Assembly: GCF_000504245.1 (NCBI RefSeq)
Contig: NZ_KI632509.1
Span: 5,111,502-5,175,501, forward strand
Reading direction: 5' to 3'
Source: Haloechinothrix halophila YIM 93223
Lineage (GTDB): Bacteria > Actinomycetota > Actinomycetes > Mycobacteriales > Pseudonocardiaceae
DNA length: 64,000 nt
The notes below the pieces were generated by a model. The model saw only the letters and a program-made list of their open reading frames with translations. It did no database searches and had not been told where the DNA came from. Shown in pieces: positions 1 through 64,000 of this stretch (position 1 is its first letter; every line of letters begins with the position of its first letter). The position numbers and the translations under genes were made by a program.

Positions 1-352
1 AATACGAAAAGTGGTGTATACCACTAACGCGATCGAATCATTGAATTTTCAACTGCGGAAAATCATGAAAAACAGAGGACATTTCACCACCGAGGACGCC
101 GCGATGAAGCTGCTTTATCTCGGCATCCGACACGTCACCGGACGCTACATCGACGGTGACGGTCATGTTCGCGCCAAGGGCGAACGCGGCACCGGCACTT
201 ACGGGTGGAAAGCCGCGCTCAACCACTTCGCCGTCCTCTTCGGCGACCGGCTCGTCCTCTAACGCGCCGTCACACACAGTGACGGATTCGACCACTCATC
301 AAAAGCAACGAAAAGGATAAACAGGCCCAAACATCCACAAAAATCTTGACAC
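1..352 (+). mobile_element. IS256-family element, right-hand end
   Basis: After the transposase stop at 262 there are about 90 non-coding bases. These run to a TTGACACGC-like sequence (347-354), directly before the point where homology to an IS630 transposase begins in mid-gene (356). IS256-type elements of actinomycetes often end in a terminal repeat containing TTGACAC. I therefore infer that the right terminal repeat ends near 352-357 and that the element sits in, or has removed, the 5' half of the IS630 gene. The left end is outside the window, so neither the terminal repeat nor a target duplication can be confirmed. Confidence 0.5.
2..262 (+). CDS. IS256-family transposase, C-terminal part (cut by window start)
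   Basis: The frame is open to the left window edge, so the N-terminal and catalytic parts lie outside. The visible residues contain the conserved IS256/mutator C-terminal block: TTNAIESLN, then Q-L-R-K, RGHF, a KLLYL segment and a tail ending FAVLFGDRLVL. In intact members this block carries the last catalytic glutamate (the E of NAIE). I see only the end of the gene, so I cannot tell whether the element is complete. It stops about 90 bases before an IS630-type remnant, so this is a nested or adjacent insertion zone. Confidence 0.85.
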   Translation: MRKVVYTTNAIESLNFQLRKIMKNRGHFTTEDAAMKLLYLGIRHVTGRYIDGDGHVRAKGERGTGTYGWKAALNHFAVLFGDRLVL

Positions 353-355
353 GCT

Positions 356-916
356 GTGCTCTGCGTCGATGAGAAGTCGCAGGTCCAGGCGCTGGATCGG
401 ACTCAGCCGATGCTGCCGATGCAGCCCGGACGTCCCGAGCGGCGGACCCACGACTACGTCCGCCACGGCACCACCACGCTGTTCGCCGCGTTGGAGATCG
501 CCACCGGCACGGTGACCGCGGCCTGCAAACCAAGGCACCGGCATCAGGAGTTCCTCGCCTTCCTCAAGCAGGTCGCCAAGGCCTATCCCGATCGTGAACT
601 GCATCTGGTGATGGACAACTACGCCACCCACAAGCGCGTCGAGGTCCGCGACTGGCTGGCGGCCAACCCACGGATCCACGTGCACTTCACCCCGACCTCC
701 GGGTCGTGGCTCAACCTGGTCGAGGTGTGGTTCGGCATCATCGAACGCCAAGCCATCCACCGCGGCAGCTTCCGCTCCGTGCGCGACCTCAACACCAAAA
801 TCCGCGCCTTCATCACCGGCTGGAACGACCGCTGCCACCCCTTCATCTGGACCAAAACTCCAGACCAGATCCTGAAGAAAGCAAATCGTCAAACGACTTC
901 AAACACGCGACACTAG
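356..916 (+). pseudogene. IS630-family transposase, N-terminally truncated
   Basis: This is a DDE-superfamily endonuclease of the IS630 type. VDEKSQVQALDRTQP carries the first catalytic Asp. LVMDNYATHK carries the second. The region SGSWLNLVEVWFGIIERQ carries the final acidic residue. Full-length relatives are about 340-360 residues with an N-terminal helix-turn-helix half. Only about 186 residues remain here, and the same frame has a stop (347-349) just upstream, so the DNA-binding half is missing. The gene begins exactly where the IS256 element appears to end. It ends at a CTAG (913-916), consistent with IS630 insertion at TA. It should be inactive on its own. Confidence 0.85.
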
Positions 917-940
917 CTCGAGTTCCCACTAAGGAGACCC

Positions 941-1492
941 ATGCGACGACCTGTTCACGCTGGCGACCGGATTGACTCCCTGACGTTGTCCGACGTCGAC
1001 GGCCAACCCGTCGAGCTGGCGGCACGGCTCACGTCGCCCGCGATCGTGCCGCTGGTGCGCTACTTCGGGTGCATGCCGTGCCAGGCGTACCTGCGTGAGC
1101 TCGAAACCAAGCGGGAACTACTTGAGGGCTGGGGGTTCGTGCTGCTCGGTGTCGGCGGCGCGGCCGACTACCAGGCGCGCCATCTCATGGCCAACGGCAT
1201 CGGATTCCCACTGCTGCTCGATCCGGAACATCGGCTCTATGAGACGTTGAACATCCACCGCATCCGGTGGTGGAAGCTACTCAGCCCCGCGACCTGGTGG
1301 AAGTATCTCCGGTCGGCGCGCCACGCCCGCCAGGGCCGAATCACCGATCACCCGCTACAAGCCCCCGGACTTGTCATCCTCGGCACCGACGGCACCATCC
1401 ACTACCTGTATCGAGGCGAAACCCTGGGGGACTATCCCGCGCTACCTGAGCTGATCGAGACGGCCAAGCGTATCGCGGCCACTGCGAACTAG
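941..1492 (+). CDS. Peroxiredoxin-like (AhpC/TSA-type thioredoxin-fold) protein
   Basis: This 183-residue protein has a thioredoxin fold of the AhpC/TSA type. A C-x-x-C site sits in YFGCMPCQAYL (Cys44 and Cys47) after an N-terminal VRYF strand. LILDPEHRLYE-like and VILGTDGTIHYLYRG segments in the second half match the substrate-side strands of PRXL2-like peroxiredoxins. The likely role is thiol-dependent reduction of peroxides or other oxidants in the cytoplasm. An AAGGAG ribosome site lies just before the ATG. It is followed after 40 bases by a DsbA/FrnE-like gene on the same strand, so the two may form a small thiol-redox operon. Exact substrate unknown. Confidence 0.75.
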   Translation: MRRPVHAGDRIDSLTLSDVDGQPVELAARLTSPAIVPLVRYFGCMPCQAYLRELETKRELLEGWGFVLLGVGGAADYQARHLMANGIGFPLLLDPEHRLYETLNIHRIRWWKLLSPATWWKYLRSARHARQGRITDHPLQAPGLVILGTDGTIHYLYRGETLGDYPALPELIETAKRIAATAN

Positions 1493-1532
1493 ACCCAGGA
1501 AGACACCAGGGCCTCAGCGTGTTGCACCGGGT

Positions 1533-2231
1533 ATGAGGATCGACATCTGGTCGGACATCGTGTGCCCGTGGTGCGCGATCGGCAAAGCCCACCTTGACCT
1601 CGCACTCGCCCAGTTCGAGCACGCCGACGAGGTCGAGGTGGTGTGGCGCAGCTTCGAGCTCGACCCCGCCGCCCCTGCCGTCCGCGAGGGCGACTACGCC
1701 GAGATGCTCGCCCGCAAGTACGGCACCTCGGTCGAGGGCGGCCAGGACATGGTGCGACGCATGACCAACACCGCCGCCCAATCCGGCCTGCGGTTCCACC
1801 TCGATCGTGCGCGACCAGGCAACTCCTTCGACGCGCACCGGCTCGTCCACCTCGCCGCCGACCGAGGCAGGCAGCACGCCGTGAAGGAGCGGTTCCTGCG
1901 CGCCTACCTCACCGAGGGCGAAGCCATCGGCGAGCACGACACCCTGCAACGGCTCGCGACGGACGCCGGTCTCGATCCCGGCGAGGTGCGCGACGTCTTG
2001 GCCTCCGACGCCTACGCCGACGCGGTACGTGCCGACGAACGCGCGGCAGCCGACGTCGGCATCAGCGGCGTGCCGCTGTTCCTCGTCGACGGCAGGCTGG
2101 CCATACCGGGCGCGCAATCCAGCGACATCATTCTGCAGACGCTGCGCAGGGCATGGCGCGAACGCCAACCGGTCACCGTGGTCAGCGAGCAGACCGCCGA
2201 CGGGCCAGCATGTGGCCCCGACGGCTGCTGA
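1533..2231 (+). CDS. DsbA-family (FrnE-like) thiol oxidoreductase
   Basis: A 232-residue cytoplasmic DsbA-like protein with no signal peptide. The N-terminus (MRIDIWSDIVCPWC) carries the CPWC redox centre at Cys11-Cys14. The inserted helical domain follows, then the cis-proline loop in ISGVPLFLVDG near residue 180. This matches the FrnE group of 2-hydroxychromene-2-carboxylate isomerase/DsbA-like proteins, which are linked to disulfide exchange and oxidative stress. The C-terminus ends CGPDGC, an extra Cys pair also seen in some FrnE proteins. It lies behind the peroxiredoxin-like gene and ends 10 bases before the convergent VOC gene. Confidence 0.85.
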   Translation: MRIDIWSDIVCPWCAIGKAHLDLALAQFEHADEVEVVWRSFELDPAAPAVREGDYAEMLARKYGTSVEGGQDMVRRMTNTAAQSGLRFHLDRARPGNSFDAHRLVHLAADRGRQHAVKERFLRAYLTEGEAIGEHDTLQRLATDAGLDPGEVRDVLASDAYADAVRADERAAADVGISGVPLFLVDGRLAIPGAQSSDIILQTLRRAWRERQPVTVVSEQTADGPACGPDGC

Positions 2232-2241
2232 AGCACATGAC

Positions 2242-2703
2242 TCACGCACCGCTTTCGGCCTGGCCGACCCGGCGCCCGTAACCGGCGCGACCGGTCTGGT
2301 CTATGCCGTGCGACTCCCAGGAGTACAGATGAAGCTCGATGCGATCCGGGTCGTGAAGCACCAGCAGCCAGCCGATGGACGCGTCGATGACGGGTGAATG
2401 AGCGATGCCGAGCGCGTCCAGATACTCCGCCCACGCCTCGATGCCGGCGCGATCCCGCACCGCGAAACCGACGGGATCGAAATCCTGGCATCCCTGCGCG
2501 GCCGACGCGTTCTCCCGGAAGGCGACCAGCGTATCGCCGAAGCCGGGCAGCTCCCCGGCAACACCCCGCACCACGCCGTCGCCGTCCGGGAACTCGAACA
2601 GGGCGCGGAACCCGAATACGCGCTCGTACCACGATTGCGAGCGCGGCAAGTCGGTGACCGGGATCTTCACGTGATGCACGCCTGCAAGCGAAGGACGTGT
2701 CAT
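2242..2703 (-). CDS. VOC/glyoxalase-family protein
   Basis: A 153-residue vicinal-oxygen-chelate protein. It has two beta-alpha-beta-beta-beta halves, starting VHHVKIPVTDLPRSQSWYERVFGF and ending DPDRIELHLYSW, the usual C-terminal metal-ligand strand. I chose the ATG at 2703 because a GGAGG lies just before it. A longer reading frame exists but would run through the operator to the divergent tetR gene. The substrate cannot be read from sequence; relatives include glyoxalases, dioxygenases and antibiotic-binding proteins. Probably controlled by the adjacent divergent TetR. Confidence 0.85.
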   Translation of the reverse strand: MTRPSLAGVHHVKIPVTDLPRSQSWYERVFGFRALFEFPDGDGVVRGVAGELPGFGDTLVAFRENASAAQGCQDFDPVGFAVRDRAGIEAWAEYLDALGIAHSPVIDASIGWLLVLHDPDRIELHLYSWESHGIDQTGRAGYGRRVGQAESGA

Positions 2704-2723
2704 GTCTGCCTCCGGGATATTCG

Positions 2724-2740
2724 CCGCAGTTATACTGCGG
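2724..2740. promoter_or_regulatory. Probable TetR operator between VOC gene and tetR
   Basis: A perfect inverted repeat CCGCAGT-TAT-ACTGCGG lies in the ~50-base gap between the divergent VOC gene (start 2703) and tetR (start 2753/2762). Its size and place are typical for an operator through which a TetR repressor controls both itself and its neighbour. Confidence 0.7.
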
Positions 2741-2752
2741 TCAAATGATAGA

Positions 2753-3412
2753 ATGACCCACATGTCCGATTCAGTCAAGCGGCACTATCGGTCACCACGA
2801 CGGGAAGCGGCCGCGGCAGCCACCCGGGCCCGCATCCGGCACGCCGCCGCCGGGCTGTTCGTCGAGCGTGGCTATATCGCCACGACGATGAAGGAGGTCG
2901 CTGCAGCCGCGGGCGTCGGGGAACGAACGCTCTACGACGCCTTCCCCACCAAAGCAGCGCTGTTCGGGCACACCCTCGGCGTGGCGACGGTCGGCGACGA
3001 GGAACCGGTTCGCGTGGCCGACCGGCCCGACATCATCGCGGCACGAGAAGCACCGGACCCGACAGTGGCGGTCAGGCAGTTCGTCGCGTACGTCGTGCCG
3101 CTGTTCGAACGCGCGGGCGATCTCATCATGGTCAGCGTCGAGGCAGCGGGCGCCGATCCGGACATGCGCGCCATCGCCGACGCGGGCGCCGCGGCCACGC
3201 TCGAGGTGTGCTCGGCGTTCACCGCGAGACTCCACGAGCGGGGCGTCCTGCGAGATGGCCTCGACGCCGCAACGGCGGCCGACATCGTGTACGCCCTCTC
3301 CGCACCGCACTTATACCAACTATTACGACGCCACCGACGCTGGAGCCGCCAGCGCTACCAGTCATGGCTCGAAACCAGCCTCAGCCAGCAACTACTGCGC
3401 CCGCTGCGGTGA
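2753..3412 (+). CDS. TetR-family transcriptional regulator
   Basis: A repressor of 217-220 residues. The N-terminal TetR helix-turn-helix reads RARIRHAAAGLFVERGYIATTMKEVAAAAGVGERTLYDAFPTK in discontinuous homology to the family. A variable ligand-binding domain follows and ends in a C-terminal Trp/Arg-rich helix. Starts at 2753 and 2762 are both possible (MTHMSDS); neither has a strong ribosome site. It is divergent from the VOC gene with one perfect palindrome between them, so autoregulation and control of the VOC gene are likely. Ligand unknown. Confidence 0.85.
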   Translation: MTHMSDSVKRHYRSPRREAAAAATRARIRHAAAGLFVERGYIATTMKEVAAAAGVGERTLYDAFPTKAALFGHTLGVATVGDEEPVRVADRPDIIAAREAPDPTVAVRQFVAYVVPLFERAGDLIMVSVEAAGADPDMRAIADAGAAATLEVCSAFTARLHERGVLRDGLDAATAADIVYALSAPHLYQLLRRHRRWSRQRYQSWLETSLSQQLLRPLR

Positions 3413-3578
3413 CGGGATTCATGTCCGGATCACGGCTCGATGCTCTCGACTGCGCCGAGTGGGCCCGAAGTCCATCCGAACTGCGTCAACTCTGCCTGCC
3501 AGCTGCGGACACGGCTAGGCTGGCGTCCTATTCGTACTATTTGTGATCGCTGCCAGCCAGGCATATCGGGAGGCCGCC

Positions 3579-4072
3579 ATGTCCGTCGAGCACGGGGAGA
3601 TAGCACCGCGACTCCCGCCGCGTTGGTTCATCCGCACGGCCTGGTCGGTACACCGGGCATATACAAGGTCACGGCCGGCCGGCTCGGACTGTGGCGACCA
3701 CGCGTCAACGGCTGGGGCACCCTGCGGCTCACCACCACTGGGCGCCGCACCGGCCAACAGCGCAGCGTCCTCATCGGGTACTTCGAGGACGGTCCGAACC
3801 TGGTCTCGTTGGCGATGAACGGGTGGGGTGAGGGCGAGCCATCCTGGTGGCTCAATCTGCAGGCATACCCGGACGCGACCGTCGATCTGGTCGGCGGGCG
3901 GCGGCTCGTGCGTGCTCACGCCGCGACAGCTGACGAGCGGTCGCGGCTGTGGGCCCGCTGGCGCGAGATCGAAACCAGCCTGGACGACTACGCGGCGCGA
4001 CGCTCGTCCGAGACCGCGGTCGTCGTCCTCGAGCCAAGGCCCGGCGCATCGGACACGACGCGGGATCACTGA
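3579..4072 (+). pseudogene. DUF385 / deazaflavin (F420)-dependent nitroreductase-family gene, frameshifted
   Basis: The ATG at 3579 has a good GGGAGG site and starts MSVEHGEIAPRLPPRWFIR, the normal N-terminus of this family. The reading frame then has to change near 3658. The first part ends ...AWSVHRA and the match continues one frame over as IYKVTAGRLGLWRPR...LTTTGRRTGQ. A single base missing after 'gggc' (3655-3658) would restore one continuous protein of about 165 residues. The second part carries the family's TGRRTG and PSWWLNLQA motifs. Either the gene is broken in this strain or there is a one-base sequence error. Family members usually bind F420 and act as oxidoreductases. Confidence 0.8.
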
Positions 4073-4084
4073 TCCGCACCGACA

Positions 4085-4127
4085 AGCGAAACCCCGGGCC
4101 CTGCCACAGAGGACCTGGGGTTTCGCT
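4085..4127. terminator. Bidirectional terminator hairpin
   Basis: Eleven-base perfect stem: AGCGAAACCCC (4085-4095) pairs with GGGGTTTCGCT (4117-4127). It lies between the convergent DUF385 gene and the RibD-like reductase gene. Confidence 0.85.
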
Positions 4128-4147
4128 ATCGGCTCTGCCTCGGCGGG

Positions 4148-4723
4148 TCAGTGGATGACGTCGTAGACGAGTTTCTGGATGCCGTTGGGGTAGGTTTCGC
4201 TTTCGATGACTGTGAGCATGGTTTTGTCGGCGTCGGCGTTGCTGAATAGCCGCTTGCCCGCGCCGAGCAGGACGGGGAACACCAGCAGGTGGTAGCGGTC
4301 GATCAGGCCCGCGTCGGAGAGGTTGCGGTTCAACGTGGCGCTGCCGTGGACGATGATCGGCCCGCCCTCGGTTTCCTTCAACGCCGCCACCTCGTCCAGC
4401 GAGCGCAGGATGGTGGTCTCGCCCCAGTTGTCGACGAGGTCGTCGTCTTTGAGTGTTGACGACACGACGTACTTCGGCATCGCGTTGTACCCGGCGAACT
4501 CCTCGGTCATCGTCGGCCAGACCGGGCTGAACTGCTGGTAGCTGACCCGGCCCAGCAGCATCGCGGTGGCCTCGTCCTGCTCGCGACCCTTCAGTTCATA
4601 GACCTCGGGCTGGAAGTCGATGTCATTGAACGTCCAGCCCGCACTGCGGTGGTTCTCATCCGGGCCGGGGGCCTCGATGACGCCGTCCAGGGAGACGAAG
4701 GCGGTCGTGATCAGGGTGCGCAT
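4148..4723 (-). CDS. Dihydrofolate reductase/RibD C-terminal-like reductase
   Basis: A 191-residue protein of the RibD C-terminal/DHFR-like fold, the YyaP-type group. It begins MRTLITTAFVSLDGVIEAPG and has the LLGRVSYQQF, PIIVHGSATLNRNL and FPVLLGAGKRLF segments of NADPH-binding members. The start has an AGGAGGAAGCC ribosome site. These proteins are soluble reductases whose natural substrates are mostly unknown, and this one lacks the deaminase domain of true riboflavin enzymes. It stands alone between a shared terminator and the merR gene. Confidence 0.85.
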   Translation of the reverse strand: MRTLITTAFVSLDGVIEAPGPDENHRSAGWTFNDIDFQPEVYELKGREQDEATAMLLGRVSYQQFSPVWPTMTEEFAGYNAMPKYVVSSTLKDDDLVDNWGETTILRSLDEVAALKETEGGPIIVHGSATLNRNLSDAGLIDRYHLLVFPVLLGAGKRLFSNADADKTMLTVIESETYPNGIQKLVYDVIH

Positions 4724-4853
4724 GGCTTCCTCCTCATAGTCAGGTGAACTCCCACTTCACCTGCTACGTCGGAGCCCACCACACCACTTCGACACAGCCG
4801 ACGAACATTTTCTGATGAGATCAGACAGGCACCGATAACTCCCGCGCGACTGG

Positions 4854-5186
4854 CTACATAGCCGCGTCGTCATCATCGGACTGCTCGAGTTGCTCGCGTA
4901 GGTCGTCGATCTCTTCATGCGCGGCGGCGAGCTCATTCTCGAGCCCAAGGATTCGTGATGCCGCGGCGATGGTGTGGCCTTGGTCCAGCAAGTCGCGCAT
5001 CCGGGCGACGGTCTCGAGCTGCCGCCGGGAGTAGCGCCGATGGCCACCTTCGGACCGCTCCGGCTTGACGATGTCCGCATTATCCAAATTTCGCAGGAAG
5101 GCCTGCTGCACGCCGAGCAGTGCCGCTGCCTGCCCGATCGTGAACGCCGGGTAGGCCGGATCGTCGAGCTTGTCCAGATCACTCAC
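4854..5186 (-). CDS. MerR-family regulator, HspR-like
   Basis: A 110-residue MerR-type protein. The winged helix FTIGQAAALLGVQQAFLRNLDNADIVKPERSEGGHRRY is followed by a helical segment and an acidic C-terminus with coiled-coil heptads (ELAAAHEEIDDLREQLEQ). The HRRY signature is typical. There is no effector domain and there are no metal-binding cysteines, as in HspR. It is divergent from hsp20 and separated from it by ~155 bases holding a palindrome, so it probably controls that small heat-shock gene and itself. It could be a general MerR protein rather than HspR proper, because the classic HAIR element is not present. Confidence 0.8.
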   Translation of the reverse strand: MSDLDKLDDPAYPAFTIGQAAALLGVQQAFLRNLDNADIVKPERSEGGHRRYSRRQLETVARMRDLLDQGHTIAAASRILGLENELAAAHEEIDDLREQLEQSDDDDAAM

Positions 5187-5227
5187 CCCGAAATGCTCCT
5201 CACGACAGGCGACTCATTCTCTCGTCG

Positions 5228-5270
5228 TATCCAAGATATCTTGTATAAACCATGAATAAAACCTATAGTT
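5228..5270 (+). promoter_or_regulatory. hsp20 promoter with MerR-type palindrome
   Basis: A 20-base palindrome, tatccaagatatcttgtata (5228-5247), has a perfect 12-base core CAAGATATCTTG and one mismatch in the outer part. It overlaps a possible -35 TTGTAT (5241-5246). A -10 TATAGT (5265-5270) follows after 18 bases. This is a fitting site for the divergent MerR regulator. The promoter boxes are my reading and are weaker evidence than the palindrome. Confidence 0.6.
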
Positions 5271-5342
5271 CTTGATGTAGGTATGAGTCAGAGGTGCCAC
5301 CCGGCGGCACGTCCGCAGAAGGGAGAGTTGGAGGACATGTCG

Positions 5343-5774
5343 ATGTTGATGCGTACCGACCCATTCCGGGAGCTCGACCGGCTTGCCCAGCAGTTCCTGG
5401 GTTACACCGGCACGTCGGCGAGGCCGGCGGCGATGCCGATGGACGCCTACCGCTCCGGCGACGACTACGTCGTGCAGCTCGATCTGCCCGGTGTGTCACC
5501 GGACTCGATCGACCTCGACGTCGAACGCAACGTGCTCACGGTCAAGGCAGAGCGCAAGGCCGAGTTCGGCGATGACGCCGATGTCCAGATCGCCGAACGA
5601 CCGCGCGGTGTCTTCTCACGGGAGCTGTTCCTTGGCGACACCCTGGACACCGACAACATCAAGGCGGACTACGACGCCGGGGTGCTGACCATCCGTGTCC
5701 CGACGGCCAAGCAGGCCAAGCCGCACAAGATCGCCATCAGTGGAGGCGACGATCGCAAGAAGCTCAACGCCTAG
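5343..5774 (+). CDS. Small heat shock protein, Hsp20/alpha-crystallin family
   Basis: A 143-residue chaperone. It starts MLMRTDPFRELDRLAQQ, the standard actinobacterial Hsp18/Hsp20 start. The alpha-crystallin domain runs from about residue 35 (YVVQLDLPGVSPDSIDLDVERN) to the IRVPTAKQAKP tail, with the GVLTIRVP signature that makes the C-terminal anchor. I prefer the ATG at 5343 over 5337 because a GGAGG (5330-5334) is correctly spaced eight bases upstream. It should bind unfolding proteins during heat or oxidative stress. A small hypothetical gene follows on the same strand. Confidence 0.92.
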   Translation: MLMRTDPFRELDRLAQQFLGYTGTSARPAAMPMDAYRSGDDYVVQLDLPGVSPDSIDLDVERNVLTVKAERKAEFGDDADVQIAERPRGVFSRELFLGDTLDTDNIKADYDAGVLTIRVPTAKQAKPHKIAISGGDDRKKLNA

Positions 5775-5844
5775 AGTCGCGGGCGCTCTGGCCCCGGTGA
5801 CAGCGACGGCGGCCGGAGCGCCCTCCCGGGAGGGAGGACACGCC

Positions 5845-6051
5845 ATGAACGACGTCAAACCCCAGGCCGATGCGATCGAGCAAGAGCGCCCGGCCATCAC
5901 CATCGTCGACGGCGACTCGCTCGACGACGCCAACCTGATCACCAGCGCCACACTGGACGCCAACCCGGCTGATGTCGCCGAGCAGCGGCGCCTCGTCCCT
6001 ACCGACCCAGACGGCGTCACCGACGACACCAAGCAGGACGGCTCCCCCTGA
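5845..6051 (+). CDS. Small acidic hypothetical protein
   Basis: A 68-residue protein starting MNDVKPQADAIEQERPAITI, with a GGGAGGGAGGA site before the ATG. It is very acidic (many Asp), has no hydrophobic segment and resembles a disordered small protein. I do not recognise the family. It follows hsp20 by 70 bases and is probably co-transcribed with it, so a stress-linked role is possible but not shown. Confidence 0.6.
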   Translation: MNDVKPQADAIEQERPAITIVDGDSLDDANLITSATLDANPADVAEQRRLVPTDPDGVTDDTKQDGSP

Positions 6052-6247
6052 CTCACCGGTGGCTGACCGCGCACCTGATCTCATCGGCGACCATCGCCAT
6101 CGTTGTGCGGGCGCGCTGCGGATCCTCGGTACGCGGCGAGGCGTGTACCCAGCCGTCTAGTCGCATGCTTCTTATTCGAACCAAGAGACGTCATGGCTCG
6201 GCTGAGAGTCGGGTGGCCCGGGGGAATCTCACCCCCGGGCTCCCTCA

Positions 6248-6281
6248 GAACGGAGCGTGACAGTCTCCCGTCACTCCGCTC
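6248..6281 (-). ncRNA. Group II intron domain V
   Basis: The 34-base minus-strand sequence begins GAGCGGAGTGACGGGAGACT and ends CACGCTCCGTTC. It folds as a hairpin with a GAGA-type tetraloop and a two-base bulge, the standard catalytic domain V, just after the maturase stop. A domain VI-like GC hairpin follows (about 6215-6243). Confidence 0.85.
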
Positions 6282-6284
6282 TTC

Positions 6285-7547
6285 TCATCGCAGTCCCGCA
6301 AACGTGCGCACCCACCGCCAGTGGGTGAACAGTTCGGGCTCTCGATCGACGAGTCCGAACCACCACTGGGTGAAGCGGCGGTAGCCGCGCAGTCGCTTGT
6401 ACTTCTTGCCTGCCCAGCGCATCAGGTAGGTGTTGATGCGCTGAAGGAGGGGATACATCTTCGACCGGTAGAACCGGCCATAGTAGTTAATCCAGCCCGC
6501 CACGATCGGGTTGATCGCCTCGGCGAGCTCGTCCAGGTCGTACCTGGTGCGTCGGTGGAGCCGCCAGCGGCGGACCTGCGCGTGCATCTTCTTGAGCGCG
6601 TCCTTGCTGACGGCAGGCTGGAAACTGACGAACAGCGTCCCGCCCTTGTCCACCGCTGCTCGCGGCTGAAACGTGTAGCCCAGGAACGTAAACGACGTGT
6701 GCTCGTACGCACCGCGCCGATTGTTGTCCTTGCAGTACACGATCCGGGTCTTGTCGGGATGCAGTTGCAGCCCCAGACCCTCCAGCCGCTCGGCCAGCGC
6801 CGCCCGCACCTGGCGGGCTTGGCGCTCGGTCACACAGTGCACGACCGCATCATCGGCGTAACGTTCGAACTCCACGGTCGGGAACTCCCGAGCCAGGAAC
6901 ATGTCGAACGCGTAGTGCAGCACCACATTCGCCAGGACCGGGGAGACCGCCGATCCCTGCGGGGTACCGCGATCCCGCTCGACCAGGGTGCCATCGGGCA
7001 GCTGCAGCGGCGCTGTGAGCCACCGCTTCACATACAGCAGCACCCATTTGCGGTCGGTATTGACCTTGACCGCCTTGACGACGAGACCGTGATCCAGCGA
7101 GTCGAAGAACTTACGGATGTCAAGATCGAGCACCCAGTCCTTCTTCCAACACCGCGTCCGGCACCGGGCCAGCGCATCATGCGCGGACCTGCCCGGCCGA
7201 TACCCGTAGGAGTCGGGATGAAAGATCGACTCCGTCCGGGGTTCCAACTGCAGCGCGACCACGGTCTGCGCGATCCGGTCCGCCACGGTCGGAACCCCAA
7301 GGATCCGGGTCCCGTCGCCATGCGGCTTCGGTATCTCCACCGCCTTCACCGCAGGCGGAAAATACGTCCCCGACGACATCCGATTCCAGATCTTGTACAG
7401 ATTGTTCCGCAGATCGGTCTCGAACATCTCCATCGTCACGCCATCCACCCCAGCGGCACCCTTATTGGCCTTAACGCGCCGATACGCCTCCCACACCAGT
7501 TGCTTCGAAATATCAAACGACTTGTCCACCGGACCTGACTTGCCCAC
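6285..7547 (-). CDS. ltrA: Group II intron reverse transcriptase/maturase
   Basis: A 420-residue protein. The reverse transcriptase domain runs from about residue 35 (KANKGAAGVDGVTMEMFE) through FFDSLDH, RGTPQGSAVSPVLAN and the catalytic YADDAVVH (near 230). A maturase (X) domain follows, with INYYGRF and a WKKYKR-like basic tail (YLMRWAGKKYKRLRGY). I see no C-terminal HNH endonuclease, so retrohoming would depend on nicked or single-stranded DNA, as in endonuclease-lacking lineages. All key motifs are intact, so the intron is potentially active. The stop lies four bases before domain V. Confidence 0.93.
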   Translation of the reverse strand: MGKSGPVDKSFDISKQLVWEAYRRVKANKGAAGVDGVTMEMFETDLRNNLYKIWNRMSSGTYFPPAVKAVEIPKPHGDGTRILGVPTVADRIAQTVVALQLEPRTESIFHPDSYGYRPGRSAHDALARCRTRCWKKDWVLDLDIRKFFDSLDHGLVVKAVKVNTDRKWVLLYVKRWLTAPLQLPDGTLVERDRGTPQGSAVSPVLANVVLHYAFDMFLAREFPTVEFERYADDAVVHCVTERQARQVRAALAERLEGLGLQLHPDKTRIVYCKDNNRRGAYEHTSFTFLGYTFQPRAAVDKGGTLFVSFQPAVSKDALKKMHAQVRRWRLHRRTRYDLDELAEAINPIVAGWINYYGRFYRSKMYPLLQRINTYLMRWAGKKYKRLRGYRRFTQWWFGLVDREPELFTHWRWVRTFAGLR

Positions 7548-8085
7548 CCGTCTCCTCCCGCGAGGACAGCTGTCCCCGGGTTGCTCGTGCGACCAAATCC
7601 ACGATGAGCCGGCCCCTTCGCTCCACCCCCATTACAGGGCTTCACCACTACTACGAGCCGGTCCGCCAGCGAGCGCCGCCTCGGTACTCAACGCCTCCGG
7701 TTTCCGCCGTCGGCGCGCTCCCTCTCGCACACCCGCACCGCCGGGTGTGGACGTGCAGTATCGACACTCGCCTTCCCACGTTCCGCGCAGGAGCCGCAGA
7801 CCAGACTCACGCCGCCTTCATGCCGGACACCACCTGGCCAATAAGTGGGCACCCACCAGGCTCATCCCGGGAACTCAACTTCTCCCCGGTTTCGATGCCA
7901 CCTAATAGTTTCGACACCTCAACAGCGGTTCGCTCGCGCTCGTCTTCCTGATCCCCACCTGACACCTCTCGGGTGCCTTTTCCTCATCGCTCACCACGAC
8001 GGTCTTCAGCCAACGCAGCATGAGGCGGTTTGACGCCTGCCCCCACAGGCCGACGCCGAAGGGCCACAACCTTCATCTCCCACAC

Positions 8086-8374
8086 AGCACCGCATCAAGA
8101 AGCCCTACCTACATCCAGACTCCTCTCCACGCTCGTGGCGCACTGTTGATCAACTTCCCCCACGCTGTGACCATCACAATCGGATGAAAAGGACGAACTC
8201 CTGACACAACGCGCGGGTAGTTGATCAACAACGACAACCCGAGCAAAACAACGCCATCTGCGAGTGCCGCCCGCGGGCAGAGCACACTGCGAAAGCTGAC
8301 GACCAGGGCCATCACAACCACGCCCGACACGTGCCTCACTCCCCCGGGCGGCATCGCCACGACACACCCACTGA
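8086..8374. other. Non-coding gap between intron and furA with two GTTGATCAAC palindromes
   Basis: I see no convincing gene here; an 83-codon minus-strand frame has no known features. The perfect 10-base palindrome GTTGATCAAC occurs at 8145-8154 and again at 8220-8229. The minus-strand side of this gap is the 5' exon of the intron. Confidence 0.5.
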
Positions 8375-8406
8375 TTCTTGACTAATTCAAGAAAACGAAC
8401 CATACT
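8375..8406 (+). promoter_or_regulatory. furA promoter with FurA box
   Basis: The inverted repeat TTCTTGACTAATTCAAGAA (8375-8393; 7-base arms, 5-base centre) closely resembles the known M. tuberculosis FurA box. It overlaps a -35 TTGACT (8379-8384), with a -10 CATACT at 8401-8406. Transcription would start at about 8412-8414, at the furA GTG codon itself, predicting a leaderless mRNA. Confidence 0.8.
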
Positions 8407-8413
8407 TCGGAGC

Positions 8414-11105
<2,692 letters not shown>

Positions 11106-11118
11106 TTCCCGCCTGATC

Positions 11119-11160
11119 ACGAGTCCGGCCCGGTCGCACCAGCGACCGGGCCGGACTCGT
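11119..11160. terminator. Strong hairpin terminator after katG
   Basis: A perfect 19-base stem (11119-11137 with 11142-11160) and an ACCA loop. It starts 14 bases after the katG stop and can also serve the convergent SGNH hydrolase gene. Confidence 0.9.
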
Positions 11161-11250
11161 CTCGTCAGCCGTTCGGAGCGCCGACGCGGCGAAACACACG
11201 AGGTTCGTTCGCGGGCGGCGATCCGCAACAGCGACGCTCGGGCCGATGTG

Positions 11251-12078
11251 TCAGCCCATGATGTCGCGGATCAGCGGCTTGAAGCCGTCCTTGTAGCCCT
11301 CTGGGCTCGGGTGGTAAGCGTCAGCGGCGTTGAGCTCCATCTTGCCGTTGACGTAGGGGAGGTCGGCGCACATGTCGTGGCCGGTGAACTGCTCGATGAC
11401 ACTGACGTGGGTGAAGCCCGCCGCCGCGCTGCGGTCGGCGATCGCGGCGTCGAGGTTGTCCGCGACCCCGTTGAGCGCTTCGGCTTCCTTCGCGGTGCTG
11501 CCATCGGCGTCGGGGCAGGAGATGTCGTCGCCGAAGAAGCGCGGGTAGCCGATCGTCATCACCGTCGCGTTCGGGGCGGCGTCGTTGATCGCCGCGTACG
11601 CCTTGTCGAGCTTGGCGGGCAGTTCCTCCTCGATCTTGCGATTGACGTCGTCCACCGTCGCCAGGCACTTGGCCTCGTCCCAGTGGTTCATGCAGTTGAG
11701 GATGAGGTCGGCGAACCCGATGTCGTTGCCACCGATACTCACCGTCACCCAGTCGGTCTCAGCGGACAGCGATGTCACCTGAGCGTTGACGATGTCACCA
11801 GTCTCCGCACCCTGACAGGCGGGAAAACTCAGCGTCGTGTCGGCCCGTTCCTCGGCGATCATCGGGCCGTAGGCTTTGCTGCTGCGATAACAGGACAGGC
11901 TGAGGTCAGGCAGCCGGGTGCCGTTACCCGAGGCCGCCGAGTCGCCCATCGCTACGTACTCCTCGCTGCTCGCACCGTGCGCCGGAGCCGCCGCGAGCGC
12001 CACGGTCGCCGCCGCGACCGCCCCGACCATGGCGCCGATGACCGTCTTGCTCCGCCACGTCCCAAACCTGCTGACCAC
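11251..12078 (-). CDS. Secreted SGNH/GDSL hydrolase
   Basis: A 275-residue exported esterase/lipase. It has an N-terminal signal peptide (basic start, hydrophobic TVIGAMVGAVAAATVALAA, cleavage near APAHGA). The GDS nucleophile block EYVAMGDSAASG follows, then SIGGNDIGF (oxyanion Gly/Asn) and the C-terminal DAYHPSPEGY with the catalytic Asp-x-x-His. Several Cys pairs suggest disulfides outside the cell. I chose the GTG at 12078, which has a GGGAG site; an ATG at 12117 has none. The family hydrolyses ester bonds in lipids or polysaccharide acetates. It stands alone. Confidence 0.88.
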   Translation of the reverse strand: MVSRFGTWRSKTVIGAMVGAVAAATVALAAAPAHGASSEEYVAMGDSAASGNGTRLPDLSLSCYRSSKAYGPMIAEERADTTLSFPACQGAETGDIVNAQVTSLSAETDWVTVSIGGNDIGFADLILNCMNHWDEAKCLATVDDVNRKIEEELPAKLDKAYAAINDAAPNATVMTIGYPRFFGDDISCPDADGSTAKEAEALNGVADNLDAAIADRSAAAGFTHVSVIEQFTGHDMCADLPYVNGKMELNAADAYHPSPEGYKDGFKPLIRDIMG

Positions 12079-12357
12079 GCTGTCTCCCTTCGACGCGAAT
12101 GACTGACTCGTTCTCATGGAACGGCAGGTGAGCCGGTCACGGAACTGGCGGTCGAGCCAATCTTCACACCTCTGATTTGTGATCGGTCATATCCGGACGC
12201 CGGTCTGACTATCCGGTTGATCACATCGGATCAATGTCACAACGTGGCGCGGTAGACCTTCACGTGGCGGTAGGGTTCGCGTTGTTCGCGTGAGCCCCAG
12301 TGGTGCGGCTCCGCTGTCTCCCTTTTCTGCACCCCGTTCTCGATGTGAAAGAAGCTG

Positions 12358-13848
12358 ATGTCGTTTCCTGCCGCGTTGCGCCCGAAACTCGCCCGTCCTG
12401 CCTGGTTGTCGCCGCGTGTGTTGCGGACTGAGGTGCTGGCGGGGCTGGTGGTCGCGCTCGCGCTGATCCCGGAAGCGGTGTCGTTCTCGATCATCGCCGG
12501 GGTCGATCCCCGGCTGGGGCTGTTCGCGTCGTTCACGATGGCGGTCACCATCGCCTTCACCGGCGGCCGACCCGCGATGATCTCCGCGGCGACCGGAGCC
12601 ATAGCCCTCGTGCTCGCCCCACTGGTGCGCGAACACGGCGTGGAGTATCTGCTCGCCACCGTCGTCCTCGGCGGCGTCCTGCAGGTGCTACTCGCCGCCG
12701 GTGGCGTCGCCAGGCTGATGCGGTTCCTGCCGCGCAGCGTGATGGTGGGTTTCGTCAACGCCCTGGCGATCCTGATCTTCCTCGCGCAACTGCCCTACCT
12801 GATCGACGTGCCGTGGCCGGTGTACGCGCTACTCGCCGTCGGGCTGGTCATCATGGTCGGCCTGCCCAAGCTGACCAGCGCGATCCCCGCGCCACTGGTC
12901 GCGATCGCCGTGCTCACCACGTTCACCGTCGCGGCGGGAGTCGCGGTGCCCACTGTCGGCGACGAAGGCGCACTCCCGGACAGCCTGCCCATCCTCGGCG
13001 TGCCCGCCGTGCCAGTCACGCTAGAGACGCTGACGATCATCGCGCCCTACGCGCTCGCGATGGCGCTGGTCGGGCTGATGGAATCGCTCATGACCGCCAA
13101 ACTCGTCGACGGCATCACCGACACCCACTCCGACAAGACCCGCGAGTCCTGGGGCCAAGGCATCGCCAACATCGTCACCGGCTTCTTCGGCGGCATGGGC
13201 GGCTGCGCCATGATCGGCCAAACCATGATCAACGTGAAGTCCGGCGCCCGCACGCGGCTCTCGACGTTCCTCTCCGGCGTGTTCCTGCTGGTACTCGTCG
13301 TCAGCCTCGGCCACGTCGTCGCGCTCATCCCCATGGCAGCGCTGGTCGGCGTCATGATCATGGTCGCGGTCGCCACCTTCGACTGGCACAGCATCCAGCC
13401 CGCCACACTGCGGCGCATGCCCAAAAGCGAAACCACGGTGATGATCTCGACCGTCGCGGTCACCGTCGCCACCCACAACCTCGCCATCGGCGTCACCGTC
13501 GGCGTGCTCGTCGCGATGGTGCTCTTCGCACGCCGCGTCGCCCACCTGGTCACCGTCGACAGCGTGCTCGACCCCGACGGCAGCACCACGATCTACCGCG
13601 TCACCGGGCAACTGTTCTTCGCCTCAAGCAACGACCTAGTCTTCCAGTTCGACTACGCCAACGACCCCGGCAACATCATCATCGACCTCTCCGACGCCAC
13701 CATCTGGGACGCCTCCACCGTCGCCGCGCTCGACGCCATCACCCACAAATACGAGACACGCGGCGCCACCGTCACCATCACCGGCATGGACCACACCAGC
13801 CGCGAACGCCACCAAGCCCTCGCCGGAACGCTCTCCAGCGGCCACTGA
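12358..13848 (+). CDS. SulP-family anion transporter with STAS domain
   Basis: A 496-residue inner-membrane protein with about 10-12 hydrophobic segments. The SulP signature is near the N-terminus (GLVVALALIPEAVSFSIIAGVDPRLGLFAS). The conserved NIVTGFFGGMGGCAMIGQTMINVKSGARTRLSTF block is at mid-length. A C-terminal STAS domain (VTGQLFFASSNDLVF...IIIDLSDATIWDASTVAAL) starts near residue 410. Family members move sulfate, bicarbonate or similar anions. The region upstream (12079-12357) is non-coding; I see only TGTGATC/GATCACA half-repeats there. It ends next to palindromic repeat copy 1. Confidence 0.92.
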   Translation: MSFPAALRPKLARPAWLSPRVLRTEVLAGLVVALALIPEAVSFSIIAGVDPRLGLFASFTMAVTIAFTGGRPAMISAATGAIALVLAPLVREHGVEYLLATVVLGGVLQVLLAAGGVARLMRFLPRSVMVGFVNALAILIFLAQLPYLIDVPWPVYALLAVGLVIMVGLPKLTSAIPAPLVAIAVLTTFTVAAGVAVPTVGDEGALPDSLPILGVPAVPVTLETLTIIAPYALAMALVGLMESLMTAKLVDGITDTHSDKTRESWGQGIANIVTGFFGGMGGCAMIGQTMINVKSGARTRLSTFLSGVFLLVLVVSLGHVVALIPMAALVGVMIMVAVATFDWHSIQPATLRRMPKSETTVMISTVAVTVATHNLAIGVTVGVLVAMVLFARRVAHLVTVDSVLDPDGSTTIYRVTGQLFFASSNDLVFQFDYANDPGNIIIDLSDATIWDASTVAALDAITHKYETRGATVTITGMDHTSRERHQALAGTLSSGH

Positions 13849-13901
13849 CGGCGTGCGGTCTGGGCGCGGATGGTGTCCAGACGGACGCGACGCGCAGCGT
13901 G

Positions 13902-13953
13902 TGGATCTTGAGGCGTTGTGGTGATACGGATCGCCGAAACGCCTCAAGATCCA
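13902..13953. repeat. Palindromic repeat, copy 1
   Basis: 16-base arms TGGATCTTGAGGCGTT (13902-13917) and its complement (13938-13953) enclose a 20-base centre containing GTGGTGATACGGATCGCCG. Two more copies lie at 33263-33327 and 36448-36501. Here it sits at the convergent end of the SulP gene and the MpaB-like gene, whose stop codon (13944-13946) is inside the right arm. Confidence 0.85.
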
Positions 13954-14951
13954 GTCTGTGCCGGGCCAGTGTGCGCCGCGTTCCGCTTCGCCCGTGCGAT
14001 ATCGCGTATCGCCGCGCTGCCGTAGCGCTGCCGCGCCTCGCTTGGCGTGACGATCTCGTCGCGCAGCGGCGGACGACCGCGCAGCGCGTTCTCCCACACC
14101 GGTCGAATCGACGGGGCGACGATGTCTGCGAGGCGCAGGCGGATCGGCAATGGCCTGGTGGACGCCATGGCCGCCTTCATAGCGGGCACAATCGCCGCGT
14201 CGGTCACCCGGCTCTGGTCGAGGCCGCTCAGGCAGCGCATCCAGCGCGGGAGCGTGGCGATGACGGCTGGACTCAACCGGCGGGCAGCCAACGCCACCAA
14301 CCGATTCGTTGTGTCATACGGCGGATAGAGGATCTGGCGCGCGACACGGTCGGCGTTTTCGGACCAGCACAGCCGCGGCCGTTGCTCGGCGAAGTACTGC
14401 CGGACGCCGTCTCTGCTGGTCGGCACCGTGGCGGGGTCGCAGGTCTGCAGTTCGGCGGCGATCACGCAGTCGGCCCAGTAGCGGTCCTCATCGGCCGGGC
14501 TGAGCGGACCAGGACCGTACTTCTCGTAGCACTTCAACACGGAGTGCCAGCCGGTCAGGTGAATCCACAGCTGGCTGTCCGGGTCGTTGGCGCTGTACCG
14601 CCTGCCGCTGATCGGCTCGCTGCCGGTGGCGCGGGCGTGGACCTTCTGGAGCACCTCGGACGACTCGATCGCGGCACGACTGTCACCGATCGCGACGATG
14701 GTGAAGTACGTCAGCGTGCTGTCCAAGCGTCCCATCGGGTCGGTGTAGATGCCCTGAGTGTCGCTGACGGCCGCCGTCAGGAACGGATCGAACGCCTCCA
14801 CCGCGATGGATCGTTGGAACCCGAGCAGGGCCGTCGGACTGGTCCATACCCGCCACGTGGGTGAGTCCGGCCCGAAGAACCCGTGGTCCTCGCGTGCGCG
14901 GTCACCATCGAACGGCCAGCCCCGGTTCGCGAGCATCCGTCGCTCAGACAT
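13944..14951 (-). CDS. MpaB/rubber-oxygenase-type (DUF2236) protein
   Basis: A 335-residue protein of the ER-bound oxygenase mpaB/Lcp-type fold. It has the early block FGPDSPTWRVWTSPTALLGFQRSIAVEAF, DTQGIYTDPMGRL, and the helix SQLWIHLTGWHSVLKCYEKYG, which in this family bears heme-binding residues. The family includes latex-clearing protein and fungal MpaB, but most bacterial members have unknown substrates. It lies 12 bases behind a tetR gene on the same strand, so the two are one transcript. The stop codon lies inside a palindromic repeat. Confidence 0.8.
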   Translation of the reverse strand: MSERRMLANRGWPFDGDRAREDHGFFGPDSPTWRVWTSPTALLGFQRSIAVEAFDPFLTAAVSDTQGIYTDPMGRLDSTLTYFTIVAIGDSRAAIESSEVLQKVHARATGSEPISGRRYSANDPDSQLWIHLTGWHSVLKCYEKYGPGPLSPADEDRYWADCVIAAELQTCDPATVPTSRDGVRQYFAEQRPRLCWSENADRVARQILYPPYDTTNRLVALAARRLSPAVIATLPRWMRCLSGLDQSRVTDAAIVPAMKAAMASTRPLPIRLRLADIVAPSIRPVWENALRGRPPLRDEIVTPSEARQRYGSAAIRDIARAKRNAAHTGPAQTGS

Positions 14952-14963
14952 CCGTCGTCCTCC

Positions 14964-15593
14964 TCACGCCACGCTGAACGCGCGGCAGATCATCCGGCCG
15001 TAGAGTTCGCCGAGCTCCTGCGTCGTCCAGTCATCGGGTTGGTCGAGCAGTGACCGCCCCGCCGCTTCGCAGGAGGACATGAACAGTTCGACCAGCACCG
15101 GAAGCTTGTGGTCCAGATCGGTGACGCCCCACCACGCGGTCAGCGCGGGACGCAGCCACTGAGTCGCACTCTCGGCCATCTCCCGCCGTGCCCGCTGGAA
15201 CTTGTCGGCCACAGCGGGGTCGGGGGCGGCGCTGAACAGCAGTCGCCACGCATCGGGCCAGTCGGCCACAACGTCGAGAAACGCCTGGTAGCCGCGCACG
15301 AATACCGCTTCAGGGTCGTCGCCACGCGCGCTGTGCAGCGCGGCGAGCGCGCTGGCGAGCAACCGCTCCCCCTCGCGTTCGACCAGCGCCTCGATCAACG
15401 CGACCCGATCCCGGAAGCACGAGTAAACGACCGGACGGGTGACACCGAGGTGCTGGGCGACGGCGCCAATCGTCACGGCACCGACGCCGGACTTGACGGC
15501 GATGGCCAGCGCGGCGTCGAGCACCTCGGGACGGCGGCGTTCCGGCCCGAGGTGCGCGGCACGTACCCGCCCTGTCCGCACGGCATCGGTCAT
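14964..15593 (-). CDS. TetR-family regulator
   Basis: A 209-residue regulator. The helix-turn-helix region AALAIAVKSGVGAVTIGAVAQHLGVTRPVVYSCFRDR is followed by a WHG-type effector domain. I chose the ATG at 15593 (MTDAVRTG), because longer forms would run across the operator. It is divergent from the secreted lipase and upstream of the MpaB-like gene. The 12-base inverted repeats in the gap suggest that it represses both directions. Inducer unknown; a fatty acid or ester would fit the lipase. Confidence 0.87.
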   Translation of the reverse strand: MTDAVRTGRVRAAHLGPERRRPEVLDAALAIAVKSGVGAVTIGAVAQHLGVTRPVVYSCFRDRVALIEALVEREGERLLASALAALHSARGDDPEAVFVRGYQAFLDVVADWPDAWRLLFSAAPDPAVADKFQRARREMAESATQWLRPALTAWWGVTDLDHKLPVLVELFMSSCEAAGRSLLDQPDDWTTQELGELYGRMICRAFSVA

Positions 15594-15602
15594 GCCATCA
15601 AC

Positions 15603-15645
15603 GTTACTACAGAGATGTAGGAATTTCCTTCTCCTCTGTAGTAAC
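15603..15645. promoter_or_regulatory. TetR operator: 12-base inverted repeats
   Basis: GTTACTACAGAG (15603-15614) and its exact complement CTCTGTAGTAAC (15634-15645) are separated by 19 bases. They lie between the tetR start (15593) and the lipase start (15691). This suggests either two half sites or two TetR dimers sharing a motif. Confidence 0.75.
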
Positions 15646-15690
15646 ATCCTCCCACATTCAGCCCGTTGGCCTGATGACCAGGGAGTTCCG

Positions 15691-16533
15691 ATGCGCCATA
15701 CCGTCGTCGCCGTACTCACGTTCGCGTTACTCGGCGTATTCGCCGTGCCCGCGAGCGCGGCACCGTCCGCCGGCTACAACGACTGGTCATGCCAACCCTC
15801 GGCGGATCATCCACGGCCAGTGGTGCTCATCCACGGTCTCGGCGGCAACGGCCAGGGCAACTGGGGCTATCACGGTCCGAAGCTGGCCGACGCCGGGTAC
15901 TGCGCCTTCTCGTTCACCTACGGCCAGCAGTTCCCCGGCGCGCCCGGCGGCACCCGGCCGGTGAAGGAGTCCGCACAGGAAGTGGGTGCGTTCATCGAGA
16001 AGGTGCTGGCCGCGACCGGCAGCGCCAAGGTCGACCTCGTCGGGCACTCCGAGGGCGGCTTCCTGTCGCTGTACGTGCCGAAGGTCGCGGGCTACGCGCC
16101 CCAGGTCAGCACCGTGGTCGCCCTGGCGCCGCCGACTCACGGCACGACGGTCAGCGGGCTGGTCACCGTCGGTCAGTTGCTCGGCGGCCAGGACTTCATC
16201 GACCTGCTCACCGAGGGTGTGATGTGCTACGCCTGCAGCGACCTCGTGGTCGGCGGCGAAGCGGTCGGTGAGCTCACCGACGGCCCAATCGCGCAGCAGG
16301 GCGTCGACTACACCATCATCGCCACGCGCTACGACGTCATCGTCACGCCCCCATCGACGTCGTTCGTCCCCGAGCCCGGCGTGGACAACCAGTACGTCCA
16401 GGACACTTGCGCGCTCGATGCGGTCGGCCACGCGGGTCTCGCCTTCGATCCCACCGTGACGCAGCTGATCACCAACGCACTCGACCCGAGCACCGCGGTC
16501 GATGTCCGGTGCGGCTTCGGCCCGCCGGTCTGA
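15691..16533 (+). CDS. Secreted lipase (EstA/lipase class 2-like alpha/beta hydrolase)
   Basis: A 280-residue exported lipase. The signal peptide is MRHTVVAVLTFALLGVFAVPASA. VVLIHGLGGNG forms the oxyanion loop and VGHSEGG contains the Ser120 nucleophile. The acid and the base lie in the YDVIV and AVGHAG regions. Cys residues in the N- and C-terminal parts suggest disulfides. The start has AGGGAG before the ATG. It probably hydrolyses triacylglycerols outside the cell. It is divergent from tetR with a shared operator, so it is likely induced. Confidence 0.9.
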   Translation: MRHTVVAVLTFALLGVFAVPASAAPSAGYNDWSCQPSADHPRPVVLIHGLGGNGQGNWGYHGPKLADAGYCAFSFTYGQQFPGAPGGTRPVKESAQEVGAFIEKVLAATGSAKVDLVGHSEGGFLSLYVPKVAGYAPQVSTVVALAPPTHGTTVSGLVTVGQLLGGQDFIDLLTEGVMCYACSDLVVGGEAVGELTDGPIAQQGVDYTIIATRYDVIVTPPSTSFVPEPGVDNQYVQDTCALDAVGHAGLAFDPTVTQLITNALDPSTAVDVRCGFGPPV

Positions 16534-16598
16534 ACAAGCAACATCCGCGAAGAGGCACCGCGAGGTCCCTGATCAGCACGGCACGAGCGCCGACGCCA

Positions 16599-17402
16599 TC
16601 ACAACCCCGCTGACCGCCTGGCGCGGATCACCACGGCCGTCGCCACCGACGCGTGCTGTTCGGCGGGGATGAGCTTGCGCATCAGCTCGATGACCTCATC
16701 GGAGAACAGCGGGTAGAGCGCGCAGTCGTCGATGCTCAACGGCTGGTGGTCGCGGACGTCGACGTCGACGAAACCGACCCGCTCCAGCTTGTGGACGAAG
16801 TCGGCCTCCTCGAGCGCGCCCGCGACGCAGCCCGCCCACGCCGCTGGTTGCGTCAGAATCTCTGGCGGTAGGTCCTCCTGCTCGACGGTCAGGTCCGAGA
16901 CACACAGCTCGCCGCCCGGACGCAGCACCCGGGCGCATTCAGCCATCACCCGCGTCTTGCGTGGTGACAGGTTGACGACGCCGTTGGAGATGATCACGTC
17001 CACGCTGGCGTCAGGCAGCGGTATCGCCTCCAACTCGCCTTCGGTCGGCTCGATGGTGTCCACCCCGGCCTCGCGCGCGGCTTCCTCCGTGCGCTGCAAC
17101 ATCTCGGGCAGGAAGTCCAGCGCGATTACCCGCCCGGTCGACCCGGTACGCCGCGCGGCGAGGATGCTGTCGATCCCGCCGCCACAGCCGAGATCCAAGA
17201 CGACGTCACCGGGCCGGATCTCGGCATGCCGCAGGTGGTTCGCGACACCGAGCGCGCGCCGGATCGCCGAGTCAGGCACCTGCGCCAGCTCGTCGTCGCT
17301 GTAGAGCTTGCGCGCCACCGCCTCCGTGGTCGGCGGGACGTGGCGGTAGGCCGCTCGCACCAGGTCTTTCACCTCGGCCGTGTGCATCAGGTCGCGGGTC
17401 AT
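16599..17402 (-). CDS. SAM-dependent methyltransferase, ArsM-like
   Basis: A 267-residue class I methyltransferase. The SAM site is VVLDLGCGGGIDS (67-79), the acidic loop is VIALDF, and RVLRPGGELCVSD is the post-motif. Cys73, Cys156, Cys167 and especially Cys192 (in WAGCVAGALEE) match the region where arsenite methyltransferases hold a catalytic Cys. An arsenic or thiol-linked role is therefore possible, but the three-Cys ArsM set is not proven. It overlaps the anti-sigma gene by ATGA and is third in the sigma operon. The C-terminal third is unusual and ends in a basic tail. Confidence 0.8.
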   Translation of the reverse strand: MTRDLMHTAEVKDLVRAAYRHVPPTTEAVARKLYSDDELAQVPDSAIRRALGVANHLRHAEIRPGDVVLDLGCGGGIDSILAARRTGSTGRVIALDFLPEMLQRTEEAAREAGVDTIEPTEGELEAIPLPDASVDVIISNGVVNLSPRKTRVMAECARVLRPGGELCVSDLTVEQEDLPPEILTQPAAWAGCVAGALEEADFVHKLERVGFVDVDVRDHQPLSIDDCALYPLFSDEVIELMRKLIPAEQHASVATAVVIRARRSAGL

Positions 17403-17629
17403 CGCTCCAACTCCTCCAACGTGTGCCGCAGCCGTCGCAGCACGTCATCCGGCACGTCTTCCTCCCCTGCGTCCGCCAGCGTGCGGCGCAGTTCCCGCGC
17501 GAACTCCAGCTCGCCGCAGCACCGCCTGCACCGGGCGAGGTGGGTTTCGATCGCGGCTCGCTCCCCCGCGTCGACGACGTCGTCGATGTACTCCCACAGC
17601 TGGCGCACCGCCTCAGCGCAACTAATCAT
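17399..17629 (-). CDS. RsrA-like zinc-binding anti-sigma factor
   Basis: A 76-residue protein with Cys4, His30, Cys34 and Cys37. This gives C-x25-H-x3-C-x2-C, the same spacing as the redox-sensing zinc anti-sigma factor RsrA (Cys11, His37, Cys41, Cys44). There is no membrane segment, so it should be cytosolic. Oxidation of the zinc thiolates would release the sigma factor. The ATG at 17629 overlaps the sigma stop (ATGA) and its own stop overlaps the methyltransferase start (ATGA), so all three are coupled. Confidence 0.87.
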   Translation of the reverse strand: MISCAEAVRQLWEYIDDVVDAGERAAIETHLARCRRCCGELEFARELRRTLADAGEEDVPDDVLRRLRHTLEELER

Positions 17630-18222
17630 CGGGCCCCCTCCCGCAGCAGATCGTGTTCCGTGGCGTAGCGCCACATTTGCTGCTCAAACGCCTTTCTACC
17701 CCGGTGCAGCCGCGCCAGCACGGTGCCGAGCGGCGTATCCAGCATCTCGGCGACCTCGCGCGTGCGGAACTCGTGCATGTACACCAGCACGACCGGGATG
17801 CGGTATAGCTCGGGCAGCCGCAGCAGCACCTGCCGCACGTCGTCGATGCTGAACTCGGCGAGAAAATCGAGGTGCAGCGAGTCCGAGTACGGGAACGGGT
17901 CCTCGTAGGCGATCGTGCGGTACAGCGAGAACTCTTCCAGCGCGTCGAGGTCGACGTCCTCCTGGCTGCGTGCCCTGCCCCGGAGCCGGTCCCGGCAGCA
18001 GTTGACCAGGATCCGCACCAGCCACGAGGGTGCCGCCGACTCGTCACGGAGCTGGTCAACGTGCTGGTACGCCTTGAGCAGGCAGTCCTGCACCGCGTCC
18101 TCAGCGTCGTCGCCAACGATGCGCCGTGCGATCCGGTACAGCCGGGGCAGTTGCTGACGCGCGACATCGCGGAACAGCGCTACCCGAGCCGCATGAGGCT
18201 CCGCCGCGCACACTGCGTCCAT
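17626..18222 (-). CDS. ECF sigma factor (SigR-like)
   Basis: A 198-residue ECF sigma factor. Region 2 reads LYRIARRIVGDDAEDAVQDCLLKAYQHVDQ. Region 4 reads VRQVLLRLPELYRIPVVLVYMHEFRTREVAEMLDTPLGTVLARLHRGRKAF. An AAGGGA site precedes the ATG. Paired with an RsrA-like anti-sigma, it probably responds to thiol oxidation. Its target promoters cannot be read here; I searched the 160-base divergent gap and did not find a convincing SigR-type GGGAAT-N18-GTT pair. Confidence 0.92.
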   Translation of the reverse strand: MDAVCAAEPHAARVALFRDVARQQLPRLYRIARRIVGDDAEDAVQDCLLKAYQHVDQLRDESAAPSWLVRILVNCCRDRLRGRARSQEDVDLDALEEFSLYRTIAYEDPFPYSDSLHLDFLAEFSIDDVRQVLLRLPELYRIPVVLVYMHEFRTREVAEMLDTPLGTVLARLHRGRKAFEQQMWRYATEHDLLREGAR

Positions 18223-18381
18223 GTCCCTTCAGACGTCGGCACACCCCCTCCTTAATGCACTCGTTCGCACATTCCCGCGCACTAGTTTCACTTCGTACCC
18301 AAACGGCGCAACTATGCAATAACCCGGCGAACCATGGCCGTCTTTCATCGCAGACACCATTCCTGCGACCGGGAGGCAGCC

Positions 18382-19149
18382 ATGACCACCGCGATCGACA
18401 CCGAACAGCTCGAAGCCAAGGTGCGCCGGATGTACCGGGACGTCGCCGAGCACCCGGAAGGCGCCTACCACTTCGAAACGGGACGCCCGCTCACCGAACG
18501 ACTCGGCTATGACCCCGACCTGCTCGACCGGATTCCGCAGGCGGCGCTCGACTCGTTCGCCGGAGTCGGGCACTTCTTCGACCTCGCCGCGCTGACCGAC
18601 GGCGAGCGGGTCTTCGACCTCGGCAGCGGCTCCGGCACGGATTCGTTCCTCGCGGGCGCGCTGGTCGGGCCAACGGGTCTCGTCGTCGGCGTCGACTTCA
18701 CCCCGGAACAGCTCAGCAAAGCGCGCCGGCTCGCCAGCGAGGCAGGCGTCGACGACCACGTGCAGTTCCGGCACGGCCGCGTCGACTCACTGCCAGGCCC
18801 GGATGGCGGCGCGGACTGCGTGATCTCCAACGGCGTCATCAACCTGATCCCCGACAAGGCGGCGGTGTTCCGCGAGGTCGCCAGGGTCCTGCGCCCCGGA
18901 GGCAGGCTGGCGATCGCCGACATCGTCACCGAGCGACAGCTCGCTTCGGAGATCGTATGCGACGTCGACCTCTGGGCGTCCTGCATCGGTGGCGCCGCGC
19001 AGGAATCCGCCTACCGGCAGGCGATCGAGGACGCCGGGCTGCGTATCCAGCGGGTGCACAGCAACCCCTACGAGTTCCTGTCCAGCGGTGCCCGCAACGC
19101 CACCACCACCTACGGCGTCAAGAGCATCTCCCTGCTCGCGACCAAGTAA
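18382..19149 (+). CDS. SAM-dependent methyltransferase, ArsM/UbiE-like
   Basis: A 255-residue class I methyltransferase, distinct from the one on the other strand. The SAM motif is VFDLGSGSGTDSFLAG (78-92), followed by VVGVDFTPEQL. The post-motif is RVLRPGGRLAIADIVTE. Cys146, Cys193 and Cys201 (ASCIGGAAQ) fall near the ArsM catalytic Cys positions. The ATG at 18382 has a GGGAGG site. It is followed 11 bases later by an OsmC-family gene and faces the ECF sigma operon, so it may be a target of that sigma factor. Confidence 0.82.
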   Translation: MTTAIDTEQLEAKVRRMYRDVAEHPEGAYHFETGRPLTERLGYDPDLLDRIPQAALDSFAGVGHFFDLAALTDGERVFDLGSGSGTDSFLAGALVGPTGLVVGVDFTPEQLSKARRLASEAGVDDHVQFRHGRVDSLPGPDGGADCVISNGVINLIPDKAAVFREVARVLRPGGRLAIADIVTERQLASEIVCDVDLWASCIGGAAQESAYRQAIEDAGLRIQRVHSNPYEFLSSGARNATTTYGVKSISLLATK

Positions 19150-19160
19150 GAGGAGTCATC

Positions 19161-19721
19161 ATGTCCACCACCGAAGTGCACCCCAACGGCGTCAACGTCA
19201 CCCAGCTGGTGCAGACCGTCGAAGCGATCAAGGGCGACCCATCGCTGGCGACGTTCCGGTTCCGCGCCAGCAACACCTGGCTCGGCGGCGGGCGGTCCCG
19301 CACCAGCATCGACGGCTTCTGGGGCGCTGGCACGGAAGACTCGTCCCGCACCACGCCGTTCACACTGGACGGCGACGAGCCGCCGGTGCTGCTCGGCGAG
19401 AACACCGCGCCCAACGCCGTCGAGACGATCCTGCACGCGCTCGCGTCGTGCCTGGCCGTCGGCATCGCCTACAACGCGGCCGCGCAGGGAATCACGCTGC
19501 GTAGCCTGGAGTTCGACCTCGACGGCGAGCTGGACCTGCACGGCTTCCTCGGCTTGTCCAACGAGGTGCGCCCTGGCTACTCCGATGTCTGGGTCACCTG
19601 CCGCATCGACTCCGACGCTCCCGCGAAACAGATCGACGACCTGTGCGCCTACGCACAACGGACATCGCCGGTGCTCGACATCCTGCGCAGCCCGGTGAAC
19701 GTGACCGTGACCAGGGCGTGA
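19161..19721 (+). CDS. OsmC-family protein
   Basis: A 186-residue OsmC-like protein. It has the FRASNTWLGGGRSRTSI strand, then GENTAPNAVETILHALASCLAVGIAYNAAAQGI with the peroxidatic-type Cys in ASCL. The usual second Cys is not conserved at the normal place (the later Cys in VTCRID and LCAY are candidates). OsmC proteins reduce organic hydroperoxides or act as stress proteins. The start has GAGGAG. The neighbours are the methyltransferase and the redox sigma system, which fits a thiol or oxidant response. Confidence 0.88.
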   Translation: MSTTEVHPNGVNVTQLVQTVEAIKGDPSLATFRFRASNTWLGGGRSRTSIDGFWGAGTEDSSRTTPFTLDGDEPPVLLGENTAPNAVETILHALASCLAVGIAYNAAAQGITLRSLEFDLDGELDLHGFLGLSNEVRPGYSDVWVTCRIDSDAPAKQIDDLCAYAQRTSPVLDILRSPVNVTVTRA

Positions 19722-19731
19722 CGCGGTCGTG

Positions 19732-19807
19732 GCGGCCACGCTCGGCCGTGGCCGCAGCGTCCTCCAGTGACGCCCCAGCCCCCGCTACGCCATCGCGGGG
19801 CTGGGGC
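19732..19807 (+). terminator. Two hairpins after osmC-like gene
   Basis: First: GCGGCCACG (19732-19740) with CGTGGCCGC (19747-19755). Second and stronger: a GCCCCAGCCCC arm from 19772 pairs with GGGGCTGGGGC ending at 19807. They sit within 90 bases of the OsmC stop. Confidence 0.75.
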
Positions 19808-19923
19808 TCGTCAGTGGGAACCCGTGGCGCCTGCCGTTTACGCCGATCTCGCGTCGGGTAACACTGCGTGGCCGCGGCAAGCACAGCTCGGCGGTCAGCG
19901 TCCCCGATCAGGAGCAGCGTCAG

Positions 19924-20994
19924 ATGCCCGAGAACACGCGGATCGGATTCCTGACCGATCCCGATCTTCCGCAGCAGGTCGCCGACCACCTCGCCGACCG
20001 GCTCAACCGCGAGGACGAGCATGGCCGCATCGTGCACGTCGAGGTCGATCCCGTCACCGCGGGGCGCGCCACCAGCACGGAGATCCTGGACGCCGCCAAC
20101 AACCGGCGCGAGCGGGCAGGCTGGGACTACGCGATCTGCGTGACCGACCTGCCGCTGCGAGCGAACGGCGTCCCCGTTCTCGCTGACATCAGCACGAACC
20201 AGCGCAGCGCGGTCGTCTCGCTGCCAGCGCTCGGCGGCACCCAGCCACGCCGACGCTCGCGCCAAGTCATCGCGCAGGTGCTGGACGAACTCACCAATCA
20301 GGAGTCGCCGGACTCAGGACCGGGTGGCCGCCACGGCTTGCGCAGCTGGCTGACCGAACTCGTGGGCCCGATCCGGCGAAGCGTCCCTGGCGACGGCATC
20401 GACGCGCGCTACGCCACCACCCGCACCCGTGGCCGGTTGCGCCTGCTGTCCGGCATGGTCCGCACCAACCAGCCGTGGCGGCTCATCTTCGGTCTGTCGT
20501 CCGCACTCGCGGCTGCCATCGCGACGAGTGCGTTCGGGCTTGCTTCGTCCACGGTGTGGCAGATCGGTGACTCGCTGGCCCCCTGGCGTAAATCAGCGTT
20601 CGCGATCGTCGCGGTGGCCGTGCTCGTCAGCTGGCTCATCGCGGGTCACGGGCTCTGGGAACGCAGCACCGCCTCCGCCCTCGACCGGGATCAGGCCTGG
20701 CTGTACAACGCATCGACCATCCTCACCCTGAGCGTCGGTGTCGGCCTGCTCTACGTAGGCCTCTTCGTGATCAACCTGGCTCTCGCCGTTTTCCTGGTGA
20801 GCGAGGAGGTGCTGGTCAGCACGCTCGGGCACGCGGCGGGCATGACCACCTACGTCAACCTCGCGTGGGGGTTCACCACGATGGGCATCATCGGCGGGGC
20901 CTTGGGCTCCAGCCTGGAATCGGACGCGGCCGTGCGCCGGGCCGCCTACGGCTACCGCGAGCAGCAGCGCAGGCGGCAGCCCGAGCCCGGGTAG
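19924..20994 (+). CDS. Hypothetical membrane protein
   Basis: A 356-residue protein I cannot assign. The first ~125 residues are soluble (MPENTRIGFLTDPDLP...VQVEVDP-like strands, ending in LPALGGTQPRRRSR). About four or five membrane segments follow (LIFGLSSALAAAIATSAFGL, FAIVAVAVLVSWLIAG, SVGVGLLYVGLFVINLALAVFLV, FTTMGIIGGALGSSL). The start has AGGAGC. It stands alone between the OsmC terminator and the convergent LapA-like gene. No catalytic motif seen. Confidence 0.7.
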   Translation: MPENTRIGFLTDPDLPQQVADHLADRLNREDEHGRIVHVEVDPVTAGRATSTEILDAANNRRERAGWDYAICVTDLPLRANGVPVLADISTNQRSAVVSLPALGGTQPRRRSRQVIAQVLDELTNQESPDSGPGGRHGLRSWLTELVGPIRRSVPGDGIDARYATTRTRGRLRLLSGMVRTNQPWRLIFGLSSALAAAIATSAFGLASSTVWQIGDSLAPWRKSAFAIVAVAVLVSWLIAGHGLWERSTASALDRDQAWLYNASTILTLSVGVGLLYVGLFVINLALAVFLVSEEVLVSTLGHAAGMTTYVNLAWGFTTMGIIGGALGSSLESDAAVRRAAYGYREQQRRRQPEPG

Positions 20995-21027
20995 CCGCCC
21001 GCGCTCACGCCGCCGGTCGGTACCAGT

Positions 21028-21426
21028 TCAGCCGTTACCGCGTCCTGCCCGCCTGGCGAAACGCCGGAGCTGGAACATCCTGGCAACGCCCACCAGCGCG
21101 ACTAGCAGCGCACCGCCGACCGCCGCGAACAGCAGCGCGATGCCCAGCGGCAAGGTGCCAGACGCGCCCAGGTAGTGCACCGTCACCGACGCCGAGTTCT
21201 GCAGGATGAAGATGAGCAGGAACACCAGCACGATGACGGCGACGATCACCGCGATCCAGGCGCCACTGATGCGGGTGGGCATGAGCTTCGCGGGACCGCC
21301 GGTGTCCGGCCCGCCGGGGCGTGCGGTCTTCTCCGCCGGAGTCGTTGGCTCAGTTGTACGCGGTTCCGTGTGCTCGGCGCCGGTCTTGCCAGGCGTGTCA
21401 GCACGTGTCTCGTTGTCTTTGCTCAC
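21028..21426 (-). CDS. LapA-domain membrane protein
   Basis: A 132-residue protein. A charged, disordered N-terminus of ~50 residues is followed by two hydrophobic segments (WIAVIVAVIVLVFLLIFILQ and GIALLFAAVGGALLVALVGV). The short linker NSASVTVHYLGASGTLPLG between them is typical of LapA/DUF1049. The C-terminus is basic and cytosolic. The start is a GTG. LapA proteins are linked to envelope or lipopolysaccharide assembly in Gram-negatives; in actinomycetes the role is unknown. It is convergent to the upstream membrane gene. Confidence 0.8.
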   Translation of the reverse strand: MSKDNETRADTPGKTGAEHTEPRTTEPTTPAEKTARPGGPDTGGPAKLMPTRISGAWIAVIVAVIVLVFLLIFILQNSASVTVHYLGASGTLPLGIALLFAAVGGALLVALVGVARMFQLRRFARRAGRGNG

Positions 21427-21544
21427 GCCCCGATTGTCCCGCCATTGTGCGGGTTTCCGCAGGACGCGCCGTAATACGCACTCGGGTTCACCTCACCGGG
21501 GGTATCGAGTGGTACCGCTGTCGGCCAAGCGCGGCCGCACGCCA

Positions 21545-22231
21545 TCAGCGCGCCAGCTCCCGGCACTGTTTCTCCGCCAGCGCGGCGGCGTGGGCGTCCG
21601 CCTGCGGCAGCGGCCGGTCGAGGACCGCGTCGTCCAACTCGACGTAGCTGGCAGTGGCATCGAACTCCGGCAGCGCGCCGAACGCCGCCTCGTACGGCGT
21701 GGTCGAGGGTGGCGCAGTGTGGCTGAAGTGCACCCGGAACCGCGCGTCCGGCTCGGATAACAGCTGCCGCGCGAGATGCACGACCGAGGCGAGTTCGCGC
21801 TCGACGAAGAACCGTCGCACCTCGGACGGCACGCGTGAGCCGTCGAACATGAGCCGCGCCGGGGTGTCGGTGTCGTCGCGGTAGATGCGGCACAACGCGA
21901 AGGTCAGGTCGACGTAGCGGACGCCGATGGCGATCGCGCTGCGCAACGTCGAACTGCTCGCCAGCGCGAATCCCCAGATCCCATGCGTGGTGAGGTGGTA
22001 CCGCATACCGGCATCGACGCCGAGCGCGACGTCGTCGGGCACCGCCGCGAGCAGGTTGCCGACGATGCGCATCTCCTGATCGGCGGTCACCTCGGTGGCG
22101 GGGTCGTGCAACTGGGCAAGCGTCAGCCGCGCGCCACGCAGGCTGCGCTCAGGGTCGACGTCGTACTCGCGGCCGAGCTGGACCAGCAGCAACGCGCTGG
22201 CGGGGCTGCGCGGGAGGTCCCAGTCCGGCAT
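21545..22231 (-). pseudogene. AraC-type regulator lacking its DNA-binding domain
   Basis: The 228 residues match the N-terminal arabinose-binding-like domain of AraC/OruR-type regulators. Examples are ATEVTADQEMRIVGNL, LTTHGIWGFALASSSTLRSAIAIGVRYVDLTF and RFRVHFSHTAPP. Intact members (~330-340 residues) have two C-terminal helix-turn-helix motifs. Here a stop follows CRELAR and no frame downstream encodes them before the next gene, 119 bases on. The DNA-binding half has been lost. It faces the MBL/epimerase/SDR operon, its probable former target. Confidence 0.82.
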
Positions 22232-22369
22232 CGAGGTGCTACGCCGCCCTTCGTCCGAGTAGTGTCCGGAAATATTAAATCCGTGGCCTCGGAATGGCTA
22301 GTCGCCACCGCGTCGGCCTCCTACTGTCTGACACCAGGCAGCCCATCCGTCGTAGTGGAGATGATCGCC

Positions 22370-23548
22370 ATGCCAGCCACGTTCGACGCTCTGAAGCGCG
22401 TCATCCCCGGGTCGGCGCCGATGGCGCCAGCGACCGGGACGGCGCCGCTGGACATCCCGATCCCGGACGTCACCGACCTTGGTTCGAGCATCCACACGCT
22501 CGATCGAGTGCACACCGACATCACCGAATCCGGGCCAGGTGCCGCGCTGCGCACCGCCAGGAGCGCAGCGGCGGACTTCCGGCGGGAGTTCGCAGCCACC
22601 GGCACTCCGGCGCACGTGTCCACGCATGACCTGGTGACGCTGCCGTACCCGACGAAGTTCGGACTGTGGCGCGCCCCGGCCTCCCCGGTGCCGTTCCTGT
22701 TCATCACCAACCGGATGGTCGTCATCCGGTGGCTGGACAGCGACGGCACACCACGCACCCTGCTGTGGGAACCAAGCGACGTCGAACTCGACAGCAACAC
22801 GCCGTACTTCGCGACGCTGCGCGATGCCACGCCGGGCGCGGTGCAGAACCAGATCGTGCGGGAGCACACCACCGTCCAGCAGGCACTGGCTCGGGAAGGC
22901 ATCCGGCAGGAGGACGTCGACTACCTGGCGTTCGACCACCTGCACACCCAGGATGTCCGCAGGCTGATCGGGACGACGACGCCACAGGCCGACATCTCCC
23001 CGGAGGCCCCGGTGCCCGCCGCGTTCCCCAACGCGCGGCTGGTGGTGCAGCGCGCGGAACTGCTGGCGATGCGCGACCTGCACCCGATGCAGCGCCCGTG
23101 GTACCAGCCGGAGACGTTCGTCGACCTCGACCCGGAGCGGCTGCTGCTGATCGACGGCGACCGGCTCCTCGGCCCCGGTGTCGCGATTGTGCGCACGCCG
23201 GGTCACGCCACCGGCAATCAGACGTTGGTGCTCAACACGGGCACTGGCATCTGGGCGATGTCGGAGAACGTCGTCGCGACCGAATGCCTCACCCCGGAGC
23301 ACAGCACGATCCCCGGCGTCGCGGGGTGGGCGCGCAAGTGGGGCCAGGAAGTCGTCATCAACGCCAACACCATCGAAAGCACCGCGACGCAGTACGACTT
23401 CTGCGTGCTGGAGAAGACGCTGGTCGACCGGGCGCAGGCCGACGGGCGGTTCCTGCAGTTCTTCCCGACCAGCGAACTGACGCCCAGCGTGTTCGGCCCG
23501 GGCACGCGCCCGACGTTCGAGCATCGCGGCCTGCGCCACGACGCCTGA
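22370..23548 (+). CDS. MBL-fold metallohydrolase
   Basis: A 392-residue metallo-beta-lactamase-fold protein. The first metal motif is FDHLHTQD (H-x-H-x-x-D) and the second histidine is in TPGHATGNQT. The extended N-terminus is unusual (PVTDLGSSIHTLDRVH). I chose the ATG at 22370, nine bases after GTGGAG; 22361 is also possible but too close to that site. The stop overlaps the next gene's ATG. The three-gene operon (hydrolase, epimerase-like, SDR) suggests modification of one small molecule, not identified. Confidence 0.82.
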   Translation: MPATFDALKRVIPGSAPMAPATGTAPLDIPIPDVTDLGSSIHTLDRVHTDITESGPGAALRTARSAAADFRREFAATGTPAHVSTHDLVTLPYPTKFGLWRAPASPVPFLFITNRMVVIRWLDSDGTPRTLLWEPSDVELDSNTPYFATLRDATPGAVQNQIVREHTTVQQALAREGIRQEDVDYLAFDHLHTQDVRRLIGTTTPQADISPEAPVPAAFPNARLVVQRAELLAMRDLHPMQRPWYQPETFVDLDPERLLLIDGDRLLGPGVAIVRTPGHATGNQTLVLNTGTGIWAMSENVVATECLTPEHSTIPGVAGWARKWGQEVVINANTIESTATQYDFCVLEKTLVDRAQADGRFLQFFPTSELTPSVFGPGTRPTFEHRGLRHDA

Positions 23549-24519
23549 TGCGCGTCTTCATCACCGGCGCGCGCGGGTTCATCGGGCGTGCGCTGGCGGC
23601 GCGGCTGCGCGCAAGGGGTGACGACGTCTACGGCGTCGACCTGCACGCCGATCCGGCGTCCGGCGTCGTGGCGGGCGACGTCAGCGAGCCGGGCGAGTGG
23701 CAGCGCCACGCTGAGGGCGCGGACCTGGTTATCCACACCGCCGCGATCGTGTCCAACGCGGACGACATGGCCGCCCAGTGGCGGGTCAACGTGCGGGGCA
23801 CCCGGCATGCGCTGGACGCCGCCGTGCGCGGCGGTGCGAGCCGGTTCGTGCCGCTGTCGTCGGTGCGGGCGTTCTCCGACGTGGGGTTTCCGGACGGTGT
23901 CACCGAGGATCATCCGGTACGACCGGATGGAAATCCGTATGTCGGCACGAAGATCGCCTGCGAGCAGGTGGCGTTGCAGGCGCACACCGCAGGCGAGATT
24001 CCGGTAACGATCGTGCGGCCCGGCGACGTCTATGGGCCCGGCTCGCGACCGTGGACGGTGCTGCCGGTCGAGCTGATCCGACGCAACCGGTTCGTGCTGC
24101 CCGCCATGGGCAACGGCATCTTCAGCCCGGTCTACGTCGACGACCTGGTCAAGGGCGTGCTGCTCGCGGCAGCGAGATCAGATGCGGCCGGTCAGGTGTT
24201 CACGATCAGCGGTGGCGCCGGAGTGACCTGCCGGGAGTTCTTCGGCCACTACTACCGGATGCTCGGCAAACCGGGACCGATGGTGGTGCCGACCAGCGCC
24301 GCGCTAGCGGCATCCGGGGCCATCGCGGGTGTATCGCGGCTGGCGCGAGTCAGGACCGAGATCAACCCGACGTCGATGCGCTACCTCGCGCGCACCGGCA
24401 CGTACTCCATCGAGAAGGCCCGCCGCATGCTGGGGTACGAACCCGCGGTCGACGTGGCCGAAGGCATGGCGCGCACCGAACGGTGGCTGCGCCAGGAAGG
24501 ACTGATCGGGCATGGCTGA
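23548..24519 (+). CDS. NAD-dependent epimerase/dehydratase (extended SDR)
   Basis: A 323-residue extended SDR. The Rossmann start MRVFITGARGFIGRALAARL is followed by HTAAIVSNADD, SSVRAFSD (catalytic Ser), YVGTKIACEQ (YxxxK) and VRPGDVYGPGSRPW. It resembles 3-beta-hydroxysteroid dehydrogenase/dihydroflavonol reductase-type enzymes more than sugar-nucleotide epimerases. The substrate is unknown. The start overlaps the MBL stop (TGATG) and the end overlaps the next gene by eight bases, so translation is coupled. Confidence 0.88.
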   Translation: MRVFITGARGFIGRALAARLRARGDDVYGVDLHADPASGVVAGDVSEPGEWQRHAEGADLVIHTAAIVSNADDMAAQWRVNVRGTRHALDAAVRGGASRFVPLSSVRAFSDVGFPDGVTEDHPVRPDGNPYVGTKIACEQVALQAHTAGEIPVTIVRPGDVYGPGSRPWTVLPVELIRRNRFVLPAMGNGIFSPVYVDDLVKGVLLAAARSDAAGQVFTISGGAGVTCREFFGHYYRMLGKPGPMVVPTSAALAASGAIAGVSRLARVRTEINPTSMRYLARTGTYSIEKARRMLGYEPAVDVAEGMARTERWLRQEGLIGHG

Positions 24520-25321
24520 TCCCCGGGGACTCGTTGTCGCCATCACCGGCGGGGCACGCGGCATCGGCGCGGCGACCGCCGCCACGCTGGCCGAAGCGGG
24601 TGCGACGGTCGCGATCGGGGACATCGACGGCGAGGCGGCAGCGGCCACGGCGGCAGAGTTGCCCGGCGCGATCGGGCTCCCCCTCGACGTCACGGATGCC
24701 GAGTCGCACCAGCGGTTCCTGGACGCCGTGGCGCAGCGACTCGGAGCCGTCGACGTCCTGGTCGCCAACGCGGGGGTGATGTGGGTCGGGCGGTTCGAAG
24801 ACGAACCGGTGACAGCGACCCGGCGGATGTTCGCGGTCAACGTCGAGGGCGTCATCAACGGCATGCGGCTCGCGACACCGGCGATGCGGAAGCGCGGTCG
24901 CGGACAGATCGTGGTGGTGGCATCGGTAGCCAGCAGGCTCGCGCCTCGGGGCGAGGCCAGTTACGCGGCGACCAAACACGCCGTGCTTGGCTACTGCACG
25001 GCGGTACGACAGGAGCTGCACCGATCGGGTGTCGACGTCAGCGTGCTGATGCCGACCGTGGTCGAGACCGACCTCGCTGCGGGCACCAGCAGCGGAATCG
25101 TCAAGCGGCTCCCGCCGCGGCACGTGGCGGACGCGGTGCTGTCGCTGGTGAGACGGCCCCGGCCGGAGCTGTATCTGCCGAAGCACGTCGGCGTGAGCAT
25201 CCGGTTCCTCGATCTGGTGCCCGCACGGCTGCGCGGGTTCTGCCAGCGGCTGCTCGTGGTGGACCAGACGTCGTCCGATCCCGGCACGCGGGAGGATTAC
25301 CAGCGGCGCTCGCTGGAATGA
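24512..25321 (+). CDS. Short-chain dehydrogenase/reductase
   Basis: A 269-residue classical SDR. The cofactor site is TGGARGIGAAT (11-21), with Asp in GDID favouring NAD(H). NAG is at 87-89, the catalytic Ser is in VVVASVAS, and YAATKHA supplies Tyr and Lys. The C-terminal part is longer and more basic (RPRPELYLPKHVGVSIRFLDLVPARLRG) than in FabG-like SDRs, as in lipid-acting members. Third gene of the MBL-epimerase-SDR operon. Substrate unknown. Confidence 0.88.
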   Translation: MADPRGLVVAITGGARGIGAATAATLAEAGATVAIGDIDGEAAAATAAELPGAIGLPLDVTDAESHQRFLDAVAQRLGAVDVLVANAGVMWVGRFEDEPVTATRRMFAVNVEGVINGMRLATPAMRKRGRGQIVVVASVASRLAPRGEASYAATKHAVLGYCTAVRQELHRSGVDVSVLMPTVVETDLAAGTSSGIVKRLPPRHVADAVLSLVRRPRPELYLPKHVGVSIRFLDLVPARLRGFCQRLLVVDQTSSDPGTREDYQRRSLE

Positions 25322-25329
25322 GCACGCGG

Positions 25330-25366
25330 GCATAACGCTTGCCGTTATTAACGGATTACGTTATGC
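25330..25366. promoter_or_regulatory. HigA operator, nested palindromes
   Basis: The outer inverted repeat GCATAACG (25330-25337) pairs with CGTTATGC (25359-25366). The inner repeat CCGTTA-T-TAACGG (25342-25354) lies between them. All of it lies just before the higB start, as expected for autoregulation by the HigBA complex. Confidence 0.7.
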
Positions 25367-25374
25367 TCGTGGGG

Positions 25375-25656
25375 ATGCTGCGGTCATTCGCCGACAAAGA
25401 CACGGAACGGGTATGGCGTCGTGAACGCACGAAGAAGCTGGACCTCAACACGCAACGTGCGGCGTTGCGGAAACTACTGATGCTCGATGCTGCCGACGTT
25501 CTCGATGACCTCAAGGTTCCTCCCGGAAACAGACTCGAAAAGCTGCGCGGCAACCGTGCCGGGCAGTACAGCGTGCGGGTGAACCAGCAATGGCGAATCT
25601 GCTTCCGATGGACCGCGGCAGGACCGGAAAGCGTCGAAATCGTTGACTATCACTGA
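25375..25656 (+). CDS. higB: HigB-type toxin (RelE superfamily)
   Basis: A 93-residue mRNA interferase of the HigB/RelE type. It begins MLRSFADKDTERVW and contains RLEKLRGNRAGQYSVRVNQQWRICFRW, which carries the basic active-site residues, ending with VEIVDYH. Typical HigB length. I chose the ATG at 25375; 25363 is an alternative. It cuts ribosome-bound mRNA unless bound by HigA. Toxin-first order is usual for this family. The antitoxin starts 13 bases after the stop. Confidence 0.88.
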   Translation: MLRSFADKDTERVWRRERTKKLDLNTQRAALRKLLMLDAADVLDDLKVPPGNRLEKLRGNRAGQYSVRVNQQWRICFRWTAAGPESVEIVDYH

Positions 25657-25669
25657 GAGGAGGGAGCAT

Positions 25670-25972
25670 ATGCCGACGACCGAGATGCCACCCATACATC
25701 CCGGCGAGATCCTGATCGAGGAGTTCCTTACGCCCTTGGAGATCACCCAGCACAGGCTGGCGGTCGAGATCAGCGTGCCACCTCGCCGGATCAACGAGAT
25801 CGTCCACGGCAAGCGGCGCATCAGCGCTGACACCGCGCTTCGGCTCGCCCGGTACTTCGGGACATCGGAGCGGTTCTGGATCAACCTGCAAAGCCGGTAC
25901 GACATCGAGGTGGAGCGCGACCGGCTCGGGCCAACCCTCGACGCCATCCGCCCGTTGCCGAACGCCTCGTGA
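25670..25972 (+). CDS. higA: HigA-type antitoxin (XRE family)
   Basis: A 100-residue XRE/VapI-type antitoxin. It has the HigA signature MPPIHPGEILIEEFLTPLEITQHRLAVEI and a helix-turn-helix followed by RINEIVHGKRRISADTALRLARYFGTSERFWINLQ. A strong GGAGGAGGGAG ribosome site suggests high translation relative to the toxin. It neutralises HigB and represses the pair through the palindromes at 25330-25366. The system looks intact. Confidence 0.92.
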   Translation: MPTTEMPPIHPGEILIEEFLTPLEITQHRLAVEISVPPRRINEIVHGKRRISADTALRLARYFGTSERFWINLQSRYDIEVERDRLGPTLDAIRPLPNAS

Positions 25973-26000
25973 CAAGTACGTCATCAGGCAGACTCGCACC

Positions 26001-26903
26001 ATGACCACCGATGAGCTTGCCCTGCGGCACGGCCCGCTGCGGGCGACGGTAGATCCCGTCGGCGCTTCGTTGTGTTCGTTCCGTGCCGACGAGGTGGCGC
26101 TGATCCGTGAGCTGCCAGCGACGACACGGCGAGCCATGTACGACGGCGCCATCTTGGCGCCGTGGATCGGACGTCTCGCAGGAGGTACATACACCTTCCA
26201 GGGCCGAACCCATCGAGTTCCGATCGACGAGCCCGAGCGCGGAACCGCACTGCACGGACTGGTCGCCACGCGCGCATGGGACGTCGTCCAGCACACCAAT
26301 ACCTCGTTGACGCTGCGCATCCGGCTGGCGCTGCCGACGGGCTATCCGTTCGACCTCGATCTCACGGCGACGTACCTGCTCGACGACCCTGGGCTGCGCG
26401 TCGAGCTGCTCGCGGTGAACCGCGGTTCGGACGCCGCGCCATACGGCTGCGCGATCCATCCCTACCTGAGCCCGGGTTCCGGTGGCGTCGACGACTGGTC
26501 GCTCCAGCTGCCCAGCGACACCTACCTCCGTATGGATCCGCGGCTGCTGGTGCCCACGCACGAGGCACCCACCAGCGACACACCGTTCGACTTCCGGCAA
26601 CCCACCCCGCTGGCCGGGCTGGAGATCGACAACACGTTCACGGGCCTCAGCCGCGACGCCGATGGCGTCACCGCGGCGACGGTGCGCAACAGCGGTGGCA
26701 GCGGTGTCACGCTGACTTGGGATCGCACGCTGCCGTGGGTCCAGGTCTACACGAGCGATCACCCCTCTCCCGCCGTGCACCGCACCGGAATCGCGATCGA
26801 GCCAGCGACCTGCCCACCCAACGCGTTCGTCACCGGACGCGACCTGATCGTGCTCGACCCCGGCGAGCAGCACCTCGCGCGGTGGCATCTCGCCGCGTGC
26901 TAG
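26001..26903 (+). CDS. Aldose 1-epimerase-family protein
   Basis: A 300-residue GalM-like mutarotase. The N-terminal strand RHGPLRATVDPVGASLCSF is followed by LAPWIGRLAGGTYTFQGRTHRVP. A HGL motif (LHGLVATRAW) and CAIHPYLSPG supply the two catalytic histidines. The C-terminus (GIAIEPATCPPNAF) has the conserved Glu. It interconverts alpha and beta anomers of a hexose. It is not in an operon with the fru genes, which lie on the other strand, but the sugar theme is shared. Confidence 0.87.
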   Translation: MTTDELALRHGPLRATVDPVGASLCSFRADEVALIRELPATTRRAMYDGAILAPWIGRLAGGTYTFQGRTHRVPIDEPERGTALHGLVATRAWDVVQHTNTSLTLRIRLALPTGYPFDLDLTATYLLDDPGLRVELLAVNRGSDAAPYGCAIHPYLSPGSGGVDDWSLQLPSDTYLRMDPRLLVPTHEAPTSDTPFDFRQPTPLAGLEIDNTFTGLSRDADGVTAATVRNSGGSGVTLTWDRTLPWVQVYTSDHPSPAVHRTGIAIEPATCPPNAFVTGRDLIVLDPGEQHLARWHLAAC

Positions 26904-27068
26904 CGCAACCGGCACTTCGAGCCGTCCACCGACGACCGCAACCTCTGACATCGGCGGCCCGTGGACGATCTTGATGCGAAATGGTCGCCATGGCGACCAC
27001 AACGCCTACACGTACCGGACGGTGGACACGCGAGCACGAAGCGGCGTGGCGCCGAGGCCAGGCAAGCG

Positions 27069-28718
27069 TCACCCCGCGGCAACCGCCGCGCGGGCCTCAG
27101 TCGCATCGGCCGCGGCGAGGGCGGCGTCTGCCAGGCGAGCGCAGTCGGCATCGGTGCGGGCAGCGAGCGCCGCCCGCACCTCGGGGAGCGCCCCCGGCGC
27201 CATGGACAGGCTGGTCACGCCCATCCCGACCAGCACAGGAGCCAGGAGCGGATCACTCGCCGCCTCCCCGCACACACCGACCGGCTTGCCTAGCTCACGT
27301 CCGGCCTGCGCGGTCGTGCGGACCAGCTCCAGCAACGCGGGCTGCCACGGGTCAAGTAAATCGGCCAGCTCCCCCGCCATCCGATCGACGGCGAGGGTGT
27401 ACTGACCCAAGTCGTTGGTGCCGATGCTGGCGAAGTCGCACCCGGCGAGTACCTGCCGCGCCCTGATCGCCGCCGCGGGCACCTCCACCATCGTTCCCGC
27501 AACCGGCAATCCCAGCGCGTGCGCCTGTTCGGCGAATGCGGCGGCCTCCGCAGGGGTGGAGATCATCGGTGCCATCACCCAGACGTCGGCGTCGTGGCGG
27601 TCGCGCGCCTCCGCGATGGCGGCGAGCTGGTCAGCGAGCATGTCGGGAGCGCGACGGGCGAGCCGCCAGCCCCGAACACCCAGCGCGGGGTTGGGTTCCT
27701 CCCCGTGGTCGACGAACGCCAGCGGCTTGTCCGCACCCGCGTCCAGCGTGCGCACGACAACCTTGCGCCCGGCGAACGCCGCGAATACCGCGCCGTAACT
27801 GTCGGCCTGCTCCGCCACGGTTGGTGCGGTCGTCCGGCTCAGGTACAGGAACTCGGTGCGCAGCAGTCCGACGCCTTCACTGTCCACGTCAGCCGCAGTG
27901 GCCAGTTCGGCGGAGGAACCAAGGTTGACGAGCAGCTTCACCGGCGTCCCGTCGGCGGTGCGGCCTGGCCCCGAGCTGGCGGCGACGGCTTGTGCCCGCT
28001 CCTGGTCGGCCAGCACGGCGCGCTTCGCCTCGCCGGGATCGGGATCGACGTCCACAGTGCCCGCGCGGCCGTCCACCAGCACCTCGACGTCGTCGGCCAG
28101 TTCACGCGACGCCGCACAGGCCACGATCGCGGGTATACCGAGCGACTTCGCCAGGATCGCGGTGTGGCTGGTCGGCCCGCCCTGCTCGGTGACGATCGCC
28201 AGCACCTGCTTCGGGTCGAGCGTCGCGGTGTCTGCGGGCGCGAGGTCGGTCGCGAGCAGTACGTACGGATGGCCAGGGTCGGGCAGCCCCGGCATGGGCA
28301 GGCCGAGCAGCTCAGCGATGGTGCGGTGGCACAGGTCGTCCAGGTCGGCGGCGCGCTCGGCGAGGTAACCACCCGCTGCTTCCAACGCCGCGCGGAACAC
28401 GCCGAACCCCTCCGCGACGGCGTGCGGCAGCGACCGGCCACCCGCGAGCGCCTTGCCGACCTGTTTGGCCAGCGCGGGGTCGCGCGGCATCATCGACTGC
28501 GCGAGCAGGACGTCGGCAGCAGGGCCGCTCGCGTTCGCGGCCCTGACGTCCAGGTCGGCCGCGACCGCGTCCAGCGCCTCGCGCGCCCGAGCGGTGGCCG
28601 CGTCCGGGTCCAGCTCTGCCCCCGTGTCGGGCGGCAGCTCGGGAGGGCTGGCCAGCCGGGCCACCGGCCCAGCCGCGATTCCCGAGCTGACTCCGATTCC
28701 GGTCAACCTGCTGCTCAT
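27069..28718 (-). CDS. ptsI: PTS enzyme I
   Basis: A 549-residue PEP-protein phosphotransferase. The N-terminal swivel domain has the phospho-His motif GGPTSHTAILAKSLGIPAIV (His near 190). The C-terminal TIM barrel has LLRTEFLYLSR, the metal/PEP site VRTLDAGADKPL, NPALGVRGWRL, MAPMIST and GTNDLGQYTLAVDR. It moves phosphate from PEP to HPr in the cytoplasm. Last gene of a fru operon, five bases after ptsH, so this strain carries the general PTS proteins within the fructose locus. Confidence 0.95.
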   Translation of the reverse strand: MSSRLTGIGVSSGIAAGPVARLASPPELPPDTGAELDPDAATARAREALDAVAADLDVRAANASGPAADVLLAQSMMPRDPALAKQVGKALAGGRSLPHAVAEGFGVFRAALEAAGGYLAERAADLDDLCHRTIAELLGLPMPGLPDPGHPYVLLATDLAPADTATLDPKQVLAIVTEQGGPTSHTAILAKSLGIPAIVACAASRELADDVEVLVDGRAGTVDVDPDPGEAKRAVLADQERAQAVAASSGPGRTADGTPVKLLVNLGSSAELATAADVDSEGVGLLRTEFLYLSRTTAPTVAEQADSYGAVFAAFAGRKVVVRTLDAGADKPLAFVDHGEEPNPALGVRGWRLARRAPDMLADQLAAIAEARDRHDADVWVMAPMISTPAEAAAFAEQAHALGLPVAGTMVEVPAAAIRARQVLAGCDFASIGTNDLGQYTLAVDRMAGELADLLDPWQPALLELVRTTAQAGRELGKPVGVCGEAASDPLLAPVLVGMGVTSLSMAPGALPEVRAALAARTDADCARLADAALAAADATEARAAVAAG

Positions 28719-28723
28719 CGGCC

Positions 28724-28996
28724 TCAGCCTTGCGCGTCGTGGTCCGTGGCGACCATGGTGGCGAGTTCGTCCAGCGCGATGTCCGCGTTCTCGCCTTCGG
28801 CGCGCAACACGACCTCATCGCCGCCCTTGGCATCCAGACCGATGACGGACAGGATGCTGCGGGCGTCGACGAACTCGCCGCCGTCCTTCCCGATCAACAC
28901 CTCGACGGACTGCTGGGCTGCCGCCTGCACGAACAGCGCCGCTGGCCTGGCGTGCAGGCCGACGGACGACCCCACGACGACTCGACGTTCTGGCAT
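28724..28996 (-). CDS. ptsH: HPr phosphocarrier
   Basis: A 90-residue HPr. The phosphorylatable His is in VGLHARPAALFVQAA (residue 15). The second motif is ARSILSVIGLDAKGGDEV. It carries phosphate from enzyme I to the EIIA domain. The regulatory Ser position is in DARSILSV, but whether HPr kinase acts here is not visible. Encoded between the EIIBC gene and ptsI. Confidence 0.93.
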   Translation of the reverse strand: MPERRVVVGSSVGLHARPAALFVQAAAQQSVEVLIGKDGGEFVDARSILSVIGLDAKGGDEVVLRAEGENADIALDELATMVATDHDAQG

Positions 28997-29020
28997 GATT
29001 GCGCTCCTTTTCGGACGACC

Positions 29021-30550
29021 TCAGGCCGCGACGGCCTGCGGTGCGGTGGTGCTGGACTCGGCCTGCGCGGCCGGCTCACCGGGGCTGCGGCGGACGTACT
29101 TCGCGCCGACGACGACGCCGCAGGTCACGGCGGTGCCGACGAGGATCGCCAGCAGGTAGCCGAACGGATTGCCGATCAGCCCGATCACCCAGATACCGCC
29201 GTGCGGGGCCATCAGGGTCGATCCGACCGCCATCGACGTCGCCCCAGCGGCGGCGCCACCGGCCACAGTGGATGGAATAACGCGCAGCGGGTCAGCCGCG
29301 GCGAACGGGATCGCGCCCTCGGTAATGAACGACAGGCCGAGCAGCCACGCCGCCTCACCAGCCTGACGCTCCGGCTGGGTGAACAGCTTGCGGCGAATCA
29401 CCGTGGCCAGCGCCAGCCCGAGCGGCGGCACCATCCCGGCCGCCATGACGGCGGCCATCACGGTGAGGTTGTCCGAGGCAAGCGCGGCGGTGCCGAACAG
29501 GTAGGCGACCTTGTTGACCGGGCCACCCAGGTCGAAGCCCATCATCGCGCCGAGCAGCGCGCCGAGCAGGATCGCGTTGACGCCAGCCAGGCCGCTGAGC
29601 CAGTCGGTCAGTCCGGACTGAACCGTCGCGATCGGACCGCCCACGACGACAAGCATGGCGAACCCGACAACGAACACCGACAGCAGCGGAATCACCACGA
29701 CCGGCATGATGCCCGCGACACCGCGCGGCACCTTGATCTGCTTGAGGCCAAGCGTGACCGCACCCGCGAGCAGACCCGCGACGAGACCACCGAGGAACCC
29801 CGCGCCGATCGCGACGGCGATCAACCCGCCGACGACGCCGGGCGCGATGCCCATCCGGTCAGCCATGCCGAACGCGATGAACCCGGCAAGGATCGGCACC
29901 AGCATGGAGAACGCCTCAGCGCCGAGCTTGAACAACACGCCCGCGAAGCCCGCCTCTGCGAACAGGTTGGACAGTTCACTCACGCCGGGGTACTCGGTGC
30001 CCTGGAACGTACCGCCGTTGACGATCGCGGCGATCTCCGCTCCACCGAGTACGAAGGACAGCGCGATGAGGATGCCGCCTGCCGCGACGAACGGGATCAT
30101 GTAGGACACGCCGGTCATCAGCCACTGCCGTAGCTGGGAGCCGAAACTCAGCGCGACGTGCTGGGTGCGCGCTGGCGACGTTGCGACGGGGGCGGAACCG
30201 GCGGCCCCGGATGAGGCGGTGCCAGCGCTAACGGCCGTCGCCGCGCTCTCCGCCGAGGCGGCCGCCTCGGTGATCAGCCCAGCCGCGTCATTGATGGCGC
30301 GCTTGACGCTGCCGGTGACGGTGGGCTTGCCCGTGAACCGCTCCTTGTCGCGGACATCGACGTCGGCGGCGAATACCACGGCGTCCGCCTCGGCGATCCG
30401 CGCGGCGGTCAGCGGGGTGGCGCCAGCGGCGCCCTGGGTCTCCACGCTGATCTCGTGGCCCGCGGCGTCGGCTGCCTGCTCCAGCGCCTCGGCGGCCATG
30501 TAGGTGTGGGCGATGCCGGTGGGGCACGACGTGACTGCGACGAGTTTCAT
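29021..30550 (-). CDS. fruA: Fructose-specific PTS EIIBC
   Basis: A 509-residue membrane permease. The EIIB domain carries the phospho-Cys in AVTSCPTGIAHTYMAAEAL (Cys9). After an Ala/Ser-rich linker (residues ~105-130) the EIIC membrane domain follows with about nine to ten segments, including GVSYMIPFVAAGGILIALSF, FDLGGPVNKVAY and GLSFITEGAIPF. It takes up fructose and delivers fructose-1-phosphate. It overlaps the EIIA gene by ATGA. Mannose-type or other sugars cannot be excluded, but the FruK gene beside it makes fructose most likely. Confidence 0.94.
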   Translation of the reverse strand: MKLVAVTSCPTGIAHTYMAAEALEQAADAAGHEISVETQGAAGATPLTAARIAEADAVVFAADVDVRDKERFTGKPTVTGSVKRAINDAAGLITEAAASAESAATAVSAGTASSGAAGSAPVATSPARTQHVALSFGSQLRQWLMTGVSYMIPFVAAGGILIALSFVLGGAEIAAIVNGGTFQGTEYPGVSELSNLFAEAGFAGVLFKLGAEAFSMLVPILAGFIAFGMADRMGIAPGVVGGLIAVAIGAGFLGGLVAGLLAGAVTLGLKQIKVPRGVAGIMPVVVIPLLSVFVVGFAMLVVVGGPIATVQSGLTDWLSGLAGVNAILLGALLGAMMGFDLGGPVNKVAYLFGTAALASDNLTVMAAVMAAGMVPPLGLALATVIRRKLFTQPERQAGEAAWLLGLSFITEGAIPFAAADPLRVIPSTVAGGAAAGATSMAVGSTLMAPHGGIWVIGLIGNPFGYLLAILVGTAVTCGVVVGAKYVRRSPGEPAAQAESSTTAPQAVAA

Positions 30551-30993
30551 CGTCCCAGCACCTCCTTCTCGATGAGGGTGACGACGGCGTCGGCGTCCGG
30601 CGCTGTCCTGAGCGCGTTCTTGAAGCTGTCGTGGACGAGCCTGCGCGCGAGCGAGGCGAGGATCGTCATGTGCTCGTCGCCGTTCGGCGCCGCGATGAGG
30701 AACACCAGATCGGCGGGACCATCGGCGGCGCCGAAGTCGACACCGCCCGCGCAGCGGCCGAAGGCGAGGCTGGGCTCGGTGACGTGGGCGGATCGGGCGT
30801 GCGGGATGCCGATGCCGCCTTCGATTCCGGTCGGCATCTGCTCCTCGCGGGCGCGGACGTCGGTGAGGAAACCCTCGACGTCGGTGACGCGGCCGTGCTT
30901 GGCGAGGCGGGTGGCGAGTGCTGCGGTTGCCTGGTGGCGATCCTCACCGGTGAGGTCAAGGTCAACCAGATCCGCGGTGATCAGGTCAGACAT
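30547..30993 (-). CDS. Fructose-type PTS EIIA
   Basis: A 148-residue separate EIIA of the fructose/mannitol (PTS_EIIA_2) family. The active His is in GIEGGIGIPHARSAHV. FLIAAPNGDEHMTILASLARRL is the conserved core. Phosphate passes from HPr through this protein to EIIB. Encoding EIIA as its own gene rather than fused to EIIBC is a variant layout. Its stop overlaps the EIIBC ATG (ATGA). Confidence 0.93.
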   Translation of the reverse strand: MSDLITADLVDLDLTGEDRHQATAALATRLAKHGRVTDVEGFLTDVRAREEQMPTGIEGGIGIPHARSAHVTEPSLAFGRCAGGVDFGAADGPADLVFLIAAPNGDEHMTILASLARRLVHDSFKNALRTAPDADAVVTLIEKEVLGR

Positions 30994-31006
30994 GTGCTGC
31001 TCCGTG

Positions 31007-31951
31007 TTACTTCGTCAGGACCCGTGCCGGGTCGATGGATCGCTGCACCTCGGCCGTGACTCGGTCGAGGTCGTTCGGGGTGGGCATGCTGCTGCCCGGC
31101 AGGGTGACGGCGGCCGCGCCCCAGGTGACAGCGGCACGCAGGGCGTGGTCGCCGATGCCGCCCGCCGCGAGGTATCCGGCCAGGGTCGCGTCGCCCGCGC
31201 CGACGGTGCTGACGGCTGAGGCGTCGAGGCGTGCGGTGGCGTGCCGCGCGCCAGTCGCGTCCAGCAGGATCGCGCCGTCCGCACCGAGGCTGGCCAGCAC
31301 CGCGCCCGCGCCGCGATCCCGCAGCACCTGCGCGGCCTTGACGGCGTCACCCAGCGTGCGGATCTCGGCGCCAGCACACGCGGCCAGCTCATCGAGGTTC
31401 GGTTTGACCAGGTCAGGACCGGCGGCGAGGCAAGCATCGAGCGCGGCGCCGCTGGTGTCGACGGCGACGCTGGCGCCGAGGGCGTGTGCCCGCTCGGTCA
31501 GCCGCGCGTAGATGTCGACCGGCATTCCCGGCGGCAGCGAGCCGCAGCCGGCCACCCAGTCGGTCTCGCCGATGACCGCCTCGGTCGCGGCGTCGAGCAT
31601 GGCGTCCACTTCGGACGTCGAGAGTCGCGGACCTGGCTCGTTCAGCTTGGTGACGGTACCGTCCGGCTCGGCCAGCGTGAGATTACTGCGGATACCTCCG
31701 GTCACCGGGACCTCCCGCAGCGGCACTCCGGTCTCGCGCAGCAGCGCGAGCAGTTCCAGCCCCGCGAAACCGCCGCTGCACAGCACGGCACGGGTCGGGC
31801 GGCCGTGCGCGACAAGGGCGCGGGAAACGTTGACGCCCTTGCCGCCCGCGTCGACCGACGTCGTCAGCGCCCGCTGTACCTCGCCCCTGCGCAGCTGGTC
31901 GACCTCGACGGTGCGGTCGAGGCTCGGGTTGGCGGTCACGGTGACGATCAC
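31007..31951 (-). CDS. fruK: 1-phosphofructokinase
   Basis: A 314-residue PfkB-family sugar kinase. It has TANPSLDRTV at the N-terminus, VDAGGKGVNVSRALVAHG, and the C-terminal signature STVGAGDATLAGYLA with the catalytic Asp. It turns fructose-1-phosphate, the product of the PTS, into fructose-1,6-bisphosphate. Its start overlaps the fruR stop by four bases, and the EIIA gene follows 13 bases later. Confidence 0.95.
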   Translation of the reverse strand: MIVTVTANPSLDRTVEVDQLRRGEVQRALTTSVDAGGKGVNVSRALVAHGRPTRAVLCSGGFAGLELLALLRETGVPLREVPVTGGIRSNLTLAEPDGTVTKLNEPGPRLSTSEVDAMLDAATEAVIGETDWVAGCGSLPPGMPVDIYARLTERAHALGASVAVDTSGAALDACLAAGPDLVKPNLDELAACAGAEIRTLGDAVKAAQVLRDRGAGAVLASLGADGAILLDATGARHATARLDASAVSTVGAGDATLAGYLAAGGIGDHALRAAVTWGAAAVTLPGSSMPTPNDLDRVTAEVQRSIDPARVLTK

Positions 31952-32709
31952 GCCCGCACCACCCTCGGACCAGCCGCGGACAGTTCCTCGGCGGCGTCGG
32001 CGTCCAACCCGGTGTCGGTGATGAGGACGTCGACGTCGGCGAGCGAGCCGAACCGGGCGAGGCAGTCGTTGCCGACCTTGGTGTGGTCCGCGAGCACCAC
32101 GACGCGTCGGGCGGCAGCCATCATGGCGCGCTTCACGGCGGCCTCCCCGGTATCCGGGGTGGTCAGTCCGCGCTCGACGGACACACCGTTGGCACCGAGG
32201 AACGCGACGTCGACGAAGGTGTCGGCCAGCGCTCGCAGCGCCCAGTCGTCGACGGTGGCCATGGTGCGGCCCCTGATCTTGCCGCCGACCATGAGCACGG
32301 TGGTCATCGCGTGGCCCGCCAGCGTGGTTGCGATGAGCGGGGCATTGGTGACCACGGTCAGTTCCCGGTCACCGGGCAGGATCTCAGCGAGCCGGGCGGT
32401 GGTGGTGCCCGCGTCGATCAGCACGGCACCCTCATCGGGCAGTTCGGCGAGCGCAGCTTTGCCGATGCGCTCCTTCTCGGTGGTCATGACGGCGTCCCGG
32501 GTGGCGACGCCCGGCTCGAAGCCGATCCGCTCCACCGGGATCGCGCCGCCGTGCACCTTGCGCACCACGCCTTGGCGCTCCAGCGCGGTGAGGTCCCGCC
32601 GGATGGTCTCGGTGGTGACGTCGAAGTCAGCGGCCAGCGCCGTGACGTCGACCCGGCCCTGGGACCGGGCGCGTTCAGCGATCCGTTGCTGTCGCTCCTC
32701 CGCGAACAT
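31948..32709 (-). CDS. fruR: DeoR-family regulator of the fru operon
   Basis: A 253-residue DeoR-type repressor. The N-terminal winged helix is FAEERQQRIAERARSQGRVDVTALAADFDVTTETIRRDL. The sugar-phosphate sensing domain contains VLIDAGTTTARLA, FLGANGVS and VVLADHTKVG. It is the first gene of the operon it most likely controls. The presumed inducer is fructose-1-phosphate or the bisphosphate, by analogy with corynebacterial FruR. The operator repeats lie over the operon promoter. Confidence 0.93.
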   Translation of the reverse strand: MFAEERQQRIAERARSQGRVDVTALAADFDVTTETIRRDLTALERQGVVRKVHGGAIPVERIGFEPGVATRDAVMTTEKERIGKAALAELPDEGAVLIDAGTTTARLAEILPGDRELTVVTNAPLIATTLAGHAMTTVLMVGGKIRGRTMATVDDWALRALADTFVDVAFLGANGVSVERGLTTPDTGEAAVKRAMMAAARRVVVLADHTKVGNDCLARFGSLADVDVLITDTGLDADAAEELSAAGPRVVRA

Positions 32710-32712
32710 GTT

Positions 32713-32772
32713 GTTTCACCACCGTTTCGTGTTGGTTTAATTGGTTATACGTGGCAGCGTGTGGCATGTCAA
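32713..32772 (-). promoter_or_regulatory. fru operon promoter and phased operator repeats
   Basis: On the minus strand, TTGACA (32772-32767), a 17-base spacer, and TATAAC (32749-32744) make a near-consensus vegetative promoter. Transcription should start near 32737, about 28 bases before fruR. Downstream of the -10, the plus strand shows GTTT at 32713, 32724 and 32735. These are three direct repeats at exactly 11-base steps (GTTTCACCACC, GTTTCGTGTTG, GTTTAATTGGT), a likely FruR site covering the start region. Confidence 0.85.
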
Positions 32773-32775
32773 GGG

Positions 32776-33201
32776 TCACAATGTGTTGATCTGTGTGGTG
32801 ATCGGCGCCGGAGACAGCGCCCGCGCGTATTCGTCGACGGGCAGGTCGCGGTACTCGACGTTCTTCCCTGCGACACGGCTGACCTCGGCGGCCAGCTCGG
32901 ACAGTGTGAACGCTTGGTCTCCACCCAGCTCGTAGACCTTTCCGGCGTGGCCGTCGCCGGTGAGCACGGCGGCAGCGGCAGCGGCGTAGTCCGCGCGGCT
33001 CGCCGCACTCACTCTGCCGTCGCCCGCGCTGCCGAACACCGCGCCGTACTCGACGTAGGTCGGGAGCTGTTCGGTGTAGTTCTCCAGGTACCAGCCGTTG
33101 CGTAGCAGCGTGACCGGCACCCGCGCGTCGCGCAGGATCTTCTCGGTGTCCTGGTGCTCGGCGGCGAGGCGCATGCCGGAGCGGTCGGCGTTGGCGATGC
33201 T
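32776..33201 (-). pseudogene. NmrA/QorB-like NAD(P)-binding protein, internal fragment
   Basis: The readable part runs from SIANADRSGMRLAAEHQDTEKIL through LLRNGWYLENYTEQLPTYV to VYELGGDQAFTLSELAAEVS and YRDLPVDEYARAL. This matches the middle of quinone-oxidoreductase-like atypical SDRs (~285 residues). The N-terminal Rossmann segment is gone and the C-terminal ~60 residues are replaced by unrelated codons ending at 32776, next to the fru promoter. It is broken at both ends and borders palindromic repeat copy 2. Confidence 0.75.
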
Positions 33202-33262
33202 GGGTCGCCGAACACGCAGAGGAGATCGTGTCCGGCAGCGACTAGAGCTGGGCTCATCGGCC

Positions 33263-33327
33263 ACCCGCGGATCTTGAGGCTTCGTGGCGATCCGTATCGC
33301 CACGAAGCCTCAAGATCACCTGCGGGT
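33263..33327. repeat. Palindromic repeat, copy 2
   Basis: A perfect 22-base inverted repeat (33270-33291 with 33296-33317) around a CCGT loop. The arm starts GATCTTGAGGCTTCGTGGCG. An additional outer pair ACCCGC/GCGGGT (33263-33268, 33322-33327) extends it. Same family as copies at 13902 and 36448. It lies between the NmrA remnant and the acyl-CoA ligase gene. Confidence 0.88.
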
Positions 33328-33469
33328 CACCTCCCCGCCGGGCCATGGCAGCACACGCGGGCCACTCGCCCCCTATTGACAGAGTGACAACAAGCGCCAA
33401 TGATGGGTCCACGACCGGTGACACGCGGTGCCCCTCGCGGTCGCCACAGCCAATCCGGCAGGAGCATCT

Positions 33470-35251
33470 ATGGCGAATACGGAACACACGCTGCCCGGCA
33501 CGCTGGTTGAGGCCTTCCAGCGCACAGCGCGCCACGACCCCGATGCCATCGCCGTGCGCACTCCAGGCGATGGTGTGGCGATTACCTGGCGGGAGTATGC
33601 CGCCCAGGTGCGACACATCGCCGCTGGACTGTCCGGGCTCGGCGTCAACAAGGGCGACACCGTCGCGATCATGCTGACCAACCGCCCGGAGTTCCATCTG
33701 GTCGACACCGGCGCACTCCACGCGGGCGCGACGCCCTTCTCGATCTACAACACGCTCGCACCGGAGCAGATCAACTACGTGCTGACCGACGCCGGTAGCC
33801 GCGTCGTGGTGTGCGAGCAGCAGTTCGTCGAGAAGCTCCGTACAGCGGTACGGGGTACCGCGGTCGAGTACATCGTCTGTGTCGATGACACACCGGAAGG
33901 CACCATCGGGCTCGACGAGTTGCCAGCGGACACGACGTTCGACTTCTCCGCCACCTGGCGTTCGGTTCGCCCGGACGACGTGCTCACCATCATCTACACC
34001 TCGGGAACGACCGGCTCGCCGAAGGGTGTCGAACTGACCCACGCCAACATGATCGCGTCGGTGGACGCGACCCTCGACACATTGCCGATCAACGCGAACG
34101 ACCGAGTGGTGTCCTACCTGCCGGACGCACATGTGGCCAACCGCTGGGGCGCGCACTACACGAGCATGGTCACCGGCATGCAGATCACCACGGTCGCTGA
34201 CCCCAAGCAGATGCTCGGCGCACTGACCGACGTCCGGCCGACGTTCTTCGGGGCAGTGCCGCAGATCTGGTACAAGCTCAAAGCCGCGATCGAAGCGAAT
34301 CTCGCCGCCGAGGAGAACGACACCAAACGGAAGCTGGCGAACTGGGCCTTGCGCGCCGCGCAACGGCAAGCCCGGTTGTCCGCCACGGGCAGGCCGGTCC
34401 CGTTGGCCACGAAGCTGCGGGCACAGCTGGCGGACCGGCTCGTGCTGTCCCGTGTGCGCACGGCACTTGGGCTCGACAAGATTCGCATCGCCGCGTCCGG
34501 TGCGGCACCGATCGCGCCAGAGGCCTTGGAGTTCGTGCTCGCCCTCGGTATCCCCGTCTGCGAGCTCTGGGGCATGTCGGAGACGTCCGGTGCGGCGACC
34601 ATGAACCCAACCGACGGGATCCGGATCGGAACCGTCGGCCCACCGGTCAAGCACATGGACGTGAAGCTGGCCGACGACGGCGAACTACTCGTGCGCGGGC
34701 CTCTGGTGATGAAGGGCTACCGCAACAACCCGGAGAAAACAGCCGAAACCATCGACTCCGATGGCTGGCTGCACACCGGTGACATCGCGACGATCGACAA
34801 CGACGGCTACGTGTCGATTGTGGATCGCAAGAAGGAACTGATCATCAACGCGTCTGGCAAGAACATGTCTCCCGCCAATATCGAAAACGCCGTGAAGGTG
34901 GCGAATCCGCTGATCGGCTCGGTCGCCGCGATCGGCGACAACCGGCCGTACGTGGTCGCGCTGGTCACCCTCGATCCGGACGCGGCCGCCGCATATGCCG
35001 ACGCGCACAGCGTGCCGGACACCACGCCGGCGGCGCTGGCAGCCGATCCGGGCATCAACGCCGCCGTAGCGGCCGCGGTCGAGACCGCCAACAGCACGCT
35101 GGCCAGGGTTGAGCAGATCAAGAAGTTCACCGTTCTGCCCGCGATCTGGGAACCGGGCAGCGAGGAACTCACCCCGACGATGAAGCTCAAGCGCAAGCCG
35201 ATCGAGCAGAAGTACGCGAGCGAGATCGACGCCCTCTACGCCACACGCTGA
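33470..35251 (+). CDS. Long-chain fatty acid-CoA ligase (AMP-forming)
   Basis: A 593-residue acyl-CoA synthetase of the FadD15/bubblegum type. The P-loop is TIIYTSGTTGSPKGVELTH, the A5-like motif is ELWGMSETSGAATMN, GWLHTGDIATIDNDGYV follows, and the C-terminal IVDRKKELIINASGKNMSP motif contains the pivot. The catalytic lysine is expected in LTPTMKLKRKPI. It activates fatty acids to acyl-CoA for degradation or lipid synthesis. The start has an AGGAG site. It is directly followed by an acyl-CoA dehydrogenase in the same operon. Confidence 0.94.
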   Translation: MANTEHTLPGTLVEAFQRTARHDPDAIAVRTPGDGVAITWREYAAQVRHIAAGLSGLGVNKGDTVAIMLTNRPEFHLVDTGALHAGATPFSIYNTLAPEQINYVLTDAGSRVVVCEQQFVEKLRTAVRGTAVEYIVCVDDTPEGTIGLDELPADTTFDFSATWRSVRPDDVLTIIYTSGTTGSPKGVELTHANMIASVDATLDTLPINANDRVVSYLPDAHVANRWGAHYTSMVTGMQITTVADPKQMLGALTDVRPTFFGAVPQIWYKLKAAIEANLAAEENDTKRKLANWALRAAQRQARLSATGRPVPLATKLRAQLADRLVLSRVRTALGLDKIRIAASGAAPIAPEALEFVLALGIPVCELWGMSETSGAATMNPTDGIRIGTVGPPVKHMDVKLADDGELLVRGPLVMKGYRNNPEKTAETIDSDGWLHTGDIATIDNDGYVSIVDRKKELIINASGKNMSPANIENAVKVANPLIGSVAAIGDNRPYVVALVTLDPDAAAAYADAHSVPDTTPAALAADPGINAAVAAAVETANSTLARVEQIKKFTVLPAIWEPGSEELTPTMKLKRKPIEQKYASEIDALYATR

Positions 35252-35275
35252 CGCCAATACTCCAGGGAGGCACCC

Positions 35276-36418
35276 ATGCCCGCCGTGTTCACCGACGAGC
35301 AGCGCGCGTTCGCCGCTGCCATCGACGAGCTGTGCCAGCGCGAGTGCGGCACGCGCGAGCAACGTGATGCGTTGACCGCCAACGGGAAGGAGGCACACAA
35401 CGCCGAGTTCTACGCCACGCTCGCCGAACTGGGCTGGCTCGGCGTCGGGCTGCCGGAGGAGGACGGTGGCTCCGGCGGCGGAATCACGGAGCAATGCCTC
35501 TTCCTCGAGCGGATGGGCTACGGGCTCGCCCCGATGGGCGGGTGGGTCACTACCGTCGTGGTCGCTGGCCCCTACCTCAAGTTCGGTACGGACGACCAGC
35601 GCAAGCGAGCGGTCACGTCGATATCCTCCGGTGGCGTGCACGCGATCTCGATGTCCGAGCCGGAAGCGGGGTCGGATGTCGGCGCGCTGAGCTGCCGCGC
35701 CGAACCCGTCGAGGGCGGGTTTCTCGTCAATGGCCAGAAGACGTGGTGCTCCAACGCCCATATCGCCGACAACATCCTGCTGGTCGCGCGCACCGACACC
35801 ACAGGTGCGAAGCACGAGGGCCTGACCATGTTCGAGGTGCCTGCCGATGCCGACGGACTGACCATTCGGCAGATCGACACGATGGGCAGCAACGAGGTCA
35901 ACGACCTGTACTTCACCGATTGCTTCGTCCCCGCTGACGCCGTGATCGGCCGGGTGAACCAGGCGTGGCCGCAGCTGATGACCGGCCTCAACGGCGAACG
36001 GCTCTATCTGGCCTCCGCGATGCTTGGCAGGGCCAAGCGGGCGTTCGACGACACCGTCGCCTACGTCAAGGAACGGACCCAGTTCGGCAAGCCGGTCGGC
36101 ACCTTCCAGGCGCTGTCCCAGCGCATCGCCGACCTGGCTACCGAACTCGAGTGCGCCGAGCTGCTGGTGTACTCGGTCGCGGCGGCGGTGGACGCCAAGC
36201 CGGAGAAGCTCCTGCCCCGCGAGGCGTCGATGGCCAAGCTGAAGGCGACCGAGACCGCCAAGAAGGTCGCGCTCGAAGGCATGCAGATGATGGGCGGCTA
36301 CGGCTACGCGACCGAGTACGACATGGAAGCGCACCTGCGAGCGACGGTGGTGTCGACCGTCTACGGCGGCACCAGCGAGATCCAACGAGACATCATCGCC
36401 ACGACGTTCGGGCTGTGA
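35276..36418 (+). CDS. Acyl-CoA dehydrogenase
   Basis: A 380-residue flavoprotein. ISMSEPEAGSDVGALSC binds FAD, and KTWCSNAHIADNILLVARTD is the middle beta domain. KERTQFGKPVGTFQALSQRIADLA and the C-terminal MMGGYGYATEYDMEAHLRATVVSTVYGGTSEIQRDIIA are the standard signatures. It makes a 2,3-enoyl-CoA. A GGGAGG site precedes the ATG and it lies 24 bases behind the ligase gene. Palindromic repeat copy 3 lies 30 bases downstream and may end transcription. Confidence 0.95.
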   Translation: MPAVFTDEQRAFAAAIDELCQRECGTREQRDALTANGKEAHNAEFYATLAELGWLGVGLPEEDGGSGGGITEQCLFLERMGYGLAPMGGWVTTVVVAGPYLKFGTDDQRKRAVTSISSGGVHAISMSEPEAGSDVGALSCRAEPVEGGFLVNGQKTWCSNAHIADNILLVARTDTTGAKHEGLTMFEVPADADGLTIRQIDTMGSNEVNDLYFTDCFVPADAVIGRVNQAWPQLMTGLNGERLYLASAMLGRAKRAFDDTVAYVKERTQFGKPVGTFQALSQRIADLATELECAELLVYSVAAAVDAKPEKLLPREASMAKLKATETAKKVALEGMQMMGGYGYATEYDMEAHLRATVVSTVYGGTSEIQRDIIATTFGL

Positions 36419-36447
36419 CGATCGCTCGCTACGACGTCCCGCAGCGA

Positions 36448-36501
36448 GTGGATCTTGAGGCGTTGTGGTGATACGTGTCGCCACAACGCCTCAAGATCCA
36501 C
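36448..36501. repeat. Palindromic repeat, copy 3
   Basis: A perfect 21-base inverted repeat (36448-36468 with 36481-36501), starting GTGGATCTTGAGGCGTTGTG, around TGATACGTGTCG. Nearly the same as copy 1. It is located 30 bases after the acyl-CoA dehydrogenase gene and could act as its terminator. Confidence 0.88.
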
Positions 36502-36624
36502 GCACGCCAGCGCGCGAGCCGCCCGCACCACGTGCCATGCACCGAACCCGTAGGAATCTCGCTCTATCGGGCGTACTCTCTGTCGCGCCACACAATGGCG
36601 TTGGCGGATGGAGAGGTGATCAGC

Positions 36625-38097
36625 ATGGCTTCAATGGATCGACGTTCGGTGCTGCGCGGGGCAGCCGTCGCCGCTGGCGGGGCGGTATTGGGTGGCCCGT
36701 TCGCCGGGTTCCTCGCGCGCGAAGCGGCAGCGGGCCAGCCACCACATCGGGACCTCCGGCCGGTGCCGGACCTGCGTGACGGGACAGTCCGGTTGTGGCT
36801 GCCGGAGGGCTTCCAGTACCGCTCGTTCCACGACAAGGACGGCCCGGTCATCACCCTGGACGACGGCACGACACTGCCCGGCCGCCACGACGGTATGGCC
36901 GCGTTCCCAGGACCGGACGGGAATGTCTGGCTGGTCCGTAACCACGAGGTCAATGGGAACAGCCCCGGTGGCGCGTTCGGCCCAGGTGATCCCTACGACG
37001 GCGCCGCACTCGGCGGCACGACGACAGTGCTGGTCACGCCGTTCGGCGAGGTGGTCGAGTCGTTCACCAGCATCAACGGCACGATGATGAACTGCTCCGG
37101 CGGGCCGATGCCGTGGGGCAGCTGGGTCACCTGCGAGGAGACCATCAACGGCCCCGACGTGGGCCCCGACTTCACCGGAACGCCCAACGTGGACCTCGAG
37201 CAGCCGCATGGGTTCATCTTCGACGTGCCAGCGGGCGGGCAATCCGACCGGAAGCCGATCCGCAAGGCTGGCCGGTTCGCGCACGAGGCCGTCGCGTTCG
37301 ACCCGCACGAAGGCATCCTTTATCTCACCGAGGACAACTTCGCCTTCGCGTCCGGGTTCTACCGCTACATCCCGCCGGAACACCCGATGGACGCGGGCAG
37401 GCTGCTCGACGGTGGCAGGCTGCAGATGCTGGCGGTGGCTGGCACCCCGAACGCGGATCTGGCGAAGTCCCAGCGGAAACACGCGACCTTCGACGTCACC
37501 TGGGTGGACATCGACGATCCCGACCCCGACTTCCCGTACACGCCCGGCGAACCAGCCCCCACCAGCAACGACGAGGCCATCACCTACGTCGGCGAGCAGG
37601 GCAGGGCGCGGGGCGCGGCGTGGTTCTCCCGGCTGGAAGGCTGCGTCTACGACCACGGAATGATCTATTTCTGCTCCACCCAAGGCGGCGGCGAGTCCGA
37701 GGGTGGCACTGGACCAACCGGCGGTTACGGCAACGGCCACGGCCAGATCTGGGCGTACAACACCCACGCGGGAACGCTGAAGATGCTCTACGAGTCGCCT
37801 GGTGAGGAGAAGCTCGACTTCCCGGACAACGTGACGACGTCCGCGCGCGGCACGCTCGTGCTCTGCGAGGACGGCCCCGGCGACAACTACCTGCGCGGGC
37901 TGAACCGGGGAGGGCAGATCTTCGACATCGCGCTCAACCGGTTGCGCAGGAACGACCCGCCACACGAACCCCGTTTCGACGAGGAGTTCGCGGGCACCAC
38001 GTTCAGCCAGGACGGGCACACGCTCTACGTCAACATCCAGTCCTCCGACGGCGTCACGTTCGCCATCTGGGGACCGTGGCAGAAGATCAGGGTGTAG
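36625..38097 (+). CDS. Tat-exported DUF839 / PhoX-like protein
   Basis: A 490-residue protein. A twin-arginine signal (MASMDRRSVLRGAAVAAGG...) is followed by a beta-propeller. The DUF839/PhoX blocks are WLVRNHEVNGNSP, GGTTTVLVTPFGEVVESFTSINGT, NCSGGPMPWGSWVTCEET, GRFAHEAVAFDP, LYLTEDN and NGHGQIWAYNTHAGTL. In PhoX these residues bind iron and calcium for phosphatase activity; related DUF839 proteins have unknown roles. The start (36625) has GGAGAGG. It is convergent with a molybdenum hydroxylase that is also Tat-exported. Confidence 0.87.
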   Translation: MASMDRRSVLRGAAVAAGGAVLGGPFAGFLAREAAAGQPPHRDLRPVPDLRDGTVRLWLPEGFQYRSFHDKDGPVITLDDGTTLPGRHDGMAAFPGPDGNVWLVRNHEVNGNSPGGAFGPGDPYDGAALGGTTTVLVTPFGEVVESFTSINGTMMNCSGGPMPWGSWVTCEETINGPDVGPDFTGTPNVDLEQPHGFIFDVPAGGQSDRKPIRKAGRFAHEAVAFDPHEGILYLTEDNFAFASGFYRYIPPEHPMDAGRLLDGGRLQMLAVAGTPNADLAKSQRKHATFDVTWVDIDDPDPDFPYTPGEPAPTSNDEAITYVGEQGRARGAAWFSRLEGCVYDHGMIYFCSTQGGGESEGGTGPTGGYGNGHGQIWAYNTHAGTLKMLYESPGEEKLDFPDNVTTSARGTLVLCEDGPGDNYLRGLNRGGQIFDIALNRLRRNDPPHEPRFDEEFAGTTFSQDGHTLYVNIQSSDGVTFAIWGPWQKIRV

Positions 38098-38105
38098 CCA
38101 GAGCG

Positions 38106-38135
38106 GACCGGGCGCTCAACGCAGAGCGCCCGGTC
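38106..38135. terminator. Bidirectional terminator
   Basis: GACCGGGCGCTC (38106-38117), loop AACGCA, then GAGCGCCCGGTC (38124-38135): a perfect 12-base stem between the convergent DUF839 gene and the (2Fe-2S) subunit gene. Confidence 0.88.
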
Positions 38136-38147
38136 TCACCTCAGCGT

Positions 38148-38624
38148 TCACATCTTCTCGGCGCCGTCCTTGATCGCCTCGCGGATACGGGCGTAGGTAC
38201 CGCAGCGGCAGATGTTGCGGATCTCGTCGATGTCCGCGTCGCTGATCTCGTGGCCCTCGTCGCGGGCCTGCCGCACCTTGGCGACGGCGGCCATGATCTG
38301 CCCCGGCTGGCAGTAGCCGCACTGGGCGACGTCGCGCTCCAGCCAGGCTTTCTGCATCGGGTGCAGATCCTCGCCGACGGTGTCCGGCAGCCCCTCGATC
38401 GTGGTGATCTCGTCGCCGCCCTTGATGTCGCCGACCCGCACCGAGCACGGGTTGAACGCCTTGCCGTTGATGTGGCTGGTGCACGCCTTGCAGACGTTGA
38501 TGCCGCAGCCGTACTTCGGCCCGTTGATGCCGAGGACGTCGCGCAGCACCCAGAGCAGCCGCACGTCGGCCTCGATCTTCACGTGGACGCGCTCGCCGTT
38601 GACGATGAAAGTGTGTGTACGCAC
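38148..38624 (-). CDS. (2Fe-2S) small subunit of molybdenum hydroxylase
   Basis: A 158-residue iron-sulfur subunit of the IorA/CoxS type. The plant-type cluster is bound by YGCGINVCKACTSHING (C-x4-C-x2-C) with CSVR. The second cluster is bound by QCGYCQPGQIMAA and RNICRCGTYARI. The GTG at 38624 has an AAAGGAG site. It has no signal of its own, so it is probably exported folded together with the Tat-targeted large subunit. It passes electrons from the molybdenum site to an outside acceptor. Confidence 0.9.
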   Translation of the reverse strand: MRTHTFIVNGERVHVKIEADVRLLWVLRDVLGINGPKYGCGINVCKACTSHINGKAFNPCSVRVGDIKGGDEITTIEGLPDTVGEDLHPMQKAWLERDVAQCGYCQPGQIMAAVAKVRQARDEGHEISDADIDEIRNICRCGTYARIREAIKDGAEKM

Positions 38625-38634
38625 GAATGCTCCT

Positions 38635-40995
38635 TTAGTACGCGAACTTGAGGCCGTTGGTCGGTGACGGCGGAAGCGGCGGCACGGTCGGCTTGGGCGT
38701 GAAGCTGAGCGTGTCGTGGTTGATCGGGAAGCTGGTCGGGACCGTCCCGGTCGCGCGGGCATAGGCGCAGGCGACGGCGGCCATCGCCGACGGGACACCG
38801 AGCTCGCCAGCACCGCCCGGCTCCCCCGTGGTCGGCGGCATCACGATGACCCTGGTCTCGAACGGCGCGTTCCAGTGCCGGGTGTAGAAGTAGTCGTCCC
38901 AGCTGCCCTCGAGCAGCACGCCGTCGCGCAGGTGCAGGCTGGACGTCAGCGCCTGCGCGATGCCGTCCATGATGCCGCCCTGCATCTGGGCTTGCAGTCC
39001 ACGCGGGTTGATCGCCAGCCCCGCGTCGACCGCCATGACGACCTTGGTCACGCGCGGACCCGTGACAGCGTTGCGGACATCCCGATTGACCGTCTCATCG
39101 CGACAGTCGATTTCGACCAGACACGCTGTAGCGCCCTTGTACTCCTTGTGGACGGTGATCGCCTGCGCCGTTCCCGGCGCCATGTCGCGGCCCCACTCGC
39201 CTTCCTGCGCGGCCTTGTCGAGTACCGCACGGACCCGGTCGTCGTCGACGAACTCGCGCCGGAACTCGTACGGGTCCTTGCCCATCTTGTCGGCGATCTG
39301 GTCGACAATCAGCTCCTGCGCGGTGCGGACGTCGGGGTTGACCAGGTTGCGCACGCTGCCGGTCGGGAACGTGTCGTAGGTGTAGATCTCCTCGAGGCCA
39401 TGCGACACCGAGCCGAAGTGGTACGGCACGTTGACCGTCGCGTTGAACACCGGCTTCGCATAGCCTTCCTCGTTGGCCATGCCCATCGACGGCACCGTGC
39501 CGACCTTCGCGCTGATGATCTCGCCGAAGCCTTGGGTGTAGTCGGTGGCGACGCTGGTGTGCAACTGCTCGAAGGTGAGCACGTTGCCGCCGGAGACGCT
39601 GGCGCGCACGCGCGAGGTGCACATCGGGTGCATCCGGCCCTGACGACACTCGTCGGTGCGGTGCCACATCAGCTTCACCGGCTGGCCCATCTTTCGCGAC
39701 GCCTCGGTCGCTTCGAGGACGACGTCGTTGAACATGCGGCGACCGAACGCGCCACCGGCCTGCTCGACATGCACGGTCACCGCGTCCAGCGGCAGCCCCA
39801 GCTGCTCGGCGACCTGCTCCTGACACAGGATTGGCGCCTGCAACGGCGCCCAGATCTCGGCACGATCGGCACGGACGTCGGTGACAGCCGTGTTGGGTTC
39901 CAGCGCGGCGTTGTTGCGGAAGTGGAAGACGAAGTCGCCCTCGACGACCTCGCCGGTGTGAAGCAGGCTGAAGTCCGCCTCGGCCTCCCGCAGCGTGGCG
40001 AGCACCGTGTCATCGGACTCGCTGTCGACCGTGCCGGGGTTCCAGGTGACATCGAGCGCGTTGACGGCATCGATGCACTGACCGAACGTCTTCGCGCGCA
40101 CGGCGATGCCGGTGGCGATCTGGACGACGTGGGTGACGCCGGGCATCTGCCGCACCTGGTCGGCGTTCGCCACCGACCGCGGCGTGCCCTTGATCGTCGG
40201 CGGGCGGCAGATCATCGTCGGCAACGCATCGGGGACGGCGCGATCCATGGCGAAGGTCTTGCGCCCGGTGATGGCGGCCAGCGCGTCGATCCGGTTGCGC
40301 GGCGTGCCGATGACGGTGAACTCGGACGGGTCCTTGAGCGTCGCCTCGACTTCCGTTGTCCGCTGGCTCGCGGCACGCGCGGTCAGTTCGCCATAGGCGA
40401 CGGCACGGCCGTCAGGTGCGTACACGACACCGGCGCGCACGGTCAGCCGATCGACGGTGACACCGAGCTGGACCGCGGCGGCGCCCAGCAATCGCTCGCG
40501 CGCGATCGCGGCAGCCGTCCGAATCGGCTCGTACATGGAGATGGCGGTGTTGGACGCCGCGGTGAACTGATTGAACAGCAGCTCGGGGCGCGCGTCGGCG
40601 AGTGTCACGTTGATCTTGTCGAGGGGTAGTTCCAGTTCCTCGGCGATCAGCATGGCCGCCATCGTGGTGATGCCCTGGCCGCTTTCGGCGCGCGGCATGT
40701 CGAACGACGCCGTGCCGTCGGAGTTGATCACGACCGCGATCAGGTTGGACGTCGGTCGCGCCGCCAGCGTCAGCAGGTCGTTGAGATCGTAGATCTCCGA
40801 TTGTTCCGGCGGTGACGGGATCACGGCATCGGCCGCGCGGGGAGCGGTGGTGGACTGACCAAGATGTGCCGCTACCGCCAAGGTCGGTGCGGCGACCAGA
40901 TACCCGAGGAACCGGCGGCGGCCGACGTTCCTGGCAGGTTCTTGGGGCGCGTTCTCCGAGCTTGGTTCCTCAGACGAACCACGGTGTTCCATCAA
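38635..40995 (-). CDS. Molybdopterin-binding large subunit, isoquinoline 1-oxidoreductase-like
   Basis: A 786-residue xanthine-oxidase-family subunit of the IorB type. A Tat signal lies near residues 20-50 (NVGRRRFLGYLVAAPTLAVAA). The aldehyde oxidase/xanthine dehydrogenase a/b and molybdopterin domains follow, with EQAGGAFGRRMFND, PRAESGQGITTMAAML and the C-terminal GGAGELGVPSAMAAVACA, whose Glu is the general base. There is no FAD subunit gene, as usual for this group. It hydroxylates N-heterocycles or aldehydes on the cell surface. The real substrate is unknown. It precedes the small-subunit gene by ~10 bases. Confidence 0.9.
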   Translation of the reverse strand: MMEHRGSSEEPSSENAPQEPARNVGRRRFLGYLVAAPTLAVAAHLGQSTTAPRAADAVIPSPPEQSEIYDLNDLLTLAARPTSNLIAVVINSDGTASFDMPRAESGQGITTMAAMLIAEELELPLDKINVTLADARPELLFNQFTAASNTAISMYEPIRTAAAIARERLLGAAAVQLGVTVDRLTVRAGVVYAPDGRAVAYGELTARAASQRTTEVEATLKDPSEFTVIGTPRNRIDALAAITGRKTFAMDRAVPDALPTMICRPPTIKGTPRSVANADQVRQMPGVTHVVQIATGIAVRAKTFGQCIDAVNALDVTWNPGTVDSESDDTVLATLREAEADFSLLHTGEVVEGDFVFHFRNNAALEPNTAVTDVRADRAEIWAPLQAPILCQEQVAEQLGLPLDAVTVHVEQAGGAFGRRMFNDVVLEATEASRKMGQPVKLMWHRTDECRQGRMHPMCTSRVRASVSGGNVLTFEQLHTSVATDYTQGFGEIISAKVGTVPSMGMANEEGYAKPVFNATVNVPYHFGSVSHGLEEIYTYDTFPTGSVRNLVNPDVRTAQELIVDQIADKMGKDPYEFRREFVDDDRVRAVLDKAAQEGEWGRDMAPGTAQAITVHKEYKGATACLVEIDCRDETVNRDVRNAVTGPRVTKVVMAVDAGLAINPRGLQAQMQGGIMDGIAQALTSSLHLRDGVLLEGSWDDYFYTRHWNAPFETRVIVMPPTTGEPGGAGELGVPSAMAAVACAYARATGTVPTSFPINHDTLSFTPKPTVPPLPPSPTNGLKFAY

Positions 40996-41439
40996 GCTGT
41001 CCTCTCGAACGACCCAGGCGGACTCACCCGGGCATGGTGATCGACTTCCGCGATCGGGGGTGCGATGCGATAACGACTCACGTTGGGGCGTGATGACGAT
41101 CTTGATCTAGATGGCGGCCCATCATGCCGTCGTGAGTTCTATTCGCATCCCCCATTCGGATGAGGATTGATCGAGACAGACCATCAGCGGCGCGGTCGGC
41201 GGCCGGATGCGGTCAACGACGCCTTCGCTGCGCTGGGCACCGACACGCCAGCGACCACATTGCAGTCTGGCTCGCCTACCAGCCGGAAACGGCGCTCCCA
41301 GGCTCCCCACGCCCAGCGAGGTGTGGCTGCGACTGCTGGAGGCCGACCGCGGCCTCGGATAGCGGCGGAACGCTCGTTGCCTGTTCCACGCTGAAGCTTC
41401 ACCAAAGCTCATCTGACGGCGCTTCGAATTTGCAGTTGC
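40996..41439. other. Intergenic region without a clear gene
   Basis: About 440 bases upstream of the molybdenum hydroxylase operon. I find no frame with a recognisable product. It marks the border where base composition falls into the immunity-like block. Confidence 0.5.
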
Positions 41440-41691
41440 TTACTTTGCTTCGACTAACTCTCGGGCGAATCCGATGAGATCCGCCATGAGCGCAGCGGAG
41501 ACATCGCCGGACTGCGGATCGACGCTGAGCAACGCTGAGGACCAGTCACCACCGTCCGGCACAACGATAGCGGCGAATGACGATGACGTCGGATCATTGC
41601 GGTAGCGGAACTCGATCACTCGTTCCGCAGCTACAACGTCGTCAAAGTCCACTACGTCGATCTCGACGTCGCCGAACGTTACCGCCTCCAC
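41440..41691 (-). CDS. Small acidic hypothetical protein (immunity-like block)
   Basis: An 83-residue acidic protein beginning with a GTG (MEAVTFGDVEIDVVDF...). It is predicted as beta-rich, without membrane segments or Cys. I do not recognise the family. It lies 12 bases behind the frameshifted SUKH-like gene and is probably part of the same transcript. Small acidic proteins of this type are common immunity proteins, but that is inference from location. Confidence 0.55.
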   Translation of the reverse strand: MEAVTFGDVEIDVVDFDDVVAAERVIEFRYRNDPTSSSFAAIVVPDGGDWSSALLSVDPQSGDVSAALMADLIGFARELVEAK

Positions 41692-41703
41692 TCCAGACCT
41701 ACC

Positions 41704-42257
41704 TCACATCGACGAAACCGCCTGCGACAACTCTTGGTGCAAGTAGTCGAGGAATCCCGACAATCCGTCTGGTATTTTCTGCACTCCAGAATCCTCAACG
41801 TCATACGTGGAACCGATAAGCGACCCACCGCTGAGCGATAAACCGTATCACCGACGCGGTTCAGCGCAAATAGTCCACCGCCCCCGTCTGACCCGAAAAT
41901 CGTAATGCAGTCTTCGACGGCTCCGACGACTGCTGTCGGCTGACCACCCTTCGCTCCGTCAACGACAGCCTGCGCCGAATGGATGAACATTCCATTCCCC
42001 GCGTCAGGCAACGTGACCTCGTCAACTCGCGAGTAGAAGCCGATAAGGTCGCGATGGACACTGACAATAGAGAGAGCCTGAACTACCTCATCTCCGCGTT
42101 CAGGGGTCGCCTTCGATACGGCGTTCTCTCCAGGCGGGCAGCCGGAACTCGCCTCGAAGTCATTCATCAGAATCGAGGCAAGGTCCGACACTTCATCGAT
42201 CCAACTATCTAGGCTCTCTCCAGAAGTAGGCACCGCATCCCCTATGATTCGCTTCAA
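41704..42257 (-). pseudogene. SMI1/KNR4 (SUKH)-like immunity gene, frameshifted
   Basis: The first frame gives MKRIIGDAVPTSGESLDSW...GGGGLFALNRVGDTVYRSA. The protein then continues in the next frame as GGSLIGSTYDVEDSGVQKIPDGLSGFLDYLHQELSQAVSSM. One missing base near 41830 would join them to a protein of about 184 residues. The LFALNR...VYRL and FLDYLHQEL pattern is that of SUKH-fold immunity proteins (the part that ends with 'FL..L'). It is broken here unless the shift is a sequence error. Confidence 0.6.
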
Positions 42258-42306
42258 CTTGTGTCATCACGGTCACGAGCCCACTCTGGGATCGAACTGC
42301 TCAGCT

Positions 42307-43104
42307 CTACCCAGCATTCCCAGAGACCCAGTCGACCAGTTTCTCGAACTCTGCCACCAGGCGGTCGGCATGCACGTCAGGCAAATATTTCTCACGTGGA
42401 GAAGGGTCGACATCAAAGTCAATAGCCGACACCTGAACCTCACCTGAATCCCAGACCGTCAGAAAGAACCCTCTTTCCTCCCTCGCTACATAGACCCCGA
42501 ATGAGTTCTTTTCCTCTCGCTCCGGAGAGTCGAATATCTCAAGCGTGTATCCTGCTCCTTCGAGGTTAGGTCGCGCCTCGTCGACTCGCGCCTTGAGCGC
42601 GCCAAGCAGGGGTCTCCCCTCAGAGGGAACGTGGGCGACAGTCACTACACCGGAGAAAGAACTCTCCACTACAACTCGATCACTAGGAGAGTAGATCCAG
42701 AACTCTGGAAATATTTCCATAATCCCCGGCAGGTGAGAAACGGAAAATTCGATCCCCATCGCCACACTTGGAACCGTCAAACTACCCCAAAGGAAAACAA
42801 GACTCCTAACACTCGGCATGAACTGCTGAATTATGACGCTCAGCTGGAAGGAGTCCGAATCCATCGAGCCGAGCACAAGCCCATCGGGCACCGCACTCCA
42901 CTGGATCGTGCCGTCCGAGTTGCGCGGGTAACAGTTAAGACTTTCGCTCTCGTAGTGAAGATGCTGATCCACGTTTAGCAACTCCACCTCCGGCTTCCCA
43001 ACCCAGATCAGCCGTCGATCACCCTGGTTATCTGCACGAGCGACTCGGACCATGGATCGCGGCAGGAGGTCCGGCCTGGTTCCGTATACACCTTCAAGCG
43101 TCAC
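42307..43104 (-). CDS. Hypothetical protein, immunity-like block
   Basis: A 265-residue soluble protein I cannot name. It starts MTLEGVYGTRPDLLPRSMVRVARADNQG and contains LVFLWGSLTVPSVAMGIEFSV, VVVESSFSGVVTVAHVPSEG and a Glu/Asp-rich C-terminus ending LVAEFEKLVDWVSGNAG. No catalytic motifs, no signal, one Cys. It lies between SUKH-like genes on the same strand in a lower-GC stretch, so an immunity or accessory role is the best guess. Confidence 0.6.
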   Translation of the reverse strand: MTLEGVYGTRPDLLPRSMVRVARADNQGDRRLIWVGKPEVELLNVDQHLHYESESLNCYPRNSDGTIQWSAVPDGLVLGSMDSDSFQLSVIIQQFMPSVRSLVFLWGSLTVPSVAMGIEFSVSHLPGIMEIFPEFWIYSPSDRVVVESSFSGVVTVAHVPSEGRPLLGALKARVDEARPNLEGAGYTLEIFDSPEREEKNSFGVYVAREERGFFLTVWDSGEVQVSAIDFDVDPSPREKYLPDVHADRLVAEFEKLVDWVSGNAG

Positions 43105-43151
43105 GAACTACCACCGAGAATTCTTGCAACATAGCCTCCTAGAATGCAGAT

Positions 43152-43646
43152 TCAGTCAGATTCCCGCCAGCGCGTTATGGCACGCTGACACAGGGACAAT
43201 GCGAAGGATCCGAAGTCGTCACCGAGCTTTTCCATGCTCTCGCGGTCCACAACTCCGGGATGCCAAACCACGACCGGATACTCACCTTCTTGATCTACTT
43301 GGGAAGAAGCTAGGACAACAAGGCCGTCCATTCCATCGAACATCACAACGATCAAATCGGACGGCATTCGGTACTGACTGCGAGCATCCAACGTTTCCGT
43401 TACAGAGCCCAGCAGCTTCTGCCCCATCGCGGTCGTCTGGTACAAGCCGAGAAATTCTTCACCAGCGATATCCCAGGTCCCGATCTCCTCAATCATGCGA
43501 CGGTACGAGGGAGGAATCCCGACACCCAGATCACGCTCGGCAGCCGCTATTTTCCCTGCGTCACAACCCTCAGCGTGGTTCGCGATGTCATCGTTCCCGC
43601 GAACCAGTTCAATCAGTCGCTCGCTCGCCTCGACAGCGTTCATCAT
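43152..43646 (-). CDS. SMI1/KNR4 (SUKH)-family immunity protein
   Basis: A 164-residue SUKH-fold protein. The family signature is IAAAERDLGVGIPPSYRRMIEEIGTWDIAGEEFLGLY (residues 33-69). This is followed by the beta strands (DLIVVMFDGMDGLVVLASS) and the terminal helix (SFALSLCQRAI). SUKH proteins neutralise many polymorphic and contact-dependent toxins, usually nucleases. No toxin gene is next to it here. It is intact, in an array with a broken SUKH-like gene. Confidence 0.82.
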   Translation of the reverse strand: MMNAVEASERLIELVRGNDDIANHAEGCDAGKIAAAERDLGVGIPPSYRRMIEEIGTWDIAGEEFLGLYQTTAMGQKLLGSVTETLDARSQYRMPSDLIVVMFDGMDGLVVLASSQVDQEGEYPVVVWHPGVVDRESMEKLGDDFGSFALSLCQRAITRWRESD

Positions 43647-43837
43647 CCACCAAATCCTGCCGTTCGATCCTTCCAGTACTGGACCTTCCAGGCATCGAAG
43701 GAATCTCGATCACTTCCACTGGGGGCTTCGTGCCCGCCTTCCAGTGCAACTGATGTTTTCCAAAGTGTATCGGGTGCCACCTCAGCAATATCTACAGACC
43801 TGAAACTGAGAATCTGCAAGAACGACGCCAGCGCGAC

Positions 43838-44356
43838 CTATCCCCACGAAGACGTGCTACTCGCCGGAATCTTATAAGAAAGCGCCAAAGACTTATCAAA
43901 GAACACTACAAGAGAATCTGGTGAGTACGTGAATCCAGACCCCTCAGCCTCAGCCTCCCCTAAAGCAACTACCACTCTTGACTCATTGGAGAATTCAAAG
44001 CGATACGACCAAGGCATTTCTGGGCACCCCTCATTAGGCACATGCCAGACTGGAGTGATGTTTTCGATTGATTCCCCGGAAAATACTCTCCAATCGACGT
44101 GATCGCTCACGTCGATGGCATCTCCCGGCAAGTCGACATCCAGTTCTTCGGGGGGCCTCAATTCGATCGCCAGTCCTTCATTGACACCATCCATAACCCA
44201 AGACAGAACCAACGCGGCGCCGCTTGACATGACCAGCACTACCGCCATGTCGACTTCGTGGACGCGATCTTCCCTGTGACCTTCAGGCCACATATCACCT
44301 TGCGGTACCACATAGTGGACCGCCCTCACAGCGTCCCTCACGACAGTGTCCCGCAT
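43838..44356 (-). CDS. Hypothetical protein, immunity-like block
   Basis: A 172-residue acidic protein. The N-terminal half has a hydrophobic strand-rich core (VDMAVVLVMSSGAALVLSWVMDG) and PPEELDVDLPGDAIDVSDHVDW. The second half is WSYRFEFSNESRVVVALGEAEAEGSG, ending FFDKSLALSYKIP. No known motif. The ~190 bases downstream (43647-43837) hold no gene I can support. Base composition and strand match the other genes of this block, so it may be another immunity protein. Confidence 0.6.
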   Translation of the reverse strand: MRDTVVRDAVRAVHYVVPQGDMWPEGHREDRVHEVDMAVVLVMSSGAALVLSWVMDGVNEGLAIELRPPEELDVDLPGDAIDVSDHVDWRVFSGESIENITPVWHVPNEGCPEMPWSYRFEFSNESRVVVALGEAEAEGSGFTYSPDSLVVFFDKSLALSYKIPASSTSSWG

Positions 44357-44634
44357 GGCGGCAAGGTCACCGCCCTCATGGTGCCCGCGCGGCCCATGGC
44401 TGAACTAACAACATCCCTAATACCGCCCGAAGTACTGAAACACGTCGTCAGCGTCGAATGTCGCTCCAATTCCACCCGGACCAGCAGGATCCGACATGAT
44501 GTACCGTGTCACGCTGGAAAGTTCCCATATGTTACCGAAGTCGCAACTGTATCCGCCGGAATGAACCTCCGGCCACTGGGGCGAGGGTTCCGCGCTTCAC
44601 TGGGGTCTTAGCTGATGATCCCTAGCCTCGGCAG

Positions 44635-45264
44635 ATGACCTCAGACAACAAGACCGACACCACGTCGGCCGCCGCCGATGCCGACACTGAGCAGGCAGCC
44701 GCAGCGGTAACCGAGGACGACGCCCAGCACTCCGACGCTCCCGACACCGACATCGCACACGACGACGCCTCGGGGACGAGCGAAGCCGAGGGTGACAGCA
44801 CCCCGGCTGGTGCGAACGCGACGGGTACCAGCGAGGCGAAAACCGCGGACTTCAGCAGCGTTGGAACGGGAGCGATCGCCGTCGTCAGTGCCGGGCTGGG
44901 GCTGGCGTCGATCACCGGCACCTCGCTCGGCGACATGCTGCGCTTCCGCAAGGAGATCATCGGCCAGATCGACCTCCGCTCCAGTGGGGGCGGAGACCAG
45001 GTTGAGGTCGCATACGGCGCGCCGTGGGACACGCTCTCGCTGGTCAACGGCGTCTTCGCGCTCCTCGCCGTCATCCTCGGCGGTGCGCTTGTCGCCATCT
45101 ACGCGGGACGGTCGGACGCTCGGCAGTGGGTGAAGGCCGTCGCACTCGGCGGTGCGCTGCTCGGCGTCATCGGTCTCGGGATCGCGGGCGGCATGTATCT
45201 CGACCTGTTCGGTTCGCAGCCCGTACTGCCGCAGGCACCGTCCGTTCCAGGCGCTGGCGGCTGA
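44635..45264 (+). CDS. Hypothetical membrane protein with acidic N-terminus
   Basis: A 209-residue protein. Residues 1-70 are Asp/Ala/Thr/Ser-rich and disordered. Three hydrophobic segments follow (GTGAIAVVSAGLGLASI, LVNGVFALLAVILGGALVAIYAG, VALGGALLGVIGLGIAGGMYL). Between the first two lies a soluble loop (RFRKEIIGQIDLRSSGGG). I do not recognise the family. It ends at a strong hairpin, 195 bases before the selenoprotein gene, so it is separate from that gene. Confidence 0.7.
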   Translation: MTSDNKTDTTSAAADADTEQAAAAVTEDDAQHSDAPDTDIAHDDASGTSEAEGDSTPAGANATGTSEAKTADFSSVGTGAIAVVSAGLGLASITGTSLGDMLRFRKEIIGQIDLRSSGGGDQVEVAYGAPWDTLSLVNGVFALLAVILGGALVAIYAGRSDARQWVKAVALGGALLGVIGLGIAGGMYLDLFGSQPVLPQAPSVPGAGG

Positions 45265-45270
45265 CACCGC

Positions 45271-45310
45271 GTCACGCGGCCTTGGCAACCTGCCGTCGAG
45301 GCCGCGTGAC
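45271..45310 (+). terminator. Hairpin terminator
   Basis: GTCACGCGGCCT (45271-45282) pairs perfectly with AGGCCGCGTGAC (45299-45310), seven bases after the membrane protein stop. Confidence 0.85.
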
Positions 45311-45459
45311 CACGCTGACTAGCGCCGGACGGCGTCCGGCATGCGCCACCACTCGACGCGATGGACGTCGAGTGCCTCGTACCGCCGGTGCTCGAGAGGT
45401 TGCGCCCGCAGCGCGTCCCGACTCATGCTGAACATCGAGTCGATCAACGGAGGGACGCG

Positions 45460-46200
45460 GTGGACGCGGACGGCGCGATAACCCCGGAACGCTACAACTA
45501 CCCCCATTTCGACGACTACATCGCGGCAGGCGGCGAACTGGCCGACGAGGCCAGGTTCCGCGAGTCCTTCCGCATCGGCGAGCGAGCACCCGACTTCACG
45601 CTGCACCGGCTCAACACCGGCGAGCAGATCAGCCTCTCGGCGCTATGGACGTCGAAACCACTGGTGATGGAGTTCGGTTCGTTCACTTGACCGTACTGCT
45701 CAGCGGAGGGTCCTCTGCTTGACGACGCGGCCGATCGGCATCCCGAGGCCGAGTGGGTGTTCCTCTACACCAACGAAGCGCATCCCGGTGAGCACGTACC
45801 GCATCACGACACGTGGGAGCGCAAACTCGCCAATGCGCGCCTGCTGCGCGACGAGGTCGGCATCGGCCGCCCGATCCTGGTCGACGACCTGACCGGCACG
45901 GTGCACAGGGCGTTCGGCGGGATGCCGAACATGACCTGGGTGGTCGACAGGGGCGGGCTCGTCGTCTACAAAGCGAACTGGACCAGCGCCGCCAACATCG
46001 AGGGCTTCCTCGAGCGTTACCGGACGGGCCGCAAGTCCGGCTCGGCGCGGGTCGCGATGTCCAGGTACGAGACCGAGCAGATCGAGTTCCGGCGCAGCGA
46101 CCCCGTCCAGTTCCAGCGGGCGTTGGAGCGCAACGGGCCCAGCGCCGTGACCGAGTTCGACAACGCCCACGCGATCTGGGCTCGACGCGACGAGAGCTGA
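45460..46200 (+). CDS. Deiodinase-like selenoprotein (thioredoxin fold) with in-frame UGA
   Basis: Read through the TGA at 45688-45690, this is one 246-residue protein. The two parts are in the same frame with no shift. FRIGERAPDFTLHRLNTGEQISLS is followed by PLVMEFGSFT-U-PYC, with Sec at residue 77 and Cys at 80, a U-x-x-C redox pair. Then come WVFLYTNEAHPGEHV, ARLLRDEVGIGRPILVDD and MTWVVDRGGLVVYKANWT. These align in order with type I iodothyronine deiodinases (NFGSCTUPSF, YIEEAHASDGW), where Sec is the catalytic residue. The GTG start at 45460 has a GGAGGG site. A SECIS-like hairpin follows the TGA. It probably catalyses a thiol/selenol redox reaction in the cytoplasm. The alternative, a nonsense pseudogene, fits less well because the rest is intact. 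Confidence 0.85.
45688..45730 (+). promoter_or_regulatory. Bacterial SECIS-like element after UGA
   Basis: A seven-pair hairpin, AGCGGAG (45702-45708) with CTCTGCT (45713-45719), closes a GGTC loop (45709-45712), with one G-U pair. The loop starts 18 bases after the TGA. The E. coli fdhF SECIS also has a GGUC loop 18 bases after UGA. CCG (45691-45693) can pair with CGG (45728-45730) as a lower stem. This is where SelB would bind. Confidence 0.8.
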
Positions 46201-46307
46201 GCCGGTCACGCTTGCGCGGGCCAGCCGAGCCACGGCCGGCACAACCGCGATCGACACTCGGACGCCATTCTCAGCGGTTTCTTGTCTCCCGCTGGCAGGA
46301 TGGCGGT

Positions 46308-47042
46308 ATGAAACTGCCCAAGGCCGCGAGCGCGATGAACCGGTCGATGAAGCTGCTCGGCGCCGGTTCCGTCGAGGACCTGGCGATCCGCCAGGCGGCC
46401 TGGGTCGCGCGCTGCGTCGGCCGTGGGCACGCGGCGCCGTTGACGCAACAGGATCTCACCGCGCTCGCGGCCGGTTTGCACACCGAGACGTTCGAGCCGG
46501 GGGCGGTGATCTTCCAGGCGGGCAGCGCGCCACCAGGGGTATGGATCGTGCGCAACGGCAGGGTGGAACTCTCCGTCGGCTCCGGCCGCAAACGCTCGGT
46601 GGTGCAACTACTCGGCCCCGGCGACGTCGACGGCGACATCCAGCATCTGCTTGACATGCCACTCCCCTACACCGCACGGGCGGTCGATGAGGCCACGGTG
46701 CTGTTCCTCAGCGCCCAGGACTTCGAGGGGCTGCTCGCGTCCCGGCTGACGATCGCGCGGCGCTGGTTGTCCAGCGTCGCCGAGCGATTGGCGGCAAGCC
46801 ACGAGCGCATCATCGGCATGCTTGGCCGTTCGCTGACCGCGCAGGTCGCGCAGTTGCTACTGGAGGAGTCCGTGCACGGCTCGATCCCGTTGCCGCAGCG
46901 CACCCTGGCCGCCATGCTCGGCGTAGCGCGGCCGTCGCTGAACAAGATCCTCAAGGACTTCGAACGGCGCGGCCTCATCCAGTTGCACTACGGCGGCATC
47001 GACGTCACCGATGAAGCGGGCATTCGGACACTGGCCGAGTAG
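46308..47042 (+). CDS. Crp/Fnr-family transcriptional regulator
   Basis: A 244-residue regulator. The N-terminal extension of ~45 residues is followed by the cyclic-nucleotide-binding fold (FEPGAVIFQAGSAPPGVWIVRNGRVELSV, LLGPGDVDGDIQHLLDMPLPYTARAVDEATVLFL). The C-terminal Crp helix-turn-helix is PLPQRTLAAMLGVARPSLNKILKDFERRGLIQL. The classic cAMP Arg/Ser pair is not conserved. It lies 107 bases after the selenoprotein gene on the same strand and before a second Crp gene, so a redox or electron-state signal is possible. Confidence 0.88.
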   Translation: MKLPKAASAMNRSMKLLGAGSVEDLAIRQAAWVARCVGRGHAAPLTQQDLTALAAGLHTETFEPGAVIFQAGSAPPGVWIVRNGRVELSVGSGRKRSVVQLLGPGDVDGDIQHLLDMPLPYTARAVDEATVLFLSAQDFEGLLASRLTIARRWLSSVAERLAASHERIIGMLGRSLTAQVAQLLLEESVHGSIPLPQRTLAAMLGVARPSLNKILKDFERRGLIQLHYGGIDVTDEAGIRTLAE

Positions 47043-47087
47043 ATCACGTTGGACACCGTCACGGAATTGGCACAAGATACCTAATTG

Positions 47088-47789
47088 ATGTCTCATGAAG
47101 AATTGGCCGATGACGAGCATTACTGCATCTCGGAAGTGGATCTTTTCCGGGACCTTTCTCGCCGCGAAATCGCCGCCATCGGTGCTCGCGCGCCATTGCG
47201 CTCCGTCTCATCGGGGCAGGTGATCTACAACCCGGGGCAGCCGGTGACGGTTCTGTTCATCGTCAAACGCGGCAGGGTGCGGTTGTATCGGACGACGTCC
47301 GATGGCCGCAGCGTCACCAACGCGATTCTGGAACCAGGCGCGGTGTTCGGTGAAATGGAACCGCTCGGCCTGCGCATGCGCACCAACTGGGCCGACGCGC
47401 TCGAGGCGACCGAGCTGTGCTTGATGAGCCGCAACGACGTCAAGGACCTGCTGTTCACCGACCCACGTATCGCGCAGCGGATCGCGGAATCGCTGTCGGC
47501 CCGCATCGACGAGCTTGAGCGACGATTGACCGACCTGACCTGCAAGACGCTCGGCGAGCGGCTGTCAGGCACGTTGTGCTCGCTGGCGAGCAAACGTCCT
47601 GCCGAGCCGATCCGGTTGACACATCAGCAGCTCGCCGCGCTGGTGGGCGCGAGCAGGGAGCGCACCACGACGGCGCTGAGCGAACTGGTTCGACACGAGC
47701 TGATCGTGGTACGGCGCGGCAAGATCACCATCAAAGACCTGGACGGCCTGCGCCGCTACGCCGACGGCGTCCGCTCCGCGCTCTCGTAG
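47088..47789 (+). CDS. Crp/Fnr-family transcriptional regulator
   Basis: A 233-residue Crp-type regulator. The N-terminus (MSHEELADDEHYCISEVDLFRDLS) has a Cys at 13. The sensor domain is SGQVIYNPGQPVTVLFIVKRGRVRLYRT...ILEPGAVFGEMEPLG. The helix-turn-helix is RLTHQQLAALVGASRERTTTALSELVRHELI. It is unlike its neighbour in detail, so not a recent duplicate. I start at the ATG 47088; a TTG three bases earlier is possible. The tail overlaps the convergent CPxC membrane gene by 34 bases. Confidence 0.88.
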   Translation: MSHEELADDEHYCISEVDLFRDLSRREIAAIGARAPLRSVSSGQVIYNPGQPVTVLFIVKRGRVRLYRTTSDGRSVTNAILEPGAVFGEMEPLGLRMRTNWADALEATELCLMSRNDVKDLLFTDPRIAQRIAESLSARIDELERRLTDLTCKTLGERLSGTLCSLASKRPAEPIRLTHQQLAALVGASRERTTTALSELVRHELIVVRRGKITIKDLDGLRRYADGVRSALS

Positions 47790-48238
47790 CTGGCATCGGA
47801 CTCTGCGACCGCGCAGGACACGCCGTCGCAGCGCTGCCGCCACCGCACCACGACGGCGGCGACGAGCGCGAGCACGGACACTACCGCGAGCACCGGCTGC
47901 ACCGGCGCCCAAATACTGAGCGCACCGGACGCACCGAGCAGCGCGAGGATGATCTTGTTGCAGACCGGGCAGGCCACGGCGAACAGCGCGCCGGTGAGCG
48001 AGCCGAGCACGCCCGCGTTCGCCCGCGTCCGCACCGCCCGGCGCGGGATAGCGGCCCATACCCCGGCGAGCACGGCGACCACCGGCAACGCGACGTACTC
48101 CCACGACCGCACCGGAACCATCCTGCTGAACAGACCGGTGTCGATGACGTCGGACGGAATGCCGATCGCCAGAGCGGTGAGCACGGCGACGCCGAGGCCC
48201 TTTGCCCAGTTCCGGGCGTGATGACCGTGCGGCTGCAT
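47756..48238 (-). CDS. Membrane protein with CPVCNK motif
   Basis: A 160-residue protein with four or so hydrophobic segments (GLGVAVLTALAIGIPSDVI, EYVALPVVAVLAGVWAAI, VLGSLTGALFAVACPVC..ILALLGASGAL, VQPVLAVVSVLALVAAVVV). A Cys-x-x-Cys lies inside the third (ACPVCNKIILAL). This motif suggests a membrane thiol protein, but I do not know the family. The start MQPHGHH is His-rich, a possible metal site. It is convergent with the Crp gene and near the selenoprotein, so a shared redox role is a reasonable guess. Confidence 0.7.
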   Translation of the reverse strand: MQPHGHHARNWAKGLGVAVLTALAIGIPSDVIDTGLFSRMVPVRSWEYVALPVVAVLAGVWAAIPRRAVRTRANAGVLGSLTGALFAVACPVCNKIILALLGASGALSIWAPVQPVLAVVSVLALVAAVVVRWRQRCDGVSCAVAESDASYESAERTPSA

Positions 48239-48248
48239 GCCTCGCACC

Positions 48249-48959
48249 CTACCGACGTTCCGGCGACCGGCGGCGCGCCGCTCCACCCGCGTCGAACACC
48301 GTGGCGAGCGACGCTTCGATGCCCTCACGCGTATCGCCGAGCCCGACAAGCAGGTTGATAATCAGCGGTTGCAGGGTGCGCACCAGGCCGTGTCCCTCGT
48401 GGCCGAACACACCCGTGATCTCCAGCAGCACGTAGCCGTGAGCTGCGCTCCAGATCTGCCCCGCGACGGCGACCGGGTCCTCGGCCTGGATGCGGCCGGA
48501 CTCCGCCGCCCGTGTCACCGCGTCGACGAGGTGGTTGAACGCGCTGATGCCCTCGCTCACCGACGTTGGGCTGCCCTCGGTGGTGAGGTCGCGTTCCTTG
48601 GCACGCCGCGTGCCCGGGGTCGTCAGCCCGAACATCAACCGGTAGAGCTGCGGGTTGTCCAGCGCGAACTGGCGATACGCGATGCCGAGCGCGAGCAGGT
48701 CGGCGATGGTGTCGTCGCTGCGCGGCACCCGCGCCAGCTCGGCGTCGAACCGCGCGAAGCCCTCGCGGGTGACCTCGTCGAGCAGCTGCGGCATGCCGCC
48801 GAAGTGGGTGTACACGGCCATGGTGGACGCGCCGATGTCAGCGGCGAGCGGGCGTGCCTGCAACGCCTCCGGCCCGCTGGCCTCGAGCTTCTCGACGGCC
48901 GCCGCGAGCAGGCGGTCCCGCACGGTGCTCTGCCGCGTTGTCTCACTCACGACGCCCAT
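48249..48959 (-). CDS. TetR-family regulator of carotenoid oxygenase gene
   Basis: A 236-residue TetR-type repressor. The helix-turn-helix LLAAAVEKLEASGPEALQARPLAADIGASTMAVYTHFGGMPQLL is followed by a TetR_C effector domain (LYRLMFGLTTPGTRRAK...). It is divergent from the carotenoid oxygenase gene, and three copies of the same 13-base palindrome lie between them, so it most likely represses both. The ligand may be the oxygenase substrate or product. Confidence 0.9.
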   Translation of the reverse strand: MGVVSETTRQSTVRDRLLAAAVEKLEASGPEALQARPLAADIGASTMAVYTHFGGMPQLLDEVTREGFARFDAELARVPRSDDTIADLLALGIAYRQFALDNPQLYRLMFGLTTPGTRRAKERDLTTEGSPTSVSEGISAFNHLVDAVTRAAESGRIQAEDPVAVAGQIWSAAHGYVLLEITGVFGHEGHGLVRTLQPLIINLLVGLGDTREGIEASLATVFDAGGAARRRSPERR

Positions 48960-48965
48960 CGTGCC

Positions 48966-49044
48966 ATAACGGAGTTATCAGTCCTCGCGCCGCGCTATTG
49001 ACCACTACCCATAACCCTGTTATACCTGTGAATAACAACGTTAT
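48966..49044. promoter_or_regulatory. Triple TetR operator ATAAC-N3-GTTAT
   Basis: Three perfect copies of ATAAC-NNN-GTTAT at 48966-48978 (GGA centre), 49011-49023 (CCT) and 49032-49044 (AAC). The first is seven bases from the tetR start; the third ends 12 bases before the oxygenase ATG. Copies 2 and 3 are 21 bases apart, two helical turns. Confidence 0.88.
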
Positions 49045-49055
49045 GGGAGGACGTC

Positions 49056-50495
49056 ATGGCCAACCCTTACCTCGAAGGCAACTTCGCCCCGATCAGCACC
49101 GAACACACCGCGACCGACCTGCCGGTGACCGGCACCATTCCGGAGCATCTCGACGGCAGGTACCTGCGCAACGGGCCGAACCCGATCGGCGAGATCGACC
49201 CGCGCACCTACAACTGGTTCCTCGGCGACGGCATGGTGCACGGCATCCGCATCCGCGACGGCAAGGCGGAGTGGTACCGCAACCGATGGGTCCGCAACGG
49301 CCCCGTCGCGGACGCCCTCGGCGAACCGCGCCATGGCAGGACATCCACCGGCATGGACCTGGCGACCAACACCAGCGTCATCGGCCACGCGGGACGGACG
49401 TTCGCGCTGGTCGAGGGTGGCGGGCCGGTGTTCGAACTGGCCGACGAGCTGGACAGCGTCGGCCCGTGCGACTTCGACGGCACGCTGCCCGGCGCCTACA
49501 CCGCGCACCCGCAGCGCGATCCGGTCACCGGTGAACTGCACGCGGTGTCGTACTACTTCGGCTGGGGCAACCGGGTGCAGTACACCGTGCTCGACCGCGA
49601 CGCACGGGTGCGGCGCGCGGTCGACATCGAGGTCAACGGCAGCCCGATGATGCACAACTTCTCGCTGACCGAGAACCACGTGCTGATCTACGACCTGCCG
49701 GTCACGTTCGACACCGGCATCGCAGCGGCCGCGTCGGTGCCCCGGTTCCTGCGCGGTGCGGCGCGGCTGACGATGTCCGCGCTCATCGGCAACGTCCGCA
49801 TCCCCGACCCGATGGCGGCGAAGGCGTCCCAGCGGTTCAAGCCGAACGCTCCACTGCCGTACAGCTGGAACCCGCGCTACCCCGCGCGCATTGGCGTACT
49901 TCCCCGCGACGGCCAGTCCCGCGACGTCCGGTGGTTCGACATCGATCCGTGCTACGTCTTCCACCCGGTCAACGCCTACGACGATGGCGACACCATCGTC
50001 GTCGAGGTACCGCGCTACGACCGCGTCTTCGACCGCGACCTGCGGGGACCGGGCGACGCGCCGCCGCTGCTTGAGCGGTGGGAGATCGACCTGACGGCTG
50101 GCAAAGTGCGCACCGAGCGCATCGACGACGTCATGCAGGAGTTTCCGCGCATCGACGAACGACTGCTCGGCCGCAAACACCGCTACGCCTACACCACCGC
50201 GGCGCGGGAGGAGAGCTGGTTCGACAGCGTGGTCAAGCACGACGTCGAGCGTGCGGCGTCCACACTGCACACCTTCGGGGAAGGCACCGAGGTCGGCGAG
50301 TTCGTGTTCGTCCCATCCAGTGAGGACGCCACCGAGGACGAGGGCGTGCTGATGGGATTCGTGTATGACAAGGCGTCCGACCACAGCGACCTCACGATGC
50401 TCGACGCGGCGACACTGGAGACCGTGGCGAGCATCCACCTGCCGACGCGAGTGCCAGCCGGGTTCCACGGCAACTGGGTTCCCGCGGCCGGATAG
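49056..50495 (+). CDS. Carotenoid cleavage oxygenase
   Basis: A 479-residue RPE65/CCD-family non-heme iron enzyme. The N-terminus has LDGRYLRNGPNPIGEIDP and FLGDGMVHGIRIRDG (first His ligand region). AHPQRDPVTGELHAVSYYF has the second, MMHNFSLTENHVLIYDLP the third, and the C-terminal GFHGNWVPA the fourth. It cuts carotenoid or stilbenoid double bonds with oxygen. The ATG at 49056 has a GGAGG site within the third operator. TetR-controlled expression fits catabolic or signalling use of apocarotenoids. No carotenoid synthesis genes are in the window. Confidence 0.93.
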   Translation: MANPYLEGNFAPISTEHTATDLPVTGTIPEHLDGRYLRNGPNPIGEIDPRTYNWFLGDGMVHGIRIRDGKAEWYRNRWVRNGPVADALGEPRHGRTSTGMDLATNTSVIGHAGRTFALVEGGGPVFELADELDSVGPCDFDGTLPGAYTAHPQRDPVTGELHAVSYYFGWGNRVQYTVLDRDARVRRAVDIEVNGSPMMHNFSLTENHVLIYDLPVTFDTGIAAAASVPRFLRGAARLTMSALIGNVRIPDPMAAKASQRFKPNAPLPYSWNPRYPARIGVLPRDGQSRDVRWFDIDPCYVFHPVNAYDDGDTIVVEVPRYDRVFDRDLRGPGDAPPLLERWEIDLTAGKVRTERIDDVMQEFPRIDERLLGRKHRYAYTTAAREESWFDSVVKHDVERAASTLHTFGEGTEVGEFVFVPSSEDATEDEGVLMGFVYDKASDHSDLTMLDAATLETVASIHLPTRVPAGFHGNWVPAAG

Positions 50496-50536
50496 GCGGT
50501 GCCGCGACCCGCGGTGCTTGGCTACCCTGCTGCTCG

Positions 50537-50947
50537 CTACGACCGTTGCGCGGGCACCGTGGGGATCAGTTCAACAACATCACTGTGGAGATGCGCCATG
50601 CCCTGATCGAACGTTGCTAGACGACCACCCTGCTCACGCGCCAACTGCGCCAGATAGGCGTCAGTCACCTGTCGGTGCCCGATCACGCCCTTCATGTCCA
50701 CCCTGCGGCAACTAATCTGATCGCACCAGAACTCGTGGCGCTCATCCGCTGAGATCTCCGCGATCAGCGCCTGTGCTGTCTCCGCCGTCTGCCCCTCCCG
50801 AATCAGCAGCCGGACAAGACTCCCTTCGGTGATCGGGCACGTCGCGAACCGAGACGTGCCCGCAAGCCATTCCTCGGCGGAATCGTGATGGACGTGATCA
50901 GCGACCACCAGCGCGATCAGTACATTCGCGTCCAGCAAGGTCGTCAC
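50537..50947 (-). CDS. vapC: VapC-type PIN toxin
   Basis: A 136-residue PIN-domain ribonuclease. It starts with a GTG (TTLLDANVLIALVV, first Asp), then ITEGSLVRLLIREG (Glu), VTDAYLAQLAREQG and ATFDQGMA (last acidic residues). The motifs are complete. It overlaps the antitoxin stop by one base. It cuts a tRNA or rRNA when not bound by VapB. Target unknown. Confidence 0.92.
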   Translation of the reverse strand: MTTLLDANVLIALVVADHVHHDSAEEWLAGTSRFATCPITEGSLVRLLIREGQTAETAQALIAEISADERHEFWCDQISCRRVDMKGVIGHRQVTDAYLAQLAREQGGRLATFDQGMAHLHSDVVELIPTVPAQRS

Positions 50948-51174
50948 TACTCATCGTCCTCAAGGGAACGCACGTCCTCGGTCGTGATCACTTTGCCGAG
51001 GCGAACTACCGGCAGCCCGGTCTTCGCGCTATGCGACGTCTCAACGGGTAGCCCCTGACCAAGCCCACGCCGCATAAGCTCAGCAACGATGTCGCTGAGC
51101 GTCCGAGATGTGTCACGCGCGAGTGACTGTGCCTGCCGATGCAGGTCGTCAGGCAGGTCAATGGTCGTCCGCAT
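50947..51174 (-). CDS. vapB: VapB-type antitoxin (ribbon-helix-helix)
   Basis: A 75-residue antitoxin. The RHH motif MRTTIDLPDDLHRQAQSLARDTSRTLSDIVAELMRRGL is followed by a C-terminal toxin-binding tail (TGLPVVRLGKVITTEDVRSLED). A palindrome (51194-51207) 20 bases upstream is the probable autoregulatory operator. The pair is intact. Confidence 0.92.
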   Translation of the reverse strand: MRTTIDLPDDLHRQAQSLARDTSRTLSDIVAELMRRGLGQGLPVETSHSAKTGLPVVRLGKVITTEDVRSLEDDE

Positions 51175-51193
51175 GGCCTCATCATAGCATCAG

Positions 51194-51207
51194 TGCATCA
51201 TGATGCA
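51194..51207. promoter_or_regulatory. VapB operator
   Basis: The perfect 14-base palindrome TGCATCATGATGCA lies between the vapB start and the divergent thioesterase gene. RHH antitoxins usually bind such sites. Confidence 0.6.
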
Positions 51208-51253
51208 GTAGCGTTCGCGATGCGAACCATGTCCCGACGAAAGCGAGCACACC

Positions 51254-52042
51254 GTGTCAGACCAGGACGCCGAGGCCTTCTACGTCCCGCGCGGCGAGGA
51301 CGTGTTCCTGTCCACCCGGCACACCGCGGGACCGTGGACGACGGACGCACAGCACCTCGGCCCGCCGTCGGCGTTGCTGGTGCGAGCGCTGGAACAGGTC
51401 GCCACCGACCGTGAGATGCAGCTCGCCAGGGTGACCATCGAGATCCTCGGGCCGGTGCCGATCGACGAGCTGACCGTGCGAGCACAGTTGGTCCGGCCGG
51501 GCCGCTCGGTGGAACTGCTGAACGCCGAGATGTCCGCCAACGGCAGGGTCGTCGCATCGGCGTCCGGCTGGCGCATCGCGAAGGCGGACTCAACGCCGGT
51601 CGAGGCTGGCCAGGCTGATCCGCTGCCGACATGGGACGGCATCGAGCCGATGGGCAGGCCGGACGGCTGGTGCCCCGGCTATATCGACGCGATGGAATGG
51701 CGCCCGCTGCACGGCGGCCTGCACGTGCCTGGACCGTCGACCGCGTGGGTGCGGCAGCGCATCCCGCTGGTCGCCGGTGAGAAGCCGACCGGAATGCAGC
51801 GCCTTTTCACCGTCGCTGACTCCGGCAACGGGTTGTCGAACCGGCTCAACCCGTCGCAGTGGTGGTTCATCAACACCGACCTGACCGTGCACATCCAGCG
51901 CGAGCCGGTCGGCGAGTGGATCGGGCTGGACGCGAACACGGTCATCGGCCCGTCCGGCATCGGCACCGCGTCGAGCGTGTTGCATGACGCCGAAGGCCAG
52001 GTCGCCGTCGGCGCGCAGGCGCTGATGGTGCGCCCGCGCTGA
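51254..52042 (+). CDS. Acyl-CoA thioesterase-like (TesB hotdog) protein
   Basis: A 262-residue double-hotdog protein. Hotdog 1 includes GPPSALLVRALEQVA and RVTIEILGPVPIDELTVRAQLVRPGRSVELLNAEM. Hotdog 2 includes NPSQWWFINTDLTVHIQREPVGEWIGLDANTVIGPSGIGTASSVLHDAEG, with the usual Asp. It should release CoA from acyl-CoA esters or act as a related hydrolase. It begins with a GTG. Divergent from vapBC, with no other operon partner. Confidence 0.85.
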   Translation: MSDQDAEAFYVPRGEDVFLSTRHTAGPWTTDAQHLGPPSALLVRALEQVATDREMQLARVTIEILGPVPIDELTVRAQLVRPGRSVELLNAEMSANGRVVASASGWRIAKADSTPVEAGQADPLPTWDGIEPMGRPDGWCPGYIDAMEWRPLHGGLHVPGPSTAWVRQRIPLVAGEKPTGMQRLFTVADSGNGLSNRLNPSQWWFINTDLTVHIQREPVGEWIGLDANTVIGPSGIGTASSVLHDAEGQVAVGAQALMVRPR

Positions 52043-52105
52043 GAAGGGTCGCGGGCTCGGGCCGACTGCCGCGGGGCGCAGACCGGTCACCGTCATCGGA
52101 GAACC

Positions 52106-52681
52106 TCAGCAGCTGTCCACCTCACGGAGCAGGGCGATGCGCTCGAACGGGATCGTCACCGGACCGTCGGCCGTGTCCAGCCGGACCGTACCGGTGGGTG
52201 CGTCACCGAGCTGGCCGCACCATGCCTGACCGGTGGCGTCACGCACCTCGATCGCACCGCCACCGGAGGAATCTGGCCACCACCCGGTCAGGGTGGCGGC
52301 GACGACCAGCATCAGCGCAAGAAGGCTGAGGGCGATGCCGCCGCGAAGCTGCCCCGATTTCCGTGACCGCGCGTTGTCACCGGGCGCGGCCGCCAATGCG
52401 GTGCCCCGCACCGGATACGCCACCCGTGCCACCAGGAAAATGGCCGCGCTGCCGAGTACGAACGCCAGCGCGGCCAATGCCGCGGCCAGCCACCGCAGCC
52501 ATGCCGGCCCATCAAGCTCTCCGTTGGCCCACAGGGCACCACAGAGCCCGATGAACCCAACCACCGCGAGCTGCACGCGCAACCAGCCATGAGCCGAATC
52601 CGCGAGCTCGCCGCGGGCACGCTCGTCCGCACCGGATGCGGCCGAGCCCCGTGCGGAATCGGCATCGTCGTGCGGCGACAT
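52106..52681 (-). CDS. Hypothetical membrane protein
   Basis: A 191-residue protein with a charged N-terminus and three hydrophobic segments (WLRVQLAVVGFIGLCGALWAN, WLAAALAALAFVLGSAAIFLVA, GGIALSLLALMLVVAATLTGWW). A soluble C-terminus follows, with two Cys (AWCGQL, EVDSC) that may form a disulfide outside. The ATG at 52681 has AGGAG. It is unknown; the C-terminal domain resembles a small beta domain. Alone between the thioesterase and hydrolase genes. Confidence 0.7.
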   Translation of the reverse strand: MSPHDDADSARGSAASGADERARGELADSAHGWLRVQLAVVGFIGLCGALWANGELDGPAWLRWLAAALAALAFVLGSAAIFLVARVAYPVRGTALAAAPGDNARSRKSGQLRGGIALSLLALMLVVAATLTGWWPDSSGGGAIEVRDATGQAWCGQLGDAPTGTVRLDTADGPVTIPFERIALLREVDSC

Positions 52682-52807
52682 GCTCCTGTCGTACCCCACC
52701 GCGGGTTCTCACGCCAGGCGTACCGATTAGCGAGGGCCGGCACGCCACCCAACTGGCGCACACCGAGCGGTGGCGCTCGCGGCACGCGCCTGTGCCACCT
52801 CGCGACG

Positions 52808-53635
52808 TCAGGCTCTGCCAAGGAACGCCAGCACCGTCGCGGCGAACTCCTCCGGTATCAGATCGATCGCGATGTGCTGCTGGCCTTCCAACACGACGAC
52901 GCGCGCGTCGGGTAGCGCGTCGGCGACATCCTGGTAGCCCGACCGCATTTCCGGCGGGCTCGCGCCGCCAACCAGCATGAGCACGGGCATCGTCACGCGC
53001 GCCGCCGCCTCGACGTCCAGCATGTTCCCCCGACAGGCGCGCGTCTCGCGCAATACCGTGTGCACCGCCGCGATCCGCGCCTGCCACGACGGCAACGCCC
53101 GGTACCGTGCGAAGTCGTCCTCCCGGATGCCGACGACCTCGCGGAAGAACACTTCCAGCATCGCCTCGGGCTGACCATCGGCGAGGAGGGCGTCCATACG
53201 CGCCCAGGTCTCCTGCGCGATACCCGAGCCGCGCGGGTGCGGCGACGGCCAACCCTCGTACAGCACGAGCTTGCGGATGTTCGGCGTCAGTGTGGCCGCG
53301 CCGAAGGCGACGTCACCGCCGTAGGAGTGGCCGAGCACGTCGACAGCGGATCCGCTCGCCTCGGCGATCGCGTCGACGACCGCCGCGACGTCCTCGAACT
53401 CCCGCGCGAGGTCGTAGTCGGACGCGTCGCCGCTCGCGCCGCGTCCTCTGCGGTCCATCGCGTGGACGGTCGCGTGCGGCTCGAGGTACGGCAGGATGGT
53501 GTGCCACCGCGTGTGGTCGGCGGTGGTGCCGTGCACCAGCAGCAGTGGCGGGCCGTCGCTGGATGTGGTGTAGGCGATCTCGGTGCCGTCAGCCGAGGTC
53601 ACCGTGGTTGTCGTGGTTTCGTCGGTGTGGGTCAT
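52808..53635 (-). CDS. Alpha/beta hydrolase
   Basis: A 275-residue hydrolase. The oxyanion loop is LLLVHGTTADHTRW, the nucleophile is in VLGHSYGGDVAFG, and the C-terminal His is in EGQQHIAIDLIP. The ATG at 53635 has a strong AAGGAGG site. No lid signature or substrate clue. It does not form an operon with the HD-GYP gene, which ends ~45 bases beyond its start. Confidence 0.88.
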   Translation of the reverse strand: MTHTDETTTTTVTSADGTEIAYTTSSDGPPLLLVHGTTADHTRWHTILPYLEPHATVHAMDRRGRGASGDASDYDLAREFEDVAAVVDAIAEASGSAVDVLGHSYGGDVAFGAATLTPNIRKLVLYEGWPSPHPRGSGIAQETWARMDALLADGQPEAMLEVFFREVVGIREDDFARYRALPSWQARIAAVHTVLRETRACRGNMLDVEAAARVTMPVLMLVGGASPPEMRSGYQDVADALPDARVVVLEGQQHIAIDLIPEEFAATVLAFLGRA

Positions 53636-53701
53636 CGTGGGCCTCCTTGTCATCGGACGAACCCAGCGTCGCCCGCGACAGCCCCACCGGCATCGGTAGC
53701 G

Positions 53702-55243
53702 CTACCTATTCGCCGGCCGCAGCAACCCTCGCTCCATCGCGAACAGCGCAGCGGCGGCCCGGCTCGACACGCCGATCTTGGTGTAGATGTGCTGCACGTG
53801 GTGCTCCGCCGTGCGCCGCGAGATCACTAGATGCTCAGCGATCCGCGCGTTACTGTGGCCGCGGGCGAGCAGGTCGAGGACCTCGACTTCGCGGTCGCTC
53901 AGCCCAGCCGGTCGCTCCGGTTTCGTGGCGGCGCACGGTTGTCCCGCCGCGGCGAGGACGGCGCGCACCGCGTCGGAGTCGAGCGCGCCGTTGCTGGCCT
54001 CGGCGGTGAGTTCGGTGGCGGCGCGATCCGGGGCGAGCGCATCGCGGTGCGGGCGCGGTTCGGTCATCGCGTGGTAGGCGTCCGCGGCGGCGAGCACTCG
54101 AGCGGGTATGCCCAGTTCCGTTCGTGCGCACCCGCGGTGGTAGCCGGAGCCGTCGAGACGTTCGTGGTGCATCCCGGCCAGCCGGGCGAGCGCGGACAGC
54201 CGCTCCGAACCGGCCAGGATTCGCTCCGAGTGGTAGGCATGCAGCCGGACCTGCTCCCACTCCCCCTCGCTCAACGGCCCTGGCTTCTCCCAGATCGCGT
54301 CGGACACGGCCACGCGCCCGACGTCGTGCAGCAGCGCGGCCACCTCCAGATCGTTCAGGACGTCTGCGGGCAACCCCAGCTCAGCACCGGCGGTTCGCGC
54401 GAGCGCGGCAACGCCGGACGAGTGGCCGTGGGTGTATGGCGTTTTGAGGTCGGCGAGCCTGCCGAACACGGTCGCGACCTCGCGCAGTCGCCACTCGGGC
54501 AGTGTCACCGGGCTCGGTTCGGCGTCGAGAACGATGGCGCGAACGTCACCGCTGTTGATCTCGCTGAGCAGGTCATGCGCCCGCGCCGCGAAGTGCTCGG
54601 TGAGTTCGGGGTCCAGCATCCCGCCGCTGCGACGTCGTATCTCGGCAACCGCCAGATCCGCGTCGCCCAGGTCGTCGTACAGCACCGCGAGCGCGGTAAG
54701 CCGTGCGATGCGCGCGGCGATCGGGATGTCGTCGTTGGCGATGCCGTCTGGAGCGCCACCGCCCTGCCAGAACTCGTACAGGTGATAGACCGCTCGCTGC
54801 ACCGCGCCCGGAAGCCCGAGTGCCCGAGCGGTGTCGCGGCCGACCTCGCACGTCGCGGTCGTGTACGCCTGCCCGAACCGCTTGCCGCTCGTGAGTTCCG
54901 CGATGACGAGCCGAGCACGGTCCAGCGGTGATCGTCCCCGCAGCAATGTCGGCAGCATCGTCGATATCAGGTCGCGTGGGTCGGCGATGTTGGTCCGGGT
55001 GGCCGCTGAATTGAGGACGAACTCATCGCCGTAGCGGTGCGCGGTCTCATGCGCGTATCCGGTGCAGCCGACGTGGTGCAGCAACGCCGTGTACAGCGCG
55101 GTCTGAACGTCGTCGTCGGAAAGGTCGAGCGACGCGGCGAACCGGACAGCGAGCGCTGCCGAGCGCACGGACTCGCCCGGTGGGAAGCCGAACCCGAGGT
55201 CGGCCAGCCGGGACAGTCCCGCGAGCAGGTCAGCCAGCCGCAC
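53702..55243 (-). CDS. HD-GYP-like domain fused to LuxR helix-turn-helix
   Basis: A protein of about 513 residues. The N-terminal half contains a first HD-like helical domain (TALYTALLHHVGCTGYAHE). A proper HD-GYP region follows (THGHSSGVAALA, AALLHDVGRVAVSDAIWEKPGPLSEGEWEQVRLHAYHSERIL, MHHERLDGSGYHRG). A C-terminal LuxR HTH (LSDREVEVLDLLARGHSNARIAEHLVISRRTAEHHVQHIYTKIGV) completes it. The GYP triad reads GYH, so c-di-GMP cleavage may be altered. It may link a nucleotide signal to transcription. The start at the GTG 55243 is chosen by domain fit; 55279 is an alternative. Confidence 0.85.
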   Translation of the reverse strand: MRLADLLAGLSRLADLGFGFPPGESVRSAALAVRFAASLDLSDDDVQTALYTALLHHVGCTGYAHETAHRYGDEFVLNSAATRTNIADPRDLISTMLPTLLRGRSPLDRARLVIAELTSGKRFGQAYTTATCEVGRDTARALGLPGAVQRAVYHLYEFWQGGGAPDGIANDDIPIAARIARLTALAVLYDDLGDADLAVAEIRRRSGGMLDPELTEHFAARAHDLLSEINSGDVRAIVLDAEPSPVTLPEWRLREVATVFGRLADLKTPYTHGHSSGVAALARTAGAELGLPADVLNDLEVAALLHDVGRVAVSDAIWEKPGPLSEGEWEQVRLHAYHSERILAGSERLSALARLAGMHHERLDGSGYHRGCARTELGIPARVLAAADAYHAMTEPRPHRDALAPDRAATELTAEASNGALDSDAVRAVLAAAGQPCAATKPERPAGLSDREVEVLDLLARGHSNARIAEHLVISRRTAEHHVQHIYTKIGVSSRAAAALFAMERGLLRPANR

Positions 55244-55405
55244 CGTTCGAGAGTAGGTCAGCCGCCCCACAGAAGCCACACGAAAACGGCGAATCAGTCA
55301 AGTCAACCGCGCGAACCACCAGCGCTGACCCGCATCGGGTGGCGGCACTCGATGATCGTCTCCCCGGTGTGCGCACGGGCGGCGTGCGCACACCGAGGGA
55401 CGACG

Positions 55406-56536
55406 TCATGCCTGGAGGTCGACCAGACCCGCCAGGGTCGCCCGGTGCCCCTCCGCGGTACCGAAGGCGAGCTGGTCCGCCTTGGCGCGCTTGAGATAGA
55501 GGTGCGCTGGGTGTTCCCAGGTCATACCGATCCCGCCGTGCAGCTGGACGCATTCCTCCGCCGCATGCACCGCGGCACCAGAGCAGTACGCCTGGGCCAG
55601 CGACGTGGCCACCCGGCGGTCCGGATCACCGTCTGCCGCCGTCGCGGCCGCGTAGCGTGCGGCGGCACGGGCGGACTCCACCTCGACCCACAGGTCGGCC
55701 AGCCGGTGCTTGATCGCCTGGAAACCGCCGACGATCCGGCCGAACTGCCTGCGCTCCTTCAGGTACGCCACGGTCGACTCAAGGCACCACTCGGCGACGC
55801 CCACCTGCTCGGATGCCAACAGCGCCGCACCGAGTTCGAGTGCGTCGCGCACCGCCGCCGCGCCGTCGGTGGCGTCGATGAGCACCTCGCACGGCGCGTC
55901 CATGAATTCGATGTCGGCAAGCCGCCGGGTCATGTCCAGCGACACCACGGACGTCATCGTGACCTCGGAGACGTCGACCAGATGCACCTCGAACCCTGCC
56001 TCGGTGGGTACCGGAACGAACAGGATGTCGGCGTCGTGCGCGCCGGCGACGTTGGCCACGCTGCCACGCAGCACGTCCTCTTCGGTCCGCAACACGTCGG
56101 AGCCGAACGTCGCCGCACCGGAGCTGAACGGCACCGCCAGCGCGGCCGTCGCCGTCCCGGCAGCCAGTTTCCGCACCAGCTCGGTTTCCCGCGCCCGCAG
56201 CGCGATCGATGTCGCGATGACAGCGCTGGTCAGGAACGGCACCGGGGCGGCGAACCGACCCAGCTCCTCAAGCACGACGGCGGCCTCACGCGCGCTCGCG
56301 CCCTGGCCTCCCATGTCCTCGGGTACCAGCAGCCCGGCGAGGCCGAGGTCGGTCGCCAGTGTCGGCCACAGCTCGGCGCCGAGGTCGTGATCGCCGTCGT
56401 AGGCGGCGATCACGCGGTCGGCGGGGCAACGGTCCGCCAGCAGCGACCGCACACTGTCCCGCAGCGAGTCCTCGACGTCGGTGTAGAGCAGATTGACATC
56501 GGCGCTGGTCTCACGGCTCTGCGTGCTCTGGTTCAT
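55406..56536 (-). CDS. Acyl-CoA dehydrogenase, degenerate partner subunit
   Basis: A 376-residue acyl-CoA dehydrogenase-like protein. It has the N-terminal helices and the C-terminal signature QLHGGIGMTWEHPAHLYLKRAK. It lacks the SEPGAGSD-type FAD block at mid-length (it has AGTATAALAVPFSSGAATFG). In actinobacterial alpha2-beta2 dehydrogenases such as FadE28-FadE29, the two subunits share active sites, and one is degenerate like this. The ATG at 56536 overlaps the partner gene's stop (ATGA), which supports a heteromer. Last gene of the nine-gene operon. Confidence 0.87.
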   Translation of the reverse strand: MNQSTQSRETSADVNLLYTDVEDSLRDSVRSLLADRCPADRVIAAYDGDHDLGAELWPTLATDLGLAGLLVPEDMGGQGASAREAAVVLEELGRFAAPVPFLTSAVIATSIALRARETELVRKLAAGTATAALAVPFSSGAATFGSDVLRTEEDVLRGSVANVAGAHDADILFVPVPTEAGFEVHLVDVSEVTMTSVVSLDMTRRLADIEFMDAPCEVLIDATDGAAAVRDALELGAALLASEQVGVAEWCLESTVAYLKERRQFGRIVGGFQAIKHRLADLWVEVESARAAARYAAATAADGDPDRRVATSLAQAYCSGAAVHAAEECVQLHGGIGMTWEHPAHLYLKRAKADQLAFGTAEGHRATLAGLVDLQA

Positions 56537-57723
56537 CGTGGCAGGTCCTTCCACGGGACGTCCTTGTCGTCACGGTGTTCTGGCGGCAGGCCGAGCACCC
56601 GCTCGGCGATGATGTTGCGCAGCACCTCGGACGTGCCACCCTCGATCGAGTTGCCCTTGGCGCGCAGGTAGCGGTATCCGGCGTCGCGACCGGTGAACTC
56701 CACGATCTCCGGACGTGTCATGGTCCAGTCCGAGTAGCGCAGTCCCTCCTCGCCGAGCAATTCCAGCTCCAGCCCGGACAGTTCCTGCGAGAGCCGCGCG
56801 AACACCAGCTTCATCGCGGAGCCCTCCGGCCCCGGCTCGCCACTGGCCAGCTTCTGCTGCAGCCGCTTACCAGTCAGTCGCGCCACCTCGGCTTCGACCC
56901 ACAACCGCATCAGCCGGTCGTGTGTCCCCGGCGTGCGCACTTCGGGCCGCTTGCGCCAGGTGTCGGCGACGACGCCGATCATGCCACTCTCCCGTGGAGC
57001 GGACCCGCCACCGATCGCGACCCGTTCGTTCATCAGCGTGCCCATGGCGACGCGCCAGCCGTCGCCGACCGCGCCGAGCCGGTTCTCGTCCGGGATGCGC
57101 ACGTCGGTCAGGAAGACCTCGTTGAACTCCGCCTCGCCGGTGATCTGCCGCAGCGGGCGGACGTCGATGCCGGGGTCGGTCATGTCGCACACGAAATACG
57201 TCATACCAGCGTGTTTCGGCTGGTCAGGGTCGCTCCGTGCGACCAGGATCGCCCAGCGCGCCTTATGGGCCACCGACGTCCACACCTTCTGGCCGTTGAC
57301 GACCCAGGTGTCGCCGTCGCGCACCGCACGCGTTGCCAGTGCCGCGAGGTCCGAACCGGCGCCGGGTTCGGAGAACAACTGACACCAGACTTCCTCGCCG
57401 GTCCACAGTGGACGCAGGAAGCGCTTCTTCTGCTCATCGGTGCCGAACGCGAGGATCGTCGGCGCGGCCATGCCGAGACCGATGCCGATCCGGCGCGGCT
57501 CGTTGTCTGGCGCATCGGCTTTCTCGAGTTCCGCGTCGACAACGGACTGCATGGCGCGCGGCAGCCCCAGACCGCCGAGCCCTTCCGGGTAGTGCACCCA
57601 CGCCAGCCCGGCATCGAACCGTGCGCGCAGAAACTCCAGCCGGTCCGTGGTGGCCGGATCGTGCGCGGCAAGCAGGTCGGCGACCCGTCGCCGCAGGTCG
57701 TCGGCGACCTCGTCGTCACTCAT
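56533..57723 (-). CDS. Acyl-CoA dehydrogenase, catalytic partner subunit
   Basis: A 396-residue flavoprotein. It has WCQLFSEPGAGSDLAALATRAVRDGDTWVVNGQKVWTS (FAD and substrate site), GVVADTWRKRP-type linker, and GNSIEGGTSEVLRNIIAERVLGLP. It is the counterpart of the degenerate subunit downstream, with ATGA overlap between the genes, and its own start overlaps the gene upstream by one base. It probably makes 2,3-enoyl-CoA from a steroid-like or branched acyl-CoA. The exact substrate is not shown. Confidence 0.92.
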   Translation of the reverse strand: MSDDEVADDLRRRVADLLAAHDPATTDRLEFLRARFDAGLAWVHYPEGLGGLGLPRAMQSVVDAELEKADAPDNEPRRIGIGLGMAAPTILAFGTDEQKKRFLRPLWTGEEVWCQLFSEPGAGSDLAALATRAVRDGDTWVVNGQKVWTSVAHKARWAILVARSDPDQPKHAGMTYFVCDMTDPGIDVRPLRQITGEAEFNEVFLTDVRIPDENRLGAVGDGWRVAMGTLMNERVAIGGGSAPRESGMIGVVADTWRKRPEVRTPGTHDRLMRLWVEAEVARLTGKRLQQKLASGEPGPEGSAMKLVFARLSQELSGLELELLGEEGLRYSDWTMTRPEIVEFTGRDAGYRYLRAKGNSIEGGTSEVLRNIIAERVLGLPPEHRDDKDVPWKDLPR

Positions 57724-58949
57724 CAGTGCGTTCCCCTTCCTTGCTGGCGCTTCAGCTCGGCTTTGGCCAGCGCGTTCTTGTGCACTTCGTCGGGTCCGTC
57801 AGCGAAGCGCAGCGTGCGAATGCCCGCGAACAGCCCGGCGAGCGGGAAGTCCTGGCTCAGCCCGCCAGCGCCGTGAACCTGGATCGCCTTGTCCAGAATC
57901 CACTCCACCGTCTGCGGGGTGGCGATCTTGATCGCCTGGATTTCAGTGTGTGCGCCCTTGTTGCCGACCGTGTCCATCAGCCACGCGGTCTTGAGCACCA
58001 GCAGCCGCAGCTGTTCCACCCGTACCCGTGCTTCGGCGATCCAGTCGCGGACGACGCCCTGGTCAGCGATCGGCTTGCCGAACGCGACCCGCTCGGCGGC
58101 GCGGTCGCACATCAACTCGATCGCGCGTTCGGCCACCCCGATGGATCGCATGCAGTGGTGGATCCTGCCAGGACCGAGCCGCGCCTGGGCGATGGCGAAT
58201 CCGTCGCCCTCGCCGCCGATCAGGTTCTCGGCGGGCACCCGGACGTCGGTGAAGGTCATCTCGGCGTGGCCGCCATGGTCGGCGTCGTCGTAGCCGAACA
58301 CGGTCATGCCGCGTTTGATCTCGACGCCGGGAGTGTCGCGCGGCACCAGGATCATCGACTGCTGCCGGTGCCGGTCGGCGGCCGGGTCGGTCTTGCCCAT
58401 CACGATGAAGATCGCCGCGTCCGGGTTCATCGCCCCGGTGATCCACCATTTCCGTCCATTGAGGACGTAGTGGTCGCCGTCCTGTTCGATGCGGGTGCCG
58501 ATGTTGGTGGCGTCCGACGATGCGACGTCCGGCTCTGTCATCGCGAACGACGACCGGATCTCGCCACCCAGCAACGGCTCCAGCCACTCCTTGCGCTGCT
58601 TCTCGGTGCCGAACATCGACAGCACTTCCATGTTGCCGGTGTCCGGCGCCGAGCAGTTCAGCGCGGGCGGCGCGAGCCTGCTGCGACCGGTGATCTCGGC
58701 GAGCGGTGCGTACTGCAGGTTGGTGAGCCCGCCACCCTCATCCCCCGGCAGGAAGAGGTTCCATAGCCCCTGCTCACGGGCCTGTTCCCGCAATTCATGC
58801 AGCGCTGGCACCCGCGACCAGGCCCAGCGGTCGTCGGCGGCTTCCAGTTGCTCGGAGAACACCGGCTCGGCCGGGTACACCTTCTCGTGCAGGAAGGTCA
58901 GCAGCCGCTCCCGCAGCTCTTCGGTGGTGGCGTCTAGCGCGAAGTCCAT
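57723..58949 (-). CDS. Acyl-CoA dehydrogenase, ACAD10/11-like
   Basis: A 408-residue dehydrogenase. The N-terminus reads MDFALDATTEELRERLLTFLHEKVYPAEP, with LPGDEGGGLTNLQYAPLAEITGRS, SFAMTEPDVASSDATNIG (FAD site) and QVHGAGGLSQDFPLAGLFAGIRTLRFADGPDEVHK. This is the group matching ACAD10/11 and bacterial LvaC. It sits beside an APH-type kinase gene (58955), the separate version of the domain fused in ACAD10/11. That pair acts on 4-hydroxyacyl-CoA in known cases. The substrate here is inferred only. Confidence 0.9.
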   Translation of the reverse strand: MDFALDATTEELRERLLTFLHEKVYPAEPVFSEQLEAADDRWAWSRVPALHELREQAREQGLWNLFLPGDEGGGLTNLQYAPLAEITGRSRLAPPALNCSAPDTGNMEVLSMFGTEKQRKEWLEPLLGGEIRSSFAMTEPDVASSDATNIGTRIEQDGDHYVLNGRKWWITGAMNPDAAIFIVMGKTDPAADRHRQQSMILVPRDTPGVEIKRGMTVFGYDDADHGGHAEMTFTDVRVPAENLIGGEGDGFAIAQARLGPGRIHHCMRSIGVAERAIELMCDRAAERVAFGKPIADQGVVRDWIAEARVRVEQLRLLVLKTAWLMDTVGNKGAHTEIQAIKIATPQTVEWILDKAIQVHGAGGLSQDFPLAGLFAGIRTLRFADGPDEVHKNALAKAELKRQQGRGTH

Positions 58950-58954
58950 CGCCT

Positions 58955-59983
58955 CTACTCCTTCAGTGCGGCCAGTCCGGCGTCGATCAGGGGCACGACG
59001 AGGTCGCCGACGGTGTCGAAGCCCTCGCCGACGGTCTGCCCGTGGGTGTGTCTGTAGTGGATTCCTTCGAGGATCACGGCGATCTTGAAATACGCCAGAC
59101 CCAGGTAGAAGCCCATGGCGGAGAGGTCCCTGCCGCTGTGGGCCGCGTAGCGGGCAAGTAGCTCATCGGCGTCCGCGAATCCCGGCGCGGTGGCGACGTC
59201 GGCCACCGCGTCCCCGGCGTCCAGCTCCGCCATCCGCTGGTACACGAGCAGCAGCGCGATGTCGGTGAGCGGATCGCCCAGGGTGGCCATCTCCCAGTCC
59301 AGTACCGCCGTGATCTGGTCATTCTCGTCGACCAGCAGGTTGTCCAGCCGGTAGTCACCGTGCACGATGCCCGGCGCCGACTCGCCGGGCACCGAGGCTG
59401 ACAACGCGTCGTGCAACCGCTCGGCGCCGGGGAGGTCCCGCACATGCGACGCGTCCAGCTGCTTCTTCCAGCGCCGCACCTGCCTGGCGAGGAAACCCTC
59501 CGGCCGGCCGAAGTCGGACAGCCCCACCGAGTCCGGATCGACGTCGTGCAGCGTGGCCAGCGTGTCGATCATGCGAAGCGAGATGGCCCGCGTGCGGTCA
59601 GGACCGAGTGGCGCCAACTCGGCGGCGTACCGGTACGGCGTGCCCTCCACCTTGGACATCACGTAGAACGGCGCGCCGATGACGTCGGTGTCGTCGCAGT
59701 GCGCGTACGTCATCGGCACCGGAACGTCGGTAGGCCCCAGTGCGGTGATGACCCGATACTCGCGGCCCATGTCGTGTGCCGTCGCCAGCACGTGGCCCAG
59801 CGGCGGGCGACGCACGATCCAGGTCGACGTCCCGTCGGTGACCTCGTAGGTCAGGTTCGACTTGCCGCCCGCGATCAGGCTGGCGCGCAGCGGGCCAGTG
59901 ATCGCGCCGGGACGGACACCGTCGAAAAACTCCTGGAAACCGGCTAGGTCCAACCCTGGTGGCCCGGTGTCCGTCCCCGGCAT
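58955..59983 (-). CDS. Phosphotransferase (APH family), ACAD10/11-type kinase
   Basis: A 342-residue kinase-like protein. The nucleotide loop is LIAGGKSNLTYEV, the catalytic motif is GIVHGDYRLDNLLVDEND and AVLDWEMATLGDPLTDIALLL is the metal Asp. This is the APH subfamily that pairs with an acyl-CoA dehydrogenase (LvaA in Pseudomonas; ACAD10/11 N-terminal domain) and phosphorylates 4-hydroxyacyl-CoA. It lies six bases upstream of that dehydrogenase gene. I place the start at the ATG 59983 (MPGTDTG). Confidence 0.9.
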   Translation of the reverse strand: MPGTDTGPPGLDLAGFQEFFDGVRPGAITGPLRASLIAGGKSNLTYEVTDGTSTWIVRRPPLGHVLATAHDMGREYRVITALGPTDVPVPMTYAHCDDTDVIGAPFYVMSKVEGTPYRYAAELAPLGPDRTRAISLRMIDTLATLHDVDPDSVGLSDFGRPEGFLARQVRRWKKQLDASHVRDLPGAERLHDALSASVPGESAPGIVHGDYRLDNLLVDENDQITAVLDWEMATLGDPLTDIALLLVYQRMAELDAGDAVADVATAPGFADADELLARYAAHSGRDLSAMGFYLGLAYFKIAVILEGIHYRHTHGQTVGEGFDTVGDLVVPLIDAGLAALKE

Positions 59984-59985
59984 GA

Positions 59986-60438
59986 TCACTCCACCAGCAC
60001 CGAGAGGACCTCGGCGACGCACGCGGGTTTGTCGCCACCCTCGATCTCGATGGTCACGCGGACCATGGCTTGCGCGCCGTCGTCGCCGCGCTTGAGTTCG
60101 ACCAGCTCAGCCCCGGCGCGCACCCGCGAGTCGACCGGCACCGGCGCGGGGAACCGCACCTTGTTGGAGCCGTAGTTCACGCCCATCTTGAGGCCGTCGA
60201 CCTTGTAGATCTGCCACACCAGCATCGGGATCAGCGACAGCGTCAGATAGCCGTGTGCGATGGTGCTGCCGAACGGCCCCTGTGCGGCCTTCTCCGGGTC
60301 GGTGTGGATCCACTGATGGTCCCCGGTCGCCTCGGCGAACAGGTTGATCCGCTCCTGGGTGATGGTGTGCCAGTCGCTGTAACCGAGGTGAGTGCCCACT
60401 GCCTTCTCGAGCTCGTCGAGCCCGTTGAACGTCTGCAT
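59986..60438 (-). CDS. MaoC-like (R)-enoyl-CoA hydratase
   Basis: A 150-residue hotdog protein. Its catalytic motif is LFAEATGDHQWIHTDPEKAAQGPFGSTIAHGYLTLSL, the Asp-His pair of MaoC-like hydratases. It hydrates trans-2-enoyl-CoA to (R)-3-hydroxyacyl-CoA. The stop lies two bases before the kinase start. The position after FabG and before the kinase fits a beta-oxidation-like route. Confidence 0.92.
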   Translation of the reverse strand: MQTFNGLDELEKAVGTHLGYSDWHTITQERINLFAEATGDHQWIHTDPEKAAQGPFGSTIAHGYLTLSLIPMLVWQIYKVDGLKMGVNYGSNKVRFPAPVPVDSRVRAGAELVELKRGDDGAQAMVRVTIEIEGGDKPACVAEVLSVLVE

Positions 60439-60448
60439 GCCGCTCCTC

Positions 60449-61210
60449 TCAGTCGCGCGGTCCGCCGGCGACGTAGATGACCTGGCCGGACACGAATCCG
60501 GCCTCCTCGCTGACCAGGAACGACGCCGTCGCGGCGATGTCGGCTGGCTGGCCGACCCGCTGCACCGGGATCTGCGCGGCGGCGCCCTGCTTGAACTCCT
60601 CGAACGGCACGCCGACCCGCTCGGCGGTCGCCGCGGTCATCTCGGTCTCGATGAAGCCAGGCGCGATCGCGTTCGCGGTGACGCCGAACTTGCCCAGCTC
60701 AACGGCGAGGGTCTTGGTGAAGCCCTGCAGCCCTGCCTTGGCGGACGAATAGTTCACCTGGCCCCGGTTGCCGAGGGCGGAAACGCTGGACAGGTTGACG
60801 ATGCGGCCGTACTTCGCCTCGGTCATGTGCTTCTGCACCGCGCGGGTCATCAGGAACGAGCCGCGCAGGTGGACGTTCATCACCGCGTCCCAGTCCTCGA
60901 CGCTCATCTTGAACAGCAGGTTGTCGCGGGTGATCCCGGCGTTGTTGATCAGCACGGTCGGCGCGCCAAGCTCGTTCGCGACCCGCTCGACCGCCTTGTC
61001 GACGGCCTGCTCGTCGGAGACGTCGACGCCGACGGCCAGCGCGGTGCCACCCGCGCGCTCGATGTCGGCGACGGCCTGCTTGCAGGCCGACTCGTCAAGG
61101 TCGAGCACCGCGACGTTGAAGCCGTCGGAAGCGAGGCGCTTCGCCACCGCGGCACCGATCCCCCGCGCTGCTCCGGTGACGATGGCGGTGCGCTTGGTCT
61201 GATCGCTCAC
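60449..61210 (-). CDS. 3-oxoacyl reductase-type SDR (FabG-like)
   Basis: A 253-residue classical SDR. The cofactor site is IVTGAARGIGAAVAKRL; NNAGITRDNLLFKMSVEDWDAVMNVHL is next. RIVNLSSVSALGNRGQVNYSSAKAGLQGF gives Ser, Tyr and Lys, and IAPGFIETEMT is the usual end of the core. The GTG at 61210 has GAAGGAGA. It likely oxidises or reduces the 3-hydroxy/3-oxoacyl-CoA made by the MaoC hydratase. It is not necessarily a fatty acid synthesis FabG. Confidence 0.93.
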   Translation of the reverse strand: MSDQTKRTAIVTGAARGIGAAVAKRLASDGFNVAVLDLDESACKQAVADIERAGGTALAVGVDVSDEQAVDKAVERVANELGAPTVLINNAGITRDNLLFKMSVEDWDAVMNVHLRGSFLMTRAVQKHMTEAKYGRIVNLSSVSALGNRGQVNYSSAKAGLQGFTKTLAVELGKFGVTANAIAPGFIETEMTAATAERVGVPFEEFKQGAAAQIPVQRVGQPADIAATASFLVSEEAGFVSGQVIYVAGGPRD

Positions 61211-61239
61211 GTATGTCTCCTTCTCTCGTGTCCCTGGTT

Positions 61240-62229
61240 TCAGCTTCCCGGTACGACGGCCAACCGGCCAACGGTGACGCCATCGGCGAGCCGCTGCACG
61301 CCGCTGGCCACATCCTCCAGCGCCACGCGCTCGCTCACCAGAGGTGAGACCTTCCCAGCCGCCGCGAGCGCGGTGAGGTCGTCGTGGCACTCGCGCACCG
61401 CGTCCGGGTCCTTGCCGGTGTAGAGGCCCCAGTGCAGACCGAGGATGGCGTAGTTCTTGATCAGCGCGTGGTTCAGCGCTGCCGACTGGATCTCACCACC
61501 CGCGAAGCCGATGATCACGATGCGGCCCTCGAATGCGATGCACTTCGTGGAACGCCGGTAGGTCTCGCCGCCGACCGGGTCGTAGATGACATCAGCACCC
61601 TTACCGTCGGTTTCGCGCTTGACGACGTCGACGAAGTCCTCTGTGTTGCGGTCGACGACGACGTCCGCGCCGAGCTCGCGGGCGACGTCGGCCTTAGCGG
61701 GACCACCGACAACGCCGATCACGCGCGCACCCGCGGCCTTGCCGAGCTGCACGGCGGCGCTACCAACACCGCCCGCGGCCGCGTGTACCAGCAGCGTCTC
61801 CCCTGCCAGCAGTCCGGCGCGGCGGTGCAGCCCGAACCAGCCGGTCTGGTAGCCGATATAGAACGACCCTGCCTGCGCATCGTCCAGCGCGTCCGGGGCG
61901 GGGAACGTCGTCGCGTGTTCCATCAGCGCGTACTCCGCGAACGCGCCCGACGGAATCACCGACGCACCGATGACCCGGTCGCCGGGTGCGAAGCCAGACA
62001 CCTCGGCGCCGGTCGCCACGACCTCGCCACACAGCTCAACGCCCGGTGTAAACGGCAACGACGGCTTGACCTGGTACTCGCCCCGGCACATCAGGACGTC
62101 GGGGAAGTTCGCCGCGGCCCCGCGCACCCGCACCAGCAGCTGGGTCGGCGACGGTTCCGGCTGGTCGACGTCGACCAGCCGGAGCACCTTCTCCGGCTCG
62201 CCCAGCTCGGCCACCTGCCATGCCTTCAT
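61240..62229 (-). CDS. NADPH:quinone oxidoreductase-type MDR
   Basis: A 329-residue medium-chain reductase without the zinc ligands of alcohol dehydrogenases. It has MKAWQVAELGEPEKVLRL, AAANFPDVLMCRGEYQ, LLVHAAAGGVGSAAVQLGKAAGARVIG (NADPH loop) and a C-terminal GLHWGLY. It likely reduces a quinone or an enoyl thioester (like acryloyl- or crotonyl-CoA reductases). The start ATG overlaps the SDR stop (ATGA) and has GGAGG. Confidence 0.92.
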   Translation of the reverse strand: MKAWQVAELGEPEKVLRLVDVDQPEPSPTQLLVRVRGAAANFPDVLMCRGEYQVKPSLPFTPGVELCGEVVATGAEVSGFAPGDRVIGASVIPSGAFAEYALMEHATTFPAPDALDDAQAGSFYIGYQTGWFGLHRRAGLLAGETLLVHAAAGGVGSAAVQLGKAAGARVIGVVGGPAKADVARELGADVVVDRNTEDFVDVVKRETDGKGADVIYDPVGGETYRRSTKCIAFEGRIVIIGFAGGEIQSAALNHALIKNYAILGLHWGLYTGKDPDAVRECHDDLTALAAAGKVSPLVSERVALEDVASGVQRLADGVTVGRLAVVPGS

Positions 62230-63008
62230 CGCTGACCTCCCGCGTCGTCGAATCCTCGCTGCAGTTCGCGCATCGCCGCATGCCACTTCTCCGGCTTCGC
62301 GGCTCGGTACGCGTAGTACTTGGCCGCCTCGGGGTGCGGCAGGACGAGGAATGATCCGTCCGTCATGCCCTGCCACAGCGAGTCGGCGACCTGTTCCGGG
62401 GTGAGCGCGGTGTCCTGGCTGAGCATGTCCTTGAACACGCCCGAGTCGTCCAGCATCTGGGTCTGTACCCCTTGTGGACAGACACAGTGGACGGCGATCC
62501 CCCGATGTCCATACGTGACGGAGAGCCACTCCGCGAAAGCGACTGCTCCGTGCTTGGTCACCGAGTACGTCGGGCTGCCGAGCATCGTGAGCAATCCTGC
62601 CGCCGACGCGGTCACCACGAAGGTGCCGCCGCCCGACTCCAGCCAGCCGGGCACCAGCCGTCGCGCTGCCCGCACGTGCGCCAGAGTGTTGACCTCGATG
62701 GCCTTCGTCCAGTCCGACTCCGGCGCGTCCAGGCCAGCGCCGACGGCCACCCCCGCGTTCGCGCAGTAGACGTCGATCGCGCCGAGGTGGTCACGGGCGG
62801 CGTCGATGAGCGCGCCGACGCCGTCGTCGCTCGCGGCGTCACCCGGCACAGCGTGTCCGTCTACTTCGGACGCCACGGTCATTGCGGCGTCGGCGTCGAT
62901 GTCGTTGACGACGACCCGCGCGCCCTCGGCGGCGAACCGGTGCGCGAACGCGCGGCCGATACCGTGTCCCGCGCCGGTGATGACGACGCCCTTGCCTTGA
63001 ACATCCAT
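62226..63008 (-). CDS. Short-chain dehydrogenase/reductase
   Basis: A 260-residue SDR. VVITGAGHGIGRAFAHRFAAEG is the cofactor site, ANAGVAVGAG the NAG motif, and TFVVTASAAGLLTMLGSPTYSVTKHGAVAFAEW the catalytic block. The C-terminal ~40 residues (HPEAAKYYAYRAAKPEKWHAAMRELQRGF) are an extension seen in catabolic SDRs. The start is one base after the upstream gene's stop, and the stop overlaps the MDR start. Confidence 0.9.
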   Translation of the reverse strand: MDVQGKGVVITGAGHGIGRAFAHRFAAEGARVVVNDIDADAAMTVASEVDGHAVPGDAASDDGVGALIDAARDHLGAIDVYCANAGVAVGAGLDAPESDWTKAIEVNTLAHVRAARRLVPGWLESGGGTFVVTASAAGLLTMLGSPTYSVTKHGAVAFAEWLSVTYGHRGIAVHCVCPQGVQTQMLDDSGVFKDMLSQDTALTPEQVADSLWQGMTDGSFLVLPHPEAAKYYAYRAAKPEKWHAAMRELQRGFDDAGGQR

Positions 63009-63009
63009 G

Positions 63010-63774
63010 TCAGACGCCACCGGTGAGGGTGACACCGCCATCGATGACGATCGTCTGGCCGGTGAGCCAGCCCGCGTCCTCCGACAGTAGGAAGGCCACC
63101 ACGCTGCCGATGTCCTCCGGGACGCCGAGGCGCTTGAGCGGATACGAGGCGGCGACCTCGCTCTCGCGACCCTCGTAGAGCGCGGAGGCGAACTGGGTCT
63201 TGACCACGGCGGGTGCGACACCGTTGACGCGGATGTCCGGGCCGAGCTCGACGGCCAGTTCCTCGGTGATGTGGGTGAGCATCGCCTTGCTCGCGCCGTA
63301 GAAGCCGATGCCGGGCGCGGGCTTCTGCCCTGCGACCGAGGAGACGTTGACGACCGCGCCGCCGTGTTCGCCGAGCCACGCCTTGTGCGCCTGCTGCGTC
63401 CATCCCAGCGCGGAGAGGCAGTTGACCTCGACGATCTTGCGCGCCGCGTCGAGGTCCAGCTCGATCAGCGGACCATAGACCGGGTTGATGCCCGCGTTGT
63501 TGACCAGCAGATCCAGGCTGCCGAAGGTCTCGATGGTGCGGCTGATCGCCTCGGCCTGGTGATCGGGGTCGTGTGCCTTGCCCGCGACCGCGATGGCGTT
63601 GTCCGCGCCGAGCTTCGCGACCGCCTCGCCGAGGGCCTCCTGCTTGCGCGCGGTGACACACACCTTGGCACCGTCGGCGACCAACCGTTCGGCGATGCCG
63701 AGCCCGATACCCCTGCTCGCTCCGGTCACTACCGCGACCTTGTCGCGGAACCTATCGCTGATGGCGTTCGGCAT
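63010..63774 (-). CDS. Short-chain dehydrogenase/reductase, first gene of the operon
   Basis: A 254-residue SDR. VVTGASRGIGLGIAERL, NNAGINPVYGPLIELDLD, AVVNVSSVAGQKPAPGIGFYGASKAM and IVIDGGVTLTGG are the standard marks. I chose the ATG at 63774 (MPNAISDRF) with an AAGGA site. First gene of the nine-gene operon 63774-55406; operators for a TetR-type regulator lie 50-80 bases upstream. Confidence 0.92.
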   Translation of the reverse strand: MPNAISDRFRDKVAVVTGASRGIGLGIAERLVADGAKVCVTARKQEALGEAVAKLGADNAIAVAGKAHDPDHQAEAISRTIETFGSLDLLVNNAGINPVYGPLIELDLDAARKIVEVNCLSALGWTQQAHKAWLGEHGGAVVNVSSVAGQKPAPGIGFYGASKAMLTHITEELAVELGPDIRVNGVAPAVVKTQFASALYEGRESEVAASYPLKRLGVPEDIGSVVAFLLSEDAGWLTGQTIVIDGGVTLTGGV

Positions 63775-63824
63775 GGGCTGATCGTCCTTCCGTATGGTGC
63801 TGGGGACCCACCTGAGCTGCACGG

Positions 63825-63857
63825 CTAAGCGCTTGCTTAGTGGTAAGCGTTCGCTTA
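63825..63857. promoter_or_regulatory. Double palindromic operator upstream of the acyl-CoA operon
   Basis: CTAAGC-GCTT-GCTTAG (63825-63840) and TAAGCG-TT-CGCTTA (63844-63857) are two imperfect copies of one TAAGCnnnnGCTTA motif, centred ~18 bases apart. They sit between the operon start and the divergent gene at 63922, as usual for TetR-type acyl-CoA regulators. Confidence 0.8.
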
Positions 63858-63921
63858 GCATGCCGTAAGAACCGCACGCTCGTCAACACCCCTGACGGAA
63901 CCATCTGACGGGAGCAACGCC

Positions 63922-64000
63922 ATGCCCCCAGCCGCACGCGAGGACACGACGGAAGGAACGCCGCCCATGGCGGGTGCACAACCCAACGCACGCAGCCGTC
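63922..64000 (+). CDS. Start of a divergent gene, probably a TetR regulator (cut by window end)
   Basis: The ATG at 63922 has a GGGAG site and gives MPPAAREDTTEGTPPMAGAQ, continuing ...PNARSR up to the window edge. Many TetR proteins begin with such a disordered stretch followed by RSR-R-T. The divergent position and the double operator support a TetR repressor of the acyl-CoA operon. An alternative start is the ATG at 63967. The helix-turn-helix is outside the window, so this stays an inference. Confidence 0.5.
   Translation, partial: MPPAAREDTTEGTPPMAGAQPNARSR

Follow-up and report, generated by a model that had tools for sequence, protein, structure and literature searches.

A deiodinase-like gene of Haloechinothrix halophila YIM 93223 with an in-frame UGA codon that is very probably read as selenocysteine

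The window, a stretch of 64,000 nucleotides from the genome of Haloechinothrix halophila YIM 93223, contains on its plus strand a single frame of 246 codons (45460-46200) whose translation is broken only once, by a TGA at codon 77 (45688-45690) in the context VMEFGSFT-U-P-Y-C (Table 1). The preliminary description of this locus had pointed to the TGA within an otherwise intact 246-residue frame, to the motifs GSFT-U-P-Y-C and YTNEAHPG around and downstream of it, and to the tendency of ordinary gene calling to split such a gene; all of this was borne out, and the ordinary ORF list does cut the gene in two, at 45361-45690 (109 aa) and 45757-46200 (147 aa). The window protein matches the T4_deiodinase domain (PF00837) with 35.5 bits against a Pfam gathering score of 27. 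In addition, its residues 38-172 match positions 177-324 of the NCBIfam model NF038285, 'deiodinase family protein' (E 2.2e-21), a partial match that at 76.7 bits lies below the curated cut-off of 250, and the window protein has no counterpart to the N-terminal half of the model. Direct reading of residues 1-40, which are polar and without a long hydrophobic stretch, revealed no N-terminal membrane anchor.

Table 1. Features of the deiodinase-like locus, in window coordinates
Feature	Position	Strand	Basis or remark
Shine-Dalgarno-like GGAGGG	45449..45454	+	5 bases upstream of the GTG start; read directly
Predicted deiodinase-like selenoprotein gene	45460..46200	+	246 residues including Sec77; terminal TGA 46198-46200
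Thioredoxin/deiodinase-fold domain, residues ~31-196	45550..46047	+	AlphaFold2 model (pLDDT 94) and PDB matches
TGA codon 77, predicted Sec, first residue of U-P-Y-C	45688..45690	+	TGA in 79/79 readable best relatives; Cys/TGA/TAG in more distant ones
Cys80 codon (TGC), presumed resolving cysteine	45697..45699	+	Cys in 81/81 rows of the UxxC clade
Predicted bacterial SECIS hairpin	stem 45702-45708 / 45713-45719, apical loop GGUC 45709-45712	+	conservation; register as in host fdhA
YTNEAHPG codons, residues 103-110, deiodinase-family EAHP motif	45766..45789	+	aligned with EAHP of Dio3
Crp/FNR-family regulator	46308..47042	+	homologue, 57-60% identical, close to the deiodinase-like genes of L074 and L018
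Second Crp/FNR-family regulator, neighbour	47085..47789	+	putative link to the selenoprotein only

The locus would hold a pseudogene or encode a truncated protein if translation truly stopped at the TGA, or if the TGA were a sequencing error in a gene that once encoded Cys here; a standard ORF finder does end the frame at this codon. The relatives argue strongly against such a reading. Peptide patterns, run against one genome of each species, found 184 relatives, the best 80 of which were kept; since the patterns lay downstream of the Sec site and the query carried C at the site itself, TGA was not favoured by the search. Among these best 80 of 184, the site codon is TGA in all 79 readable loci, which span many phyla, and a Cys follows three residues later in every one of them (78 with U-P-Y-C and one with U-S-Y-C). 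The protein is conserved on both sides of the TGA, and the synonymous codons of the SECIS loop are invariant. We therefore regard a pseudogene or truncated product as very improbable; pseudogene, read error and UGA as Trp were all rejected as candidates, the first two being refuted in practice by conservation. The retention of Sec in every readable locus of the best 80 also suggests that its replacement by Cys is not easy. More distant relatives carry TGA, TGC, TGT or TAG at the site, so that the homologues, to which the preliminary description had looked for a check, run through the codon with UGA, UAG or Cys there.

In a tree of 99 rows, the sequences with the UxxC pair form one group of 81 rows (SH-aLRT 98), all 81 of which have both UGA and the +3 Cys; no Cys form at the Sec site was seen in this clade, and the +3 Cys needs only a single change on the tree. 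The clade carries nine phylum labels, mostly of metagenome bins, and is widespread in Chloroflexota and Actinomycetota, which goes beyond the animals and few marine bacteria named in the preliminary description. Within the host family the gene is sparse, with any relative present in 5 of 390 genomes, including Haloechinothrix aidingensis and Pseudonocardia nigra, and it is absent from three draft genomes of the host genus. Invariant positions of the alignment include G73, S74, T76, residue 77, P78, A107-G110, K122, D142, G146, H149 and W174. Zero matches were obtained in phage collections and in IMG/VR, and plasmid collections gave one distant match, in Mycolicibacterium vanbaalenii, annotated as 'deiodinase-like protein'. 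In one Pseudonocardia genome (G627) a close copy (L024) combines the TGA at the Sec site with a TAA in frame at codon 196; the same genome has a second copy cut off by the end of a contig (L027) and two UGA paralogues that are more distant (L028, L029).

The host genome is closed, as a single contig of 5.55 Mb, and the search for the selenocysteine machinery that had been proposed as a check recovered every component: selA (429.6 bits against a cut-off of 267.9), selB (288.4 against 242.25), selD (366.5 against 125) and two tRNASec genes of about 80 bits each, both with the anticodon TCA (UCA). The two tRNASec genes, at C1:1034947-1035037 and C1:2955760-2955850 (L005 and L004), differ at 12 of 95 positions, and two distinct tRNASec genes are uncommon in a bacterium (PMC5330540). 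One of them adjoins selA and an fdhA gene with an in-frame TGA, the other adjoins selB. With its TGA read through, the host formate dehydrogenase reaches 1934.7 bits against NF041513. Because the sel machinery stands together with this fdhA, the host genome very probably decodes UGA as Sec in at least one other protein, through an established pathway. The formate dehydrogenase alpha gene with an in-frame TGA at L012:6439-9540 on the minus strand has a GGUC-loop SECIS and adjoins selA and tRNASec.

Downstream of the TGA the window can form a hairpin which, numbered from the U of UGA (+1), has a stem at +15..21 / +26..32 and a GGUC loop at +22..25, the same register at which GGUC occurs in the host fdhA. 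The loop is kept at +22..25 in 20 of 20 actinobacterial-type rows, all 20 of which also use GGT for Gly84 and CCT for Pro85, compared with 38 of 368 GG-type codons (10%) and 7 of 221 CC-type codons (3%) in or near the same genes; these counts come from related rows and are not readable as a probability, but the invariance of the loop codons points to selection on the RNA. The actinobacterial-type stem is mostly invariant, and covariation in these rows is consequently weak: in one row (L073) a T replaces C in the 5' arm and a matching A replaces G in the 3' arm, and the observed pairing was reached by 55 of 1000 shuffles. In Chloroflexota-type rows the stem lies one base earlier, the loop is G[GT]C and the stem is 84% paired, a value that 0 of 1000 shuffles reached. 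Given that the window hairpin, folded as a single sequence, shows no greater stability than shuffled sequences (z about -1 to 0), and that a simple hairpin-with-G criterion is also satisfied by some Cys forms, the case for a SECIS element rests on its conservation.

In the wider family, the codon at the Sec site follows the tRNASec of each genome. UGA occurs together with tRNASec in nine genomes (G000, which is the host, G557, G627, G816, G877, G934, G1024, G1025 and G1067), and without it in three draft genomes (G658, G1052 and G1074) whose completeness is only 72-80%. Three genomes with Cys at the site (G348, G388 and G598) have no tRNASec above the cut-off. Four others (G316, G949, G1016 and G1042) have the Cys form although tRNASec is present, as would be expected if other proteins of these genomes contain Sec. 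Two genomes, G099 and G158, have TAG at the Sec site of their deiodinase-like genes and a tRNASec-like gene above the Rfam cut-off with the anticodon CTA (CUA), which ARAGORN calls tRNA-Pyl. In the first of these genes (L018:1495-2298, on G099:C79) a GGUC-containing hairpin follows the TAG, and for the second (L022, on G158:C40) the 5' half was not found on the locus; both are probably UAG-encoded selenoproteins. The two genomes probably belong to the Geodermatophilaceae, a family in which tRNASec that reads UAG has been described (PMC5330540). The occurrence of UGA, UAG and Cys at one and the same site, matching the tRNASec of each genome, makes the family a clear case of Sec recoding in nature.

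The same pattern speaks against UGA standing for tryptophan or any other standard amino acid, a possibility for which no supporting point was found: homologues have Cys at the position, or TAG where the genome's tRNASec has the anticodon CUA, and the host has the full Sec system, so that we give this reading almost no credence. Taken on sequence evidence, the UGA at 45688-45690 would almost certainly be read as selenocysteine. The proposal of the preliminary description that this UGA encodes Sec in a deiodinase-like protein is hence supported by the sel genes, by the TGA/Cys/TAG pattern of the homologues and by the conservation of the SECIS. That the Sec would be incorporated into a deiodinase-like redox protein we hold to be highly probable, an assessment which excludes the question of the substrate.

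The fold points in the same direction. An AlphaFold2 model built from 39 relatives (mean pLDDT 94, pTM 0.91) found its best PDB match by VIA-align in Dio2 (Z 17.9, rmsd 2.0 over 157 residues), followed by Dio3 (Z 17.3), with ResA, DsbE and peroxiredoxins trailing at Z 13-15. Foldseek likewise gave Dio3 and Dio2 as the best solved matches, and in a profile search by sequence Dio3 (E 2.8e-17) and Dio2 came first. The window protein thus shares with animal Dio2 and Dio3 (9H48, 4TR3) the fold, the GSxT-U-P active site and the EAHP motif. It differs from them in having an extra Cys at +3, and in being without a membrane anchor in its sequence, without a thyroid hormone context and without an insert after EAHP, where the profile alignment, in which the GSxT-C/U-P site and EAHP align, shows Dio3 to be nine residues longer (SDGW...).

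These likenesses could be taken to mean that the protein is a true bacterial dehalogenase, in which Sec77 would strip an aromatic compound of iodine or a different halogen by reduction, in the manner of animal deiodinases; the nearest solved folds are indeed Dio2 and Dio3, and the GSxT-U-P site, the EAHP motif and the following histidine region align with Dio3. However, the nine-residue Dio3 insert after EAHP is missing, the Dio active site has no UxxC pair (SCTCPPF in the alignment), thyroid hormone is not expected in bacteria (PMC1088965) and a shared fold is no proof of function, and we therefore consider this function improbable. Iodothyronine in particular is an unlikely substrate because the protein lacks the insert that is specific to Dio enzymes after EAHP, and a peroxide or a disulfide is more likely. 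The protein might alternatively be a Sec-dependent peroxiredoxin-like peroxidase that is a 'deiodinase' by fold only, since AhpC-TSA (PF00578) scores 37.8 bits against a cut-off of 26, slightly above T4_deiodinase, and many peroxiredoxin structures match at Z 13-14. This is a plausible, if not the favoured, alternative whose chemistry overlaps with that of our best explanation; against it, the peroxiredoxin PxxxT/SxxC (PxxxTxxC) motif is by inspection absent from the active site (EFGSFTUPYC), and the Z scores of the Dio structures are higher by 3-4 units.

Our preferred reading is a soluble, Sec-containing enzyme of deiodinase-like thioredoxin fold that would act as a Sec/Cys thiol-dependent reductase or peroxidase. 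Given the UGA, the conserved SECIS and the presence of SelA, SelB, SelD and tRNASec(UCA), SelB should deliver Sec-tRNASec at codon 77 in place of termination. We propose that the selenolate of Sec77 would serve as the nucleophile and reduce an oxidised or halogenated small substrate, that Cys80 would then act as the resolving residue to give a Sec-Cys selenenylsulfide intermediate, and that a thiol system such as thioredoxin might re-reduce the enzyme. Such a redox cycle of the UxxC pair (Sec77/Cys80) is likely, and for the substrate class we lean slightly towards peroxides or disulfides. A bolder proposal, which we regard as a long shot, is that the UxxC clade represents a widespread, Sec-obligate bacterial enzyme of deiodinase fold with a reductive reaction new to bacteria, for example selenium-dependent dehalogenation, and belongs to the bacterial stock that gave rise to the animal deiodinases.

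The novelty of the gene had been overstated, as bacterial deiodinase-like Sec proteins with a bacterial SECIS were first predicted in 2005 in the Sargasso Sea set (PMC1088965), and UxxC deiodinase-like selenoproteins are listed in reviews (PMC9312934, PMC13188914). A count in the GOS set likewise included deiodinase-like selenoproteins (PMC2398784), and in a 2016 survey they were not among the top 20 selenoprotein families (PMC5029168). The window gene resembles this bacterial family (PF00837, UxxC) in its T4_deiodinase domain, its in-frame UGA with a predicted bacterial SECIS and its U-x-x-C; the family has been reported from marine metagenomes, whereas the window gene lies in a closed Pseudonocardiaceae genome. 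Our literature search found no description of a deiodinase-like selenoprotein in Actinomycetota or Chloroflexota, and no characterised bacterial deiodinase-like enzyme. The gene thus appears to be a well-supported further member of a predicted family, in a lineage for which no description was found, and it opens a deiodinase-like selenoprotein to study in a closed genome that has the complete Sec system, earlier predictions having come mainly from marine metagenomes. Compared with the UAG selenoproteins of Geodermatophilaceae, the window gene uses UGA, and its distant relative in L018 is alike in having TAG at the same Sec site together with tRNASec(CUA). Those reported are formate dehydrogenase, UGSC and AhpC, with no deiodinase-like protein among the examples (PMC5330540); given that family names overlap, AhpC-TSA also matching the proteins discussed here, we do not claim a UAG-encoded deiodinase-like selenoprotein as new.

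A comparison of neighbours across loci found no conserved operon, that is, no neighbour common to most loci, and the apparent large neighbour clusters were rejected as shadow or split ORFs of the deiodinase-like gene itself. The deiodinase-like genes of Pseudonocardia nigra (L074) and of the UAG genome of L018 have a homologue of the first Crp/FNR-family regulator nearby. In Haloechinothrix aidingensis (L061) the deiodinase-like gene adjoins selB, selA and tRNASec, and in a Nitriliruptoraceae bin (L071) selB and selA occur within the same 10.7 kb. In the absence of a conserved neighbour, the genomic context takes the function no further than the Crp/FNR and sel linkage. Elsewhere in the window, a carotenoid oxygenase of the RPE65 family (PF03055, E 9e-113) is encoded at 49056-50495 on the plus strand, near two Crp/FNR-family regulators and a TetR regulator, and group II intron signatures (RF00029, RF01999) are present on the minus strand at 6208-6283 and 7957-8074.
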